From: Verrucomicrobiia bacterium | GTDB taxonomy: Bacteria; Verrucomicrobiota; Verrucomicrobiia; Opitutales; Cerasicoccaceae | DNA length: 64,000 nucleotides | Assembly: GCA_030425485.1 (NCBI GenBank) | Contig: JAUIAM010000016.1 | Coordinates: 1-64,000 of the forward strand | Reading direction: 5' to 3' | In this document: in pieces, positions 1 to 64,000 of the stretch | Position numbering within the stretch: the stretch's first letter is position 1 | Layout of the letters: each line of letters opens with the position of its first letter | Notes under the pieces: model-generated | The model's input: the letters and a program-made list of their open reading frames with translations, nothing else | The model's database searches: none | Told to the model about the DNA's origin: nothing | Position numbers and translations under genes: made by a program

Positions 1-251
1 TCAATGCAGTAGTGCCCGTGGAGGGAAAAGGCCATCTTGAGTTCGTAGACCGGCATGGCGGTGAGGCGGGCGATGAAGATGCCGTGGAGACGGCGCAGTG
101 CCCAGTGGATGAACTTCATGCGGGTGACGGCTTCGTCCACGCTGAGCCCGCGGTGAATGGCCTCTTCCATGGAGTGGAGCCCTACCAGCGGCGGTAGCCC
201 TTTGTAGCCTTTGTATGCGGAGACAGGTGTATCGAGTTTCAGGTGCTTCAT
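1..251 (-). CDS. Truncated hypothetical protein (N-terminal 83 residues)
   Basis: An open frame starts with ATG at 251 and runs leftwards off the window without a stop. The visible residues are mostly helical and rich in His, Arg and aromatic residues, for example HWALRRLHGIFIAR and MAFSLHGHYC. I do not recognise the family; a small helical-bundle protein is possible. It is divergent from the AraC-type gene at 439, with a 187-bp shared upstream region, so that regulator may control it. Frame, start and reading direction are supported by codon flow; function is unknown. Confidence 0.6.
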   Translation of the reverse strand, partial: MKHLKLDTPVSAYKGYKGLPPLVGLHSMEEAIHRGLSVDEAVTRMKFIHWALRRLHGIFIARLTAMPVYELKMAFSLHGHYCI

Positions 252-438
252 GATGGAGAGGTTGGGGTTGAGCGGTTTATTAGATAATAATGTATCCGCG
301 ATAAGTTTGCTTTGCGCGAATTGCTCAGAAGTGGTATTATTATGCCCGAATTTATGCTTATCGGTTGCGTTGTAGCGCAAAAATAGTCGTAATGACGGGA
401 GATGACTTGCGTATAAACGGGATTGGGAGACGTGCACG
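252..438. promoter_or_regulatory. Divergent intergenic region, candidate AraC target
   Basis: The region is A+T-rich and lies between a leftward gene and a rightward AraC-family gene. It contains stretches such as TTATTAGATAATAATG that could hold promoter elements. No operator could be fixed by eye. AraC-type regulators often act on a divergent neighbour, so this is the most likely site of control. Confidence 0.3.
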
Positions 439-1305
439 ATGAAAATGGTTTTTGAGGAAATTAAGCCACCTGCGGATGCTTCCCTGCTGGTGCATCGGGA
501 CGAGTTACCCGTGTTCGATTGCCCCTTTCACTTTCACCCGGAGGTTGAGTTGACCCTGATCGAGGGGAGCTGCGGGACGCGATTGATAGGCGGGTGTATG
601 GAGCGTTTTGAGCCGGGAGACCTTGTCCTGATCGGGGCTAACCTGCCGCACTGGTACTACAATGATCCCGCTGAGAGCTTGGGGGAGCGTTGGGCCCGTT
701 CGGTGGTGGTGCAGTTTCGTCCGGATTTTTTAGGAAAGCGTTTCTGGCTCGCGCGCGAGATGGCTGCCATTCACCAGCTTCTGGAGCTCGCCGGGCGTGG
801 CTTAAAGGTCGTAGGTGACTTGCGCGAGGAGGTCGCCCCCCGGGTCGAACACCTGCCCGAGCTGAGCGGATTAGAGCGCTTGCTGGAGTTGCTGGCGATT
901 TTGCACAAGCTGGCGGCGGCGGAATCCGGGCTGGTCACTCTCGATCAAGCTGAGCCTGCGGGGCGGGTGAATCAGCATGATGCCCTGAGGCTGGAGAAAG
1001 TTTTTCGCGTGCTGAATGAGCGGTTTACCGAAGAGCTGGCTCTGGGCGAAGTCGCCACGGCCATTGGCATGACGCCGACTTCTTTCAGTCGGTTTTTCCG
1101 GCAAAAAGTCGGCAAAACCTTTCAAAGCGCATTGATCGAAACGCGGATCATTGAGGCGAGCCAGCAACTGCTCACGACGGACTTACCCGTGACGGAGATT
1201 TGCTATGCCTGCGGCTTCAACAACCTGTCTAATTTTAACCGCCAGTTTAAGCGGATGAAGGGCGTCAGCCCCCGTGCCTTTCGTGCCGGATTTGCTCAGC
1301 AATAA
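439..1305 (+). CDS. AraC-family transcriptional regulator with cupin sensor domain
   Basis: A 288-residue protein. Residues about 15-130 form a cupin-like ligand pocket (FHFHPEVEL metal or sugar-binding type motif, then GDLVLIGANLPHWY). Residues about 185-285 carry two helix-turn-helix motifs of the AraC/XylS family, ending in the signature region ITEICYACGFNNLSNFNRQFK-like (written here approximately) and KGVSPRAFR. A GGGAG element lies about 10 nt before the ATG. In this phylum such regulators usually sense sugars and activate nearby carbohydrate genes. The pseudopilin and secreted protein downstream, or the divergent gene upstream, are likely targets. Family assignment is firm; ligand is unknown. 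Confidence 0.9.
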   Translation: MKMVFEEIKPPADASLLVHRDELPVFDCPFHFHPEVELTLIEGSCGTRLIGGCMERFEPGDLVLIGANLPHWYYNDPAESLGERWARSVVVQFRPDFLGKRFWLAREMAAIHQLLELAGRGLKVVGDLREEVAPRVEHLPELSGLERLLELLAILHKLAAAESGLVTLDQAEPAGRVNQHDALRLEKVFRVLNERFTEELALGEVATAIGMTPTSFSRFFRQKVGKTFQSALIETRIIEASQQLLTTDLPVTEICYACGFNNLSNFNRQFKRMKGVSPRAFRAGFAQQ

Positions 1306-1578
1306 GGGAGGACTGGCGCTGTCGGGTAGGTGAATCGATGAAAACGATCAAGCCAGAGCACTTAACCTTCACAAGGTTGCGGCGTTGCGAGCTTGAGCTT
1401 CTGCCCACCCGGGAGGGTATTTTATGGGGTGACGTGCGAAGGGCTGGCTTTACGTAAAGTCGGGCTATGGGTTGCCCGCCGACGCGCATGGAGTAAGCTG
1501 TGATGCATACCCATTAGCGCTGCCCCTGAGCCGTCTGAAATCGTGCTCGTACGCTTGCATTTGTGAGCTTGCCGAACC
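1306..1578. other. Intergenic stretch between AraC gene and pseudopilin
   Basis: About 270 bp. A 40-codon frame from ATG at 1339 is the only small ORF and has no supporting feature. The palindrome TTTACGTAAA is at 1450-1459. The pseudopilin promoter must lie here, but no element is clear. Confidence 0.3.
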
Positions 1579-2295
1579 ATGATTACATTACCCCACAAAA
1601 TGTTTTCTCCTTCTAGAACGTACAGTCAACCCAGCTCGGGTGGCTTCACCCTTGTCGAGCTGCTTGTGTGCATCAGCGTTATTGGGCTGTTGGGCGCTAT
1701 CATAGCCTTCGCCCTGAGCGGTGTCAGCATGTCTCGAAACAAGGCGATCTCGAGCAGCAACATTCGCCAGGTCGTGATGGGGCTGCACCTGTATTCGCAG
1801 GAGAACAATGGCCTGTTGCCGCACCAGTTTGATGCGGCCCGGGGGCTGGATTGGAGCGGTGTGCTGGTGGAGGATGATTACCTGCCAGAAGAGATTTTTC
1901 ATGCACCCGCCGATGAGTTTACGCGCCGCTTTGAGGGTGCGCCGCGCAGCTACGCGGTGAACTCTGCCACCTACACCTACCTGCTCAACGGCTATCATAG
2001 CCCCTGGCCGCGTGACCGCACGGACCAGCCGAGCTCGGCCTTTGCCGTGCCGCCCTCGGTCATGCTGGTGGGAGAAAATTTCGGCGGAGCCATCGAGAAC
2101 TCCGGGGCCGTGGTTGGGGTTGCCGAGTTCGAGGGGCTCAATGCCGAGACGTACAATTTCTACCATGACACCGGCGCGCACTATTGTATGGCTGATGGAA
2201 GCGTTGCCTTTATGAGCAGGGAAGAGATTGGCCGCTATCGGGCTGATACCGACTACAACGGAGATGAAAGTGATCCCTGGAAATGGAAACCCTGA
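1579..2295 (+). CDS. Orphan type II/IV pseudopilin-like protein with H-X9-DG C-terminus
   Basis: A 238-residue protein. After a short basic leader, GGFTLVELLVCISVIGLLG matches the prepilin peptidase cleavage and N-methylation site (cleavage after Gly, then F and E at +5), followed by one hydrophobic helix. The C-terminal part has HYCMADGSVAF, which fits the H-X9-DG pattern of the DUF1559-like pseudopilins expanded in Planctomycetes, Lentisphaerae and Verrucomicrobia. No assembly ATPase or secretin gene is nearby, so it probably uses machinery encoded elsewhere. It ends 10 bp before the secreted protein at 2306, suggesting co-transcription. Confidence 0.88.
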   Translation: MITLPHKMFSPSRTYSQPSSGGFTLVELLVCISVIGLLGAIIAFALSGVSMSRNKAISSSNIRQVVMGLHLYSQENNGLLPHQFDAARGLDWSGVLVEDDYLPEEIFHAPADEFTRRFEGAPRSYAVNSATYTYLLNGYHSPWPRDRTDQPSSAFAVPPSVMLVGENFGGAIENSGAVVGVAEFEGLNAETYNFYHDTGAHYCMADGSVAFMSREEIGRYRADTDYNGDESDPWKWKP

Positions 2296-2305
2296 GCGAA
2301 CTACC

Positions 2306-3166
2306 ATGAAAGCTATCCTCAACTACCCCGTACTAAGCGTATTGTTTGCCCTCATCTTTGGCGTGACGAGCGCCTGGGCCGAATCCGTTTCTCTCTCGCC
2401 CGAAGCTTGGCAGCGTTCGCCCGAAGCCAAGCTCAGCCAGAGCGGCAGCAGCCTGCGGGTGAAGTCGTTGGCCAGCAGCATCTGGCTGGTGCCCCAACAG
2501 CGCATCCACTACAAGGGTAGCGATGTGGTGGATATCGCGTACAAATTACGCGGGGGAAACCTGATAGTACAGGCCAACTGGTTTGACGCGGATGGCAGCT
2601 ATCTGGAGACGACGATGCTGGGCAAAGCTACCTATAAGGGGGAGCAGGCCAGCTTTCGTGTCAGCGGTAGCCGCGCTGCCACATCAACGGATTCAACCTA
2701 CGAGCTAAAGCTGTGGGTGGAAGCGGATATGCCGAGCCTCACGCTGGAGTCGATCAGTATCAATCAAGGAGGTGCACGCGCGCCGATGCTCTCGGTTGAG
2801 GACTTTGAGGACAGCGGCGACATCCGCATCAAGCAGGACCGGGACGGCAGTTTTCAACTCGAACTTGAGGGTGCGAGTGGCAGCATTTTGACCCAAAAGC
2901 GCTTCAGCTTGAGCGAAACGCCGGCCTGGGAGCTGAACTTGCAACGCATCACGCCCAGCAGCGCGTTTTCCCTCCAGGCGATTTTCTGGGCTTCGGATGG
3001 GACCTACCTGGGGCATGCTGATCTTTTGAAGGACGAAACGGATCCCAGTGAAGCATCCATTGATCTGCGTGAGGTGAATACGCCCGCCACGGCAGCGAAC
3101 TACAGCCTGAAATTCTGGCTGTCCGGCACGGGGGCTTCGGCCGTTTTCTCAATTTTGGAAGACTAG
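2306..3166 (+). CDS. Secreted protein with two tandem beta-sandwich repeats
   Basis: A 286-residue protein. The ATG at 2306 is chosen over an upstream in-frame start at 2228 because it gives a clean signal peptide (basic start, hydrophobic core, cleavage near AWA-ES). The mature part has two similar halves: one around VQANWFDADGSYLETT and one around LQAIFWASDGTYLGHA, each followed by a strand of the YELKLWVEA / YSLKFWLSG type. This repeat suggests duplicated carbohydrate-binding-like beta-sandwiches. No catalytic motif is visible. It follows the pseudopilin by 10 bp. Function is inferred from fold pattern and context only. Confidence 0.7.
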   Translation: MKAILNYPVLSVLFALIFGVTSAWAESVSLSPEAWQRSPEAKLSQSGSSLRVKSLASSIWLVPQQRIHYKGSDVVDIAYKLRGGNLIVQANWFDADGSYLETTMLGKATYKGEQASFRVSGSRAATSTDSTYELKLWVEADMPSLTLESISINQGGARAPMLSVEDFEDSGDIRIKQDRDGSFQLELEGASGSILTQKRFSLSETPAWELNLQRITPSSAFSLQAIFWASDGTYLGHADLLKDETDPSEASIDLREVNTPATAANYSLKFWLSGTGASAVFSILED

Positions 3167-3230
3167 GAAGCGTCTTTAAAAATACCAATGGACGCATGAG
3201 AGCGATAAGTGCTCAATGTGGAGATGTGGG

Positions 3231-6083
3231 CTAGTCTGGTTTGACGCGGCGTTGGCAGGCCAGGTCGATGACAGCCCGCAGGTGCTTGGTCAGGATGGGT
3301 TTTCCCAAGTGATCGTTCATACCGGCTTCGAGGCATGACTGCTTGTCGTCGCCGTGAGTGTAGGCGGTCAGGGCGCAGATATAAGTGTCGGCTTTATCCT
3401 GTCCGGCTTCGCCACTACGGATGCGCCGCGTGGTTTCCTGCCCGTCCATATCGTCCATCCCGACGTCCATAAAAACGAGGTCAAAGTGTTCCTGCCGGAT
3501 GCACTCAATAGCCTCCTGGCCAGACACCGCGCTCTCGCAACTGTAGCCCATCTGCTTGATGATCTCTTCGAGCAGTTGGCGCGTCTGGTCCTCGTTTTCG
3601 ACGAGCAGAATGTTAAGCTGCTGGTGTGTCTGGGGCCGCTCAGAGGATAGGGCATGGTCGGGCGCGTCGCCCACGGCTTGCGCCTGAATGGTAAAGTAGA
3701 AGGTGGAGCCGCGCCCGGGGATGCTCTCGGCCCAGATATCGCCTTCGAGCAGGTGGCAAATCTTGCGACAGATGGCCAGGCCCAGCCCGGTGCCGCCGTA
3801 GCGGCGGGTGGAGGAAGAGTCTACCTGACTGAACGATTTAAAGAGCTGGTCGAGTTTCTCCTTGGCAATGCCGACGCCGGTATCGCGCACGGCAAAGATG
3901 TAGGTCCAGTTGTCCGAGTCATCGATAGGCTTGCGGGCGGAAACGGTGACGTTGATTTCGCCTTCGTTGGTAAACTTGATGGCGTTGCCCACGAGGTTGA
4001 GCAGGATCTGGCGCAGTTCCAGGTAGTCGGTCCGGAAGAGGTGGGGCAGGCCGTCTTCGACATCGTAGCTCAGCTTGAGGTGCTTGTGCTCGGCATCGAC
4101 GCGCATGGCCTCGTCGACTTCGTTCAGCAGTAAGTCGATGTCCGTGTCGCGTTTTTCCAGCGTGACGAGCCCTGAGTCCAGGCGGCTGTAGTTGAGCACA
4201 TTGTTGATAAGCTCGAGCAGGGCGTAGCCGTTTGACTTAATGATCTCGATGGTTTCGAGCTGCTCTTCGTCATCGGCCAGCTCGCGCAGGAGGTCGGCGA
4301 AGCCGATGATGGAGTTCATCGGTGTGCGGATCTCGTGGCTCATGACGGCGAGAAAGTCGTCCTTGCTCCGGTTGGCGGCGTCGGCGGCCTCCTTTGATGC
4401 CTTGAGCTCTTTTTCGTAGCGGATGCGGTCGGAGATGTCGTTGACGAGCGAGGCTACGCCGACGATGTCGCCTTCTTCATTGGTCAGGGGTGTGTTGTAC
4501 CATTCGCAGGTGATGAGCTCACCGTCCGAGCGGACGTTGTCGTTGGTGCTGTAGAACCCGCCGTCACCGCGGAAGAGGCGCTCGAAGATGTGCTTTACGC
4601 TTTCGCTCATCTTGGGCTCAACGAGGATGCTGTAGGGCTGGCCGATGATGTCATCTTCCTTGTAGCCAAACATGCGCTCAGCAGAGGCGTTCCAGGCTAC
4701 GATGCGGGACTGGAGGTCCCACTCGATACAGGCCAGCGGAGTGCGGTTGACGTGGAGCTTGAGACGTTCCTGAGCCTCGCGGCGCTGTTTCTCGGCATGG
4801 ACGCGGGTGCTGATGTCGCGGCAACAGGCGATGATGCCCACGACTTCCCCGCGGTTGTTTTTCTCCTGACTGAGGGAAAGGTGGGCGTGGAAAGTTGAGC
4901 CGCTGATGCGCCTGAGCTTAGTCTCGATAAAGTGGTTGCCGTGGATGAGCAGGGGCTCGACAAAGTGGCGGTTGACGAAGCCTTCGTCCGGGTCGGGGAG
5001 CAGTTCGGTCAGGCGACGGCCGATGGCGTTCTGCACCGTGCAGTCAAAGAGTGCCTCGGCCTGATGATTCCAGGAGGTGATGTTGCCGTCAATATCTGCC
5101 CCGATCACGGCCTCGCCGAGTTGCTCGACAATGCGGGCCTGGCGCTGCAAGGCGGACTGCGTACGCTCGCGATCGAGTTCCATCTCGGCTCTCGCGGCCA
5201 TGATTTTGAGCACGGAGAGGATGACGTCTGGCTTGGAGAGCGGCTTGCTGTGCATGACACAGAGCAGGCCCGTGGTCTGGTTCTCGTGATTGCGCAGCGG
5301 GACGCCGATGTAGGACTGGGCATTGATCTCCTGAAGCTGCTTGTCCTTGGGGAACTGCTTGCAGACGTCTTCGGGGAAAACACTTGAGGGCTGCGAGATG
5401 AGAAGTTCGCAGGGAGTGTCCTTTATCGAGTACTCGAAGTTGCTCAGGAGGCGCTCCTGGTTTGCGTAGGAAACGCTACGGATGCGCTCTTGTTTGCTGC
5501 CGATGAGCTCACCCATCATGGCGAAGTCCACATCGAGGGCATCGACGATCTGCCGGGTCAGCTCGTGGAAGAATTTGCGTCCGGAGCTGGCGTTGACGGC
5601 CACGGAGACGCGCTTGAGGGCCTGCTCCACGGTTATGCGGGCAGAGTGGGCCCGCTCGTGGTCGACCAGCCGCAGCAGGGTATGGGGCAGGTAGACGAGG
5701 TAGCGCTCCTCCTCGTCGGCTTCGATGTAGTCCTTGAACCCGGCGTGGTAGGCCTTGATGGCGTGCTCGCGGGTGGGCTTACCAGCCATGAGGATGGCTG
5801 GGAGTGCCTCTTCGCTGGCCAGCCATTGCTTAATATCGACCCAATCTTTCTCTGCCAGGGCTGAGTCCTCAATGAGCAGGACATCGTGCTCGGACTCGTG
5901 TTGTTGCAGGTGTTTTCTGACTTCCTCCCATGTCTGCATTTCGCACATGCCAACCGCGGCAGTGCATTCCTCCATGCTGTGCGCGACTTGCCGGCATACC
6001 TTCTGGGAAATACCTACCACCAGTATGCGAATGGGTTTCGAGACGAGCTTGGCCATGGGTGGAAATGCTAAATCAGTGCGCAC
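3231..6083 (-). CDS. Hybrid sensor histidine kinase/response regulator
   Basis: About 950 residues. Order of domains: degenerate receiver-like N-terminus (about 15-130), GAF (about 155-305), PAS (about 315-435), PAS (about 440-560), HisKA with phosphoacceptor His583 in MSHEIRTPMN, HATPase_c (about 660-800, with DTGVGIAKE and GGTGLGLAI boxes), and a C-terminal receiver with phosphoacceptor Asp873 in FMDVGMD and a conserved Lys in LGKPI. No membrane segment is seen, so it is a cytoplasmic sensor. The GTG start at 6083 and an ATG at 6056 (MAKLVSKP) are both possible; neither has a clear ribosome site, and the ATG looks more natural. It has no adjacent regulator. Confidence 0.92.
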   Translation of the reverse strand: MRTDLAFPPMAKLVSKPIRILVVGISQKVCRQVAHSMEECTAAVGMCEMQTWEEVRKHLQQHESEHDVLLIEDSALAEKDWVDIKQWLASEEALPAILMAGKPTREHAIKAYHAGFKDYIEADEEERYLVYLPHTLLRLVDHERAHSARITVEQALKRVSVAVNASSGRKFFHELTRQIVDALDVDFAMMGELIGSKQERIRSVSYANQERLLSNFEYSIKDTPCELLISQPSSVFPEDVCKQFPKDKQLQEINAQSYIGVPLRNHENQTTGLLCVMHSKPLSKPDVILSVLKIMAARAEMELDRERTQSALQRQARIVEQLGEAVIGADIDGNITSWNHQAEALFDCTVQNAIGRRLTELLPDPDEGFVNRHFVEPLLIHGNHFIETKLRRISGSTFHAHLSLSQEKNNRGEVVGIIACCRDISTRVHAEKQRREAQERLKLHVNRTPLACIEWDLQSRIVAWNASAERMFGYKEDDIIGQPYSILVEPKMSESVKHIFERLFRGDGGFYSTNDNVRSDGELITCEWYNTPLTNEEGDIVGVASLVNDISDRIRYEKELKASKEAADAANRSKDDFLAVMSHEIRTPMNSIIGFADLLRELADDEEQLETIEIIKSNGYALLELINNVLNYSRLDSGLVTLEKRDTDIDLLLNEVDEAMRVDAEHKHLKLSYDVEDGLPHLFRTDYLELRQILLNLVGNAIKFTNEGEINVTVSARKPIDDSDNWTYIFAVRDTGVGIAKEKLDQLFKSFSQVDSSSTRRYGGTGLGLAICRKICHLLEGDIWAESIPGRGSTFYFTIQAQAVGDAPDHALSSERPQTHQQLNILLVENEDQTRQLLEEIIKQMGYSCESAVSGQEAIECIRQEHFDLVFMDVGMDDMDGQETTRRIRSGEAGQDKADTYICALTAYTHGDDKQSCLEAGMNDHLGKPILTKHLRAVIDLACQRRVKPD

Positions 6084-6193
6084 CGGTGTGCATTTTCATA
6101 CAGAGTTAACAGGATTAGTTCCGCTTTGGCAAGGCTGGCATGGATGGTGCTTCTTGGAACTTGAGTGAATCCTGATAAGGGCTCATGGGATAG

Positions 6194-7486
6194 CTAAGCA
6201 TCAGGTCCGGCGGTTGGGGTTCCGCCGGGCCTCATTTTTTCCCGCTCCATGAATTCGCGCAGCAGGCGCACAGAGCTCTCTCCTCCATTTTCGGTAGCCA
6301 GGACGGCGGCGGCCTCCCGGGCCTTTTCGGAGCAGGAGTGGTCTCCGAGCACGGCATCAATGGCGCCCAGGGCGTTACGCTCCCAACGTTTGCAGGAAAT
6401 GGTGTGGCCGACACCGAGGCGGACGACCTCGCTGGCCCAGAAAAACTGATCGGCAATGTGGGGCACGACAAGATGGGGGACTCCGGCGTGGAGCACGCTG
6501 CCCGTGGTACCGGCACCGCCGTGGTGCACGACGACCGAGGCGTAGCCAAAGAGCACATCGTGGTTGGTTTTGCCCAGCCCGAGGATCTCGGGGCGATCCG
6601 TGGGGACGGCGAGCCCCGCCCAGCCGGCCTGCACAATGAGTTTTCGGCCCTTGGGCCAGTTTTTCAGAAAGCGCTGGAACTGCTTTTGGCTGCTGTCTCG
6701 CACCATGCTGCCAAAGTTGATGACCGGCACCTTTTTCGAGCCGCAAAAGCTGTCCAGCCGTTGCTGGAGGGCGGGATCTTCGGGTGGTTGGTGGCGGATG
6801 TATCCGCTGAAAACAAAACGCGAGTCGAAGGTGACGCCCCCGGGCTGCATCAGTCCGGGCGAAACAGTGGCCAGCACGAGGCGGGCGGGTTGGCAGAAGA
6901 AGCGATTGATCTTGGGGATTTTGGCCGCCTTGAGCTCTGCGCCGATGGTATGGTTGAGCAGGGCGTCCACAGCCTTGTCCGCCGCGTACCAGAAAAAACG
7001 GTTGTAGACGCGCCGCAGGGGGCGCGGGAGCCACCTTAGCTCCGGGTAGCCGCGCATGACCTGATCGGGCGAGGGAACCGCGCTGTGGCAAAACGCCGTG
7101 ATGGCAAAAGGCAGGCCGACGCGATCGGCGATCCCGCTCAGGAAGGGGAGCAGGTATGAGGCAACCATGATGTCGTGGTTTTGCGCGGCTGCCTCGAGTA
7201 GACGCAAGTTCTCGGGCAGGGCGGGCTTAAAGCTCTGGAAAATCCACCGGAGCTCGACGGCTGGGTTGGTGTTGCGGTTGAGCTGCTTGGCCAGGTCAAC
7301 GAACTCTTCCTGCGTCCAGTGGGGGGCGAGGGCGATGAAGCCCATCCCGGCGGCTTCGATTTCGGCGCGAAAGTATTCCGAGGTGGCTATGGTGACGGCG
7401 CCGCCGTGTTGCTTGATGGCCTTTCCCAAGCCAATCATCGGGTAGATGTCGCCGGTCGTACCGAGCGTGACCAGTAACGCGCGCAT
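6194..7486 (-). CDS. UGT-like glycosyltransferase (GT1 family)
   Basis: A 430-residue GT-B fold enzyme. The N-terminus MRALLVTLGTTGDIYPMIGL is the acceptor-binding motif of the sterol/macrolide/rhamnosyl glycosyltransferase group. The C-terminal donor-binding signature is HHGGAGTTGSVLHAGVPHLV followed by PHIADQFFWA. It should transfer a sugar from an NDP-sugar to a lipid or small-molecule acceptor in the cytoplasm; the acceptor cannot be read from the sequence. Its ATG overlaps the stop codon of the upstream TPR gene by one base, so the two are translationally coupled. Confidence 0.88.
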   Translation of the reverse strand: MRALLVTLGTTGDIYPMIGLGKAIKQHGGAVTIATSEYFRAEIEAAGMGFIALAPHWTQEEFVDLAKQLNRNTNPAVELRWIFQSFKPALPENLRLLEAAAQNHDIMVASYLLPFLSGIADRVGLPFAITAFCHSAVPSPDQVMRGYPELRWLPRPLRRVYNRFFWYAADKAVDALLNHTIGAELKAAKIPKINRFFCQPARLVLATVSPGLMQPGGVTFDSRFVFSGYIRHQPPEDPALQQRLDSFCGSKKVPVINFGSMVRDSSQKQFQRFLKNWPKGRKLIVQAGWAGLAVPTDRPEILGLGKTNHDVLFGYASVVVHHGGAGTTGSVLHAGVPHLVVPHIADQFFWASEVVRLGVGHTISCKRWERNALGAIDAVLGDHSCSEKAREAAAVLATENGGESSVRLLREFMEREKMRPGGTPTAGPDA

Positions 7487-7794
7487 CAGGCGGAGAGCTC
7501 TGCCAGCAGGGCTCTTGCCTCTGTGGCCGGGTCTTCGTGATGTTGCTCGATGGCGAGCTTGAGCCCCTCCTGGAGCAGGGGGATAGCGGCTTCGCGCTGG
7601 CCGATCTCCGCCAGGCAGCGGCCCAGCATGATGCGGGGGAGCATCCAGTCTTCACGGCTGCTACAGCAGACGCGCAGATGGTCCACGGCTTCCTCCCAGG
7701 CACCCTCCTGATAGAGGGCTTGCCCGAGGCTGAAGTGAAAGAGCGGGTTGTGCGGGTCGCTGGCCAGGCGCTGGCGTAAAAGGTCGATTTTCAT
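7486..7794 (-). CDS. Small TPR-repeat protein
   Basis: A 102-residue helical protein with three degenerate tetratricopeptide units. The first has NPLFHFSLGQALYQEGAWEE, the second is RIMLGRCLAEIGQREAAIPL-type, and a third is partial. It sits 12 bp after the PP2C phosphatase gene and overlaps the glycosyltransferase start (TGATG), so the three genes form one unit. It probably acts as a protein-binding adaptor for one of them. No partner can be deduced. Confidence 0.8.
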   Translation of the reverse strand: MKIDLLRQRLASDPHNPLFHFSLGQALYQEGAWEEAVDHLRVCCSSREDWMLPRIMLGRCLAEIGQREAAIPLLQEGLKLAIEQHHEDPATEARALLAELSA

Positions 7795-7806
7795 GTGGAA
7801 AGAGTC

Positions 7807-8526
7807 CTAGACAAAAATGGCGATGGCGGTGATGTTGTCCGGGCCGCCGCGCTCGTTGGCAAGGGAAATGACCTGCTTGACAAAGGCCTGGGGGTTATCC
7901 GTGGCAAAGATCATTTCGTGGATTTCGTCCATTTGCATGGTCTTGGTCACGCCATCGGTAAAGAGCAGGATGCGGTCGCCGGGTTCGAGGGTTTCGCGGT
8001 AGACGTCGGTCTCGATCTGCCCGGTCTGGCCGATGCAGCGCGTGAGCGTGTGGCTGAAATACTCGGGGATAAAGGCTTCTTCGCCGGGGTTGAGTCGGTC
8101 GAGCATCTCCTGGGCCATGGTGTGGTCCTGGGTGACTTGCCGCCAGAGGTCCTGCTTGAAGATGACCAGTCCGGTGTCGCCGATATGCCCCGTGACGAGC
8201 TGTTTGCCGTTGAGGTAGGCGACAGTGAGCGTGGTGCCGATGCCGAGGTCTGCGCTGATTTCGCGTCCGCGGTCGTATACGCTGGTATTGACCCGGTTGA
8301 AGAGCTTGGGAAAGTCTGGTTCGGTGCTTGGGTCAAAGTGCTTGAGCCAGTCGCTGAGCTCGGTCACGGCAATTTCGCTGGCCAGAGAGCCTTCGGGCAG
8401 GCCGCCGAGGCCATCTGCCACGGCAAAGACACGCTGTTTGGCATCCACCAGAAAGTTGTCCTCATTTTCGCTGCGAATGAGTCCACGGTCGGTCTGGCCA
8501 TAGGCCTGTAAAGGGGCGGGTTTCAT
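7807..8526 (-). CDS. PP2C-type (PPM) serine/threonine protein phosphatase
   Basis: A 239-residue, single-domain bacterial PPM phosphatase of the PrpC/Stp1 type. Metal-binding motifs are visible in order: GLIRSENEDN near residue 20, AVADGLGG near 38, GHIGDTG near 115, LLFTDGVT near 175 and GGPDNIT near 228. It removes phosphate from Ser/Thr residues with two Mn or Mg ions. No Hanks-type kinase is in the window, so the partner kinase lies elsewhere. It is the first gene of a phosphatase-TPR-glycosyltransferase unit. Confidence 0.93.
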   Translation of the reverse strand: MKPAPLQAYGQTDRGLIRSENEDNFLVDAKQRVFAVADGLGGLPEGSLASEIAVTELSDWLKHFDPSTEPDFPKLFNRVNTSVYDRGREISADLGIGTTLTVAYLNGKQLVTGHIGDTGLVIFKQDLWRQVTQDHTMAQEMLDRLNPGEEAFIPEYFSHTLTRCIGQTGQIETDVYRETLEPGDRILLFTDGVTKTMQMDEIHEMIFATDNPQAFVKQVISLANERGGPDNITAIAIFV

Positions 8527-8659
8527 ATAATACAGTTCCTGCGGGATTCTATGGTTTTCAGGCCATGAAATGCAGGGTGTTAATCATTATGGTACAATGG
8601 CTTGAAAAGTAAAGCCAAGGAATCGGCATGGGACTCTCTCTCATTAAGCCAAAATCTTC

Positions 8660-10711
8660 TCAGCGCATGATCGACTCGCGGTCGAAGCGGTTAAAGCGGG
8701 CATAGTGGCGTTTGGGGAGCGCATCGATGAAGTGCCGCCCGTACTCCTTTTTCAGGATGCGTGAGTCGAGAATGACCATGCGCCCGGTGTCATCCTGCTT
8801 GCGCACGAGCCGCCCGATGCCCTGGCGAAACTGGATCACGGCCTCGGGCAAAGTCATGCCGGTAAAGGGGTTGCCGCCCTGGCGGCGTATCCACTCGGCG
8901 CGGGCCTCGGCAATGGGGTGGGTTGGTATCTCAAAGGGCAGGCGTGTGATGATGACCTGCGACAGTGCGGGGCCAGGGACGTCAAAGCCTGTCCAGAAGC
9001 TCTCGGTCCCGAGCAGGACGGCGTTTCCGGCCTCAACGAAGCGGTTCTTCAGCTCGATGCGGGACAGACCCGCGCCCTGGGTCAGGAGGGGGCGCTGGGC
9101 GGCCTTGAGGGGCTCGGCCAGTTGGGCGGCGACTTTGTTCATGTCCGCATAGCTGGTAAAAAGGGCCAGCGTACCGCCTTCGACCTGCTCGGCGCAGTAG
9201 GCGATGGTCTCGGAGAGGTAGGGGATGTCGAGCCGACCGGAGCCGCGCTCGGGGCCGGGGGCATCCTCGGCGATGTAGATTTGCACGTTGCGCTCGTAGT
9301 CAAAGGGCGAGGCCTCCACAGCGTGGTCTTCGCCCTCGGCTCCCACCCGGCGCAGAAAGGGGGACATGCCCTGGGCACTGCTGAGGGTGGCACTGGTCAG
9401 GGTGACCGAGGTTTCGCGGTGAAAGACGCTGTCGCGCAAAAAACTGGCCACGTCGATCGGAGCGGTGCGCAGATTGACGATGGAGCGCCGCCGTCCGGTT
9501 TTTTCCAGCCAGTAGACTTCGTCGTCTTCCTCCATGGCCAGGCAATGGGTCAAGGCCTTGAGCATGGCGTCGAGCTTACTGGCGTGGTCGGCCAGCTCTT
9601 GCTGGACGGACTCCTCCTGGATGTCCTGACGGAGCTGCTTGAGTTGGTTGGCGACGGTGCCGAGTGGGCGGTGGAGGAGGGGCTCGGTCCAGTCCGGCTT
9701 GTGCAGGCGCAGGACGTCGGTCTGGTCGAGATAGCGGCGGCGGATTTCGTTAAAAAAGCTCTGGCTGGCATCGATCGCGCGGACGACGCATTCCTGCTCC
9801 TTGCGCGAGCCGAACTTGCTCAACAGGCCCTTCTTTGTCTTGGGGTTGTAGAGGATTTTCAGGGCACGCTCGATGCCGTAGGAGCTGAGGCTGACACCAA
9901 AGTGGTTGGTGGCGATTTCGGGCACGGTGTGGGCCTCATCGAGGACGAGGAAGTCGTCGGCAAAGAGCACGCCCCGGCTCTTGCCGCCGGGGGAGAGCCC
10001 CGCGCTTATCAGGCTGAAGAGCAGGCTGTGGTTGACGATGATGACCTGCGCCTCGGAGCGCTCGGCCAGTGCCTTGCGGAAAAAACAGGTCTGGGGAGAG
10101 CAGTTCTTGCTGTTGCAGGAGCTGGAGTCGGCGTTGACCCACTCCCAGACGTCGGGGTTGGGGGCGGGGGTCAGCTCCTCGCGCAAGCCGTGTTTGGTGA
10201 CCGAGGCCCAGTCGCGGATGCGCTCCAGCTCGGCCACCTCGGGCCCGCCGAAGAGGTCGGCCTTGGTTTGGATGGCCCGCGCCAGGCGGTGCCCGCAGAG
10301 GTAGTTTCCGCGCCCGACGAGGAGTGCGACTTTGAAGCCGCGGTAGGGCTCAAGCTCCGGTACGTGGTCAAAAAGTCTGCGAACGAGCGGAATGTCGTGG
10401 TTTTTCAGCTGCTGCTGGAGCGCGATGGTGTGGGAGGAGACGATGAGCGGGCGCTTCTCGGAGACGGCCTGGAGGATGCCGGGCACGAGGTAGGCGAGGC
10501 TCTTGCCCACGCCCGTTCCGGCCTCGAAGACCAGTGGGGTGTCCATGGCCATCGTGCGCGAGACGGCCTGCGCCATGCTCTCCTGCTGTGGGCGGTGCTC
10601 CAGACCGAGTAAGGCGTGCAGCCAGCCCTCGGGGGCGAAGACCTTATCGGTCAAGCTCACCGCCGGGGGAATCTGCGTGCGCGTGCCGCCGCCTTCGTTA
10701 AAGCCAATCAT
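8660..10711 (-). CDS. dinG: DinG/XPD-family ATP-dependent DNA helicase
   Basis: A 683-residue superfamily 2 helicase. Walker A GTGVGKS is at residues 65-71 and the DEAH box at 258-261 (VLDEAHTVPE). Between them a Cys cluster (YLCGHR, then C-N-S-K-N-C-S-P-Q-T-C) matches the 4Fe-4S site of the XPD/DinG group. The C-terminal half carries the helicase motif with QGIGRLVRKQDD. It should unwind DNA 5' to 3' and may resolve R-loops or repair intermediates. The symbol is by family; YoaA-type is the alternative. It stands alone, with 115 bp to the upstream minus-strand gene. Confidence 0.9.
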   Translation of the reverse strand: MIGFNEGGGTRTQIPPAVSLTDKVFAPEGWLHALLGLEHRPQQESMAQAVSRTMAMDTPLVFEAGTGVGKSLAYLVPGILQAVSEKRPLIVSSHTIALQQQLKNHDIPLVRRLFDHVPELEPYRGFKVALLVGRGNYLCGHRLARAIQTKADLFGGPEVAELERIRDWASVTKHGLREELTPAPNPDVWEWVNADSSSCNSKNCSPQTCFFRKALAERSEAQVIIVNHSLLFSLISAGLSPGGKSRGVLFADDFLVLDEAHTVPEIATNHFGVSLSSYGIERALKILYNPKTKKGLLSKFGSRKEQECVVRAIDASQSFFNEIRRRYLDQTDVLRLHKPDWTEPLLHRPLGTVANQLKQLRQDIQEESVQQELADHASKLDAMLKALTHCLAMEEDDEVYWLEKTGRRRSIVNLRTAPIDVASFLRDSVFHRETSVTLTSATLSSAQGMSPFLRRVGAEGEDHAVEASPFDYERNVQIYIAEDAPGPERGSGRLDIPYLSETIAYCAEQVEGGTLALFTSYADMNKVAAQLAEPLKAAQRPLLTQGAGLSRIELKNRFVEAGNAVLLGTESFWTGFDVPGPALSQVIITRLPFEIPTHPIAEARAEWIRRQGGNPFTGMTLPEAVIQFRQGIGRLVRKQDDTGRMVILDSRILKKEYGRHFIDALPKRHYARFNRFDRESIMR

Positions 10712-10725
10712 GCTGGAAAAGTATT

Positions 10726-10755
10726 AACCACGGATAGCCAGAATGCGCACGGATA
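10726..10755. repeat. Short intergenic repeat of the CCACGGAT type
   Basis: The unit ACCACGGAT is followed after a few bases by GCACGGAT. It resembles the CCACAGAT...CACAGAT repeat at 20669-20735. Such elements are common between genes in many environmental bacteria. It lies in the 115-bp gap between dinG and the GAF histidine kinase. Confidence 0.45.
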
Positions 10756-10826
10756 AAATGCAAAGTGCCGGCTGGATCTTCTGAATGTGCCCGTGTCGCT
10801 TTACGTTCCAGGCTGCGCGATCTTAC

Positions 10827-12536
10827 CTATTGTTCGAGCAGGGGGAGCATAAAGCGGAAGATGGTGCCTTCGTCGCCTGTGCTCAGCAGCTCGAGCTCGC
10901 CTCGGTGGGATTTGAGAATCTGGCGGCTGATGGAAAGTCCGAGTCCGGTACCGTCGGATTTGCCGGTGAGGAAGGACTCGAAGATGCGCTCGCGTATCGA
11001 CTCCGGGATGCCCTTGCCGTCGTCCTTGATAAAGACGCTGGCTGTGGGCCGCGAGCCGGTGTCGTTACGTTCAAGTGCAACGGTTATCACACCGCCCTTG
11101 GGCATGGCCTGCACGGCGTTGAGGATGAGGTTCAGGATGACCTGCTGGATTTGGCCCTTGTGGACCTCGACCCACAGAGGCTTCGTCGGCGGCGTGTAAA
11201 CGAGATGCACCTTCGACTGCTCCAGTTTAAGGCGAAGCAGGATGAGGGTTTCCTCGATGAGCTGCTTGAGGTTCTGGCGAGAGTGCATCTCGGAGCGGCT
11301 GCGGCCAAAGTGCAACACGCGGCTGACGATCTCTTCTAGCTGGACGATTTTCTCGCCGATGATGGCAACGTCCTGCGTGCGGGGGTCGTCCTGCTCAAAG
11401 TCGAGCCCCAGCGACTCGAAGAGCAGCTTGATAACGGTGAGCGGGTTGCGGATCTCGTGGGCAATCTCTGCCGCCAGCAGGCCGAGGGTGGTCAGGCGTT
11501 CGTTGCGGCGGAGGCTTTCCTCGCTGGTAAAGACGCGGCTGTAGAGGCGGGAATTTTCCATGGCCACCGAGCCAAGCGAGGCCAGGGTGGCAAAGGAGCG
11601 CTTCTCGTCGTTGTTAAAGCGGTGCGTGGTGGTGGTGTAGGCATTGAGCACGCCGACGACTTCCTTCTCCACCACGATGGGGGTGGAGAGCATGGAGCAG
11701 AGGCCGTCCCGCTGGACCAAGTCGACAAAGTGGTGCTCCTCGGTGCGGGGGAGGTCGACCACACTGACTTGCTTGTTGCGCTTGAGGGCAACGCCGATCG
11801 CGCTTTGGCCGGGCTCGATTTCCTCCTCGTACTCGACGCTTCCCCCGGGGCCCTCAAGGGCCTGGAGCTGGAGGCGTTTCTTGTCCGGCGTAAGTAAATA
11901 GATGGCGCAGTAGCGGCAGTTGATGAGGTGGCGGGCCTCGCGGGTGATGCCGCGCAAGAGGGTGGCCTGGTCACGGGTGGCCACGAGGTGTTGCCCCGCG
12001 CTAATCAGGGCCTGGAGCTGGTCGGCCTTTTCCTTGAGCTGGTTAATGAGCCAGAGGCGGCTGACGACCTTCGTGGCCTCGGAGGTGAGCAGGACGAGGA
12101 GCTTGAGGTCCTCCTCGTTAAAGGCGGCGATGCGCTCACTGTCGACGTTGACCACTCCCACCGTTAGCCCTTCGAGAATCATGGGGGCGGCGAGCTCGGA
12201 GCGGATGGACTGCTTGAGCGTGATGTAGCGCGGGTCGAAGCGCACATCCTCGATCAATACTGGTTCGCCGTGCAGGGCGACCCAGCCGGTGACGCCGTGC
12301 CCGAGCGTGAGCTTGATCTCCTCGGAGGACTTGGGCAGCCCCTTGTAGACCTCGATCTCGAGTTGACTGGAGTCCGGGTTGATGAGCGCGATGGAGGCGC
12401 TGCTGGCCCCGAGCGTCTCGATCAGGTTGTCGATGATGAGCTCAAGCGCCTCCCGAGGGTCTTCGGTCTGGCTGACAAGGCTGCTGATGCGATACAGGGA
12501 ATCGAGCACCGACTGGTTCTGCGTAAGCGTTTTCAA
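10827..12536 (-). CDS. GAF-domain sensor histidine kinase
   Basis: A 569-residue cytoplasmic kinase. Two GAF domains (about 20-165 and about 185-335) are followed by HisKA with phosphoacceptor His360 (EIAHEIRNPLTV) and a HATPase_c domain (NLILNAVQAM, DDGKGIPE, GTGLGLSI). There is no transmembrane segment and no receiver domain. No cognate response regulator is adjacent. It lies just downstream of glnD on the same strand (52 bp), so a link with nitrogen sensing is possible but only inferred. Confidence 0.92.
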   Translation of the reverse strand: MKTLTQNQSVLDSLYRISSLVSQTEDPREALELIIDNLIETLGASSASIALINPDSSQLEIEVYKGLPKSSEEIKLTLGHGVTGWVALHGEPVLIEDVRFDPRYITLKQSIRSELAAPMILEGLTVGVVNVDSERIAAFNEEDLKLLVLLTSEATKVVSRLWLINQLKEKADQLQALISAGQHLVATRDQATLLRGITREARHLINCRYCAIYLLTPDKKRLQLQALEGPGGSVEYEEEIEPGQSAIGVALKRNKQVSVVDLPRTEEHHFVDLVQRDGLCSMLSTPIVVEKEVVGVLNAYTTTTHRFNNDEKRSFATLASLGSVAMENSRLYSRVFTSEESLRRNERLTTLGLLAAEIAHEIRNPLTVIKLLFESLGLDFEQDDPRTQDVAIIGEKIVQLEEIVSRVLHFGRSRSEMHSRQNLKQLIEETLILLRLKLEQSKVHLVYTPPTKPLWVEVHKGQIQQVILNLILNAVQAMPKGGVITVALERNDTGSRPTASVFIKDDGKGIPESIRERIFESFLTGKSDGTGLGLSISRQILKSHRGELELLSTGDEGTIFRFMLPLLEQ

Positions 12537-12588
12537 GGCGGGGTGAGTTTACCGCCAGCAGGGCGAAAGAGGGAAGTTAAATCCGTGG

Positions 12589-15423
12589 CTAGATTGCGGC
12601 TTCGAACGTATCGCAGGAGACGATGCGGTTGAGCGATTCGCGCAGCGCGATATGGGCGGAGGTGTCCTTGCCGTGCTTCTTGTCGATGGGCTCGATGTAG
12701 AAGGTGTCCAACGCGGCGGAACGCTCGGTCGATATGCGGGCAAAGCTGATGTCGAAGCCGTGGTCAAAAATAGCCTTGGCAATCTGGTAGAGCAGACCGA
12801 CGTGGTCGTTGGCCTGGATTTCGACAATCGTCCGGCGCAGGGAAAGCTCGTGGTAGATGTCTACCGCTGGCGGGATGGGAGCGCGAAGGTTGGACTGCGT
12901 CTCGTAGCGCTTGGAGCGGCTGACCTGCTTGGCCAGTGCGTCGATCTCGGGCATGAGGTCCTTGTTCTTGAGCAGGGCCGCGTTGAGGTGCTGCTCGAAA
13001 ACGTCCTTGGCCTTGGGATTGTCCACGATGCCGCCGTCGTTGTCCTCGACGTAAAAGGTGTCGATGGTGATGTGGTCACCGCGCGATATCGCCTTGGTAC
13101 TGAGGATGTTGACCCCGGCCACGGTGAGGGCGCCGGCCAGCTTGTAAAAGAGTCCGGCCCGGTCCCAGGTGATGACGTTGACCACGCTCATGCCCATGTC
13201 GGTGTCGTTGCGCCAGTCGATGATGGGCACGAGGGAGCCGACCGAGTCCGCCTCGGTAATCTGGCTCAGCAACTTGCCGATCATGCGCAGGTGCAGCTCG
13301 ACCTCCTCGCTGTTGTTGTGGAGGAAATACCGTTCTGGCAGGAGGTTGAAGTGGGCCTCGATCTGGTCTTCTGGTATGTCGGGTAAATTCTTAGCAATGA
13401 GTTCTTTATGGATCATCTCGATTCTCTTTCTGGCCTTTTGTGCAACGGCCTCCTCATCGTGGAGCAGTTCAAATGTGGCCCGGTAAAGTTGGCTGTGAAG
13501 TGAGTCTTTGTAGTCGTTCCAGAGGCTCTCAGCGGTGCCGCGAGCGTCGCAATAGGTGAGCACGAAGAGGTGCCGGAGGGCTTCCTCGTTCTCGACCAAA
13601 TCCGCAAATGCCGCTGTCGTTCTGGGATCATCTACGTCAAAGCGTTGCCAGAATCGTGCCATTTCGAGGTGATTTTTTATCAGAAAGAGAACCAGCTCGG
13701 CTTTATCGCTTTCGACGCCGAGTTGTTTGAGCACGGGAGTGGCCTTCAGTACCCCTCGCTGGCAGTGGTCTTCGACGCCGTTGCTCTTGCCGATATCGTG
13801 CAGCAGGAGCGCAAGGTAGAGCAGTGTGGGGGTCTCGGCCTCGCGTATGGCCTCGCGGTAGAGCCCGGCCTTTTCGTTCTCTCCGCTAAAGATGCGGTCC
13901 AGCTCGTGGATGGTGTTGAGTACGTGGATATCCGCCGTGTAGCGGTGGTAGTACTCGTGCTGGACGAGGCAGGTCAGCTCGCCAAACTCCGGGATGAATC
14001 GCCCGAGGATGCCCAACTCGTGCATCTGCGAAAGTGTGGGGTAGACGTCCCCCTTTTCCTGCAGGATGGAGCGAAAGGTGCGGTTGGGCGACTCCTGCGC
14101 GCGGATCATGGGGGTGATCAGGCTGGTCGAGTTGGTGATGAGGATTTTCAGTTCCAGGCTGAACTTGGCCTGGTGGTGCTGGGCGAGGCGGAAAACCCGG
14201 ATGAGGCGGGCGGGGTCTTGCTCAAAAATAGCGCTGTGCTCAAAGGTGAGCTCATTGTCGCGCAGGACGAAGCCATCGATGTGCCGCTGGCGGTCCATCT
14301 GGCGCGAGCGGATGACGTCGCGCATGGTCAGGCGTTCCTTACCCGGCATGCCGGTGATGGCCAGTCGCTGCTCCAGCAGGCGGGAGAGCTGAAAGATGTG
14401 GTTGGCGTGGGAGTAGTAGTCGCGCATGAACCACTCTACGCGGCGAAAAATGTCCTCCTTGCGGTAGCCGAGCGACCAGGCGATGCGGGGTTGCTTCTCG
14501 AGGTTCAGCAGGTCAGTCGCGCGGGTGCTTTCAAAGTGCAGTTCGTTGCGCACCCGCATGAGAAAGTCGTAGGCCGTTTCCAGGGTTTTGTGCTCGGCCT
14601 CGGTCAGGTAGTGCTTGCGCTCAAGGGCGTCGAGCGAGCCTTCGCCCAGGCGCACGCGGGCCATCCAGAGGATGTTCTGATAGTCCCGCAGCCCGCCGAC
14701 GCCGTTCTTGATATCGGGCTCCTGGAGAAAAACGGTGTTGCCGTGCTTGGCCCGGCGCTCGGCCTGGTTTTGCAGGCGAAAGCGGGCGTAGCTCGACACG
14801 TCTTCGTGGCTGAGGAATTGCTCGTAGGCCTTGCGGAATTCCTGAAAAACTTTGTCCGAACCGCAGATCAGGCGGGACTCCAGCAGTGCGTTTTTGGACT
14901 GGTCCTCGGCCCGGGCCTCATCGAGCGTCTCCTTTACGTTGCGGATGGAGTAGCCGACCTTCAGGTTGAGGTCCCACAGCGGGTAGAGGATGTCGTTGAC
15001 CAGGGCCTCCTGCAGGGTCTTGAGCTGGGGCGATTTGTTTTTCTTGGGAAAGAGAAACATGATGTCCACGTCGCTGAACGGGCTGAGCTCCTGGCGGCCA
15101 TAGCCTCCGAGGGCGATCAGCGCGACGGGGCAAGGGAGCTTGCCGTGTTCGCTCTCGTACTTCTCCAGCGCGTCGTTGAAGAGCGTCTCCAGCAGGACAT
15201 CGATCATGATGGAGCGGGCCTTGGCCACGCGGAGCCCGCCGTCACCCTTGCGGTGATAGCGGATAAGCATTTCTTTTTCCAGGCGCATGTACTCCTTCAG
15301 CTTTTCGAGGCGCTCGCTCGCGCTGGTTTGCGCGGTAAAGTTCAGGCGCTTTTCGGCGTGCTGTCGGATGCGGCGAAAGAGAGGATCCTGTGAAACCGTT
15401 GTCAACTCACGACAATGAGTCAT
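12589..15423 (-). CDS. glnD: [Protein-PII] uridylyltransferase/uridylyl-removing enzyme
   Basis: A 944-residue bifunctional enzyme, close to the usual GlnD length. Nucleotidyltransferase motif GGYGRQELSPFSDVDIMFLF near residue 110 transfers UMP to PII. A central HD hydrolase domain (LLHDIGKS near residue 535) removes it. Two C-terminal ACT domains (about 710-790 and 835-915) sense glutamine. The enzyme reports nitrogen status through PII. No PII or glutamine synthetase gene is in the window. The ATG at 15423 is 84 bp from the divergent pcp start. Confidence 0.95.
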   Translation of the reverse strand: MTHCRELTTVSQDPLFRRIRQHAEKRLNFTAQTSASERLEKLKEYMRLEKEMLIRYHRKGDGGLRVAKARSIMIDVLLETLFNDALEKYESEHGKLPCPVALIALGGYGRQELSPFSDVDIMFLFPKKNKSPQLKTLQEALVNDILYPLWDLNLKVGYSIRNVKETLDEARAEDQSKNALLESRLICGSDKVFQEFRKAYEQFLSHEDVSSYARFRLQNQAERRAKHGNTVFLQEPDIKNGVGGLRDYQNILWMARVRLGEGSLDALERKHYLTEAEHKTLETAYDFLMRVRNELHFESTRATDLLNLEKQPRIAWSLGYRKEDIFRRVEWFMRDYYSHANHIFQLSRLLEQRLAITGMPGKERLTMRDVIRSRQMDRQRHIDGFVLRDNELTFEHSAIFEQDPARLIRVFRLAQHHQAKFSLELKILITNSTSLITPMIRAQESPNRTFRSILQEKGDVYPTLSQMHELGILGRFIPEFGELTCLVQHEYYHRYTADIHVLNTIHELDRIFSGENEKAGLYREAIREAETPTLLYLALLLHDIGKSNGVEDHCQRGVLKATPVLKQLGVESDKAELVLFLIKNHLEMARFWQRFDVDDPRTTAAFADLVENEEALRHLFVLTYCDARGTAESLWNDYKDSLHSQLYRATFELLHDEEAVAQKARKRIEMIHKELIAKNLPDIPEDQIEAHFNLLPERYFLHNNSEEVELHLRMIGKLLSQITEADSVGSLVPIIDWRNDTDMGMSVVNVITWDRAGLFYKLAGALTVAGVNILSTKAISRGDHITIDTFYVEDNDGGIVDNPKAKDVFEQHLNAALLKNKDLMPEIDALAKQVSRSKRYETQSNLRAPIPPAVDIYHELSLRRTIVEIQANDHVGLLYQIAKAIFDHGFDISFARISTERSAALDTFYIEPIDKKHGKDTSAHIALRESLNRIVSCDTFEAAI

Positions 15424-15507
15424 ATGCGGGATTCGATTTCAACGGGGAAAAGCGGATGTTTCACTGTTTCGTTGCCCAGATGGCATGAAAGTGTATATTT
15501 ACGAGTC

Positions 15508-16173
15508 ATGTCTACGGTACTTTTAACAGGATTTGGCGATTGGGTCGGCAGCAAGAACAACCCTGCCAAGGCCGTCGCGCTCGCTCTCGACGGCGAGGAG
15601 ATCGCCGGGGCCAAGGTCGTGGCTCACGTGCCGCCCTCGGTCTTTGACGAAATGATCCCCTCCGTAACCGAGCAGATCGACCAGCTCCGGCCCGAGGTGG
15701 TGATTTCGATGGGGGAGTTTGGCGGGCGCAGCATGCTGACTGTTGAACGCCTGGCCCAGAACTACCTCGACGCGCCCCGCTACGGCATCGGCGACGAGGC
15801 CGGAAAACAGCCCCAGCGGCCCATCGCTGCCGACGGCCCGGCCGCCTACTACACCACGCTGCCCATCCGGGCCATGGTCAAGGCCATGCGCGCGGCAGGC
15901 GTCCCGGCGGACATCTCGGACACGGCGGCAACCTTTGGCTGCAACCTCCTCATGTACGGCGTGCTCCACCACATCGCGGTGAACAAGCTTCCCATCCGCG
16001 CGGGCTGGGTCCACCAGCCCACCTTCCCCGAAACCGCTGCCTTGGAGCAAAACCTCGGCCTGCCCAGCATGCACCTCGACACGCAGGTCAAGGGCCTCCG
16101 CGTCGCCATCGAAGCCATCATGACCCACCCAACCGACATCAACGACCCGGTGAAGAGTGTGTTTCAGTTTTAA
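15508..16173 (+). CDS. pcp: Pyroglutamyl-peptidase I (pyrrolidone-carboxylate peptidase)
   Basis: A 221-residue C15-family cysteine peptidase that removes N-terminal pyroglutamate. The start MSTVLLTGFGDW at 15508 matches the family N-terminus; an upstream in-frame ATG at 15415 overlaps glnD and is unlikely. The catalytic triad is visible: Glu in SMGEFGGRS, Cys in ATFGCNLLMY and His in GWVHQPTFPE. Length is normal for the family. Confidence 0.93.
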   Translation: MSTVLLTGFGDWVGSKNNPAKAVALALDGEEIAGAKVVAHVPPSVFDEMIPSVTEQIDQLRPEVVISMGEFGGRSMLTVERLAQNYLDAPRYGIGDEAGKQPQRPIAADGPAAYYTTLPIRAMVKAMRAAGVPADISDTAATFGCNLLMYGVLHHIAVNKLPIRAGWVHQPTFPETAALEQNLGLPSMHLDTQVKGLRVAIEAIMTHPTDINDPVKSVFQF

Positions 16174-16220
16174 GTTTACTGGTTTGATTTTTTTGATATA
16201 TATATTTAAAGTATATACAT
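16174..16220 (+). promoter_or_regulatory. A+T-rich promoter/operator of vapBC
   Basis: A 47-bp gap with an AT tract (GATATATATATTTAAAGTAT) just before the vapB start. VapB-VapC complexes usually bind such palindromic AT-rich promoters to autoregulate, so this is the likely operator. No exact binding half-sites are claimed. Confidence 0.4.
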
Positions 16221-16451
16221 ATGAAGACAGCAAAAGTTTTTCGCAATGGCGGCAGCCTGGCCGTACGTTTGCCCAGACGTTGGGTGGGCAAGGCCAGTGA
16301 GGTCGAGATGCGCGAGGAGGGTGACACGCTCGTTCTGCGTGCGCGGCGGAAAACCCTGAGCGAGGTGGCAGAGGCCTGTGCGGCTGAGCCGACCCGTATC
16401 GAGCGTCCACCTTGGGCGGGTATGCACATCCGCGGGGTGGATGAGTCGTGA
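16221..16451 (+). CDS. vapB: VapB-type antitoxin (AbrB-like fold)
   Basis: A 76-residue protein. The N-terminus MKTAKVFRNGGSLAVRLP is the swapped-hairpin AbrB/SpoVT DNA-binding motif of VapB antitoxins. The C-terminal half would wrap the toxin active site. Its TGA overlaps the GTG start of vapC, the normal antitoxin-first arrangement with translational coupling. Confidence 0.9.
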   Translation: MKTAKVFRNGGSLAVRLPRRWVGKASEVEMREEGDTLVLRARRKTLSEVAEACAAEPTRIERPPWAGMHIRGVDES

Positions 16452-16831
16452 TCCTGCTCGACACGGACGCCTGCATCTTTGTCATGCGCGGACACAAGCC
16501 GCCCAAGGCCCACGCGGGCAAGGCTTTTGCCATTTCGGCCATTACCGAGGCGGAGCTTTGGGTCGGGGCGGAGCGCACGGGTAGCGAGGCCGAAGTGAAG
16601 CGTGTGGAGATGCTTCTCGGGGCGGTTGATGTCTTACCCTTCGACCGGGCAGCGGCCAGATGCGCGGGCGCAGTGATCGCGGACTTGATTAAACGCGGGG
16701 TGCGGCTGGATGGACCCGACCCGTTTATCGCCGGGCATGCCCTGGCCATGGAGTTGTCTATCATGACGGGAAATGTGGCCCACTTTAAGCGTGTGGCGGG
16801 CCTAAAGGTCATCAAGTGGCAACCTAAGTGA
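16448..16831 (+). CDS. vapC: VapC-type toxin, PIN-domain ribonuclease
   Basis: A 127-residue PIN-domain protein. Acidic active-site residues are in place: Asp near residue 5 (MILLDTD), Glu in ITEAELWVGA, and Asp residues in GPDPFIAGHA; the C-terminal TGNVAHFKRVAGL is typical of VapC. VapC toxins cut tRNA or rRNA when VapB is lost. It starts with GTG inside the vapB stop (4-bp overlap). It lies directly before valS, with no sign of another mobile gene. Confidence 0.93.
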   Translation: MILLDTDACIFVMRGHKPPKAHAGKAFAISAITEAELWVGAERTGSEAEVKRVEMLLGAVDVLPFDRAAARCAGAVIADLIKRGVRLDGPDPFIAGHALAMELSIMTGNVAHFKRVAGLKVIKWQPK

Positions 16832-16937
16832 GCCGGGCTTTGGTTTTCGGTTAATCTCCCCCTGAAAACCTCCTTGCGCCGGGCGTGTGGGTTGGCAAAC
16901 TGGTGCGTTTCATTTTCGCGCCAACATTTTAGAAGAC

Positions 16938-19900
16938 ATGTCCGAGATAGCCAAAGCCTACGAACCGCAAGACGTCGAAACCAAGTGGTATGCTGCCTGG
17001 GAGCAGGCGGGATGTTTCAAGGGAGTGCTGCCTGAGCAGGTTGCACCTGCTGGCACTGAGGGGGCACAGCCCCCTACGGCGCTTGGTGCGCCTACCCCCG
17101 AGCTAAAAAGCGGGGCAGGAGAACCCTTCAGCATCTGCATTCCGCCGCCGAACGTGACGGGCGTGCTGCACATGGGGCACATCCTCAACAACACCGTGCA
17201 GGACATCCTGACCCGCCGTGCGCGGCAGCAGGGCAAGGCCGCCGTGTGGGTGCCGGGGACGGATCACGCGGGCATCGCCACGCAGGCCCGCGTTGAGAAG
17301 GAACTGCGCAAGGAGGGCAAAACCCGCCACGACTTTGGGCGCGAGCAATTTGTCGAAAAAGCCTGCGAGTGGCGCGACGAGCACGGCGGCATTATTTTAA
17401 AACAGCTCAAAAAGCTGGGCGCGTCCTGCGACTGGGACCGCACCGTGCACACGCTCGACCCCGGCTACAGCCGCGCCGTGCTCACGGCCTTCGTCGAACT
17501 CTACCACAAGGGCATGATCTACCGCGGCAAGCGCATGGTCAACTGGTGCCCTGTCAGCCTGACGGCCCTCAGCGACGAGGAAGTCATCATGAAGCCGCAG
17601 AGCGGTAAGCTCTACAAGATGCGCTACGAGATCGCTGAGCGCCCGGGCGAGTTTGTCGAGATTTCCACCACGCGCCCCGAGACCATCATGGGCGACACCG
17701 GGGTGGCTGTCCACCCGGACGACGAGCGCTACAAGCATTTGATTGAAGAGGGCTTGCATGCCGTGCGGCCTTTCCCCGAGGCAAAAATTCCCTTCGTGGC
17801 CGACGAGCATATCGATATGGAGTTCGGCACGGGCGTACTCAAGGTCACCCCGGCGCACGACCGGGCAGATTGGGACATCGGGCAGCGTCACGGCCTGGAG
17901 GTCATCGATGTGCTCACGCCGGACGGCAAGATCAACTGCCCCGAGATGCCCGAGTTGCACGGCAAGGATCGCTTCGAGGCCCGCAAACTGGCGGCCAAGC
18001 TTTTAGAGGAAAAGGGCCTGCTGGTCGAAGCCGAGAACTACTCCAATAACGTCGGCTTCTCCGAGCGCGCAGACGTGCCGATCGAGCCGCGCCTGTCCGA
18101 CCAGTGGTGGCTCAAGTACCCCAAGGTCGAGGAGGCCAAGGAGGCCGTCCGCTCGGGCAAGATCAAGTTTTACCCCGAGCGTTGGGAAAAGGTTTACCTG
18201 CACTGGCTGGACAACATCCAGGACTGGTGCATCAGCCGCCAGCTCTGGTGGGGCCACCGCATCCCCGTCTGGTACAAGAAGGGGATCGACCGCGCCGCGT
18301 TGACCGACGCGGATTTACAGGACGAGACGAAGGTTTTCGTCTCCGTCGATGGCCCCGCCGACCCCGAAAACTGGGAGCAGGAGGAAGACGTCCTCGACAC
18401 CTGGGCCTCGTCATGGCTCTGGCCCTTCGCAACCTTCGGCTGGGCAGGGCAAGGCCCTGCACCCTCGATGCTGACGCATCGTGAGGGGGCGGAGCCCCCT
18501 ACGGCGCTTGATGCGCCTACCCCCGGCGGGGTAGCGACCAGCGGGAGCGTAGGGGCGGCAGCCCCTCAATCGCAGCAAGCCGAGCTTGCTTTCTGGTATC
18601 CGACTGCCGCGCTGGCCACGGGGCCGGACATTATTTTCTTCTGGGTGGCACGCATGATTATGGCGGGCCTGGAGTTCATGGGCGACGTGCCGTTCAAGAC
18701 CGTTTACTTCAACGGCATCATCCGCGACGGCAAGGGGCGTAAGATGTCCAAGTCGCTCGGCAATTCACCGGACCCGCTGGAGCTGATCGAGAAGTTCGGG
18801 GCGGACTCCATGCGTCTGGGCATGCTCATGATCGCGCCCAAGGGGCAGGACGTGCTCTTTGACTTCAAGACCGATCCGCAGACGGGCGAGATCACCGAGT
18901 GCGCCGCCCTGCAACAGGGGCGTAACTTCTGCAACAAGCTCTGGAACGCCTGCCGCTTTCGCCAGATGTCTGACTCACGCAAAGACGCAAAGGCGCAAAG
19001 TGAAAATGAATCCGGTGAAAGTAACTCTCTTAGCGTCTCTGCGGCTCCGCGTGAGAATACTTTAGTAAGCATTCTTCAGAGGCTTGAGCCGGAGAAGTTT
19101 GATGCCGACGACCACGCCATCCTTGGGTCGCTGGTGGCTGCGCTGGACAGCTTCGACAGCAATTTGGGCAAGTACGAGTTCAACCTCGTGACCAAGGTGC
19201 TCTACGACTTTTTCTGGGGTGACTTCTGCGACTGGTACCTGGAGGTATCCAAGGCCAAGATGCAGGACGAGGCCCTGCGCGGCAACTGCCTCGCCATCCA
19301 GGATCTGTGCCTGCGCCAGCTCCTGCTCATGCTCTACCCGATCACGCCGTTCATCACCGAGCAGCTCTGGCAGGACATGGGTTTTGCGGGTGGCACGGCT
19401 GATGGCGGTACGGACTTTATCCACCACTACGACGCCGGCACCAGTGCCGCGCTCAAGGCGCAACTGGCTGAGGCCGGAGTGAAGCTCGACGCGGCGGCCA
19501 TTGAGGAGGTGGACGCGTTGCGGGACTTCGTTTCCAAGGCCCGCGCCATGAAGGCACAGTATAATTTAGCCAACAAGAAGGACGTGACCTTCTTCATCGT
19601 GGCGGACGAGGGCAACCTTGCCGTGGTTGACAGCCACGGCGAGAAGCTCAAGCGGCTGGTCGGCGCGCAGGGCATTGAGCCGCGCGACGACGTGCAGGAC
19701 GCCCCGGCCAGCGTGACCGCGCTCGGCACGCTCTACCTCGACCTCGCCAGCAGCGTGGACACCGAGGCGGAGAAGAAACGCCTGAGCAAGGAGCTGGCCA
19801 AGCTCGAAGGTGCGATCAAAGGCGGCGAGTCCAAGCTGGCCAACGAGAAGTACACCTCCAAGGCGCCCCCGCATCTGGTCGAGGAAACCCGTCAGATGCT

Positions 19901-19958
19901 GGCCGACAACAAGGCCAAGCGCGACGAGCTCCAGCGACTGATTAACTCGCTGGGGTAG
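16938..19958 (+). CDS. valS: Valyl-tRNA synthetase with three in-frame repeat insertions
   Basis: A 1006-residue class I synthetase that charges tRNA-Val and edits Thr-tRNA. The HIGH motif is HMGH at residues 78-81, KMSKS is at 602-606, the editing domain lies between, and the C-terminal coiled-coil arm is present (about 930-1006). The ATG at 16938 is chosen because MSEIAKAYEPQDVETKWY is the usual start. Three segments do not look like ValS: about 33-58, 502-552 and 678-706. They are Ala/Pro/Gly-rich or low complexity and coincide with DNA repeats. The frame stays open through all three, so the gene seems functional but lengthened. Confidence 0.96.
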   Translation: MSEIAKAYEPQDVETKWYAAWEQAGCFKGVLPEQVAPAGTEGAQPPTALGAPTPELKSGAGEPFSICIPPPNVTGVLHMGHILNNTVQDILTRRARQQGKAAVWVPGTDHAGIATQARVEKELRKEGKTRHDFGREQFVEKACEWRDEHGGIILKQLKKLGASCDWDRTVHTLDPGYSRAVLTAFVELYHKGMIYRGKRMVNWCPVSLTALSDEEVIMKPQSGKLYKMRYEIAERPGEFVEISTTRPETIMGDTGVAVHPDDERYKHLIEEGLHAVRPFPEAKIPFVADEHIDMEFGTGVLKVTPAHDRADWDIGQRHGLEVIDVLTPDGKINCPEMPELHGKDRFEARKLAAKLLEEKGLLVEAENYSNNVGFSERADVPIEPRLSDQWWLKYPKVEEAKEAVRSGKIKFYPERWEKVYLHWLDNIQDWCISRQLWWGHRIPVWYKKGIDRAALTDADLQDETKVFVSVDGPADPENWEQEEDVLDTWASSWLWPFATFGWAGQGPAPSMLTHREGAEPPTALDAPTPGGVATSGSVGAAAPQSQQAELAFWYPTAALATGPDIIFFWVARMIMAGLEFMGDVPFKTVYFNGIIRDGKGRKMSKSLGNSPDPLELIEKFGADSMRLGMLMIAPKGQDVLFDFKTDPQTGEITECAALQQGRNFCNKLWNACRFRQMSDSRKDAKAQSENESGESNSLSVSAAPRENTLVSILQRLEPEKFDADDHAILGSLVAALDSFDSNLGKYEFNLVTKVLYDFFWGDFCDWYLEVSKAKMQDEALRGNCLAIQDLCLRQLLLMLYPITPFITEQLWQDMGFAGGTADGGTDFIHHYDAGTSAALKAQLAEAGVKLDAAAIEEVDALRDFVSKARAMKAQYNLANKKDVTFFIVADEGNLAVVDSHGEKLKRLVGAQGIEPRDDVQDAPASVTALGTLYLDLASSVDTEAEKKRLSKELAKLEGAIKGGESKLANEKYTSKAPPHLVEETRQMLADNKAKRDELQRLINSLG
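17024..17092. repeat. Minihairpin array 1, inside valS
   Basis: Short palindromes stand side by side. CCTG-AG-CAGG is followed by GGGGGC-ACA-GCCCCC (17060-17074) and GGCGC-TTGGT-GCGCC (17078-17092). The last two modules recur almost unchanged in array 2 at 18484-18517. The array is read in frame as an Ala/Pro/Gly-rich linker between the N-terminal helix of ValS and its catalytic start. Confidence 0.75.
18444..18590. repeat. Minihairpin array 2, inside valS (seven consecutive palindromes)
   Basis: Seven perfect short palindromes follow one another. Positions are 18444-18460 (GCAGGGC stem, AAG loop), 18466-18481 (CGATGC stem, TGAC loop), 18484-18500 (AGGGGGC stem, GGA loop), 18503-18517 (GGCGC stem, TTGAT loop), 18518-18533 (TACCCC stem, CGGC loop), 18551-18566 (AGGGGC stem, GGCA loop) and 18574-18590 (AGCAAGC stem, CGA loop). 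The whole stretch is translated in frame within the catalytic domain region of ValS, before the block leading to KMSKS. Confidence 0.85.
18974..19055. repeat. CTCACGCAAAGACGCAAAG-type inverted repeat, inside valS
   Basis: The left arm begins CTCACGCAAAGACGCAAAG and the right arm ends with TAGCGTCTCTGCGG...GCGTGAG, an imperfect inverted repeat of about 28 bp per arm around a short centre. Repeats of this CGCAAAGACGCAAAG type are widespread between genes in environmental bacteria. Here it is read in frame as a low-complexity Ser/Glu/Ala-rich loop of ValS near residues 679-706. Confidence 0.7.
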
Positions 19959-20036
19959 TTTTAAGTTACGTCAGTCACAGCGGACACAAAGTAAGCCGAG
20001 AAGATTGAAATCAGACTGGATTTTTCCGCACTAAAC

Positions 20037-20072
20037 GCTTTGTGTGCTTTGTGCTTCTTTGAGCACTTTGTG
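20037..20072. repeat. CTTTGTG-type intergenic repeat
   Basis: CTTTGTGTGCTTTGTGCTTC and a further CACTTTGTG form tandem near-copies, with a partial inverse copy (GACACAAAGTAAGC) at 19983-19996. It fills most of the 135-bp gap between valS and the RidA gene. Confidence 0.5.
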
Positions 20073-20093
20073 ATCCGAACACATTTTCTTTTT

Positions 20094-20480
20094 ATGCCAC
20101 AGAAACAGATCATTAAACCCGAGGGGTCCGCACCTGCGGTGGGGCCGTACAATCACGCCGTTCGCGTTGGCGACATGCTTTTCTGCTCGGGGCAAATCCC
20201 GATCGATCCGGCAGATCCGAAGGCGGCTTTTCCGGCAGATGTGACGGCGCAGACCGAGCGCGTGCTCAAGAACGTCGGCCTCATCCTCAAGGATCAGGGC
20301 CTGGACTACACCAACGTGATCAAGAGCACGGTCTTCCTGACCGACCTGGGTGAGTTCGCCGACATGAACGCTGTGTACCAAAAGTACTTTACGGCTGACT
20401 TCCCCGCCCGCTCAACCATTCAGGTCGCCGCGCTCCCGCTTGGCGCCAAGGTTGAGATCGAGATCATCGCTGCCTACTAG
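20094..20480 (+). CDS. ridA: RidA-family reactive intermediate deaminase
   Basis: A 128-residue protein that hydrolyses reactive enamines and imines from PLP enzymes. The ATG at 20094 (MPQKQIIKPEGSAPAVGPY) gives the normal N-terminus; the upstream in-frame start at 20040 would add repeat-derived residues. The conserved Arg that binds the substrate carboxylate is in PARSTIQVAALP, and the C-terminal VEIEIIA strand is present. It is probably monocistronic between two repeat-rich gaps. Confidence 0.93.
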   Translation: MPQKQIIKPEGSAPAVGPYNHAVRVGDMLFCSGQIPIDPADPKAAFPADVTAQTERVLKNVGLILKDQGLDYTNVIKSTVFLTDLGEFADMNAVYQKYFTADFPARSTIQVAALPLGAKVEIEIIAAY

Positions 20481-20487
20481 CAGGCTT

Positions 20488-20591
20488 GCGGGGCTGCGCG
20501 CCCCGCCCCGCGGCAGGCACAGCCTGCACTTTCGATGCTGCGCATCATACTGAGATTGCCGAAATCAGCTATCGCTGTTTTGGCAATCTCA
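20488..20591. repeat. Minihairpin array 3, intergenic
   Basis: Palindromes follow the ridA stop: 20488-20506 (GCGGGGC stem), 20513-20527 (GCAGGC-ACA-GCCTGC), 20534-20546 (GATGC-TGC-GCATC), then a 10-bp stem TGAGATTGCC/GGCAATCTCA at 20551-20560 and 20582-20591 enclosing a smaller CAGC/GCTG hairpin. The GATGC module matches that of array 2 in valS. The first hairpin could also act in ridA transcript ending, though no U-tract follows. Confidence 0.75.
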
Positions 20592-20668
20592 GGCGGCATC
20601 AAAACTAGCTCCCCATCTTTTTAGACCATTTAAAATAAAGTAGTAGCCTCGTTGAACTCTGTATTTTT

Positions 20669-20735
20669 ACCACAGATCACGCAGATGCTCACAGATAGCC
20701 TCGGAATAATCTGTATGAATCTGTGAAATCTGCGG
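20669..20735. repeat. ACCACAGAT-type imperfect inverted repeat
   Basis: ACCACAGATCACGCAGAT and a CACAGAT copy on the left pair imperfectly with ATCTGT...ATCTGTGAAATCTGCGG on the right. It is a hairpin-forming interspersed repeat of a widespread type. It lies between ridA and the convergent TVP38-type gene. Confidence 0.55.
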
Positions 20736-20757
20736 ACAAGATATTTCTTAAACCGCT

Positions 20758-21474
20758 CTAATCCGTGTCGGCTCCCGCCTCCTGCAGGGCCTTCTTGGCG
20801 GTGTGGCCGATCATGATGACTACGACCAGCGCGACGACGAATCCGCCATAGACGACGGCGTCGTGGAGGGAAAAATGGTGCTTGGGGTTCGTGGCCGTAG
20901 TGGTGGCGTGGGCGGCGGCGTAGCCGAAGTACTGCGAGACGAAGCCCAGCGGCAGCAGCCCGAGCGTGCCGATGAGGAACTTCGGGTAGCTGAGCTTGCT
21001 CGCGCCCATCAGGTAGCTGCACGGTGAGGCCGGGACGGGGGCCATGCGGATGAGGATGCACAGCTTGATGCCTTCGCGGGTCAGGGCTTTTTCGATCTGT
21101 TTGAGCTTCGGCTTGCGCGCGATCCAGCGTTGCACGTAGTTGTGGAGGAGCAGGCGGGAGAGCCAGAAAATGTTACTCTGGCTGATGAGCAGCGCGATGG
21201 TGACGATGAGGAAGCCTTCGCCCAGGGGGAAGATGACCCCGGCGGCGATCAGCATGAGGTCGAGCGGCACGCACAGGGCGGTCAGCAGGCAGACGATGAG
21301 GATGTAGTAGACCGGAGCCCAGATGCCCTGCGCTTGAATCCACTTCTCGGCATGCGGAATGAAATGGGCGATCTCGCGGCCAGTGAAGATGAGCGTAACG
21401 ATGACGGCGATGCCGATCAACGCACGTACGACGGTGATGTGGGAGGGCTTGGGCGGAGGGTGCGGCTCGCTCAT
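20758..21474 (-). CDS. TVP38/TMEM64 (DedA-like) family membrane protein
   Basis: A 238-residue integral membrane protein with about five or six hydrophobic segments. The core resembles the SNARE-associated/VTT domain: CVPLDLMLIAAGVIFPLGEG, then RMAPVPASPCSYLMGASKLSY with the conserved R-x-x-P-x-P loop. Related DedA/VTT proteins act as lipid scramblases or flippases in the inner membrane, but the substrate here is unknown. It runs opposite to ridA and sthA. Confidence 0.85.
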   Translation of the reverse strand: MSEPHPPPKPSHITVVRALIGIAVIVTLIFTGREIAHFIPHAEKWIQAQGIWAPVYYILIVCLLTALCVPLDLMLIAAGVIFPLGEGFLIVTIALLISQSNIFWLSRLLLHNYVQRWIARKPKLKQIEKALTREGIKLCILIRMAPVPASPCSYLMGASKLSYPKFLIGTLGLLPLGFVSQYFGYAAAHATTTATNPKHHFSLHDAVVYGGFVVALVVVIMIGHTAKKALQEAGADTD

Positions 21475-21665
21475 AGTGGTAAAGGGCTACGGGGTAGGGG
21501 CTTGTGTGGCGAGGCAAACCGAACCCGATGCGGCAGATTGGCCCGTAAGGGCTTTGTCAAAACCCGTGGCGGACCATTCGAGGCTCGCCAAAGGCTGCTT
21601 TTTCTGCAATCATATATGGCTTAAGTGGGCAATGCGTCCGCTTTACTGCGTATTGTTATAGAGGT

Positions 21666-21860
21666 ATGGGACTTATTTTTGAGGTTATCCAGCAGGAAGC
21701 TGGCGGGTATGAAGCAACTTGCCTGACGGAGGCGATTCGAACCGCCGGGGCGGACTTGCTCGAGCTGCACACGAACATCAATCTGGCGGTTGATCGGCGC
21801 TTTGAGGACCGCATGCGTCCGCGCGCTGCGGACATCCACCTGATGTTTACCCGCGAATAG
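21666..21860 (+). CDS. HicB-like small protein (orphan)
   Basis: A 64-residue protein. The pattern FEVIQQEAGGYEATCLTEAI resembles the partial RNase-H fold of HicB antitoxins and related stand-alone proteins (E-x-x-E-G-G-Y-x-A). No HicA-like mRNA interferase gene is beside it and no DNA-binding C-terminus is present, so it is not a classical toxin-antitoxin pair. It lies 86 bp before sthA on the same strand. Function unknown. Confidence 0.6.
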   Translation: MGLIFEVIQQEAGGYEATCLTEAIRTAGADLLELHTNINLAVDRRFEDRMRPRAADIHLMFTRE

Positions 21861-21946
21861 ATTTCTCGCCGGGACGCTTTCGTGGTTGCCAGCCAGGGGC
21901 ATCGCTGGCTATGAAATGGCGCGTCAGTTAACGCCATTGAGTTGCC

Positions 21947-23362
21947 ATGAAAGAATATGACCTGATTATCATCGGCTCCGGTCCTGCCGGAGAAAAAGCC
22001 GCCGTGAAAGCCGCCTACCACGGCAAGCAAGTCGCTGTGGTGGAAAAGCGAAAAGACCTCGGTGGCGCCGGGACAAACACGGGCACGCTGCCCTCCAAGA
22101 CCCTGAAGGAAACCGCCCTGTACTACTCGGGCCTGAACGATCGTGGCCTGTTCGGTGTGGATAAGGAGTTGAAGCATGCGGCCGATGTGCAGGACTTTTT
22201 CTTCCGCAAGAATCAGGTCGTCGAGCAGCAGGAAGAGGGGATTGAGAAGAATTTCAAGCTCCACAACATCGATACGTATGTCGGCATCGGTAAGCTGAAA
22301 GACCGCCATACGGTGGTGGTCGAGGGCAAGGACGCCTGCGAACTCAAGGCGAACAACATCCTCATTGCCACGGGTTCTTTCCCCTTCCAGCCGCCGGGCA
22401 TCCCCTTTGATGGTAAGTTTGTCCACGACTCGGACACGATCCTGACCATTAACAAATTCCCCAAGTCCATCGTCATCGTCGGAGCGGGAGTCATCGGCTG
22501 TGAATACGCCACGATTTTCGCCGTCATGGGTGCAAAGGTGAAGCTGGTCAACAGCCGCGAGGACATCCTCGGCTTCCTTGACCGGGAGATTTGCCGCGAG
22601 CTCAAGCAGGATATGGAAAAGGCCGGGGTGGAATTCGTTTTCGGTAGCCGCATCGACGATGTCGAGATTCTGCCCGAGGAGCACGAGTACAATGTCCACG
22701 CCAAGCTGACTAATGGCGAACCCATCCAGGCTGAGATGTTCCTCTACGCCGCCGGGCGCAGCGGGGCGGTCAAGGGGCTCGGGCTGGAGACGATCGGCAT
22801 CGAGGTTAACAAGCGCGGCAACATCGAAGTCGATGACACCTACAAGACCGCCGTGCCCAACATCTACGCGGTGGGCGATGTGATCGGCTTTCCCGCGCTG
22901 GCCTCCACCAGCATGGATCAGGGACGCGTGGCGGTGACGCATATGTTTGAGCTGCACGGTTTGGAGAAGATCAGCGAGCATTTCCCCTACGGCATTTACA
23001 CCATACCCGAGGTCAGCGTCTTTGGCATGACCGAAGACGAGGCCCAAGAGCAGAAGATCGACTACTGCGTCGGGCGCGCGCACTACAAAGATATGCCACG
23101 CGGCAAGATCATGGGCGTGAAGGAAGGGCTGCTCAAGATGGTGGTCGAGCGTGGCACGCGCAAGGTACTCGGTGTCCACATTTTTGGCAAGATTGCGACG
23201 GAGCTCATCCACTACGGCATGGATTTGGTGGAGCAGGGCGCAACGCTCGACCTCGTCATCAGCCGTGTGTACAACACGCCGACGCTGCACGAGCTCTACA
23301 AGTACGCGGCCTACAACGCCTTCATCGAAGGCCACTTCCTGGAAGAACCGGTCGGCCACTAG
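21947..23362 (+). CDS. sthA: Soluble (Si-specific) NAD(P)+ transhydrogenase
   Basis: A 471-residue flavoprotein of the pyridine nucleotide-disulfide reductase family. FAD-binding IIGSGPAGEKAA is at about 7-18 and NAD(P)-binding VIVGAGVIGCEYA near 180. The redox CxxxxC pair of lipoamide dehydrogenase and related enzymes is absent: GGAGTNTGTLPSK has no Cys. That is the hallmark of SthA/UdhA, which passes hydride between NADPH and NAD+. The FAD motif near AVGDVIG and the C-terminal dimerisation domain are intact. A strong terminator follows. Confidence 0.92.
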   Translation: MKEYDLIIIGSGPAGEKAAVKAAYHGKQVAVVEKRKDLGGAGTNTGTLPSKTLKETALYYSGLNDRGLFGVDKELKHAADVQDFFFRKNQVVEQQEEGIEKNFKLHNIDTYVGIGKLKDRHTVVVEGKDACELKANNILIATGSFPFQPPGIPFDGKFVHDSDTILTINKFPKSIVIVGAGVIGCEYATIFAVMGAKVKLVNSREDILGFLDREICRELKQDMEKAGVEFVFGSRIDDVEILPEEHEYNVHAKLTNGEPIQAEMFLYAAGRSGAVKGLGLETIGIEVNKRGNIEVDDTYKTAVPNIYAVGDVIGFPALASTSMDQGRVAVTHMFELHGLEKISEHFPYGIYTIPEVSVFGMTEDEAQEQKIDYCVGRAHYKDMPRGKIMGVKEGLLKMVVERGTRKVLGVHIFGKIATELIHYGMDLVEQGATLDLVISRVYNTPTLHELYKYAAYNAFIEGHFLEEPVGH

Positions 23363-23405
23363 TACTCGCAGAGTGCCGCCCGCGAGAAAACCCATTTCTA
23401 CGCAC

Positions 23406-23439
23406 AAAAAAAGTCGTCCGTTAGCGGGCGACTTTTTTT
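23406..23439. terminator. Bidirectional intrinsic terminator
   Basis: A stem AAGTCGTCCG/CGGGCGACTT with a TTAG loop is flanked by A7 on the left and T7 on the right. It can therefore end transcription of sthA rightwards and of the convergent gene leftwards. Stem and tracts are read directly from the sequence. Confidence 0.9.
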
Positions 23440-24067
23440 ATGAACCGGGTGGTTTCGGGAGGGGGTTGTTTGGTCCGCCGTTGCTGGGCGTCTGCGGTTG
23501 CCCGCCGTTGTTTTCGCTCACGATGCGCCGACGGGGTATCATGGGGCCATTGCCCGTGCCACTGCTGCTGGGGGTGACGGACGGCGGAGCTGGTCGCGAT
23601 GGCGTGCTGCTGGCGGTAACGCTGGCTGCGGCACCACCCGAGATTTGCATCGGGGTTTCGTCTACGGTGGCCATTTGGAGTTCCTCAGTGCGGCCGCCAG
23701 AGCGTATGTAGATGCTGGCCCGGCCTGGGTCGTAGCGAATGACCTGAAAGCCCTCGCGCATCTCATTTAGCGGCATCCAATAGCTGTCGCCTGATTTCTT
23801 GTCGTACAGGCTAAACTTTTGTTCGTCTCCGAAGTCGATCATGCCCTTGAACTCAAGCTGGCGTGCAAGAATGGGTGGGGCAGCCTGAGGTGGTGGCTGT
23901 ACGGTGGGCGGTTGTGGCGGTCGCCAGCCCGGGGGGAGAAAGGGAGACTTGCTGATGAGATTGCTCTCCGCTGCCAGTGTGCCCGCAAAGCAAAGCCCGG
24001 CAGCCAAATAGCTTAGCTGCCCCAGGCGAAGGCGGATTTGGGTGCGGATACCCCTCATTTTGTACAA
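23438..24067 (-). CDS. Proline-rich exported protein of unknown function
   Basis: A 209-residue protein. A hydrophobic N-terminal stretch ending near LAAES looks like a signal peptide. A Pro-rich linker (PPGWRPPQPPTVQPPPQ) follows. A small beta-rich core at about 70-135 (GMIDFGDEQKFSLYD, RYDPGRASIYIRSGG) resembles short domains of type II secretion accessory proteins. The tail is disordered, Ser/Pro/Gly-rich. I do not recognise it further. It is the last gene of the rplY-pth-rpsF-ssb group or starts separately, 63 bp after the small membrane protein. Confidence 0.6.
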   Translation of the reverse strand: MYKMRGIRTQIRLRLGQLSYLAAGLCFAGTLAAESNLISKSPFLPPGWRPPQPPTVQPPPQAAPPILARQLEFKGMIDFGDEQKFSLYDKKSGDSYWMPLNEMREGFQVIRYDPGRASIYIRSGGRTEELQMATVDETPMQISGGAAASVTASSTPSRPAPPSVTPSSSGTGNGPMIPRRRIVSENNGGQPQTPSNGGPNNPLPKPPGS

Positions 24068-24130
24068 GATACTCTAATTAGAACCCCGAATCGACGAAAA
24101 AGTCCCAACGAAAAGCCCTGAAAAATGATA

Positions 24131-24316
24131 TCACTTCAGGCGAAGTAAACCTACGCCTGCGCCTAATAAAAAGACAGCGATGATGAGTGCGGGAAAGTGC
24201 AGCAGGGCCGCTTTATCTCGCAAGGAGGGCACGAGCCCCAGCGCGCTGATAACGCCCAGCGCAAAACCGCAGATGATGATGGCCAACCCGAGCTGGGCCG
24301 CGCGACGGTCTTTCAT
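24131..24316 (-). CDS. Small two-helix membrane protein
   Basis: A 61-residue protein with two hydrophobic helices (LGLAIIICGFALGVIS and FPALIIAVFLLGAGVGLL). Its ATG overlaps the ssb stop by one base (TGATG), so it is translationally coupled to ssb. No family is recognised. Confidence 0.65.
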   Translation of the reverse strand: MKDRRAAQLGLAIIICGFALGVISALGLVPSLRDKAALLHFPALIIAVFLLGAGVGLLRLK

Positions 24317-24768
24317 CAGAACGGCACGTCGTCGTCGACATCATCGTGGGCCGGGGTTGAGGAACGCCCGGTGCTGCGTGGGGGAGGGGAGCTCTGTGAG
24401 TAGCCGCCACCGCCACCGCTGCCATCGTCGTCACCACGGCCACCCATGAACTGGAAGTTCTCCAGCGTCACGCCGAGCTTGGAACGCTTCTGGCCGGAGG
24501 TCTTGTCCTCCCATTCGTCTAGCTTGAGGCGGCCTTCGACGAAGATCGGGCGCCCCTTGGACATGTACTTGGCAATGACTTCTGCCTGACGGCCAAAGGC
24601 GTCGATATCGACAAAAGTGGTTTCCTCGCGCTTCTCACCGTCCTTGGTGGTGAAGTTGCGGTTGACCGCGATGCCAAACTTGCAGATGGACATGCCACTG
24701 GGCAGGGCGCGGACTTCGGGGTCACGGGTCAGATTACCCATGAGCATAACTTTGTTTAGCGAGGCCAT
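24316..24768 (-). CDS. ssb: Single-stranded DNA-binding protein
   Basis: A 150-residue SSB. The OB-fold covers about 1-110 (NKVMLMGNLTRDPEVR, FVDIDAFGRQAEV, FVEGRLKLDEWED). A Gly-rich disordered linker leads to the acidic tip DDDVPF that recruits repair and replication partners. It follows rpsF by 75 bp. The phage-type SSB-like protein at 41197 ends in nearly the same tip. Confidence 0.97.
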   Translation of the reverse strand: MASLNKVMLMGNLTRDPEVRALPSGMSICKFGIAVNRNFTTKDGEKREETTFVDIDAFGRQAEVIAKYMSKGRPIFVEGRLKLDEWEDKTSGQKRSKLGVTLENFQFMGGRGDDDGSGGGGGYSQSSPPPRSTGRSSTPAHDDVDDDVPF

Positions 24769-24843
24769 AATGGAATAAGCTGAAGGGTGCCCGATGACGG
24801 GTCAATCGTCATCGGGCACAAGAAAGAAAAAAACCGTAAAGGC

Positions 24844-25149
24844 TTAGTCCTTGGACTGAACCAGGACGCGGTTAACCTGCTTGTCCAGACGGAACTTTTC
24901 CTGAATCTGGGTGCTGGCAGCTGCCGGGCCGGTCAGTTCGTAGGCTACGTAGAGGCCGGCGGTGAAGTTGCGGTCCGTGACGCGGATGAACTCCTTCTGG
25001 CCCTGCTCCTCGACCTTGCCAACGGTGAAACCGAGGCTTTCGAGGGCGCCCTTGATGCGTTCAATGAGGGTCTCGACCGCTTCGGTGTAGTTACGGGTGT
25101 CGAGGATGAAGGTGGCCAGATACTGGCTCTGGGTTGCGGTGTCGCTCAT
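24844..25149 (-). CDS. rpsF: Ribosomal protein bS6
   Basis: A 101-residue protein. The start at 25149 (MSDTATQSQYLATFIL) is chosen over a longer frame because it restores the family N-terminus and overlaps the pth stop by 4 bp (ATGA). The core EKFRLDKQVNRVLV is typical of S6, which binds S18 and 16S rRNA. The Verrucomicrobia-like order rplY-pth-rpsF-ssb supports it. Confidence 0.92.
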   Translation of the reverse strand: MSDTATQSQYLATFILDTRNYTEAVETLIERIKGALESLGFTVGKVEEQGQKEFIRVTDRNFTAGLYVAYELTGPAAASTQIQEKFRLDKQVNRVLVQSKD

Positions 25150-25736
25150 GCTGTTTGGGAAGGTTTTTGTGAATTGAGTTGATTCATGGCGGCTTCTGCT
25201 CCCACGCGTGCGAGGAGGCGCAGGCCGCTCAGGTAGTCGGGCATCCGGGCGTTGATTACCGTGCGTTCGCTTTCGGTAAATTTTCCCAGTACCCAATCTT
25301 TCAGGTCCATCTCCGGGTGGGCCTTGCCGCTAATGCCGATGCGGTAGCGGATAAATCCGTCACCGGCATCGCTGAGCAGACTGGCAATCCCGTTGTGGCC
25401 ACCGGCACTGCCTCGGGTACTCAGCTTGAGTCGCCCGAGGTCCAGATTGATCTCGTCGTAAACCACGGCGGCCTGCGAGGTGGGCTTGCGGAAGAACCGC
25501 AGCCAGGCTCCCAAGGCGCGACCGCTGTCGTTGACGTAGGTCTGGGGCTTCATCAGGACGATGGTTTGGCCGCCCAGGCTGACTTTAGCGGTTTCTGCCT
25601 GGAACTTTTTTTCAAGCTTCCAGCTTACTCCGCAGTCAGCGGCCAGGGCGTCCAGTACATCGAACCCGATGTTGTGGCGTGTGCCGCCATACTCCGCCCC
25701 GGGGTTTCCCAGGCCGACTATAACGGCGATGGACAT
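25146..25736 (-). CDS. pth: Peptidyl-tRNA hydrolase
   Basis: A 196-residue enzyme that frees tRNA from stalled peptidyl-tRNA. Catalytic and binding motifs are present: GLGNPGAEYGGTRHNIGF with the essential His and Asn, MKPQTYVNDSG, VYDEINLDLG and GSAGGHNGIASL. Length is normal. It lies 36 bp after rplY. Confidence 0.96.
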   Translation of the reverse strand: MSIAVIVGLGNPGAEYGGTRHNIGFDVLDALAADCGVSWKLEKKFQAETAKVSLGGQTIVLMKPQTYVNDSGRALGAWLRFFRKPTSQAAVVYDEINLDLGRLKLSTRGSAGGHNGIASLLSDAGDGFIRYRIGISGKAHPEMDLKDWVLGKFTESERTVINARMPDYLSGLRLLARVGAEAAMNQLNSQKPSQTA

Positions 25737-25772
25737 AATCTGTAAAAGAACGGAACGAGGAGGGCCGTGGCC

Positions 25773-26402
25773 TTATTCCTCGGTTTTTGCTTCGGGCTCC
25801 TCACCCGCTTCGGCTTCTTCGGCCGCGTCTTCTTCAGGCTCTTCGACTGTCGGAGCACTGCACATGACGACGACCGTCTCGGGATCACCCTGGTAGGCGA
25901 CGCCTTCGATAGTGGGGAGGTTCTCCACGTGGATAGCGTCCCCGATCTCGAGCTTGCTGACGTCGAGGTCGATCTGCTCGGGCAGGTTCTTGGGCAGACA
26001 CTTGATTTCCACTTCGTGGAGAGTGATCTCCAGCGTGCCACCGCCGTTCTTCACGCCTACGGGCGTGCCGTGGGTGTGGACCGGGATGTGTGCGGTGATC
26101 TCGTGGCCCGCGGTGAGCTCGAGGAAGTCGATGTGCTCGAAGCGGTCATTGCGGGGGTTGCGCTGTGTGGCTTGGATAAGGGAGGACGTCTTGCCTCCCT
26201 TGTCGTTTTCGAGGGTGACAACGGCAGTGGATCCACCGATCTCGCGCATGAGCATCTTGAAGTCGCTCTCGGAAACGGCCAGCGATTGCGTGCCGCTTTG
26301 TCCGTAGATGACTGCAGGGATGATGCCCTGTGCGCGCAGACGGCGAGAGTTACCTCGGCCTTTGCCCTCGCGTATGGTTACGGATAGGGTGTGTTCTTGC
26401 AT
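25773..26402 (-). CDS. rplY: Ribosomal protein bL25, long CTC/TL5 type
   Basis: A 209-residue protein. The ATG at 26402 (MQEHTLSVTIREGKGRGNSR) gives the normal start; the longer frame to 26561 adds unrelated residues. The N-terminal half binds 5S rRNA (RLRAQGIIPAVIYG) and the C-terminal half is the TL5/CTC extension, ending in a Glu/Ala-rich acidic tail. It heads the operon with pth, rpsF and ssb. Confidence 0.93.
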   Translation of the reverse strand: MQEHTLSVTIREGKGRGNSRRLRAQGIIPAVIYGQSGTQSLAVSESDFKMLMREIGGSTAVVTLENDKGGKTSSLIQATQRNPRNDRFEHIDFLELTAGHEITAHIPVHTHGTPVGVKNGGGTLEITLHEVEIKCLPKNLPEQIDLDVSKLEIGDAIHVENLPTIEGVAYQGDPETVVVMCSAPTVEEPEEDAAEEAEAGEEPEAKTEE

Positions 26403-26607
26403 AAATTTTAGCGTTTGCCGGTGAACCGGACTTTTAGGGAAACGTAGGAAAGTAGCGGTTGCCCGCCCGAATGCAAGGCTTTGTTTCAGGCAAATGCGGT
26501 TGTGTTTCAAGGGCGTGAAATCGTCACCGGAAGAAACTTTTCTTAAATTATAGCTTGCCAATAGCGGTCGAGTCGCGTTTTTTCACACGCTTTCCGCTAG
26601 TACAGAT

Positions 26608-26682
<75 letters not shown>

Positions 26683-26728
26683 AGATTTCCTTTCGGAAAC
26701 TCTCCAGGCTTCCGATTGGCTCCAGAGA

Positions 26729-26758
26729 CCCGAGACCACGTTTGGCTCGGGATTTTTT
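26729..26758 (+). terminator. Intrinsic terminator after tRNA-Asn
   Basis: CCCGAG at 26729-26734 pairs with CTCGGG at 26746-26751, followed by ATTTTTT. The position 47 bp after the tRNA fits a terminator of its transcript. Confidence 0.75.
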
Positions 26759-27031
26759 ATATCCCGCTGTCAGCAAAGGGTTACAAAACCCACCCGCGCA
26801 ACCACGGCCACCCCCTCCCCGCCACCGGAGAAACCGGCCTGTTAAGCACTTTCCGCCCACCGGCCTCAAAATGGCCATTTTTCTCCGTTTCTCCACCGGA
26901 GACCGAAAATAAGTTAACAAGGCATCAGCCTCGCCCGAGCCTGCCTGTTTCGGAAATAGTTAGGGCAGACTCATGTTTTCTTAAGGGAAAATCGCTGGCG
27001 AAGCAATTGGAAAGGGTGAAGTGCAATGGGA
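26759..27031. other. Intergenic stretch before the glycan locus
   Basis: About 270 bp with no convincing gene. It contains several CACCGG(A/C) copies near 26820-26910 and a small TCTCC-ACC-GGAGA hairpin near 26891-26904. Open frames here have poor codon character. Confidence 0.4.
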
Positions 27032-27078
27032 TTGTTATATAATAAAAATCTCCTTGACGCTCTTTTATTATATAATAA
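27032..27078. promoter_or_regulatory. Pair of 14-bp AT palindromes, candidate operator
   Basis: TTATTATATAATAA at 27065-27078 is a perfect palindrome just before the ATG at 27081. TTGTTATATAATAA at 27032-27045 is the same element with one change. The centre-to-centre distance is 33 bp, about three helical turns. Such a pair could bind a dimeric regulator and overlap the promoter of the locus. No -35/-10 pair with normal spacing was found. Confidence 0.45.
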
Positions 27079-27080
27079 AT

Positions 27081-27806
27081 ATGCTGCTCATGAATGCTAA
27101 AACCCTCCTTACCCTTGTGCTTGCCACGGCTCCTTTTGCAGCCTTTTCCGCTACTCTTGCTGAGTACGAATTCGTAGACGGTTCTTTATCCCCTACAACT
27201 GAGTCTTCGAGTGTGGAGGCATCCAATATCTCAAGCCCCAAAAATTATATAGTTGGTTCCGGCTCGGCAGACAATATGGCCTTCGCTTTGCTGAATGGTG
27301 GAAGCCCGTCGTATTCGACCTCTGCTCAGAATGCCATTACCAACTCGCGGTATATTGAGTTTACTATCACGCCCGTTGAAGGGGAAATGCTCGATATCTC
27401 AAGCTTGAGTTTTGATTACGGAGGTTCTGCGGGGCCCGGTCGTTCCTATACGTCGTATTTTCAGGTTCGTTCAGACATAGACAACTATGCTGCTGAGCTT
27501 GGAACGACCGAGGGTTATGCAGTTGTAGCAGGGGCTCCGACAACGAATACAGGAGGTTCGTTTTCTGTCGATCTCAGTGAACTATCAGAGTTTCAGAATA
27601 TCAGCACTAGTGTTACTTTTCGTATATATAGCTACATCGGTGATATTTCGGGGACATTTGCTGGAACAGCTGATTCACAGCGTCTGGACAACCTGACAGT
27701 TTCAACCGCGATTCCTGAGTCATCCTCTTCAAGCCTATTGCTTGGAATCGTCTGTATGATGTTGATAGCTGTTGTCCGTCGTAAATATGTCGGATTGAAG
27801 GGCTAG
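27081..27806 (+). CDS. PEP-CTERM-like exported surface protein
   Basis: A 241-residue protein. The ATG at 27081 gives a signal peptide (LLTLVLATAPFAAFSA). The body is Ser/Thr/Gly-rich and beta-strand-rich. The C-terminus has IPESSSSS, a hydrophobic helix and the basic end VVRRK, the layout of a PEP-CTERM sorting signal cut by exosortase. The PEP triplet itself is degenerate (IPES). It opens the A+T-richer locus; the next gene follows after 57 bp. Confidence 0.72.
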   Translation: MLLMNAKTLLTLVLATAPFAAFSATLAEYEFVDGSLSPTTESSSVEASNISSPKNYIVGSGSADNMAFALLNGGSPSYSTSAQNAITNSRYIEFTITPVEGEMLDISSLSFDYGGSAGPGRSYTSYFQVRSDIDNYAAELGTTEGYAVVAGAPTTNTGGSFSVDLSELSEFQNISTSVTFRIYSYIGDISGTFAGTADSQRLDNLTVSTAIPESSSSSLLLGIVCMMLIAVVRRKYVGLKG

Positions 27807-27863
27807 TCACATTCTCGGTTTTTTACCCCTTTCCCCCGCCAAAATATCAAATCTAGCATCCGT

Positions 27864-28562
27864 ATGAAGCCGCCTTTATCCGATAAAGAGCGGGTCCGCG
27901 CATTTTCCTTGGTGGAACTGCTGGCGGCAATTGCTGTACTTGCCGTGTTGTCTGTAATTGTACTGACAGCAGTGGGGGTTGTGCGCAGGAATGCAGCCGA
28001 AACTCAGAGTGTGTCGAGGCTGCGCAATCTCGGCAGTGCAATGATATTGTACACACAGGACCATGGTGGCGAACTTCCGGCTCCCTGGGACAGTGTGACT
28101 GGGGATTTTTGGAGGCAACAGTTGTACGACGAGGGATACCTAGGGGAATCTAGTGCATGGCGCGAAGTCCCCGGACAAAGCGAACCTAGTTATATGAACC
28201 ACCCGATGCTGAGTTGCCCTATTCAGGATATGATGCACCCAGATGCGCAACGGACGGATTCTTTCGCTATGAATAGGTTTCTTGGAAAGGTGTCCAGTCC
28301 GACGCAAGCTCATGGAGCTGAGCGGTTGAGCCTAGTCAAGGAACCAGGCCGAACCGCGCTCGTCGGCAATGGTCAATTCAAAGAGCCGCGCAAAACCTAT
28401 AATTTGGAAATGCATCCTAGTATCATGCCAGAAGCGGACGCCCGTGGTATAACTGGAATCCTCTATGCGGACGGTCATGTGGAGCGTATCCCCATTGTGG
28501 ATGTGCCGACAACGGTCAGCGCAGCCGACCCAAGTGGGATCACCTTCTGGAAAGGAGAATAA
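27864..28562 (+). CDS. Pseudopilin-like protein with prepilin cleavage site
   Basis: A 232-residue protein. The leader ends at an Ala before FSLVELLAAIAVLAVLSVIV, a type IV prepilin-like cleavage and helix region, with Ala replacing the usual Gly at -1. The C-terminus has YADGHVERIP, related to the H-X9-DG end seen at 1579. It ends 6 bp before the glycoside hydrolase and is surely co-transcribed with it. No pilus assembly genes are nearby. Confidence 0.85.
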   Translation: MKPPLSDKERVRAFSLVELLAAIAVLAVLSVIVLTAVGVVRRNAAETQSVSRLRNLGSAMILYTQDHGGELPAPWDSVTGDFWRQQLYDEGYLGESSAWREVPGQSEPSYMNHPMLSCPIQDMMHPDAQRTDSFAMNRFLGKVSSPTQAHGAERLSLVKEPGRTALVGNGQFKEPRKTYNLEMHPSIMPEADARGITGILYADGHVERIPIVDVPTTVSAADPSGITFWKGE

Positions 28563-28568
28563 CTTTTT

Positions 28569-31271
28569 ATGGATCATCTTTTATTTCGTCTGGCACGTCT
28601 GTGCTGGGCTATACCCGTATTGTTTGCTTTGAGTGGCAGAGCAGAAACACCCGTTCCCGATCAGAAAGATGTGGCTGGGTACTTTATCGTACCTCACAGG
28701 CTGGAATATCCCACCCCCGGATCACCGATGGATCTGTCGGCATTAAACGGAGATATCGAGTCTGAAGGGTTTATCAAAATCCAGGACGGCCATTTCTTTA
28801 ACAATAGCGGGCGGATCAATTTCTTCGGCGTAAACCTTACTTTTGACGCAATGTTCCCTGGCCGTGAGGAGGCGGAGGTTCTGGCCTCCCATCTGGCTCG
28901 TTTAGGCATCAATTGTGTCCGCATTCATCACATCGACAAGCGCGACATCTGGGGGGAGCGTGTTAACCACAACTACGATCACTTCGATCCGATTCAGCTT
29001 GATCGTTTGGACTATTTCGTGTCCCGCCTGAAGGCGCATGGCATTTACATCAATCTCAACCTGCATGTTACCTGGTCGTATCGGAAGACCGATGCGTTTG
29101 ACTATACGCAGTTGGGGCTCCAAGTGAAAGGCTTGGACCTGCTTGTGCCTGAGCTGATCGCAATGCAGAAAGAATATGCCAGGGCTTTATTGCGCCATGT
29201 CAATCCGTACACTGGCAAAACCTATGCAGACGACCCGGTCGTGGCTTTGGTCGAGATCAATAACGAGAACGGTGTAGTACGTCAGTTTCTCATGAAGGAG
29301 AGGCTGGATAAACTCCCCCCTGAACTGCAACCGATTTTTGATGCGAGCTGGCATCAATTTCTTGAAACGAAATACGGTACCTTCGATGATCTGCGAGAAG
29401 CGTGGCTGAGCCATGGTGATGATACACCTGTTTTGGCCGAGGCCTGTACGCCATTTGTAAAGAATCAGGGCTGGTATACGCGGCCAGATCGCGACGCACG
29501 GGTAGAGCTGGGCGGAGATACCGCAGTGGTTCGGTTGGATCCGGCATTAGATGGTGAGCCCTTTCACCTTATGCGCTCGGGGCTGGATCTGGTCAAAGGC
29601 GAGCGCTACACGCTTGTTCTTGAAGTCGAGTCGAGTGGTCGGGGAGGTGAATTTGACGTGGCGATTAACCGCGCTCGGGCTCCGTGGAAACGGTTGTCTC
29701 CGGTATTTAGGGTTGAGGTGTCTTCCGATGGTACTCAGGAGATCATCCTTCCGTTTGTAGCTGGCGATGATGTCGAGCGTTATGGGCGAATCGATTTTTC
29801 TGACTTTTCAGGAGCTGAAGAATTCCGGCTCCTTCGTGTCGATCTTTATCAGGGAGAATATCTCTGCGATCCCATAGATGGGTCCAACGCGATTGCGAAG
29901 TTGCCTATCCCTTCGGTCAGCAGGCTCGATACATACCCGAAGGCTGTGAGGGACGATTTGGTTGCGTGGCTATACCAGATTGCGGCTGATTACTGGGAAG
30001 AGATGGTCGCCTTTGTCAGGGAAGATTGCGGAGTGAAGGTCCCGGTCACCGGGACGCAGGTTGATCATACCTTTACTGCAATTGCTGATTTATATGATTA
30101 CACGGATCGGCATATTTATTGGAAGCATCCAAAGTTCCCTAATACCCCTTGGGATCTGAACGACTACTATGTCGAGAATGCTTCAATGGTAACGGCAGAT
30201 AATGATACTTTCACCCAGACTGCTCCTACACGTATTGCGGACAAGCCCTTCATCATGTCCGAGTACAACCACCCATTCCAGAATGCTTACAACGCCGAAG
30301 CGATCACGATTGGGGCTGCGATCTCGCGTCTTCAAGACTATGACGGTTTCTTTCTCTTCAACTATCTTAATTCGCTTGATCTGAAGCAGATGAATTTTTT
30401 CTCGTCCTTTCATATGGCGGCGCAAAAAGCGCAGTTCCCTTTTGCCGCATATGTCTTCCGGGAAGGTGTGGTGGATCCATTGACGGCTAAGGTCAGTTTT
30501 CCTTTGGGACTTGAGGATGAGTTGGCGGTGGCTCAACAGCGTAAGTTGTCATCTAATCCCTATTTGAACGGCGTTTATTATCGCAAAGACTCGCCCAATA
30601 TTCCGTTTCTCCTGCTGGATCAGGCGCAAGTCTCCGTAGTGCCTTTGCCCGATTCTGCACCGGTCGTGGAGGACATGAATGCTTACGCTATTAAAGATGC
30701 AGATACACCGTTGACTTGGCAACGAGGCACCGACGGTGAGGAAGCATATTTCCGCCTGAACGCTCCGGGGGCCAAAGCTTACATCGGGTGGGCTGACCCC
30801 TCGCGTAGTTATCCACTTGGGAATATTACGTTGGATAGCGTACGGGCTCCCGGTCGCTATTTTCAGTTCACATGCATCAACCGCGACGGACTGATAGGTG
30901 AACCGGGGACGCACATTCTGGATCTGTTCGGCGGCAGCCATTATAAGGGAAAAGAGTATATAGACTATGAATCCAAACGGGTCGTGGAGCCCGGGGTAGA
31001 CTCGGAGGGAAAGCAATTGCTCGTGCATTCCTGGCGTGATGTCCCCGAGTTGATCGAGATTGTGGAAGGCACCATTACCCTTAGAATATCCCCAGAAGCT
31101 TCCGTCGATGGCATTCAAGCTTTTGCTTTGAACGCTTCTGGAGAAAAGGCCCAGCGTATTCCAGTAGAGGTGATGAACTCCAGTACTGTCCGCTTCCGTG
31201 CACTTACTGATTACGGAACAGGAATATATACAATAGAAGTGCCCTCAATGCATACAACTAGCCAAGACTAG
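28569..31271 (+). CDS. Secreted clan GH-A glycoside hydrolase with inserted binding domain
   Basis: A 900-residue protein with an N-terminal signal peptide (cleavage near GRA-ET). A TIM barrel starts near residue 60 (NFFGVNLTFD, LGINCVRIHH). The acid/base Glu is E233 in EINNENG and the nucleophile is E565 in MSEYNHP, as in clan GH-A. The gap of 332 residues between them is far longer than the usual 100-150. A beta-sandwich at about 290-440, resembling a carbohydrate-binding module, seems to interrupt the barrel. Residues about 660-900 form further beta domains. The exact GH family and substrate cannot be fixed; context favours a mannose-containing polysaccharide. Confidence 0.8.
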   Translation: MDHLLFRLARLCWAIPVLFALSGRAETPVPDQKDVAGYFIVPHRLEYPTPGSPMDLSALNGDIESEGFIKIQDGHFFNNSGRINFFGVNLTFDAMFPGREEAEVLASHLARLGINCVRIHHIDKRDIWGERVNHNYDHFDPIQLDRLDYFVSRLKAHGIYINLNLHVTWSYRKTDAFDYTQLGLQVKGLDLLVPELIAMQKEYARALLRHVNPYTGKTYADDPVVALVEINNENGVVRQFLMKERLDKLPPELQPIFDASWHQFLETKYGTFDDLREAWLSHGDDTPVLAEACTPFVKNQGWYTRPDRDARVELGGDTAVVRLDPALDGEPFHLMRSGLDLVKGERYTLVLEVESSGRGGEFDVAINRARAPWKRLSPVFRVEVSSDGTQEIILPFVAGDDVERYGRIDFSDFSGAEEFRLLRVDLYQGEYLCDPIDGSNAIAKLPIPSVSRLDTYPKAVRDDLVAWLYQIAADYWEEMVAFVREDCGVKVPVTGTQVDHTFTAIADLYDYTDRHIYWKHPKFPNTPWDLNDYYVENASMVTADNDTFTQTAPTRIADKPFIMSEYNHPFQNAYNAEAITIGAAISRLQDYDGFFLFNYLNSLDLKQMNFFSSFHMAAQKAQFPFAAYVFREGVVDPLTAKVSFPLGLEDELAVAQQRKLSSNPYLNGVYYRKDSPNIPFLLLDQAQVSVVPLPDSAPVVEDMNAYAIKDADTPLTWQRGTDGEEAYFRLNAPGAKAYIGWADPSRSYPLGNITLDSVRAPGRYFQFTCINRDGLIGEPGTHILDLFGGSHYKGKEYIDYESKRVVEPGVDSEGKQLLVHSWRDVPELIEIVEGTITLRISPEASVDGIQAFALNASGEKAQRIPVEVMNSSTVRFRALTDYGTGIYTIEVPSMHTTSQD

Positions 31272-31303
31272 CCTAGTATCCTCCTCTGTTTTGAAAATTT
31301 AAT

Positions 31304-32728
31304 ATGAAAACTGTTAGCAACGATGCAGGTCGGCAGAATGTGCTGATTATTTATACAGATCAGCAACGGTGGAGTGCTTTGGGGGCAAACGGGAATACTC
31401 AAATCAAAACGCCGAATCTAGATCGTTTGGCGAAACGGGGCGTGAACTTTGACCGCTGTTTTGTTCAGAGTCCGGTCTGTATGCCCAGTCGCGTCAGTAT
31501 GCTTTCCGGACGTTATCCTTCGTCCCTGGGCATTACACACATGGGGGTTCCAGTCCCTGAAACCTTGTTGACTCTCCCACGGATGCTCAAGCCGTATGGC
31601 TATCGCACGGCAAACTTTGGGAAATTACATTTTTTACCACACGCGAATCGTGATCACCGTGAGGCACATCCCGATTATGGTTTCGATTGCTTGGAGGTTT
31701 CAGATGAGCCAGGTGTTTATGAGGATGCCTACCGTGCTTGGGTGAAGGAGGTGGCCCCGGAGCAACTAGACCACCTGAGTGTGGGTCTCCCTCCGGCAAC
31801 GCGGTGCTGGCAGCAAAACATGGAACTGGAGGATACTGTACGTCACCCTTTCGGTGAAAGTCGTGACGATTTCAAGGGGGCGGTGCGTTTTTCTGGAAGC
31901 GACGGTCTCACTCATAGTGCATTCGTCGCATCTCGGACGATCGATTTTCTATGCCAACAGCGGTCGGATGGAGAACCATTTCTCTGTGTAGCCGGTTTCT
32001 TTTCTCCACACGCTCCGTGGGTCGTTCCTCAGGCATTTTTGGACCTGTACGAACCGGAGGAACTTGATCTTCCGGATTGTCCGGATGATGCGGATCTTCT
32101 AACCCCCGGAAGATTGAAACGCCTGCGTTCGGCTAGGCACGGCTACTTCGCAGCCATCTCGGAAGTGGATCACTACGTCGGTCGGATATTGGATACACTC
32201 GAAGAACGAAAGCTAGCTGATCGCACTATAATCGTATTTACCTCTGATCATGGAGAGTGGCTTGGCGAGCACGGACGTTGGGGGAAAAGTTGCCCGGGTT
32301 CTGACGTAGTCAGTCGGGTACCCATGATGGTCGTTAATCCCCGTGCGTCGATAGAGGGAGAGCAATGCCATGAAATCATAGAGTCGGTCGATTTGGTGCC
32401 ATCATTGTTGGAGATGGTAGGAATTCAGCCTATGCCACAGCTCCAAGGGCTGAGTTTCGCAAGTGCCTTTAGGGCGGGTGGCTTTCAGGGAAAGTCTTTT
32501 GCGATGATGGAGTTCAATGGCTGGAAGAATATTCGCACAGATAGATACCGCTATTTACTTCACCAGGATGGGCGGGAAGAGTTCTGGGACATCGAAGAAG
32601 ATCCCGGTGAAAGCCGGAGTATATCCGACGATCCTGCCTATCGAGAAGCATTGGTAGAGCATCGCCACATGATGTTGCAACGTTTGCTGGAGATCGAACG
32701 TCCTTTGCCGAGGATTTGGCCCTACTGA
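31304..32728 (+). CDS. Type I (formylglycine) sulfatase, probably cytoplasmic
   Basis: A 474-residue arylsulfatase-fold enzyme. Metal ligands are in VLIIYTDQQR. The catalytic Cys59 lies in CMPSR, the C-x-P-S-R site converted to formylglycine, followed by MLSGRYPSS. TSDHGEWLGEHG holds the C-terminal metal site. It removes sulfate esters from a glycan or oligosaccharide. No signal peptide is seen at the chosen start, and no in-frame upstream start gives one, so it probably acts inside the cell on imported sugars. The maturation enzyme is not in the window. Confidence 0.9.
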   Translation: MKTVSNDAGRQNVLIIYTDQQRWSALGANGNTQIKTPNLDRLAKRGVNFDRCFVQSPVCMPSRVSMLSGRYPSSLGITHMGVPVPETLLTLPRMLKPYGYRTANFGKLHFLPHANRDHREAHPDYGFDCLEVSDEPGVYEDAYRAWVKEVAPEQLDHLSVGLPPATRCWQQNMELEDTVRHPFGESRDDFKGAVRFSGSDGLTHSAFVASRTIDFLCQQRSDGEPFLCVAGFFSPHAPWVVPQAFLDLYEPEELDLPDCPDDADLLTPGRLKRLRSARHGYFAAISEVDHYVGRILDTLEERKLADRTIIVFTSDHGEWLGEHGRWGKSCPGSDVVSRVPMMVVNPRASIEGEQCHEIIESVDLVPSLLEMVGIQPMPQLQGLSFASAFRAGGFQGKSFAMMEFNGWKNIRTDRYRYLLHQDGREEFWDIEEDPGESRSISDDPAYREALVEHRHMMLQRLLEIERPLPRIWPY

Positions 32729-32780
32729 GAGCTTTTTTATTTTCCAGCCAGCCATTAATTTTTATCGTATTGATCATCCT

Positions 32781-33821
32781 ATGAGAAAACTCCGACATCC
32801 GAAGCAGGCTGAGATTGCACATGTCGCAGGCGTCTCTCCTGCAACTGTATCTTTGGTATTGCGAGGGGGAACTGGTGCGTCGGAAAAGACAGTCAATCGT
32901 GTCCGTGAAGTTGCCGAACAGATGGGGTATCGGCCAAATGCGCTGGTGCAAAGTATCCGCTCGGGCAAGACACACTCGCTAGGCGTTTTTGTCCCGCCCT
33001 ATGACTCGCACTGGTCTCAGGTGCTGGAGGGAATTCACGACTATGCAACATCGGCGCATTATGTCAGTATGCTCCTTTTACATAAAAGTGCTCGGGAGCG
33101 AGATGACTCATATGCCTTAGAGCAAGTCCAGCACGCTCTTGATCGCCGGGTGGACGCGGTCATACTTTGTCCCTATTTTGCCAGTATTTATTCGGAGTTT
33201 TTAAACGAGTTTTCCAGGCGTGACGTCCCAGTCGTTACAATTGGCCAGGCGATGCCTGAGGGTATTGTAGCTGATACTGTGCTCTCGGACCAATCACAGA
33301 CCGCCATGTATCAGGTCGAGCATTTAGCAAAGCTTGGGCACCGTTCATTTGCGCTGGTTACAGATTCACAGGGCGTTGGGTGGGCGGACTGTCGTTTGGC
33401 AGAAGTCGAGGCCCGCCTTAAGTGCGTGCCAGGTGCTATATGGAAGATACTACGATGCGCACATGAAGAGCAAAAAGATGACGCCATTATGGATCTGTTA
33501 ATTAGTCCGAATGCTCCGACTGGTTTTATCGCTGGAACAGACCGTGATGCCGCTCGCATATATGCAGCCGCGTATAAGACTGGAAAACGCATCCCGAACG
33601 ACCTGTCTATTGTTAGCGCCGGTAATTTAGATTATTTGAGAATTGCTCAACCTACATTGACGACCGTTAGTCACCGAAGCTATGAAATGGGACAACGAGC
33701 TGCTGAGTTGGCCATCAATCGTGCTTCCGGAACCCTGACGGGAAAGCAGCGTATTGAGACCATTCCGGTGAGATTTTGCGAGGGCGCATCGACTGGGCAA
33801 TCACCTGCCAGACGCACATGA
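32781..33821 (+). CDS. LacI-family transcriptional regulator
   Basis: A 346-residue regulator. The N-terminal helix-turn-helix HPKQAEIAHVAGVSPATVSL and hinge VREVAEQMGYRPNALVQ are LacI-type. The periplasmic-binding-like sensor domain covers about 65-335 (HSLGVFVPPYDS, PTLTTVSHRSYEMGQRAAEL). It probably represses or activates the surrounding locus in response to a sugar. The AT palindromes at 27032-27078 are possible targets, though LacI sites usually have a central CG. Confidence 0.92.
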   Translation: MRKLRHPKQAEIAHVAGVSPATVSLVLRGGTGASEKTVNRVREVAEQMGYRPNALVQSIRSGKTHSLGVFVPPYDSHWSQVLEGIHDYATSAHYVSMLLLHKSARERDDSYALEQVQHALDRRVDAVILCPYFASIYSEFLNEFSRRDVPVVTIGQAMPEGIVADTVLSDQSQTAMYQVEHLAKLGHRSFALVTDSQGVGWADCRLAEVEARLKCVPGAIWKILRCAHEEQKDDAIMDLLISPNAPTGFIAGTDRDAARIYAAAYKTGKRIPNDLSIVSAGNLDYLRIAQPTLTTVSHRSYEMGQRAAELAINRASGTLTGKQRIETIPVRFCEGASTGQSPARRT

Positions 33822-33851
33822 TAGAGTGCCAAGTATGTTCAGAGTGATCTG

Positions 33852-34754
33852 TTAGGGAAAGTTGTTAAAGTTCTTCCTGAAGTGGCTGGGTCGAGTGCCT
33901 GCCAGACGTTGAAACCATACTACGAAGTGTGAGTCTGAGCGAAAACCAAGGCGATAAGCGACTTCCTTGACCGGCATGCCGCTGGTGCCCAAGCAATTCT
34001 TGGCGAACTCGAGCCGTCGTTGGTTCCAGTAGTGGCGTGTGGTCATGTTCAGATTTTGAATGAAAAGGCGGTTCAAGTGAGGTTCGCCTATCCGGGTTTC
34101 TTGCTCGAGTAATGCCTTCGGAAATGCTTCGTCAAGAGGGGCTTGATTTAGCAGACGAACCGCTTGCAGAACGCGGTCGTCATTGGCTCTTTGTATGGAC
34201 ATTTTTGCCCCATGTTTGAGGCGTACATGGAGCCATTCGTCAAGCCACTCAAGGAATAGTGACTGTAGTTTCAGGAAATCTCTTAAGCCTGATAGCTGAC
34301 GTGCGTAGTGTGAGGCCGAGTCTGGAAAAAGCTTGTGCGAAAGGATACGAAGCCGGTTGGCTTTCGTTTGTAAGCGTGGGCATGTTTTTCCAGGAACAAT
34401 ACCGATTTGGTCTTCGGCAATAAGGTTCTCGCCTGAGGGCCACTGACACAGAAAGTTGAGAGAAAGGATGTGTGAGTTGGAGGAAAAGTGATGGTTGCAG
34501 GGAGTCTTGGGTAGAAACAACCAGTCGCCCTTTGATCCAGTGCACGGCTTTTGTTTTAAGGGCTGAATGCGGACGTTTCCTTGGCGGATATACCAAACCT
34601 TATGAGTAGCCTTTACATTACTCATAGTGTCTCTGTTGTGCGCCAGAACAACACTGTCGTATATCCAAATAAGTTCGGTGCGGATGCATGCCCATTCGTG
34701 CTGAGATAGCTGAGTCATTGAAGCATCCGATGGTTTGGAAGATACAGGATTCAT
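33852..34754 (-). CDS. AraC-family transcriptional regulator
   Basis: A 300-residue protein. The C-terminal 100 residues are the AraC double helix-turn-helix: RRLEFAKNCLGTSGMPVKEV, then AYRLGFRSDSHFVVWFQRLAGT and PSHFRK. The N-terminal half is a divergent cupin-like sensor. It converges on the LacI gene and is divergent from the FAD oxidoreductase, with 80 bp between the two starts, so it likely controls that gene and the transporter behind it. An internal ATG at 34718 is an alternative start. Confidence 0.9.
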   Translation of the reverse strand: MNPVSSKPSDASMTQLSQHEWACIRTELIWIYDSVVLAHNRDTMSNVKATHKVWYIRQGNVRIQPLKQKPCTGSKGDWLFLPKTPCNHHFSSNSHILSLNFLCQWPSGENLIAEDQIGIVPGKTCPRLQTKANRLRILSHKLFPDSASHYARQLSGLRDFLKLQSLFLEWLDEWLHVRLKHGAKMSIQRANDDRVLQAVRLLNQAPLDEAFPKALLEQETRIGEPHLNRLFIQNLNMTTRHYWNQRRLEFAKNCLGTSGMPVKEVAYRLGFRSDSHFVVWFQRLAGTRPSHFRKNFNNFP

Positions 34755-34834
34755 GTTTAAATTATGTAATTAAAATCGTTATTATGCAATGCTATGTTTT
34801 CGACTTAAGTTGGGCTGAAAGAGAAATTGTCGGC

Positions 34835-36388
34835 ATGCAAAAGCCTTATTACTACAGTCCCTCATCTAAGCAGCTGAATAAGATACTTACCCGCGATTTA
34901 TGTGTCTTTGGTGGCACCTCAGGAGGGATAGCTGCAGCGACGGCAGCGTGTCGTATGGGACTGAGTGTGGTCGTTATCGAGCCGGGGAAACATATTGGCG
35001 GTCTCTCATCCGGAGGCTTGGGATTTACCGATGTTGGGAATAAACAGGCGATCGGAGGCATCGCACGCGAGTTCTATAAGCGTGTGGGGAAGCACTACGG
35101 CGTGGACGAGCATTGGCGTTTTGAGCCGCATGTGGCCGGACAGGTTTTTGCAGACTGGATTCGGGAGGAGAATATTGAGCTTTACACTGAAAGCTTTCTC
35201 CACCGAGTCGAACGAAAGGATAACCGGATTGTACGTTTGTGGACGCAAAATGGCCTCGAGGTTGTAGCTCGCATGTTTATTGATTGTTCCTACGAAGGTG
35301 ACCTGATGGCGGCGACGGGTGTGAGTTGCACCTATGGGCGAGAGGATAATAGCACCTATGGTGAAACTCTCAATGGCGCACAGGTACGGAACAAGAACCA
35401 ATTTGATTTTCCGATTGATCCTTATGTCGAAGAAAAGAATCCATCCAGTGGTCTATTGCCAGGAATCGACCCATGTGTGCCTGTCATTGGACAGGGCGAC
35501 AAGCGCATCCAAGCGTACAATTTTCGGCTCTGTCTGACGAACTCGAGCGACAACCAGTTGCCGATCCGTGAGCCGGAAGGGTATCGGCGGGAAGACTACG
35601 AACTTTTGGCCCGTTATTGCCGAGCGGGATATATCCCTGAGTTCGGAAAATTTGATGCATTGGAAAACAGCAAAGTTGATATGAACAACCGGGGAGCGTT
35701 TTCTACCGACTATATTGGTTGTAACTATCGCTTTCCGTTTGCAACGTATGCCGAGCGCGAAGTGATCTTCCAGCAGCATGTGCTTCACACTCAGGGGTTG
35801 TTATGGTTCTGGAAGCAGGACCAAGCGGTGGATAGCTCATTTCAGAACCCTTTTCAGTCTTGGGGCTGGGCAGCAGACGAGTTTCTGGATACGGGCGGGT
35901 TTCCCCCGGCACTCTACATCCGCGAAGCCCGGCGACTGGTGGGGGATGTCGTCATGACCGAGCACCACTGCACGGGCTCGGACACGGCGGAAGATCCGAT
36001 CGCTTTGGCAGCGTATACGATGGATTCGCACAACTGCCGTCGCTTTGTAGATGAAAGCGGATGTGTGCGTAATGAGGGAGACGTGCAAGTCCCATGTGGA
36101 CCTCCATACCCAATCTCCTACCGTGCAGTAATTCCTGCAAGGGGAGAGTGCACAAACCTGCTTGTGCCATTCTGCCTGTCGGCCTCGCATATTGCCTTCG
36201 GATCAATCAGGATGGAACCGGTTTTCATGGTGCTGGCAGAGTCATGCGTACATGCTGCCTACTTGGCATTAAGAGGGAATCGTGCGGTTCAGGATGTCCC
36301 TTATGAAGAACTAAATTTAAGTTTGCTTCGTGCCGGACAGAAACTGACCGATGTGCCTAAAGCAAAGGACACTCAGAGCGGTGAATAG
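34835..36388 (+). CDS. FAD-dependent oxidoreductase (FAD_oxidored/PF12831-like)
   Basis: About 517 residues from the ATG at 34835 (MQKPYYYS). Upstream in-frame starts overlap the AraC gene and are less likely. The dinucleotide-binding loop is VFGGTSGGIAAATAACRMG, then GGLSSGGLGFTDVG, typical of the FAD-dependent oxidoreductases abundant in Planctomycetes and Verrucomicrobia glycan loci. FIDCSYEGDLMA is also characteristic. The substrate is unknown; some relatives are loosely labelled xanthan lyase, which the sequence does not support. No signal peptide is seen. Confidence 0.82.
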   Translation: MQKPYYYSPSSKQLNKILTRDLCVFGGTSGGIAAATAACRMGLSVVVIEPGKHIGGLSSGGLGFTDVGNKQAIGGIAREFYKRVGKHYGVDEHWRFEPHVAGQVFADWIREENIELYTESFLHRVERKDNRIVRLWTQNGLEVVARMFIDCSYEGDLMAATGVSCTYGREDNSTYGETLNGAQVRNKNQFDFPIDPYVEEKNPSSGLLPGIDPCVPVIGQGDKRIQAYNFRLCLTNSSDNQLPIREPEGYRREDYELLARYCRAGYIPEFGKFDALENSKVDMNNRGAFSTDYIGCNYRFPFATYAEREVIFQQHVLHTQGLLWFWKQDQAVDSSFQNPFQSWGWAADEFLDTGGFPPALYIREARRLVGDVVMTEHHCTGSDTAEDPIALAAYTMDSHNCRRFVDESGCVRNEGDVQVPCGPPYPISYRAVIPARGECTNLLVPFCLSASHIAFGSIRMEPVFMVLAESCVHAAYLALRGNRAVQDVPYEELNLSLLRAGQKLTDVPKAKDTQSGE

Positions 36389-36419
36389 CTCTGCGAGGTA
36401 TCATTAGATGATATTGCCG

Positions 36420-37844
36420 ATGAGTGTTTCCGAAAATATTCCGACCTCCGACCGTATCCCTTTTGGGCAGAAGATAGCCTTCAGCCTGGGCGGAAAGATG
36501 GACTATGTGGCTACCGGGCTTACTGTAAATGTGCTCTGGATGCCCTACTTCAACATCGGCCTGGGAATTAACCCTGCGATGCTAGGACTTGTGCTGATGC
36601 TGTTGCGAGGTTGGGACGCTATCAGTGACCCTTTAATGGGGAATATTTCTGATAATGCGCGGACGCGCTGGGGGCGCCGCAGACCATTCATGTTCGTCGG
36701 GGCTATTCTTACAGCAATAGTCTATCCATTGCTTTGGCGTCCGCCGGAGAATTGCGGGCAGACGGCGACTTTCTTTTACCTGCTGGGTGTCGGGTGGATT
36801 TTTTTTACCTGCTTCACATCTTGGTCGATGCCTTATTATGGATTGCAACTGGAACTTACCCCCAATTATGACGAGCGAACACGTCTAACAGCATGGATGG
36901 CATTTTTCTCAAAAATTGTAACATTAGGTGGAGGATGGGTTATGGCTATTGTGACTGGCCCATGGTTTACTAATAACACAACAGGTGAAGCAGACATTGT
37001 AGCCGGCATGAAGGCATGTAGTTGGTACATCGCGATCATTATAGTGGTGTTTGGACTGATGCCTGCGCTTTTTGTGAAAGAGCGGATTTACGAGACTGAA
37101 GCCAAGAATCAGAGCCGGGATCCTTTTTTTCAGAGCATTCGGGAAACATTTCGCTGCAGACCATTGTGGTGTTTGATTGGAGCTTCGTTTTTCCTGGTCC
37201 TAGGAACAGCAGCTATTTCTAGTCTTGGGCAATATGTTAATATTTACTTGGTCAATGGAGGGCGGCTAGGCGAGGCATCCGTTGTGGAGGGCTGGAAGTA
37301 CACTGCCATGGTAGTATGTGGCATTGCGATGATCCCTGTTTGGACGTGGTTGAGCAGATTAATTGACAAAAAGCACTTGGTGTGCGGGTTGATTCTTGGG
37401 GCCATAGTTGGTCAGTTGCTTTACGCTGTATGTTTGCGACCGGATATGCCGTATTTGCAGTTGATTCCCGCGGTGTTGCAATCGGGCGCACTGAGTGCTT
37501 TTTGGATATTCTTACCTTCAATGAAAGCGGACGTGGCTGACCACGATGAATTGGATACAACCCGGCGGCGTGAGGGCGCTTTAAATGCTTTCTATTCGTG
37601 GTTTATCAAGGCCGCGCTTACATGCGCAATGGGGCTGGGTGGACTTGCGTTGCAATTCGCGGGTTTAAATGTCGATGAGCAAATACAATCTACCGATGTC
37701 CTTATGCGCATGAAGTGGACTTTTCTAATTCTGCCTGTCCTGATCTGGAGTTTCTCGCTAATCTTCGTATACGTTTATCCGCTGACACGTACACGCATGA
37801 CAGAGATTCGACAACTGCTAGAGGAGCGAAGGGGGGAAGTATAG
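36420..37844 (+). CDS. GPH-family sugar:cation symporter (MFS superfamily)
   Basis: About 474 residues and twelve predicted membrane helices. The conserved GPH loop between helices 2 and 3 is visible (RGWDAISDPLMGNISDNAR then RWGRRRPFMF), with the cation-site Asp. Members such as MelB import di- and oligosaccharides with Na+ or H+. The ATG at 36420 (MSVSENIP) is preferred; 36408 is possible. It is 31 bp after the FAD enzyme and 34 bp before the GH130 gene, so it likely imports the substrate of the phosphorylase. Confidence 0.9.
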   Translation: MSVSENIPTSDRIPFGQKIAFSLGGKMDYVATGLTVNVLWMPYFNIGLGINPAMLGLVLMLLRGWDAISDPLMGNISDNARTRWGRRRPFMFVGAILTAIVYPLLWRPPENCGQTATFFYLLGVGWIFFTCFTSWSMPYYGLQLELTPNYDERTRLTAWMAFFSKIVTLGGGWVMAIVTGPWFTNNTTGEADIVAGMKACSWYIAIIIVVFGLMPALFVKERIYETEAKNQSRDPFFQSIRETFRCRPLWCLIGASFFLVLGTAAISSLGQYVNIYLVNGGRLGEASVVEGWKYTAMVVCGIAMIPVWTWLSRLIDKKHLVCGLILGAIVGQLLYAVCLRPDMPYLQLIPAVLQSGALSAFWIFLPSMKADVADHDELDTTRRREGALNAFYSWFIKAALTCAMGLGGLALQFAGLNVDEQIQSTDVLMRMKWTFLILPVLIWSFSLIFVYVYPLTRTRMTEIRQLLEERRGEV

Positions 37845-37878
37845 GTTTATCCCTACACCATATTAAAATAAACACAGT

Positions 37879-39078
37879 ATGAACTTCGACGAACGACTAC
37901 GCCAACTGCTCTCACGTCATGAAACGCTGATAGTGAAGCCCAACGAAGTAAATGACAGCTTTTACAACGGCGTCTATAAACGCTATAGAAATTGTGTTCT
38001 GACTCGAGACCATACGCCTGTTCACTGGCGCTACGATATTAATCCAGAGACAAACCCTCGCCTGATAGAGCGGCTGGGAGTAAATGCCGCCATGAATGCT
38101 GGGGCGATCTATCTGGACGGAAAATTCTATTTGATGGCAAGGATGGAAGGAAACGACCGCAAGAGCTTCTTCGCCATTGTCGAGAGTCAAACCGGAGTTG
38201 ATCGTTTCCACTTTTGGGATAAACCGCTATTGGTTCCCGAACTGCCCAGTGATGGCACTAACCTGTACGATATGCGTCTGGTCAAACATGAGGACGGCTG
38301 GATCTATGGTATCTTTTGCGTCGAGTCTCGACCGAGAGGAGTCGTCGAATCCGATCAGTCTGTGGCAGAGGCACAGTGTGGTATAATTCGTTCCAAGGAT
38401 CTTATTAACTGGGAACGTTTGCCCAATTTTGAAAGCCCATCACCACAGCAGCGTAATGTTGTCTTGCATCCCGAGTTCGTAGATGGTAAGTATGCTTGGT
38501 ATACACGTCCTCAGGATGGTTTTATTGACACTGGATCAGGTGGTGGAATTGGACTTGCGCTTTCCGACTCGGCAAATCCAGCTGTATGTGGCCAGGAAAA
38601 AATTATCAATAAACGGATCTACCACACCATCAAGGAAGTTAAAAACGGTGCGGGGGCTGCGCCGATCAAAACGTCACGTGGCTGGTTGCATATCGCTCAC
38701 GGCGTACGTAATTGCGCCTCCGGACTTCGCTACGTTCTTTACGTATTCGTCACAGATCTAAACGATATTTCGCGAGTCATTGCCGAACCTGGAGGTTATT
38801 TCATCGCACCACTTGGAGATGAGCGTATCGGTGACGTTTCCAATGTGGTTTTCTCTAATGGTATCGCGGTGCGTGACGAAGAGGTTTTTATCTACTATGC
38901 CTCTTGTGATACACGGCTTCATGTGGCTACCAGCGATATCCCGACTTTGCTTGATTATGCTTTCAATAATCCAGAGGACGCAGTACGCTCTGGTCCGTGT
39001 ACACGCCAACGAATCGACTTGATTGAGCGGAACCTCTCCTATGCTAGCCAATATGGCTTCAATATTAGGCAAGCTTGA
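37879..39078 (+). CDS. GH130 mannosylglucose phosphorylase
   Basis: A 399-residue five-bladed propeller enzyme. It closely follows the known 4-O-beta-D-mannosyl-D-glucose phosphorylases: [76 protein letters not shown] and [14 protein letters not shown]. These hold the phosphate-binding Arg/Lys/His set and the catalytic Asp in YDMR. It splits Man-beta-1,4-Glc with phosphate into mannose-1-phosphate and glucose. No signal peptide, so cytoplasmic. Related mannobiose or mannosyl-N-acetylglucosamine activity is a less likely alternative. Confidence 0.88.
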
Positions 39079-39326
39079 ATACAAACAAACTGACAATGCG
39101 AACATGGATCGGCTAGATCTACTATGTCCAATGAAGGGCATTTGCGGAATTATTGATGTTGAATTGTACGTGTATGAAGTGGTTTCGTGTGGCGACGGTC
39201 GCTTGCTAGGCGTTATGTTTTAGTCACCCTATGCACGCTTTTCGATATTTATGGTAACTCTTGCCAGCTGAAATGCAGAATATGGTATTAAGGTTCCATA
39301 GGTATCACAATTAATTAATTTAATAT

Positions 39327-39719
39327 ATGAGTATGGGTATTATAATAAACATCGAAGACGAACTAAAACGCCTCGAAGATGAGAAGAAGAAACTGCAAAA
39401 GCAGAAGCAGCAGCTGTTGGAGCAAAAGAGAAATCGAAAGGCGGCGCAGGCCAAGCTCGCTGCCCTCGTTAAGCAGAGCGAGTTTGACACTCCCAAGGCA
39501 CTGGTGGAGGCGTTGATTGAGAAGTATAACATCCGTCTTCAGCGTGAGACAACAGCCCTGTCCCAGCGGCGCAAGCACACCAAGGTCACGCCGGATCTTC
39601 GTGATCACATCAAGGGGCTGTTGCATGAAAAGTCGATGAACCGGGTCTCGAAAGAGCTGCGGATCAGTTACGCGGTCATCGCCAAGGTGGCCAACGGGGC
39701 CTACGACAAGCTCAAGTAA
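39327..39719 (+). CDS. Small coiled-coil protein with C-terminal helix-turn-helix
   Basis: A 130-residue protein. Residues about 10-50 are a charged coiled coil rich in Lys, Glu and Gln (KRLEDEKKKLQKQKQQLLEQ). The C-terminal 45 residues (GLLHEKSMNRVSKELRISYA then VIAKVANGAYDKLK) look like a helix-turn-helix. The layout recalls nucleoid-associated or DNA-bridging proteins, but no family is recognised. It sits between the glycan locus and the mobile island and is G+C-richer than the genes before it. Confidence 0.6.
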   Translation: MSMGIIINIEDELKRLEDEKKKLQKQKQQLLEQKRNRKAAQAKLAALVKQSEFDTPKALVEALIEKYNIRLQRETTALSQRRKHTKVTPDLRDHIKGLLHEKSMNRVSKELRISYAVIAKVANGAYDKLK

Positions 39720-39799
39720 GTTTTTCTTGTTTGTGTCTCATTGTGTCCGGCAGACCACTGATCGGTAATTCCCGATCATAGTCGTATGCCCCCCAAGAA

Positions 39800-39831
39800 A
39801 GCCCTTCCGTTATTCACGGAGGGACTTTTTT
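39800..39831 (+). terminator. Intrinsic terminator
   Basis: AGCCCTTCCGT at 39800-39810 pairs with ACGGAGGGACT at 39816-39826 around TATTC, followed by six T. It would end the transcript of the coiled-coil gene and insulate the island to the right. Confidence 0.8.
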
Positions 39832-39924
39832 GCATACCGACTTGGGGATGTTCAGAGAGCATGGGTATTTCGCCTGTATGTAACCGTGGCTACTCGCCGT
39901 TCTAGGCCGGTATCTTGATGAGGC

Positions 39925-40005
39925 ATGGTTGACACCGCCCCGCTACGCCCCGGGCAACTTCTGCCCAAGGGCTCCGGGTATAACCGGGCATTCAACCGCC
40001 AGTAA
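39925..40005 (+). CDS. Possible 26-residue leader ORF before the Sak4-like gene
   Basis: ATG at 39925 to TAA at 40003-40005, ending 2 bp before the next start. Codon use is G+C-rich at third positions, like the island genes. It encodes a basic, Pro/Gly-rich peptide beginning MVDTAPLRPGQ. It may be a real small phage-type gene or a translational leader. Evidence is only position and codon use. Confidence 0.3.
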   Translation: MVDTAPLRPGQLLPKGSGYNRAFNRQ

Positions 40006-40007
40006 CC

Positions 40008-41000
40008 ATGCAAGATAACTCTGCAACGGGCCTGCCGCTTATCACCGGCAAGGTCTCCAAACCCCAGCGGGTCGTCATCTACGGCCCCGAAGGCATCGGC
40101 AAGAGCACCCTCGCCGCCGCCTTTCCTGAACCGGTCTTCCTCGATACTGAGGGCGGCACTATCCACCTGAACATCACGCGCTTTGCCCAGCCGCAGAACT
40201 GGGAGGAGATTTTGGGCTTCGTCGCTCAGCTTGGCCAGAGCGAGCATAGCTTTCAGACACTGGTCATCGACACGGTGGACTGGCTGGAGCGTCTGCTGAT
40301 CGAGCACATCTGCCGCAAATCCCATAAGGATGGCATCGAGGACTTCGGGTATGGCAAGGGCTACACCTATCTATCGGAGGAGTTTTCGCGCTTTTTGCAG
40401 TCGCTAGAAGTACTCCGCACCCGGGGCATGCACTTGGTGATGGTCGCACACTCCACCATCCGCAAGTTTGAGCAGCCCGATGCTGCCGGGGCCTATGACC
40501 GCTACGAGTTGAAACTCTCGAAGCAGTGCGCTCCGTTGCTCAAGGAGTGGTGCGACCTGCTTCTGTTCGTGAACTACTTCACGAAGGTCACTGAGACCGA
40601 TGGACGGAAAAAGGCGGTCGGCGGCAAGGAACGCCGCATCTACACCGCCCATTGCGCGGCCTTTGATGCCAAGAACCGTCACGGCCTCGATGATGTGCTC
40701 CCGATGGAGTTTGCGGCCATTGCCCATGTCTTCCCGGCGACGGGAACGCTGCCTGCACCCAGTGCGACCTCGTCCACCTCTCCCTCTAGCGGCAAGCCTG
40801 CCACTCAGCAGCAGATAAAAAACATCCAGGGACTCTGGCAGCAACTCGGCTGCGGGCAGGAGCAAATGGCCAAGCTGTTCCAGTGGCTCGACGCCGAGGC
40901 ATTGGACGGGGCAGAAAGCTGGGACGATCTCACCATGGAACAGGCCGCCAGGGCCATCAGCTTCCTTTCGAAGAAAGTTTCCGAAGGAGGTGCGGCATGA
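40008..41000 (+). CDS. Phage-type AAA ATPase, Sak4-like RecA-core recombinase
   Basis: A 330-residue protein. Walker A GPEGIGKST is at 26-34 and a Walker B-like strand is LVIDTVDWLE. LVMVAHSTIRKF and the C-terminal helical segment match the phage nucleotide-binding proteins related to Sak4, which anneal or exchange DNA strands with a partner SSB. An SSB-like gene lies two genes downstream, the usual pairing. It opens a tightly packed operon (overlapping ATGA junctions) to about 45.3 kb. Confidence 0.8.
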   Translation: MQDNSATGLPLITGKVSKPQRVVIYGPEGIGKSTLAAAFPEPVFLDTEGGTIHLNITRFAQPQNWEEILGFVAQLGQSEHSFQTLVIDTVDWLERLLIEHICRKSHKDGIEDFGYGKGYTYLSEEFSRFLQSLEVLRTRGMHLVMVAHSTIRKFEQPDAAGAYDRYELKLSKQCAPLLKEWCDLLLFVNYFTKVTETDGRKKAVGGKERRIYTAHCAAFDAKNRHGLDDVLPMEFAAIAHVFPATGTLPAPSATSSTSPSSGKPATQQQIKNIQGLWQQLGCGQEQMAKLFQWLDAEALDGAESWDDLTMEQAARAISFLSKKVSEGGAA

Positions 41001-41200
41001 TGGAGGAAGACTTTTACGCCTATGAGCAGCGGGCCGAGCGCCTCCGCGACTACGACCCCGGCCTCAGTAAGGGCAGTGCGCTGATGCAGGCCCGTCTCGA
41101 GGCCCATGGTTCCGGTTCATGCCGGGAAACGGTGAAGGCGGTTGAACCTTCGGCCACCCGGCTGCCCGCCCCCAACTCCAACCCCTCTTCGCAGTCATGA
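40997..41200 (+). CDS. Small phage-type hypothetical protein
   Basis: A 67-residue protein. The ATG at 40997 overlaps the previous stop (ATGA), and its own TGA overlaps the next ATG at 41197. The N-terminus MMEEDFYAYEQRAERLRDYD is helical and charged; the C-terminus is Ser/Pro-rich. The double overlap strongly supports translation. No family is recognised. Confidence 0.65.
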   Translation: MMEEDFYAYEQRAERLRDYDPGLSKGSALMQARLEAHGSGSCRETVKAVEPSATRLPAPNSNPSSQS

Positions 41201-41634
41201 AGTATACCTCTCAAAATGCCGACAACCTGCCCCGCTTCGTGCCCAACGGCGACTACCTCGTCACGGTGATCGAGGCGTCGGAGACCATATCCAAGGCTGG
41301 TGACGAAATGATCAAGCTGAAGCTCGAGGTCGAGGGCCACGGCGTCCATCTCTACGATTACCTCGTCGCGACCGAAGCGAGCTTCTGGAAGATCGATACC
41401 TTCCGCAAGGCCATTGGTGACCGGGTGGTAGAGGGCGAGGAAGTCGAGCTCACCGCTGTCGCTCTCGAAGGACGTCAGGGCCATGCCCGGCTCCGCATCG
41501 AGGAGTACCAGGGCAAGAAGAGCAACAAGGTGGAACTGTGGATCACGGACAACGTGCCGACTGCCACCCCCAAGACAACCCCGCCCACCACGGTACAGGC
41601 ACAACCGAAGGAGGACGAAGATGTCCCGTTTTGA
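41197..41634 (+). CDS. SSB-like phage protein (DUF669-like) with acidic tip
   Basis: A 145-residue protein. It is beta-rich over about 10-115 (VPNGDYLVTVIEASE, GRQGHARLRIEEYQGK), consistent with an OB-fold DUF669-type protein. A Thr/Pro-rich linker then ends in DEDVPF. The host Ssb ends in DDDVPF, so this protein can probably dock on the same host partners. Position after the Sak4-like gene supports a single-strand-binding role. It overlaps both neighbours. Confidence 0.78.
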   Translation: MKYTSQNADNLPRFVPNGDYLVTVIEASETISKAGDEMIKLKLEVEGHGVHLYDYLVATEASFWKIDTFRKAIGDRVVEGEEVELTAVALEGRQGHARLRIEEYQGKKSNKVELWITDNVPTATPKTTPPTTVQAQPKEDEDVPF

Positions 41635-43129
41635 CCTTCGCCCTTACCAACAGGAGTTTTTGTCGGCGGTGCGCCGCGACTTTCGGGAGCATGACCACAT
41701 CCTCGGCGTCGCGGCCACCGGCGCGGGCAAGACGATCCTTGCTTCGGAACTTATGCGCGGCTGGAGCGGCAACTGCCTGTTCCTGGCTGACGCTCAGGAG
41801 CTGGTCCGCCAGAACGCCGACAAGTATTTCGGGTACGCCGGGGAATTCGCCGGGATTGAAATGGCCGACTCGAAGGCATTGCTCGGGGACCGTGTAGTTG
41901 TCGCCACCACCCAGAGCATCTGCCGTCGCCTGGACAAGTGGCCACGGGATTACTTCGGCCTCGTGATCGTTGATGAAGCCCATCGCAACACGCTTGGTAC
42001 GATGGCGGCGCAGGTGCTCCTGCACTTCGAATCGGCCAAGGTGCTCGGGGTAACTGCCACGCCGTTTCGCTCCGATCGCCGCCAGCTCGGCAGCTTCTAT
42101 GAGAAAATTTCCGTTGAGATCGGCTTGGCCCGGCTGATCAAGGAAGGCTGGCTCTCACGTATCGTCATCAAGAGCGTACCCCTGCCGGTCGATCTGTCGC
42201 AGGTGCGCACCACGGCGGGCGATTACAACGAAGGGGATCTGGCCGATGTGATCATGCCGCATTTGCGGCAGGCGGCGCGGCTCATCGCCGAGCATGCTGC
42301 CGGACGCCGCACCGTGGCCTTCCTCCCGCTAATCGCTACCAGCCAAGCGTTCGTGAAGGCTTGCCGGGAGGAAGGCATCCGCGCCGTCCACGTGGACGGC
42401 AACGACCGCGAGGGTCTGCGGGCTTACGAGCGGGGCGAGTATGACCTCGTGTCCAACGCTTCGCTCCTGACGACTGGCTGGGATCATCCCCAGACCGATT
42501 GCGTCTTCATCCTGCGCCCCACGAAAAGCCTGTCCCTGTTTCAGCAGATGGTGGGGCGGGGTACACGCATTGCCGAGGGAAAGGAAAATCTGCTTTTGCT
42601 CGATCCCCTGTTTCTGTCCGACGATCACTCGTTGATCCGCCCGGCCCGCCTCATTGCCCGTTCAGAAGAGGAGACGGCCGAATTGAGTGAACGGCTCTCG
42701 GGCGGCGGCGAAGTCGACTTGCTGGAGGCCGAGGAAGAGGTGGAGGACATGCGCCAGTCCCGGCTGGAGGAACGCCTCGTGAAAGCGGCCCGCCGGAAGG
42801 CCCGCACCATCGACGCGATTGAGTTTTGCTTGAGCCTAAAGGCGGTGGAATTGGCCGACTACGAGCCGGAGTTGCCCTGGGAAGGCAAGCCCCCCAGCGA
42901 CCGGCAATTGATCACGCTGGCCAAGGCCGGGTTCGATACCGATTGCGTGAGCTGCCGTGGACATGCCTCGAAGATCCTCGACCTGCTATTTATGCGACGC
43001 GAACACGGCCTGGCGACTCCCAAGCAGTTGAGCTGGTTGCGGAAGTTTCACTACCCCGAGCCGGAACTGGCCACTTTTGAGGAAGCGCAGCTTTTCCTCG
43101 ACGAGCATTTTAACCGGAAGGCGATGTAA
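41621..43129 (+). CDS. DEAD/DEAH-box superfamily 2 helicase
   Basis: A 502-residue helicase from the ATG at 41621, overlapping the SSB-like gene by 14 bp. The Q-like and Walker A region is LRPYQQEFLSAVRR ... ATGAGKTILA, motif II is VDEAHRNTLG, and motif VI is QQMVGRGTRIAEG. It resembles the phage and restriction-linked ResIII-type helicases. It probably unwinds DNA during island replication or recombination. Its stop overlaps the next start (ATGA). Confidence 0.9.
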   Translation: MSRFDLRPYQQEFLSAVRRDFREHDHILGVAATGAGKTILASELMRGWSGNCLFLADAQELVRQNADKYFGYAGEFAGIEMADSKALLGDRVVVATTQSICRRLDKWPRDYFGLVIVDEAHRNTLGTMAAQVLLHFESAKVLGVTATPFRSDRRQLGSFYEKISVEIGLARLIKEGWLSRIVIKSVPLPVDLSQVRTTAGDYNEGDLADVIMPHLRQAARLIAEHAAGRRTVAFLPLIATSQAFVKACREEGIRAVHVDGNDREGLRAYERGEYDLVSNASLLTTGWDHPQTDCVFILRPTKSLSLFQQMVGRGTRIAEGKENLLLLDPLFLSDDHSLIRPARLIARSEEETAELSERLSGGGEVDLLEAEEEVEDMRQSRLEERLVKAARRKARTIDAIEFCLSLKAVELADYEPELPWEGKPPSDRQLITLAKAGFDTDCVSCRGHASKILDLLFMRREHGLATPKQLSWLRKFHYPEPELATFEEAQLFLDEHFNRKAM

Positions 43130-45318
43130 TGACTTTCCGTTACACATCCAAAGGCACCTCTGAGGTGCCAAGCGATTTTCGGCAAGTGGCCGAGGGCGTT
43201 GTGGGGCCGGTGGATTGGACCGATGAGCATTCCGGATATTGTGCGTGCCCCGGTGCCCACAAGCACACCACGCCGAGCCGTGAACGCGATTGCCGGGTCT
43301 ATCTCGACTCCGACAACGGCTACGCTCCGACGATCCATTGCTTCCACGACAGTTGTAAGGAAGAGATCGCTGCCGCCAATTTCCGGCTGCGCTCCACCAT
43401 TGGCAAAGTCACGTTCCGGGTTGGCGATCATCATGACTTTTCCCGCCGTCAAAACGGTTTTGAAAGCGGGAAGCACCCCTTTGAAACCTTTCTGAAGGCG
43501 TGTTTTAAGGCGGATGATATCCTTTCGCTTGCGCCGGGCACCATGCCCGATGGGGAGACCCGGGCCATCCCCGAACACGGCGGGATCAACGTCTTTACCC
43601 GCGATGAGTGGCTGGAACGGGCGACTGCCAAGGGTGGCATCGAACGTCTGTTCTCTACGCGGCACGGCCTCTACATCCGGATCAATCCCGTCACCCCGAA
43701 ATCCAATGGCACGGATAAGGATGTGACCGCGTTCCGGCACACGCTGATCGAGAGCGACCGCATCCCCAAGGCCGAACAGGAACGTATTCTGCGCGACAGC
43801 GGGTTGCCCATCGCCGCGCTGATTGACTCGGGCGGGCACAGCATCCATGCCTGGGTGCGGGTGGAGGCGAAGTCCCGCGACGAATACCACGCCCGGCGTG
43901 AACGCCTGTGGCAATCGCTGCCCGAGGGATTCGTCATCGACAGTCAGAACCGCAACCCCTCACGCTTTTCGCGCTGCCCGGGCGGGCGGCGCGGGGATGC
44001 CGTCCAGCGTTTGCTCGCCGTCAACCTCGGTCCGCCATCCTTTGAGGTGTGGGAACGTGAGGGCGACGGACTGGGACTGGCCGAGCCCCTGCGGGTGTCT
44101 CAACTCGGGGACTACGATACCGGCAACGACCCCAACAACGTGCTGGGCAACCGCTGGCTGTGCCGGGGCGGGAGCTTGGTCATCGTCGGCCAGTCCGGCA
44201 TCGGCAAATCGTCCTTCTCCATGCAGCTCGCGGTCATGTGGGCGCTGGGCCTGCCGGTGTTCAACATCCGCCCCGTGCGCCCGCTCAAGAGCCTCATCAT
44301 TCAGGCCGAGAACGATATTGGCGACCTCGCGGAGATGTATCAGGGCGTGCGCGTCGGGATGGGACTGAACGACGGCCACCGCCCATTGCTGGAGGAGAAC
44401 ATCATCTTCTACCGCGATACCATTCACAGCGGGGCGGACTTTGCCAAAACCGCCGACGTGCTCATCCAGCGCCATCAGCCGGACCTCGTCTGGGGCGACC
44501 CGCTGCTCAACTACATTGGGGACGATGCCAGCCAGCAGAAGGTTATTTCCGAATTCTGCGGACGGCAGTTGAATCCGATTTCGGAGCGCACCGGCATCAT
44601 CTGGTGCTTCATGCACCACACCGGCAAGCCGCCATCCGACTCGAAGGCCCGTAGTCATTGGACCGGGTCGGACTATGCCTACAGCGGTCTCGGCTCGTCG
44701 GCGCTCACGAACTGGGCGCGGGAAGTCGCCGTGCTCATGCGGGCCAAGACGCCCGAGGGACAGCCGCCCACGTTCCGCTTTGAGCTATGCAAGCGCCGTC
44801 GCCGGGCCGGGATGACGGACACGCAGGGCAACACGACCGAGGCCATCTTCGTGCGCCACGGGCAGACCGGGATCTGTTGGCAGCAATGCGCTGAACCTGA
44901 CCAAGAAGAGTCGGCAGGGAAGTACACAGTCGGCGGCAAATCGCCGCTTGGAGGCCGTCCCAAGGCCGTTGCGCCTATCGTGGAATTCGAGCGCATGACC
45001 CGACTCACCCGTGAACGTGAGACGGTGCTCGCAGCCAAATACGACATCTCTACCTCCACGGTTCGCCGTCGTTGGCGCGAGTACCAACAAGCCGAGCGCG
45101 AGTCTCGTAACCAAGTCAAATCGGGCTGCTGTCAAAACTCGTCGTCAAAACCTCCTTCCTTTCGACAGCCGCTGTCAAAACCCTCTACTCCCCCCTTAAG
45201 GGGGAGTAGTAGGGGTATTTCTGACAGCAGGCAAAACCCTAACCCTTCCGTGACAGCGACGGGAGGTTTTGACAGCGGAGAAAAACCGGAAAGGCAGGTG
45301 GGCGATGAGCCGTGGTGA
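43129..45318 (+). CDS. Primase-helicase (AEP-like primase plus RepA/AAA_25 helicase)
   Basis: A 729-residue replication protein. The N-terminus holds a Cys/His cluster (YCACPGAHKHTT ... HCFHDSC). The middle has SGGHSIHAWVRVE and DSQNRNPSRFSRCPG, motifs of archaeo-eukaryotic-type primases in mobile elements. The C-terminal half has Walker A GQSGIGKSSFSMQ and IIQAENDIGDLAEM, a RecA-like hexameric helicase of the RepA type. The final 60 residues are low complexity and are encoded over a cluster of GCTGTCAAAAC repeats. It should initiate replication of the island. Confidence 0.82.
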   Translation: MTFRYTSKGTSEVPSDFRQVAEGVVGPVDWTDEHSGYCACPGAHKHTTPSRERDCRVYLDSDNGYAPTIHCFHDSCKEEIAAANFRLRSTIGKVTFRVGDHHDFSRRQNGFESGKHPFETFLKACFKADDILSLAPGTMPDGETRAIPEHGGINVFTRDEWLERATAKGGIERLFSTRHGLYIRINPVTPKSNGTDKDVTAFRHTLIESDRIPKAEQERILRDSGLPIAALIDSGGHSIHAWVRVEAKSRDEYHARRERLWQSLPEGFVIDSQNRNPSRFSRCPGGRRGDAVQRLLAVNLGPPSFEVWEREGDGLGLAEPLRVSQLGDYDTGNDPNNVLGNRWLCRGGSLVIVGQSGIGKSSFSMQLAVMWALGLPVFNIRPVRPLKSLIIQAENDIGDLAEMYQGVRVGMGLNDGHRPLLEENIIFYRDTIHSGADFAKTADVLIQRHQPDLVWGDPLLNYIGDDASQQKVISEFCGRQLNPISERTGIIWCFMHHTGKPPSDSKARSHWTGSDYAYSGLGSSALTNWAREVAVLMRAKTPEGQPPTFRFELCKRRRRAGMTDTQGNTTEAIFVRHGQTGICWQQCAEPDQEESAGKYTVGGKSPLGGRPKAVAPIVEFERMTRLTRERETVLAAKYDISTSTVRRRWREYQQAERESRNQVKSGCCQNSSSKPPSFRQPLSKPSTPPLRGSSRGISDSRQNPNPSVTATGGFDSGEKPERQVGDEPW
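45128..45276. repeat. Iteron-like cluster, candidate replication origin
   Basis: GCTGTCAAAAC occurs at 45128-45138 and 45171-45181, GTCGTCAAAAC at 45141-45151, and the inverse GTTTTGACAGC at 45266-45276. Extra GACAGC cores lie near 45163, 45232 and 45252. A strong palindrome around CCCCTTAAGGGG sits at about 45186-45208. The cluster lies inside the 3' end of the primase-helicase gene, a common place for a cis-acting origin in phages and satellites. Confidence 0.6.
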
Positions 45319-45826
45319 TTACGAAGATCGCCAACGTGAGCGCGACCGCGAGTATGCCGACGCCTGGGCCAAGCTCTCGCCCCGGGAGCGCAGGCAGCTC
45401 GCCAAGATGGGGATCACCGGACCGGACCTGCCCGTGTACCACACCGGCAAACACGATCAGGACACGCTGCTGGATCGCTGCGGTTCCCCTGTGGTTGCGA
45501 CGGTTGACGACGATGATGTCCATCGCCCTGAGACTGACTTCGGCATGGCCACGGTGGCCCGGCGGATCGTTGGTGAACTCCTTGCGCAGGACAACATCCG
45601 CTTGACCGCCGAATGCCTGGCCGTGGTGACCGGGGTGGCCTATGGCGGGAACTCCATGACCGACATCGCACGGAAGTATGGCGTTACCCGCGCTACCGTC
45701 AGCAAACGCTGCGTGGCGATCTCCGATGCGCTCGGCCTTCCTCCTTCGCGGGCTCAGCGCAAGTTGACAGCGCGTGCTGTTTATGAGCGAAGAGCACGAG
45801 ACTGCCATCATCGAGATGACCACTGA
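45305..45826 (+). CDS. Phage-type helix-turn-helix protein
   Basis: A 173-residue protein from the ATG at 45305, overlapping the primase end. Residues about 110-160 contain a clear helix-turn-helix: GNSMTDIARKYGVTRATVSKR. This resembles the sigma-like or late regulators found before terminase genes in phages. The N-terminal part is charged and helical. It overlaps the next gene by 44 bp. Confidence 0.65.
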   Translation: MSRGDYEDRQRERDREYADAWAKLSPRERRQLAKMGITGPDLPVYHTGKHDQDTLLDRCGSPVVATVDDDDVHRPETDFGMATVARRIVGELLAQDNIRLTAECLAVVTGVAYGGNSMTDIARKYGVTRATVSKRCVAISDALGLPPSRAQRKLTARAVYERRARDCHHRDDH

Positions 45827-46490
45827 ATCCTCCGCGTATCGCATCAGTCCTGTTGGCATCGAGTTCCTGCGTGAACTCGACCAGCAGGCCTGGTCCGAAC
45901 TGGGTGCCAAACTCGGGAAGGCCGGTCGTTCCATCGGCTTCCTGATTGGCGACTGGCTCAACTACGGCGAGGGCAAGGGAGAGTGGGGTAACGCCTACGA
46001 GAATGCCATGCGCATCACGGGTCTGGATAACCAGACGCTTCGCCACTACTCCTCGGTCTCGAAGAAGGTTCAATTGTGCATGCGCATGCACAATTTGAGT
46101 TTCTACCATCATCAGAAAGTCGCCTCACTGAAAACGGACGAGGAGAAACGCAAGTGGCTCCACATCGCATCGCAGGAGCGTGACAAGCAGGACGGCAAAC
46201 CGATGTCCGCCCGCCGACTGGCCAAGTCTATCCTTCTCGGACGCGTGGCCAAGGTTGAGGAAATGTCGGTCCCGCCGAATGATCGTGGCATTGACAATAT
46301 GAGTCCCCATGTAACGCGCATCGTCGTGCTGTGGGGAAAGCTCAAACGCTCCGGCTATCTCGGAAACACCTCCGTTGATGATATGCTCGATCTCATCGAT
46401 GAGCTTCAACCGGTGGTGGATATCGTTCAGGAACTGCATGAGGCGGTCTCCGAGGCAGGGGGTGGGTCAGCGGGGTCCCATATCGATTGA
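45783..46490 (+). CDS. Phage-type hypothetical protein
   Basis: A 235-residue protein from the ATG at 45783. The middle part (SIGFLIGDWLNYGEGKGEWG, then RHYSSVSKKVQ) is like proteins seen near replication genes of phages and plasmids, with a possible DNA-binding core. The C-terminal third is helical. Function unknown. A 389-bp gap with palindromes follows before the terminase small subunit. Confidence 0.6.
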   Translation: MSEEHETAIIEMTTESSAYRISPVGIEFLRELDQQAWSELGAKLGKAGRSIGFLIGDWLNYGEGKGEWGNAYENAMRITGLDNQTLRHYSSVSKKVQLCMRMHNLSFYHHQKVASLKTDEEKRKWLHIASQERDKQDGKPMSARRLAKSILLGRVAKVEEMSVPPNDRGIDNMSPHVTRIVVLWGKLKRSGYLGNTSVDDMLDLIDELQPVVDIVQELHEAVSEAGGGSAGSHID

Positions 46491-46879
46491 TGCGCGATGG
46501 GGTCCGCCACCAGCGCCCTCAAGTCGAGAGAGAGGACTATTTTTTCAAGTTACACTTTTGGCGAGCCCGTCGCTTTTCGTCAGCGCCCATAAGCCCGCAC
46601 CAGCAGTGGCCTGAGCGCCATTTTCCCCTGAAAATACCCCCGAAAAGACTGGAACATGGGGTGTCACATGTTCCGCCAAAGTTCCAGTTGGGTTCCACCT
46701 TTTCGCCGTCGTGGCGCGGTCGCTGAGTTCCATTTAAAAACAGCTTGAAGTGGGGGAGTGTCGCACCCCTTTCGCTCGCGATCCGTCGTTTTTCCGGAAA
46801 AATCCGAGGTGTCGGAAGGGCCCGAAAAGCGGGAGTCCCATTCAGAAATGCTCGATGCAGTTGACAACGGCTTTTGGGT
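46491..46879. other. Non-coding stretch before terS, with operator-like palindromes
   Basis: No convincing gene. GGAACATG (46651-46658) and CATGTTCC (46667-46674) form an 8-bp inverted repeat with an 8-nt spacer, like a repressor operator. TTTTTCCGGAAAAA (46789-46802) is a perfect 14-bp palindrome. These may control terS or mark a packaging site. Confidence 0.45.
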
Positions 46880-47497
46880 ATGGAAACCCAAAATAACGAT
46901 CTCACGTCCGACGCCGCTGAACGCATCATGGCGGCGGACTTCAAGAACATCGTCAAGAAAGTGCGCGAGGGCAAGACGCTCTCGCAGTCCGAACTGGCTC
47001 GCGTGCAAGCGCGTGCCTCCGGCGTGCGTGGCACATCGCTGACGGTTGCCGCCAACATGACCGAGTTGGCCTCCGTACTCGGGGTGGCCCGGCAGACACT
47101 CAACCGCTGGCGCAAGCTGGATGGAGCCCCTGCCCCCGCTGCCAACGGCACCCACTCGGTCATCGCGTGGCGGCAGTTCATGGCCACGAACGCGCTGGAG
47201 GGCGGCAGCGTTTCCACTGACATGGAGGCGCTCAAAGCCCGCAAGTTACTGGCCGAGATCGAAGACCGCGAACTGCGTCTGGCCGTCCGCAAAGATGAAT
47301 ACGCCCCGTTGGAAGAAGTGCGTTTGGAGTGGACGACGCAGGTAGGCAAAGCCATCGCCCTCATGCGGGCGAAGTTCGAGTCCGAACTGCCGCCGATCCT
47401 CTCCGGTCTTGATGCCATCGGTATCCAGCGCGAGTTGTCCGCCGCCATCGACGAGATCTGCACGACCCTCCATAACGGCGGGCGATGCACGCCTTAG
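46880..47497 (+). CDS. Phage terminase small subunit (Nu1-like)
   Basis: A 205-residue protein from the ATG at 46880. The helix-turn-helix TELASVLGVARQTLNRWRK near residues 60-80 and the following helical domain (DMEALKARKLLAEIEDRELR) match Nu1-type terminase small subunits, which choose the DNA to package. No large terminase, portal or capsid gene follows; the next gene is convergent. A lone small subunit is a mark of phage satellites, which use it to redirect a helper phage's packaging. Confidence 0.75.
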   Translation: METQNNDLTSDAAERIMAADFKNIVKKVREGKTLSQSELARVQARASGVRGTSLTVAANMTELASVLGVARQTLNRWRKLDGAPAPAANGTHSVIAWRQFMATNALEGGSVSTDMEALKARKLLAEIEDRELRLAVRKDEYAPLEEVRLEWTTQVGKAIALMRAKFESELPPILSGLDAIGIQRELSAAIDEICTTLHNGGRCTP

Positions 47498-47537
47498 CTG
47501 ACGGGCTGACACCTGCTTGATTGAATTTGCGAGACGA

Positions 47538-48566
47538 TTATTTCTCAGCGATCCTGACCCGGATTTCCCGGATCGTCAAACGCTGCTCCTGCAACTGGCG
47601 GATCAGACGAACGCGCTCGACCATCTCAGGGGCATACAACTGGTATTGGCTGGCGGTAACGGCGGCAACTTCCAGCAGTTCCTCCTTGGTCCAGTAGCGA
47701 AGTGTGGGTGTTGTTTCGCCGGTCAGCTTGGCCAACTGACCGATACGCAGATACCGGCTCTGGTCCTCGGCGGGTTCTTCCTCGGCGGACTCCCCGCTCA
47801 CGGCTTTGAGATAGATGTCCAACGAACGCTCAACGGCCTCTTGGACGATGGCGTAAAAGTTGTCTTTGCTGCCGCCCAACTGAGCCGTTTCCAGGGAATC
47901 GATGTAGCGCAGCCGGTCGCGTGTACGGATCAGGGCGGGCGGATAGCCATGCTGGAAAAGAATCAGGTTCATCAGCAAACGGGCCGTTCGTCCGTTGCCG
48001 TCCGAGAAGGGATGGATCGTGACCAGTTGGTAGTGGGCTTCGGCGGCCAGGGCGACCGGATGCAGCGTCTGGTTCGTGGTGATTTCCCGCATGAATGCCT
48101 CCATCAAATCGGGCACCTTGCGCGGATTGGGCAGGACGACTCTCGAACCTGAAATGCGCACCGGGATCGAGCGGTAGTGACCGGCATTGTTGTCGTCGAT
48201 CCCGCGCAGGATGGTGCCGTGGATATCCAGCAAGGCGGATTCGGTCAGGTCAGCGGTCCGGCACTGGGCCAGTTCCATGACGTGGCGCAGGGCATCGGCG
48301 TGGTTGGTCGCCTCCAGATGCTCGACCAGCGACTTTCCGCTCACCGTCAGCCCTTTTTCCACCACGACCGCCGTTTCCTTGCGCGTGAGCGTATTCCCCT
48401 CGATCGCATTACTGGTATAGGTCAATTCCACCAGAAACCACTGCTCCAGATTTTTGACCAGTGCCGGAGACAGGGGGCGATGCCCATCCAGTTGCGTTTT
48501 CTTTGCGGTCAGGTTTTTGAAATCCATGTCGAAACCGTAAAGTGACACTTTAAGGTTTTCAAGCAT
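47538..48566 (-). CDS. Fic-domain AMPylase fused to a MerR-like DNA-binding domain
   Basis: A 342-residue protein. The Fic core has the complete active site HPFSDGNGRTAR at 185-196, so it should transfer AMP (or another nucleotide) to proteins. The N-terminal inhibitory helix SNAIEGN at 52-58 matches the S-x-x-x-E-(G/N) motif of class II Fic proteins, meaning it is self-inhibited. From about 275 there is a MerR-like winged helix (RIGQLAKLTGETTPTLRYW ... RVRLIRQLQEQRLTI). The fusion suggests the enzyme also regulates transcription, perhaps its own. A start at 48527 (MDFKNL) is also possible. Confidence 0.88.
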   Translation of the reverse strand: MLENLKVSLYGFDMDFKNLTAKKTQLDGHRPLSPALVKNLEQWFLVELTYTSNAIEGNTLTRKETAVVVEKGLTVSGKSLVEHLEATNHADALRHVMELAQCRTADLTESALLDIHGTILRGIDDNNAGHYRSIPVRISGSRVVLPNPRKVPDLMEAFMREITTNQTLHPVALAAEAHYQLVTIHPFSDGNGRTARLLMNLILFQHGYPPALIRTRDRLRYIDSLETAQLGGSKDNFYAIVQEAVERSLDIYLKAVSGESAEEEPAEDQSRYLRIGQLAKLTGETTPTLRYWTKEELLEVAAVTASQYQLYAPEMVERVRLIRQLQEQRLTIREIRVRIAEK

Positions 48567-48723
48567 AAGCGTGTGGTGTCGCGTTGGAAGATTTCGGGGG
48601 GATGACGTGCCGCTAGTGGCATCGCGTCATGGTTAATTCGCCATCGAAGATAATTTCATAAGATGCTGAATATAAGTTGATTATATTGATATTGGGTCTT
48701 GATAGTCGTGCGGAATAGAGCGA

Positions 48724-49131
48724 ATGAATACGTCACTAGAACCACGCAACACAATGAATACCAACATGAAACAGAATTCCATCAACGGCCTGAATGCTAC
48801 ACCCGCCGCCGCCCCGACCGATGACAGCTGGGGTTTCTTCGGCACCATCGACATGAATGAACGCCTTGGGCTGAAAGAAACCATCGAAGCCTGGGACGCA
48901 GCCTTCGCGGTTTTCCGCAGCGCTCCGTGGCAGCCGACCGACATCGCGATCCGCAACTTCCTACGCAGCCGCTGGGGTCGCCACTTTGCCGACTCCACCA
49001 GCTTTTACGACGGTTCGCTCAAAAGCCGCATCCAGCAGGCTTCGGGCGAGAAGTGGGTCGCGCAGGAGTTCGCGAGCCTCGCCCGCCAAGGCTTCGACAC
49101 CGAACTTTTCGAAGGCGACGACATCGCCTGA
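48724..49131 (+). CDS. Island hypothetical protein
   Basis: A 135-residue protein. The first 35 residues are Asn/Thr/Ala-rich and probably disordered. The rest (GLKETIEAWDAAFAVFRSAP, SRWGRHFADSTSFYDG) looks like a folded small helical domain. The acidic end is FEGDDIA. No family is recognised. It is followed by another small gene after 38 bp on the same strand. Confidence 0.55.
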   Translation: MNTSLEPRNTMNTNMKQNSINGLNATPAAAPTDDSWGFFGTIDMNERLGLKETIEAWDAAFAVFRSAPWQPTDIAIRNFLRSRWGRHFADSTSFYDGSLKSRIQQASGEKWVAQEFASLARQGFDTELFEGDDIA

Positions 49132-49169
49132 AGACATCATCGCAAACCAACCACGACCCCATCAAGCTC

Positions 49170-49610
49170 ATGAACTGGACCACGAAAACCCTCAACAAAC
49201 GCGAAGTGCTCGTCAGCGGAGACTTCAGCATCATCCCCTGCAAAAACGGACGCCATCAGTTGCGCGAGTCCGGCAAGATGCGCGGGACCTTCACCGACGC
49301 GGACGCCGCCAAAGCGCATGCCGCCTTCATTATGGACCAGCGTAAGCCACCCGCCCCGAAGCCCGGCGGCAGTTCCTCCGTGCACGCGAAGATCCTCGGC
49401 TTCTCCGCCTGCGCGGCCCTGAAGGCGTTCGGGCGAGCCGGGGTCAAATACCCCGAGGCCGATGCCATCCTCAAGCGCCACGGCATCGAGATGTCCAAGG
49501 CCTCCGTAAGCGTTCAACTGGGCTTCGGGCGCAATGAGCACACCTGGCAGCGCCACGGCCAGCCCGCTCCGCTCACGCCAGAGCAACTCAAGGAACTGGC
49601 AGGGCGATAG
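49170..49610 (+). CDS. Island hypothetical protein
   Basis: A 146-residue protein starting with ATG at 49170. The N-terminal part has short strands (KREVLVSGDFSIIPCKNGRH); the middle is helical (ILGFSACAALKAFGRAGVKY). A longer upstream extension in the same frame overlaps the previous gene and is not supported. Function unknown. The minihairpin array begins 21 bp after its stop. Confidence 0.55.
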   Translation: MNWTTKTLNKREVLVSGDFSIIPCKNGRHQLRESGKMRGTFTDADAAKAHAAFIMDQRKPPAPKPGGSSSVHAKILGFSACAALKAFGRAGVKYPEADAILKRHGIEMSKASVSVQLGFGRNEHTWQRHGQPAPLTPEQLKELAGR

Positions 49611-49631
49611 CTGGTCCAGCCGGACTCCTGC

Positions 49632-49757
49632 ACCTGTGATGCGTTCGCATCACTGATGTCTCCGCTTGGGGCGGAGCCATGGTCATCTCCCCATGGCTTT
49701 GTTTCAGACAAAGCCATCAGTGATCCGAAGGATCACAGGTCAAGGACCTTGTCCTTG
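49632..49757. repeat. Minihairpin array 4 with terminal inverted repeat
   Basis: Six perfect or near-perfect palindromes in a row: 49636-49653 (GTGATGCG stem), 49660-49676 (CTCCGC stem), 49676-49697 (GCCATGG stem), 49694-49716 (TGGCTTTGT stem, 9 bp), 49720-49736 (GTGATCC-GAA-GGATCAC) and 49741-49757 (CAAGGAC-CTT-GTCCTTG). ACCTGTGAT at 49632-49640 and ATCACAGGT at 49732-49740 form an inverted repeat around the first five. Confidence 0.8.
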
Positions 49758-49830
49758 TCGGCACCGCCGATCACATCCGCCGTGTCCGTAAGCAGCGCGA
49801 AAAAGAGTCATAATTACCATCAACTCACTA

Positions 49831-49902
49831 CGGAAGGATGCCCATCCAGGGGGGCATCCTTCCGTGCCTGCTGAAGCAGGAGCCTTGCGGCTTAAGCCGC
49901 AA
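49831..49902. repeat. Minihairpin array 5
   Basis: A 12-bp stem CGGAAGGATGCC (49831-49842)/GGCATCCTTCCG (49853-49864) is followed by CCTGCT-GA-AGCAGG (49867-49880) and the perfect 18-bp palindrome TTGCGGCTTAAGCCGCAA (49885-49902). An outer CCTTGC/GCAAGG pair encloses the last one. Confidence 0.7.
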
Positions 49903-50158
49903 CTCTGGCAAGGAAACGTTGTCACGATTGTAGGTGTCATGTTCATTAGAAAACCTTAGAAAATCTATAATCATGGGGACACTTGGGACGCTTGTTTTAT
50001 ACTCCCGCGCACGTGCGCGGTGGTGGTAAATATACGGTAACGTATATACGCGAGAGTTTGCGTAAAGCGTCCCAAGTGTCCCTGGCGTGTTCGCCATTGG
50101 ATCGTGCGACGCTTGTTTCTCGTCAGCGGGAGAACCGAACTTAGCAAACTCCCCGCAA
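49903..50158. other. Intergenic stretch between array 5 and the D5-type primase
   Basis: No convincing gene. A small palindrome CGCGCACGTGCGCG lies near 50005-50018, and a GGGACACTTGGGACGCTT stretch at 49977-49994 is mirrored by an inverted copy near 50068-50083 (AAGCGTCCCAAGTGTCCC), which can form an 18-bp interrupted stem. Confidence 0.45.
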
Positions 50159-51592
50159 TCAATCGGGGGTAATGATACGCACGCCGTTGTAACCGCGAGC
50201 GGTGCGGCCTTCGCGTTCGATCTTGTGACTTCTGGCCGTGCCGAAGCACTCCAGCATGAGATCGGGCAATTGGCGCTCCACCTGACGCTGCGATTGGGCG
50301 TCCCAGCCTTTGCGCTCGCAGAAATCCCGATACGCTTTGACGAGTTCGTCCGTGGTGGCATCATGCATGACGTCGGCGGTTACGCAGGAGCGGACAAACG
50401 CCCGCACACTGTCGGACTCGGCCAGCAGGTCATCGACGCGCTGGATCTGCCGGTCGGTCAGTTGATAGTCACCGTGGACTTCCAACTCGCGTAAATAACG
50501 CTTCGCCCCTTCGAGCATCCAATTGAGGATACCCGGCCCTTCCTGTTCCAGCAGCTTTTGGCCAAAGTTCGCAATGCGTGTTTTGGGCTTGGGGAGCTCG
50601 TAGCGGATGACGAGCAAACGCCGTCGCCAGGCTTCGGCATCCCCGTCCAGTCGCACATGCAGGCGACTGTTGGCGGTGATCGCCACGTCGAAATTACCCC
50701 GCAGCCGCAGCACGTCATTGCCGCCCTTGCGCTCCGGACTGATCAGGTCGTTGCCGACCAGTTTCTTGAGCATGGAAGCACCGCGACGTTGGAGAAAATC
50801 CCCCGGCACGTCCTTGCCGGTGAGCAGCGTCTTACCGATGAAAAACTGTAACTCGAAGCGTTCGTGCAGATGCTCGGTACGCAGTTCGTGGATGTTGTCT
50901 TCGCCCACGATGTTCTCGATGACTTCGAGAAAGGTGGACTTGCCGCCACCGGCAGTGCCGGTCAGCAGCAGAATGCGTTGCGCTACGTTACCGCCTACCA
51001 GCAGACTTCCCGCCCAACGTTGCAGTAGGTCGATGTCATCGGGGCCGAGGGCCTGTGTCAGCAATTGCTCCACAAACACCGGGCATTGCGTCCCGGGAAT
51101 CCAATCAAGCGGACACTGATTGCGCGAATAGTAATCCGGGCCAAACGGGTGTAGCTCGGGCCGCTCTCCTTGAATGAACAGCATGCCGTTGCCCAAGTGG
51201 ATAACATCGCGCCGCATCTGAAAGGTGCCGATACGTTCGACGTGCCCACGCAGCAATTCAGTCAGTGATGAAAGCAGCGCATGGGTGCGCATGAAGTGAA
51301 TGCCGGGCAAGCGCATCAGGTCGGCAAAGGCCTTCAGGTCTCGCGAGAATTGCTCCTTAATGCTGTACTCGCTTTGCTTGCGCCAGAGGCCGCGAGCCTC
51401 CTCATAGGCGTAGAACGCCTTCTCGGCAGGATCGTGTAGGGTCAAGTGTTCGACCGCATACTGAGCAACAAAGAAAGCATGGTTGAGGCGGATCGCTCCC
51501 TTTTCACTGATCTCAAGCGGTTCCCCATACTCACGCACCAGATCGTGGTATGTGTCTTCGATGGGTAGGGAACCCCGTGCCTTATTGCTCAT
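50159..51592 (-). CDS. P4/D5-type phage primase-helicase (SF3 helicase)
   Basis: A 477-residue protein from the ATG at 51592 (MSNKARGSLP). A D5_N-like region is followed by a superfamily 3 helicase: Walker A GTAGGGKSTF, the B region LLTGKDVPGDF, and sensor ITANSRLHVRLDGDAEAWRR. The C-terminal region is a winged-helix type. Similar proteins replicate phage P4 and many satellites. A longer start at 51670 would overlap the upstream gene more. It overlaps that gene by 11 bp, forming an alpA-X-primase operon. Confidence 0.88.
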   Translation of the reverse strand: MSNKARGSLPIEDTYHDLVREYGEPLEISEKGAIRLNHAFFVAQYAVEHLTLHDPAEKAFYAYEEARGLWRKQSEYSIKEQFSRDLKAFADLMRLPGIHFMRTHALLSSLTELLRGHVERIGTFQMRRDVIHLGNGMLFIQGERPELHPFGPDYYSRNQCPLDWIPGTQCPVFVEQLLTQALGPDDIDLLQRWAGSLLVGGNVAQRILLLTGTAGGGKSTFLEVIENIVGEDNIHELRTEHLHERFELQFFIGKTLLTGKDVPGDFLQRRGASMLKKLVGNDLISPERKGGNDVLRLRGNFDVAITANSRLHVRLDGDAEAWRRRLLVIRYELPKPKTRIANFGQKLLEQEGPGILNWMLEGAKRYLRELEVHGDYQLTDRQIQRVDDLLAESDSVRAFVRSCVTADVMHDATTDELVKAYRDFCERKGWDAQSQRQVERQLPDLMLECFGTARSHKIEREGRTARGYNGVRIITPD

Positions 51593-52079
51593 GGGAGGTG
51601 GAAGGCTGGGGATGGGCTTTCTGGCGGGCATGGACTTGGATCGCCCGCTGGCGGTAGGCGTAGCGGGCATCGTCGGAGCGTTGCTGGCGCGAGCGGATGC
51701 CGGTGACGAAGCTCAGGTCGAGCATCGCCTTCGAAACCGCCGCCCGGGTGACGCCGCAGTGTCGGGCGATCTGTTTAAAAGTCATGCCTTCCACCGGGGA
51801 AAGTCCCAGCAACGAAGCTAGGCAGCACACGCGGATCGCGATCCCTGTGGCCGAGTGCAGTTCGCCGTCTGTCCGCAGAGCGTACTGCTCAAACAGCCAG
51901 CGGAACATTTTTACCTGCTCATGCAGCCGCTCATCTTCCGCTTGCGCGTTTTCGGACTGGTCCAGTTCCGTAGCCGGAGTCCGAAAATCCATCGCCACCG
52001 GGTGATAAACCCCGTCCGCATCCGGTTCATACCCGTAGCCCGCGCCCAACGGGTGGTTCTTGCGCGTGCCCGGGTTCAT
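51582..52079 (-). CDS. Island helix-turn-helix protein
   Basis: A 165-residue protein. The central region has a helix-turn-helix, MTFKQIARHCGVTRAAVSKAM, similar in style to the one at 45305. The N-terminus is acidic and the C-terminus basic. It lies between the AlpA-like gene (4-bp overlap) and the primase (11-bp overlap), so it likely acts in control of island replication or excision. Confidence 0.65.
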   Translation of the reverse strand: MNPGTRKNHPLGAGYGYEPDADGVYHPVAMDFRTPATELDQSENAQAEDERLHEQVKMFRWLFEQYALRTDGELHSATGIAIRVCCLASLLGLSPVEGMTFKQIARHCGVTRAAVSKAMLDLSFVTGIRSRQQRSDDARYAYRQRAIQVHARQKAHPQPSTSHEQ

Positions 52080-52342
52080 GAGCGCACCTCCCTGCTGTGA
52101 CCGGCGGTGCCGAGCGCGTTCAACTGCGGATTATTACGCAGGTCCAGTCGGGGCCTGCGGGCCAGAAAAGCCTCCAACTGGTCCTGCCGGAAGCGCCGGA
52201 GGCGTCCCAGATAAAAATGCGGCAACCCGGCTTTGCACAGGTTCGCCACATGGCGTTTGGAGCAGCGTAGGTACGCTGCCACGTCGTCCGCCGTCCACAG
52301 TGACTGCGGACCGGCTTGATGGGCATGAGAGTTTTGGCTCAT
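52076..52342 (-). CDS. AlpA/excisionase-like DNA-binding protein
   Basis: An 88-residue protein. A MerR-like winged helix-turn-helix covers about 15-60: LWTADDVAAYLRCSKRHVAN, then GLPHFYLGRLRRFRQDQLEAF. This is the pattern of AlpA and excisionase proteins that control integrase expression and excision in satellites. It heads the minus-strand operon with the primase and is divergent from the recombinase operon. Confidence 0.82.
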   Translation of the reverse strand: MSQNSHAHQAGPQSLWTADDVAAYLRCSKRHVANLCKAGLPHFYLGRLRRFRQDQLEAFLARRPRLDLRNNPQLNALGTAGHSREVRS

Positions 52343-52503
52343 GCATCCGTGCCCGTGTCAAATGACGCCAGTCATCCGGTTCCGCTGTGGGAATATCATA
52401 TGCCGCTGATTGAGGTGGTTAGCTCCCCGCCATTTCCAATCCGGGTGGGAAATTGTGCATGCGCCACTACAACTACCCGTGTGGTTGACAGGCCTCCTAT
52501 GGC
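52343..52503. promoter_or_regulatory. Divergent control region between excision and integration operons
   Basis: A 161-bp gap between the leftward AlpA-like gene and the rightward recombinase operon. It is a likely site for both promoters and a switch operator. I see no strong palindrome or promoter pair by eye. Confidence 0.35.
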
Positions 52504-52683
52504 ATGAAGTCACCCCGGATCTACGGCCATGTTTCGGAACTCACGCCCGAGGAGCGTTTTTTGGAAATCCGTGACCTTTTCCTCGGGGCGCTCCGGCGTC
52601 TCCACGCCGAAGGAAAATTATCTCAAATCCCTCATAATAAGCTGGATATAGAACCGAAAGAGAGCGTCCATGCGTCCCGTTGA
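52504..52683 (+). CDS. Small protein of the recombinase operon (59 aa)
   Basis: ATG at 52504 to TGA at 52681-52683. The sequence MKSPRIYGHVSELTPEERFL then EIRDLFLGALRRLHAEGKLS is charged and helical with good codon use. It lies 31 bp before the DUF2924 gene. Similar small genes often precede DUF2924-recombinase pairs, to my knowledge, but no function is established. Confidence 0.6.
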   Translation: MKSPRIYGHVSELTPEERFLEIRDLFLGALRRLHAEGKLSQIPHNKLDIEPKESVHASR

Positions 52684-52714
52684 TTAACGCTAACCCCTTG
52701 AAGGAGAAGGAACT

Positions 52715-53224
52715 ATGAACGCAAAAACAAGAGACGCAATCGCCGCGCTGGAGGACATGAGCGTGGGCCAGTTGCGGGAACGCTACCTGGAGGTGTTCGG
52801 GGAAATCGCCCGCACCCGTAACAAGCAGTTTCTGCGCAAACGGGTGGCTTGGCGCATTCAGGCGTTGGCCGAGGGCGACCTTTCGGCCCGCGCCCGCCGC
52901 CGGGCCGAAGAGATAGCCAACGATGCCGACCTGCGTATCCGAGCCCCGCGCCAAGTGACCACTACGTTGGAACCGGAACGCATGGTGACGGCCACCGTCC
53001 AGCCGGGGCGCGACCCGCGCCTGCCGATACCCGGCACCGTATTGAAACGCAAATACAAGGGGCAGATCATTCGGGCGATGGTGCTCGACAACGGCTTCGA
53101 GTATGGCGGCGAGGTTTTCGAGTCCCTCTCCGCGCTCGCCACCCACATCACCGGCACGCGCTGGAACGGCTTCCAGTTCTTTGGGATCAATCTCAATCGA
53201 AAGGGAGGTTCCCATGAAGGCTGA
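52715..53224 (+). CDS. DUF2924 protein, recombinase partner
   Basis: A 169-residue protein with GAAGGAGAAGGAA upstream as a good ribosome site. The N-terminal helical part (LRERYLEVFGEIARTRNKQF, LRKRVAWRIQ) and the C-terminal part (GTVLKRKYKGQIIRAMVLDN, FESLSALATHITGTRWNGFQFFG) match DUF2924, a family found next to large serine recombinases in phages and islands. It overlaps the recombinase start by 11 bp. Its role may be as a recombination directionality or accessory factor, which is inference. Confidence 0.88.
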   Translation: MNAKTRDAIAALEDMSVGQLRERYLEVFGEIARTRNKQFLRKRVAWRIQALAEGDLSARARRRAEEIANDADLRIRAPRQVTTTLEPERMVTATVQPGRDPRLPIPGTVLKRKYKGQIIRAMVLDNGFEYGGEVFESLSALATHITGTRWNGFQFFGINLNRKGGSHEG

Positions 53225-54551
53225 GAGCGCCACCACGAAGCTGGTGCGCTGCGCGATCTATACGCGCAAGTCGGTCACCGAGGGGCTGGATCAGGAGTTC
53301 AACACGCTCGATGCCCAGCGCGAAGCCGCCGAGGCTTTCATCGCCAGCCAGCGCCACGAGGGCTGGGTGGCCCTGCCGGAAGAGTTCAGCGACGGCGGTT
53401 TCACGGGGGCCAATATTGATCGTCCCGGCATCCAGAAACTGCTCCGAGCCGTCGAGAGCAATGAGGTGGACTGCATAGTGGTTTACAAAATTGACCGTCT
53501 TTCCCGCAGCTTGCTGGACTTCGCCCGCATCATCGAGCTTCTCGAGAAGCACAATTGCTCTTTCGTGTCGGTGACGCAGCAGTTCAATACCAAGAACTCG
53601 ATGGGGCGGCTGACGCTCAACATCCTGCTTTCCTTCGCCCAATTCGAGCGCGAGATCATTGCCGAGCGCACCCGCGATAAGATTGTTGCCGCCCGCAAGA
53701 AGGGCAAATGGACCGGGGGCTACCCGGTGCTCGGCTACGACATCGGCAAGGGCAAGAAGCTCGCGTTGAACCCCGCCGAGGCCGAAATTGTTCGTGACAT
53801 CTACGAGTTGTATATCCGGCACGAGGCGGTCTTGCCCGTGGTGCAGGCCTGCCGCCAGAACGGTTGGCTGACCAAGGCCTGGATTTCTGGCAGTGGCCGC
53901 AGGATGGGCGGTCAGCCCTTCAACAAGCCCCGCCTCTACAGCCTGCTGACCAACCCGCTTTACTTGGGCAAGATCCGGGCGGGAAGTGCGCTGACAGAGG
54001 GCGAGCACCCGGCGATTATCGACGAGGGGGTCTTTGCCAAGGTGCGGTCCCTGCTGGACCGCAACCGGCGCAGTCGGGGCGGCAATGTCCGCAACAAGCA
54101 TGGGGCGCTTCTGAAGGGCCTGCTTTACGACGCCAAGACCGGTTACGCCATGGCCCACACCTTTACCAAGAAGGGCAACCGCCTCTACCGCTACTATGTC
54201 AGTACGCAGGCGGCGAAAGAAGGCTGGGAGACTTGCCCGGGGGCGTCTTTCCCCGCCAGCGAAATCGAATCCTTCGTTGTGGAGAATATTCGCCAGATGG
54301 GTAAAGACCCCGAGTTGCAGCGGGCAGTGCTGGAGGAAACGGATACCTTCGACCAGCCCGCCCAGAGGGAGGAATTACTCGCCGCGATGGCGAGCTTCGA
54401 TCCCTGCTGGAACGAGATGGCTCCCCGTGAGCGCACGCGACTCGTCGAATTGGTCATTGAGAAGATATTGGTGGATTCGGAGGCGGGGAAGCTGCTCATC
54501 CAGTTCCGGCCCTCGGGTATCCGAACCCTGTTGAATGAAGGCAAATCATGA
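53214..54551 (+). CDS. Large serine recombinase (site-specific integrase)
   Basis: A 445-residue recombinase. The ATG at 53214 follows an AAGGGAGG ribosome site. Catalytic Ser20 is in IYTRKS, followed by the resolvase core (DCIVVYKIDRLSRSLLDFAR, RLTLNILLSFAQFEREIIAERT). The Recombinase domain is at about 165-260, and a truncated zinc-ribbon/coiled region follows. It is somewhat short for the family. It should cut and join attP and attB to insert or excise the island. Confidence 0.93.
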   Translation: MKAESATTKLVRCAIYTRKSVTEGLDQEFNTLDAQREAAEAFIASQRHEGWVALPEEFSDGGFTGANIDRPGIQKLLRAVESNEVDCIVVYKIDRLSRSLLDFARIIELLEKHNCSFVSVTQQFNTKNSMGRLTLNILLSFAQFEREIIAERTRDKIVAARKKGKWTGGYPVLGYDIGKGKKLALNPAEAEIVRDIYELYIRHEAVLPVVQACRQNGWLTKAWISGSGRRMGGQPFNKPRLYSLLTNPLYLGKIRAGSALTEGEHPAIIDEGVFAKVRSLLDRNRRSRGGNVRNKHGALLKGLLYDAKTGYAMAHTFTKKGNRLYRYYVSTQAAKEGWETCPGASFPASEIESFVVENIRQMGKDPELQRAVLEETDTFDQPAQREELLAAMASFDPCWNEMAPRERTRLVELVIEKILVDSEAGKLLIQFRPSGIRTLLNEGKS

Positions 54552-54937
54552 GCACACTGGTTTTGGATTTTCACTGCCGCACCTCGGACAAGGGGCGGAT
54601 TCGCATGAAGCGCGGCAAGGCCCCTGCCCCGGTCGAGGCTGGCAGCATGCCCCGCATTACCCGCCTGATGGCTCTAGCCATCCGCTTCGACCGCCTCCTG
54701 CGCGATGGGGGAGTGAAGGATTACGCCGAACTGGCCCGCCTCGGCCATGTCACCCGCGCCCGCATGTCGCAGATTATGGGCCTGCTCAACCTCGCCCCGG
54801 ATATCCAAGAGGAAATCCTCTTCCTCCCGAAGACCGTCAAAGGCCGCGACCCCATCAGCGCCCGGGAGGTGATCCAGATCGCCACACTTGAGGACTGGCG
54901 GGAGCAGCGACGGAAATGGAAGACATCGTTTCTCTGA
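54548..54937 (+). CDS. Recombinase-operon helix-turn-helix protein (KorB/ParB-like HTH)
   Basis: A 129-residue protein overlapping the recombinase stop by 4 bp (ATGA). The middle has KDYAELARLGHVTRARMSQI, then LNLAPDIQEEILFLP, like the helix-turn-helix of ParB/KorB-type proteins. Such genes are often third in DUF2924-recombinase operons. It may bind near the attachment site. Confidence 0.7.
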   Translation: MSTLVLDFHCRTSDKGRIRMKRGKAPAPVEAGSMPRITRLMALAIRFDRLLRDGGVKDYAELARLGHVTRARMSQIMGLLNLAPDIQEEILFLPKTVKGRDPISAREVIQIATLEDWREQRRKWKTSFL

Positions 54938-55136
54938 AAAAACAAAAACGTGAATTTGATTTTTGGCGTTAAAGTGAGCACGTGACCTCAACTTTATTAT
55001 TGAGACGGTGCTCTCATCTGTTCTTGACTTAGCTCAATACTCGTGAAGTTGATTAATAAATAGGATATGTATCTTTTTTGGCCACCTCTAGTAGGATTGA
55101 CTGGACAAACCGACAACGATCAGGCAGTAGTTAATC
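54938..55136. promoter_or_regulatory. A+T-rich junction between recombinase operon and BREX
   Basis: About 200 bp with sharply lower G+C than both sides. It probably holds the promoter of the BREX operon. It is also a plausible place for one attachment site, since att sites commonly flank the recombinase gene. No exact element could be assigned by eye. Confidence 0.4.
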
Positions 55137-55331
55137 ATGGAAGATCGTTGGTTGTCTGTGGACGAAATTGCACAATATCTAGGTGTTCAACCTGATACAA
55201 TTTACAAGTGGGTGAGTAGAAAGCAGATGCCAGTGCATAAACTTGGCAGGCTTTTGAAATTCAAAGCTACTGAAGTCGATGAATGGATTCACTCTGGAGG
55301 TGCAGCTGAACGGTCAAACACCGATCAATAA
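55137..55331 (+). CDS. Excisionase-type helix-turn-helix protein at head of BREX operon
   Basis: A 64-residue protein. WLSVDEIAQYLGVQPDTIYK then WVSRKQMPVHKLGRLLKFKA is the MerR/excisionase winged helix. Codon use is A+T-richer than in the genes after it. It lies 12 bp before brxF, so it probably belongs to the BREX operon as a regulator. It is not the WYL-type BrxR. Confidence 0.75.
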   Translation: MEDRWLSVDEIAQYLGVQPDTIYKWVSRKQMPVHKLGRLLKFKATEVDEWIHSGGAAERSNTDQ

Positions 55332-55343
55332 TCAGGGGATTCC

Positions 55344-59587
<4,244 letters not shown>

Positions 59588-59638
59588 GAGTGACTAAATG
59601 AGTGGCCAAGCTGAGAAACAAGACACTAGCCAAGGATT

Positions 59639-62452
59639 ATGAAGATGAATGAAAACAGTTTGTTCGACTCGCTGCTTGAAGAGCCGCAGAAGTCCTCCGG
59701 CCCGGTGACTTGTCTCGGCATGTCCTTCGAGAATGATGAGGCCCGCCGCGCCCACTTTACCGAGGAGCTGCGCAAGAAGCTGCAGAACCCGGAATTCCGC
59801 AAGATCGAAGGCTTTCCCATTGGCAGCGACGAGGACATCCTGAACCTGAGCGATCCGCCGTACTACACCGCCTGCCCGAACCCGTGGATTGCTGACTTCA
59901 TCGCCGAGTGGGAGGCGCAGAAGCCGGAACAGCCTGAAGGCTATCACTACCACCGTGAGCCATTTGCGGCCGATGTAAGTGAGGGGAAAAGCGATCCGGT
60001 TTACAACGCGCACTCCTACCATACCAAGGTGCCGCACAAGGCCATCATGAGGTACATCCTTCATTATACGCAGCCGGGGGATATCGTGTTCGACGGGTTC
60101 TGTGGGACTGGCATGACCGGTGTGGCTGCGCAGATGTGTGGCGACCGCGAAGTGGTCATGTCTCTCGGTTATCAGGTGAAACCGGATGGGACCATTTTGC
60201 AGGAAGGTGCTGATGAGAACGGTAGAAAAGTCTGGGTCCCTTTTTCGAAAATAGGCGCACGCCATGCGGTATTAAATGACTTGTCACCCGCAGCTACCTT
60301 TATCGCACACAACTACAATCGACCGGTCGATAGGCTTGAATTTGAGAAGACGGCAAAAAAAATCGTTAGAGAAGTAAAAGACGAATGCGGATGGATGTTT
60401 GAAACACTCCATACTGATGGGAAAACGATTGGCGAGGTGAAGTTAACTATTTGGAGTGATGTCCTATTATGTCCGGAATGCACGCATGAATTTGTTTTTT
60501 GGGATGTCGCGGCAGATTCTGAAAGTGGGTCTCTAAAAGAACCATTCAAATGTCCTTCGTGCGCCGTCTCTCTTACGAAAAAGAAGTGCGACAAGGCTGT
60601 AGAAACAGTTTATGACCCTGCGATTAGTCAGACAATTACTCAGAGAAAACAGAAACCTGTAAGAGTTATCTATACGGTCGGCGGGAAACGGCATGAAAAG
60701 GATCTTACGCAAAATGATTTGGACATCATATCAAAATCCCAGATAGCAACGGCTAAGTCTTGGTTTCCTGCAGATAGAATGATGGAAGGTGGGGAAACTC
60801 GGAGAAATGATTCCGATGGTATCACTCACGTTCATCATTTTTACACGAAGCGGAACTTGATTGAACTCTCTTTATTGAGAGAAAAAGTTTTTCAACATAA
60901 GACCAAATTACCAACTCTCGGTCTTTGGTTTACATCAGCTCACCCATGGGTGACGAGGCTGAGCAGACTACTGGTTTCTAATTACTTCAAAAAGAAAGGT
61001 GGCGTTGTAGCCCCTACGTTGCAAGGCACCCTCTATGTTAGCTCGATGTATGCTGAAACTAATGCCGCTGATCGCTTTGAGCTTCGCATCAATTCCTGTC
61101 CATATACAGGATTCGGCGGCGACGTTGCTGTACTAACGTCCTCTACGTCTGACACTAGAATTCCTGACAACAGTGTTGATTACCTATTTCTTGACCCACC
61201 ATTCGGCGCAAACATTGCTTATTCGGAATTGAACTATCTCTGGGAATCATGGCTCCGCGTAACAACAGCTATTGAAGCGGAGGCAATAGAAAATAGACCT
61301 CACAATAAGTCGCTTACTGATTACCTCCACTTGATCCAGGAGTGCTTTACGGAATGCTATCGTGTGCTTAAGCCAGGCAGGTGGATCACTGTAGAATTTT
61401 CTAATACCAGAGCGTCGGTATGGAACGCCATACAAACAGCCATTAGTGACGCTGGTTTTGTGGTGGCCAACGTTTCCATACTCGAAAAGTCACATAAAGG
61501 TTTTCGAGCGGTTACGACACCAACTGCCGTCAAAGAAGATTTGGCAATTTCCGCCTACAAACCCAATGGCGGCTTTGAAGAGCGTTTCCAGAAGGAGGCG
61601 CAAACCGAAGAAGGTGTATGGGATTTTGTCCGCACGCACTTGAAGTACCTGCCGGTCACAAAGCAGCAAGGAGCCTTGCTGCAATTCGTCCCGGAACGTG
61701 ATCCCCGCATCCTGTTCGATCAGATGGTGGCCTACTACGTCCGCAAAGGCTACCCCGTGCCGATCTCCAGCCAGGAGTTCCAAATCGGGCTGTCGCAACG
61801 TTTCATCGAGCGTGACGGCATGTTTTTCCTGCCGGATCAGGTCGCGGAATATGATCGCAAGAAAAGCATTTCAGGTCCTTCCGCTGAAGCAGAATTGTTC
61901 GTTTCAGACGAGTCATCAGCGATACATTGGCTTAGGAGGCTATTACGCAAGCCGCAGACATTCTCTGATGTGAATCCACAGTTTATGCAACGGTTGGGCG
62001 GTTGGAATAAGAACGAAGCCCAACTCGATCTACGCGAATTACTGAATCAGAACTTCCTCTGCTTCGATGGCAAAAGCCCTGTGCCTGAGCAGATTCACGC
62101 TTACCTCTCTTCTAACTGGAAAGAACTGCGCAATCTTCCCAAGGATGATCCGATCTTGGTCGCCAAGGCTCGCGACCGCTGGTACGTTCCTGACCCCAGT
62201 AAGGCTGGCGATCTGGAGAAGTTGCGCGACAAGGCCCTGCTCAGGGAGTTTGAGGGATACAAAGAGGCCAAAAAGAAACTGAAGATCTTTCGTTTAGAAG
62301 CTGTTCGTGCCGGATTCAAGAAAGCCTGGCAGGAACGCGACTACGCCGTCATCGTCGCTGTGGCGGAAAAAATACCTAACAACGTCCTGGAAGAAGACCC
62401 CAAGCTGCTCATGTGGTACGACCAGGCAGTAACAAGAATGGGGGGCGAATAA
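59639..62452 (+). CDS. pglXI: BREX type III DNA methyltransferase PglXI
   Basis: A 937-residue methylase. SAM-binding motif I is FDGFCGTGMTG near residue 150 and catalytic motif IV is FLDPPFGANI near 519, an N-methyltransferase type. Another DPPYYTACPNPW motif lies near residue 77. Between them is a zinc ribbon (CPECTHEF ... CPSCA, about 280-318). It should modify host DNA at the BREX site as the self mark. The central part (DNA about 60180-61600) is clearly more A+T-rich than both ends, suggesting a swapped segment. Confidence 0.88.
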   Translation: MKMNENSLFDSLLEEPQKSSGPVTCLGMSFENDEARRAHFTEELRKKLQNPEFRKIEGFPIGSDEDILNLSDPPYYTACPNPWIADFIAEWEAQKPEQPEGYHYHREPFAADVSEGKSDPVYNAHSYHTKVPHKAIMRYILHYTQPGDIVFDGFCGTGMTGVAAQMCGDREVVMSLGYQVKPDGTILQEGADENGRKVWVPFSKIGARHAVLNDLSPAATFIAHNYNRPVDRLEFEKTAKKIVREVKDECGWMFETLHTDGKTIGEVKLTIWSDVLLCPECTHEFVFWDVAADSESGSLKEPFKCPSCAVSLTKKKCDKAVETVYDPAISQTITQRKQKPVRVIYTVGGKRHEKDLTQNDLDIISKSQIATAKSWFPADRMMEGGETRRNDSDGITHVHHFYTKRNLIELSLLREKVFQHKTKLPTLGLWFTSAHPWVTRLSRLLVSNYFKKKGGVVAPTLQGTLYVSSMYAETNAADRFELRINSCPYTGFGGDVAVLTSSTSDTRIPDNSVDYLFLDPPFGANIAYSELNYLWESWLRVTTAIEAEAIENRPHNKSLTDYLHLIQECFTECYRVLKPGRWITVEFSNTRASVWNAIQTAISDAGFVVANVSILEKSHKGFRAVTTPTAVKEDLAISAYKPNGGFEERFQKEAQTEEGVWDFVRTHLKYLPVTKQQGALLQFVPERDPRILFDQMVAYYVRKGYPVPISSQEFQIGLSQRFIERDGMFFLPDQVAEYDRKKSISGPSAEAELFVSDESSAIHWLRRLLRKPQTFSDVNPQFMQRLGGWNKNEAQLDLRELLNQNFLCFDGKSPVPEQIHAYLSSNWKELRNLPKDDPILVAKARDRWYVPDPSKAGDLEKLRDKALLREFEGYKEAKKKLKIFRLEAVRAGFKKAWQERDYAVIVAVAEKIPNNVLEEDPKLLMWYDQAVTRMGGE

Positions 62453-62454
62453 TC

Positions 62455-64000
62455 ATGATCACCAAATGGAAGGTCTCGAACTTTAAATCAATTCAAGAGG
62501 GTACTCCTGAAATTGATCTTGGCCCGCTCACGATATTCGCAGGCGCAAACAGCAGCGGGAAGAGCACATTTATCCAGTCCATTCTTCTTATTGCGCAGAC
62601 CTTGTCGCATAAGGTTGGGTCACGGTCTGTTGTGTTGAATGGTGCGTTCACCAGCTTGGGTCAGTTTGACGATTTGAAATCAAATGCTGGGCTATCAGAT
62701 CAGATTACCATCAAATGTACCTGTCGGCCTCTTTCAGATCAGGACGCTGCAATAGGCAGGCGGTCTCAGTTTGCGCCTCGTGGTGCTATCTACTATGGGC
62801 TGCGCACCAATCAGCTTCAGGAAATCGCTTGTGAGATTTCGTTCGACGCTGATGCTTCGAGCTCCCAGCGTGATTTGTTCCAAATCCAACCTCGGCTTTT
62901 TGCAACCCAGTTGTCCTGCATATCCAGAGACGAGGAAAACGTGGATCAGAAAGCCGATATATCGATCCATCATTCCACCAAGGCCATCTCCGAAATTGAA
63001 GGTGCTGACAGCACCAGTGAAATTGACGATCAGCTACGCGCCAGTTTGGCTTACGCTGTTGAGCTGGACGATGGCTCCATGGCGGAGGTGAAGGATGAAT
63101 TTCGCTCGGCCAAGCCAATCGGCTGCATGCTTCGACACTTTCTTCCCGAGAGAATTGTTTACGCTATCGATACCATCGAAGAGGACGCAAACGCCATCGC
63201 CATGGCTCTTCAGGATGATGACCGTCGACGTATGGGCTATCGACGCAGTGCCGTCAGAGATATTGTTCTTTCAGAGAGTATCCTTGATGTGTTGCGTGAA
63301 GTACTTGCGGGTACAATCGACTTCGACCGTGTTTTCATGGACGAGCCTCGACAGCAGTCATTATTCGGCTCCGAGGCGAATACACTTACATTCAGGTCTT
63401 GGTATGAAAGGTTGCGGAGCCTCCCGCGCAGGGAATACCTCAAGGTTCAGCAGGCCTTGCGTGAATGCGAGGATCTTTTCGGTCGCATCCACGAGGCCAT
63501 GAAGGCAACAACGCCAGAGAATTCAGAGACTCATGCTTTCATCCCAACCCGGCCACCTCGCTTGATAATGGAGGCTACCTGGTACCTGGATAATTTCTTC
63601 GCCTCGTCTTTAAAATACCTCGGCCCATTAAGGGATGCTCCCAAACCGCTGTATCCGCTCGCGCCAGCAGCGGACCCACATGACGTAGGCTTACGCGGAG
63701 AGCATACTGCATCCATTCTCGAACTGCACAAGAGCAAGAAGATACGCTACATCCCGTCGGTAAACTTCAAAGACCCGGTAATTGACCGCAAGACCGTTAC
63801 CCGGACACTCGAAGCAGCGGTTATCGATTGGCTCCAATATCTGGGAGTCGCCAGCTCAGTCAAAAGCCGAGACCAGGGTAAATTGGGGCACGAACTGAAG
63901 GTGGGCCTTGTCAATTCGGATAGCACGCATGACCTCACGCATGTGGGCGTGGGTGTCAGTCAGGTTCTGCCAATCCTCGTCATGTGTCTTCTCGCCGACA
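62455..64000 (+). CDS. SMC/OLD-like AAA ATPase (DUF3696-like), truncated by window end
   Basis: An open frame from ATG at 62455 runs past the window end (at least 515 residues). The N-terminus MITKWKVSNFKSIQEGTPEI and Walker A GANSSGKST at 30-38 are the ABC/SMC-type ATPase used by OLD- and DUF3696-type defence proteins. An ABC signature-like stretch is LTHVGVGVSQVLPILVMCLL near the end. The ATG is 3 bp after the pglXI stop, so it is in the BREX operon. Whether a nuclease domain follows cannot be seen. Confidence 0.85.
   Translation, partial: MITKWKVSNFKSIQEGTPEIDLGPLTIFAGANSSGKSTFIQSILLIAQTLSHKVGSRSVVLNGAFTSLGQFDDLKSNAGLSDQITIKCTCRPLSDQDAAIGRRSQFAPRGAIYYGLRTNQLQEIACEISFDADASSSQRDLFQIQPRLFATQLSCISRDEENVDQKADISIHHSTKAISEIEGADSTSEIDDQLRASLAYAVELDDGSMAEVKDEFRSAKPIGCMLRHFLPERIVYAIDTIEEDANAIAMALQDDDRRRMGYRRSAVRDIVLSESILDVLREVLAGTIDFDRVFMDEPRQQSLFGSEANTLTFRSWYERLRSLPRREYLKVQQALRECEDLFGRIHEAMKATTPENSETHAFIPTRPPRLIMEATWYLDNFFASSLKYLGPLRDAPKPLYPLAPAADPHDVGLRGEHTASILELHKSKKIRYIPSVNFKDPVIDRKTVTRTLEAAVIDWLQYLGVASSVKSRDQGKLGHELKVGLVNSDSTHDLTHVGVGVSQVLPILVMCLLAD

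Follow-up and report, generated by a model that had tools for sequence, protein, structure and literature searches.

Can the gene of an essential tRNA synthetase hold, in frame, a whole string of DNA palindromes, and what are these palindromes? The question is raised by valS of a Verrucomicrobiia bacterium, which lies in a 64,000-nucleotide stretch of contig JAUIAM010000016.1 that was analysed as a whole and is referred to below as the window. A preliminary description of this stretch reported seven tandem stem-loops translated within valS, adding about 50 residues to the protein, and suggested that they may represent an undescribed class of coding-tolerated palindromic element, with the Rickettsia palindromic element (RPE) as the nearest parallel. 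Here, we compared the source genome (G000; 3.81 Mb, 62 contigs, 98.2% complete) with the genomes of three congeners (G001–G003) and of six other members of the family (G004–G009).

Results

A hairpin-dense segment in the valyl-tRNA synthetase gene

The open reading frame of valS extends from a GTG at 16887 to 19958, with an ATG at 16938 (Table 1). Its product was identified as valine–tRNA ligase by the NCBIfam models PRK05729 (1016 bits) and TIGR00422 (860 bits), both above their cut-offs, and it is the sole ValS found in the genome: among seven matches, the others listed are 27–32% identical and far weaker. All seven palindromes of the preliminary description were refound, with the frame open through them. 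They fill the 147 nt from 18444 to 18590, inside the valS frame, as exactly seven perfect stem-loops with stems of 5–7 bp and loops of 3–5 nt, one base being common to palindromes 4 and 5. Counted without overlaps, the segment holds six hairpins, and none of 1000 mononucleotide shuffles reached five (maximum four). When 147-nt windows were slid across the 64 kb, at least five hairpins were found only at the valS segment and at 49641–49661. Chance clustering of hairpins in valS is ruled out by the shuffles and the window scan. The region 49601–49850, a second hairpin-dense cluster (five hairpins per 147 nt), contains the tail-like sequence CCTGCACCTGTGATGC..GCATCA.

The alignment of this ValS to that of Thermus (1gax) breaks exactly at the insertion (query 503/548). 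The interval between TFGW and FWYPT comprises 49 residues in the source ValS, as compared with 12 in G001, 12 in G002 and 22 in G003. Thus, the figure of about 50 residues describes the length of the segment, but the net gain over the congeners is about 27–37 residues. Both this mid loop and the N-terminal loop of ValS, which bears another copy of the repeat described below, are short in 3/3 congeners, and both insertions are absent there; a conserved ValS domain is ruled out by the congeners' lack of the segment. Absence from related ValS proteins, expected of an insertion, holds within the genus, but beyond it the picture is less simple: the mid loop is short in G004 and long, with unrelated sequence, in G005–G009, i.e., in five of the six other family members. 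It is short in all 16 same-order relatives readable at that place. The variation of the mid loop in length and sequence across the family explains the tolerance of an insertion at this site, which is thus hypervariable and permissive.

The segment consists of two inverted copies of a composite repeat

The alignment of 27 out of 30 copies of the repeat (23 own-genome loci and the window; three degenerate copies were dropped) revealed a consensus order: a GGGGTAG head, the hairpin H0, GTAG-H1 (GGGGC N3 GCCCC), a linker (TCAAT..) and the hairpin H2, followed in some copies by H3. Read with this alignment, the order of palindromes resolves the 147 nt into a left copy on the minus strand, a junction of heads and a right copy on the plus strand. 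In the left copy, H0, H1, H2 and H3 are palindromes 4, 3, 2 and 1, respectively, and in the right copy H0 is imperfect, H1 is palindrome 6 and H2 is palindrome 7. Palindrome 5, with the GTAG ends inside, corresponds to a tail-to-tail dimer in the naming of Di Nocera, De Gregorio and Rocco (PMC3733652, cited here and below from its available portions). The modules described earlier as a string of seven are indeed palindromic, but together they constitute two inverted copies of one composite repeat, not seven elements.

Strong covariance-model matches in the 64 kb occur only inside valS, at 17036–17075 (−) and 18550–18589 (+). The left copy (18483–18523) was recovered by pattern, and the covariance models match it weakly. 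The copy near the valS N-terminus reads VAPAGTEGAQPPTALGAPTP on the plus strand, and the N-termini of 3/3 congeners are without it. A different dispersed repeat, of the CGCAAAGACGCAAAGG.. type, occupies a third loop of ValS; elsewhere in the genome, 11 more short matches to it were found, and the length of this loop varies across the family.

Table 1. Features of valS and of the repeats within it (window coordinates).
Feature	Position	Strand	Evidence or remark
valS, valyl-tRNA synthetase	16938..19958	+	1006 aa from ATG; homology and ORF evidence
Repeat copy 1 (GGGGTAG head at 17098; H0, H1, H2)	17036..17098	-	R2 model, E 1.5e-16
Repeat copy 2 (left copy; head at 18523)	18444..18523	-	Pattern; plus-strand reading ..REGAEPPTALDAPTP
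Palindromes 1-4	18444-18460, 18466-18481, 18484-18500, 18503-18517		Perfect stem-loops
Palindromes 5-7	18517-18534, 18551-18566, 18574-18590		Perfect stem-loops
Palindrome 5, CTACCCC-CGGC-GGGGTAG	18517..18534	.	Junction of two inverted heads
Repeat copy 3 (right copy; head GGGGTAG)	18528..18590	+	Covariance models, E 8.3e-16 and 1.2e-7; reads GVATSGSVGAAAPQSQQAEL
Third length-variable ValS loop, different dispersed repeat (core 18974-19002)	18966..19078	+	11 further matches

Constant and variable hairpins of the repeat

H0 occurs in two forms, CGACC..GGGAGCG, which makes a weak hairpin, and GGCGC..GCGCC. The tag before H1 is GTAG in 25/27 aligned copies and GATG in two, the copies having been collected with a search pattern that favours GTAG. 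In a GATG sub-family (loci L043, L049, L080 and L082), the other arm of H1 is changed to match (GATGGGG..CCCCATC). The A of the tag pairs with a T of H1 (pair 4–19), so that the GTAG tag is not fully unpaired.

The arms of H2 vary, the 81 copies scored in G000 and G001 having 40 different left arms, and yet they are complementary: a hairpin of 6 bp or more begins 5–9 nt past H1 in 28/31 distinct copies with an exact H1. At 5600 positions chosen at random in these sequences, such a hairpin was seen in 1.2%. Two classes of H2 were aligned, and as their rows were selected for a hairpin found by script, the percentages of paired cells, 99.5% in the first class (14 copies) and 85.9% in the second, lean upward. 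In the first class, changes on both sides were seen for five of the seven H2 pairs and in 25 cells, the latter a number that 0/500 shuffles equalled; in the second, five of six pairs show such changes. One of five measures, that of further pair types, was not above the shuffles, being reached by 422/500 (A3) and 47/500 (A4) of them. Stem-loops of 5–13 bp with short loops and complementary changes in the stems, which characterize GTAG-tagged REPs, are thus present, and so are dimers and clusters (the tail-to-tail dimer in valS, and tandem units at several own-genome loci).

A copy in G003 (L253) has the H1–H2–H3 order and the H2–H3 tail of the left valS copy. The tail module GCAGG..CCTGCACC..GAT..ATC was found eight times in own-genome loci and the window and three times in congener loci, and it is absent from 80 ValS loci of other genera.

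The repeat is close to genus-specific

The modules do occur elsewhere in the genome, where we found 28 DNA matches to the valS segment and 34 exact H1 hairpins (reversed pattern, 0). With the covariance model R1 (E ≤ 0.01; scoring limited to the best 150 candidates of each genome, with rough E-values and the seed copies counted), 66 matches were obtained in G000, 42 in G001, 28 in G002 and 28 in G003, and in the rest of the family two in G005 and none in G004 and G006–G009; as R1 and R2 were built from pattern-found copies, the own seed counts are circular, but the matches in congeners are not. In number of copies (66 model matches, 34 exact H1 hairpins), the repeat is like the high-copy GTAG-REP superfamily. 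The exact pattern had any match in only 9 out of 384 genomes of the class, and more than two matches only in G000 (34), G001 (24) and G003 (21); the reversed control gave 0, 4 and 1 in these genomes, respectively, and up to 4 in others. Matches by DNA similarity were present in 5/28 relatives (24 in G000, 10 in G001, and one each in G002, G003 and G005). Taken together, these counts indicate that the repeat is close to genus-specific.

In-frame copies in other genes

An in-frame copy was also found in lpxB (C30:50129–51388). In LpxB, GVATEGSVGAEPLNASGCPPP lies between LPAPHARPSQ and PDVLIL, adding about 24 extra residues; the corresponding empty sites read LPAANSQ-PDLLIL in G001 and LPTPTAR-PDLLII in G003, and the insertion is absent in 8/8 relatives covering this stretch (a ninth starts inside the gene). 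The gene of an FAD oxidoreductase (C49:1914–3179; Pfam DAO over 25–403) contains a reversed copy with further sequence, and here the insertion makes 55 residues, as compared with nine in 9/9 relatives, which are only 35–40% identical and may not be orthologues. As Pfam was applied only to ten stop-to-stop ORFs, all from G000, and 8/10 were without a family, the in-gene copies are a minimum count.

The five coding copies have the same entry frame per orientation, three of them being reversed (..EG(A/L)..) and two forward (GVATxGSVGA). Of the forward frames, frame 0 is most often open in the 37 full copies (18/20 and 13/17), and the reverse frames are free of stops in 6–10 of 17 and 10–14 of 20 copies.

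Copies often abut stop codons or tRNA-Ser ends

Placement was analysed at 55 own-genome loci, with copies filtered for no more than one mismatch per H1 arm and an H2 of at least 5 bp, the last tandem unit taken and identical copies dropped. The last base of H2 lies −3 to +6 nt from the stop of an ORF on the opposite strand (80 codons or more) in 17/47 copies of G000, a few of the 47 being doubtful, and in 13/34 copies of G001; 15 of the 17 fall within −3 to 0. Random positions gave 2.7% (G000) and 3.2% (G001), in a control that ignores stops supplied by the element itself. GTAG-REPs and our repeat are alike in this respect: REPs near gene 3′ ends, and REP termini that give TAG stops, are described in PMC3733652.

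A tRNA scan of seven loci found tRNA-Ser in three, where it is adjoined by repeats at L061:1330–1596, L075:1909–2042 and L106:1508–1640, and in all three the end of H2 adjoins the last base of the tRNA. At L069 and L074, a tRNA-end-like sequence occupies the same place, with no tRNA called. At L061, a unit made up of the repeat, about 14 nt from the end of the tRNA and a spacer appears to be tandemly duplicated.

The search for a mover

The Y1_Tnp domain of Y1/RAYT transposases had 0 matches in G000 and none in G001 or G003, and it was detected in 14/28 genomes searched. Seven Y1 loci of G002, G005 and G009 had no repeat nearby according to R1 and R2, and no GTAG hairpin of our family; the only repeat matches in the Y1-locus set were those at L258, a stretch of G005 chosen for holding the repeat. 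Thus, no cognate RAYT was found among the loci examined. A resident RAYT was rejected as the mover, no Y1 domain having been found in the source genome. The REP–RAYT association is common, though not universal (PMC3733652; PMC8049555, likewise cited from its available portions), and as REPINs persist in E. coli genomes that have no RAYT (PMC8049555), the absence of a RAYT here is no disproof. A Y1 (HUH) transposase acting in trans, since lost or yet to be sampled, may have dispersed the repeat.

Predicted effect on the ValS protein

In the AlphaFold2 prediction (26 ValS proteins), the mean pLDDT of ValS is 84.2. Segments of at least three residues with a pLDDT below 50 are limited to residues 39–50, 53–59, 505–542, 683–688 and 692–704, all of which fall at the two repeat sites or in the third loop, which bears the other repeat, and the block means over residues 511–540 are 31–34. 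The segment is predicted to be disordered, and the inserts would be unstructured parts of a confidently modelled enzyme. The insert in valS is presumably translated. The pairwise dN/dS values of valS, 0.17–0.23 against four relatives, would fit purifying selection on this gene, although a pairwise value cannot date the selection to the time after the insertion.

Discussion

The valS segment is very probably a tail-to-tail pair of copies of a BIME-like REP, made of several hairpins with a GTAG tag and restricted to the genus, that was inserted in a loop of ValS after non-autonomous spread and is tolerated there as a disordered tether. The element would spread as a non-autonomous repeat, giving rise to many copies in the four congeneric genomes, often near gene 3′ ends, and its copies would occasionally land within genes. 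A copy within a gene would survive if the frame is kept, the reading is stop-free and the site is a flexible, length-variable loop. The encoded peptide, rich in Ala, Gly, Pro and Thr, would then protrude from the enzyme as a disordered tether and affect it little, and the insert may be nearly neutral for ValS.

In-frame GTAG-REPs, as singles, dimers and clusters, were already described in 2013 (PMC3733652). The proposed novelty of the class therefore does not hold, and RPEs, though a fair comparison, are not the nearest parallel. According to the same source, Opitutus terrae is the richest in intragenic GTAG repeats, clusters encode 43–82 residues in Thauera and R. conorii, two REP insertions can occur in one ORF, and X. 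oryzae is one of the species with copies in tRNA synthetases. In GTAG-REPs or BIMEs, as in our repeat, a GTAG precedes a short GC-rich hairpin, copies are numerous and form dimers or clusters, enzymes, tRNA synthetases among them, contain in-frame copies, and one gene can bear two insertions; in contrast to them, our repeat has a partly paired tag, and no RAYT was found for it. The comparison with the families GTAG-17, -19 and -20 of O. terrae is one by description (PMC3733652), not by consensus sequences. None of the literature matches listed concerns the repeat itself, PMC3733652 describing the kind. Particular to the repeat are the fixed head-to-tail composite of hairpins, of which the last is hypervariable, the way in which copies exactly adjoin stops and tRNA ends, and the lack of any transposase found. 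In its modularity, it resembles the BOX elements of pneumococcus, which are modular composite repeats, this likeness, too, being by description and not by sequence.

RPEs are similar in that they are in-frame palindromic repeats of many unrelated genes, apparently compatible with function (PMC10969869, in its available portions; PMC3733652). They are about 150 bp long and have a conserved peptide (PMC10969869), and RPE-4 and RPE-6 are CGTC-tagged (PMC3733652), whereas in our repeat GTAG or GATG precedes H1; by description, not alignment, it differs from RPEs as a GTAG/GATG hairpin series of another phylum. REPINs, like our repeat, are short hairpin repeats that form genomic populations, but classical REPINs are linked to RAYTs (PMC8049555), whereas here no RAYT was found and some copies are intragenic.

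Other explanations of the segment were weighed against this one. It could be a lineage-specific functional domain of ValS, such as a tRNA- or partner-binding appendix, with DNA that is palindromic by chance, and the long loops of G005–G009 indicate that long appendices are common in the family. However, its DNA recurs at dozens of other sites, many being extragenic, the three congeners do without it, the loops of other genera are unrelated to it, and its predicted structure is of very low confidence, all of which makes such a domain very improbable. The co-variation of the arms across the family might also reflect an RNA-level element, the hairpins being kept for the regulation of valS mRNA through translation pausing or RNase processing; RNA roles have been proposed for REPs, and copies at gene 3′ ends fit them (PMC3733652). 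We consider this quite unlikely, as the copies in valS are internal and absent from the congeners, the family is also present in LpxB and the DAO protein, and co-variation would equally result from selection on a mobile DNA hairpin. A misjoining of repeats inside valS might be suspected in a draft genome of 62 contigs with a repetitive element. This is extremely improbable, since elements of 60–150 nt are no longer than ordinary reads, the ORF is open across the repeat-bearing loops, each of which is at a family-variable loop, and LpxB shows the same clean pattern.

Two further alternatives concern the nature of the element rather than its presence in valS. Its composite length of 60–150 nt, and the fact that no Y1 transposase was found, would suit a MITE, with inverted repeats at its termini and a DDE transposase as its mover. 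The ends, however, are asymmetric (a GGGGTAG head and a variable hairpin tail), and no common terminal inverted repeat was seen in the 27 aligned copies, so that a MITE is unlikely. There is also a slim chance that the element is a genus-specific composite that needs no Y1 and homes to gene 3′ ends, its distal hairpin being made by snap-back copying at the target, and the in-gene copies being stray ones, spread by a route that is possibly RNA- or replication-linked. This reading is based on distal stems that vary yet remain complementary, and that end at stops and at the last base of tRNA-Ser.

As a REP-type insertion that is specific to its lineage and keeps the frame of an essential gene, the valS segment joins a short list of coding-tolerated palindromic repeats, with one enzyme hit at two sites by one family and by another repeat at a third. 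The host belongs to the group that includes O. terrae. The three congeners with empty sites, the known fold of the enzyme and a testable loop make this locus a clean natural experiment, and it raises the question of how a REP-like family of dozens of copies persists in genomes where a RAYT was not found.

Repeats were also seen just past valS genes. In G001, an H1 copy (L038, near 1445) lies about 40 nt past the end of the valS match, so that there the family reaches this gene in a different manner. In the window, an imperfect inverted repeat, CACAAAG../..CTTTGTG, was seen by eye at 19975–20080, 3′ of valS, and beyond it is an ORF which we take to be RidA-like.
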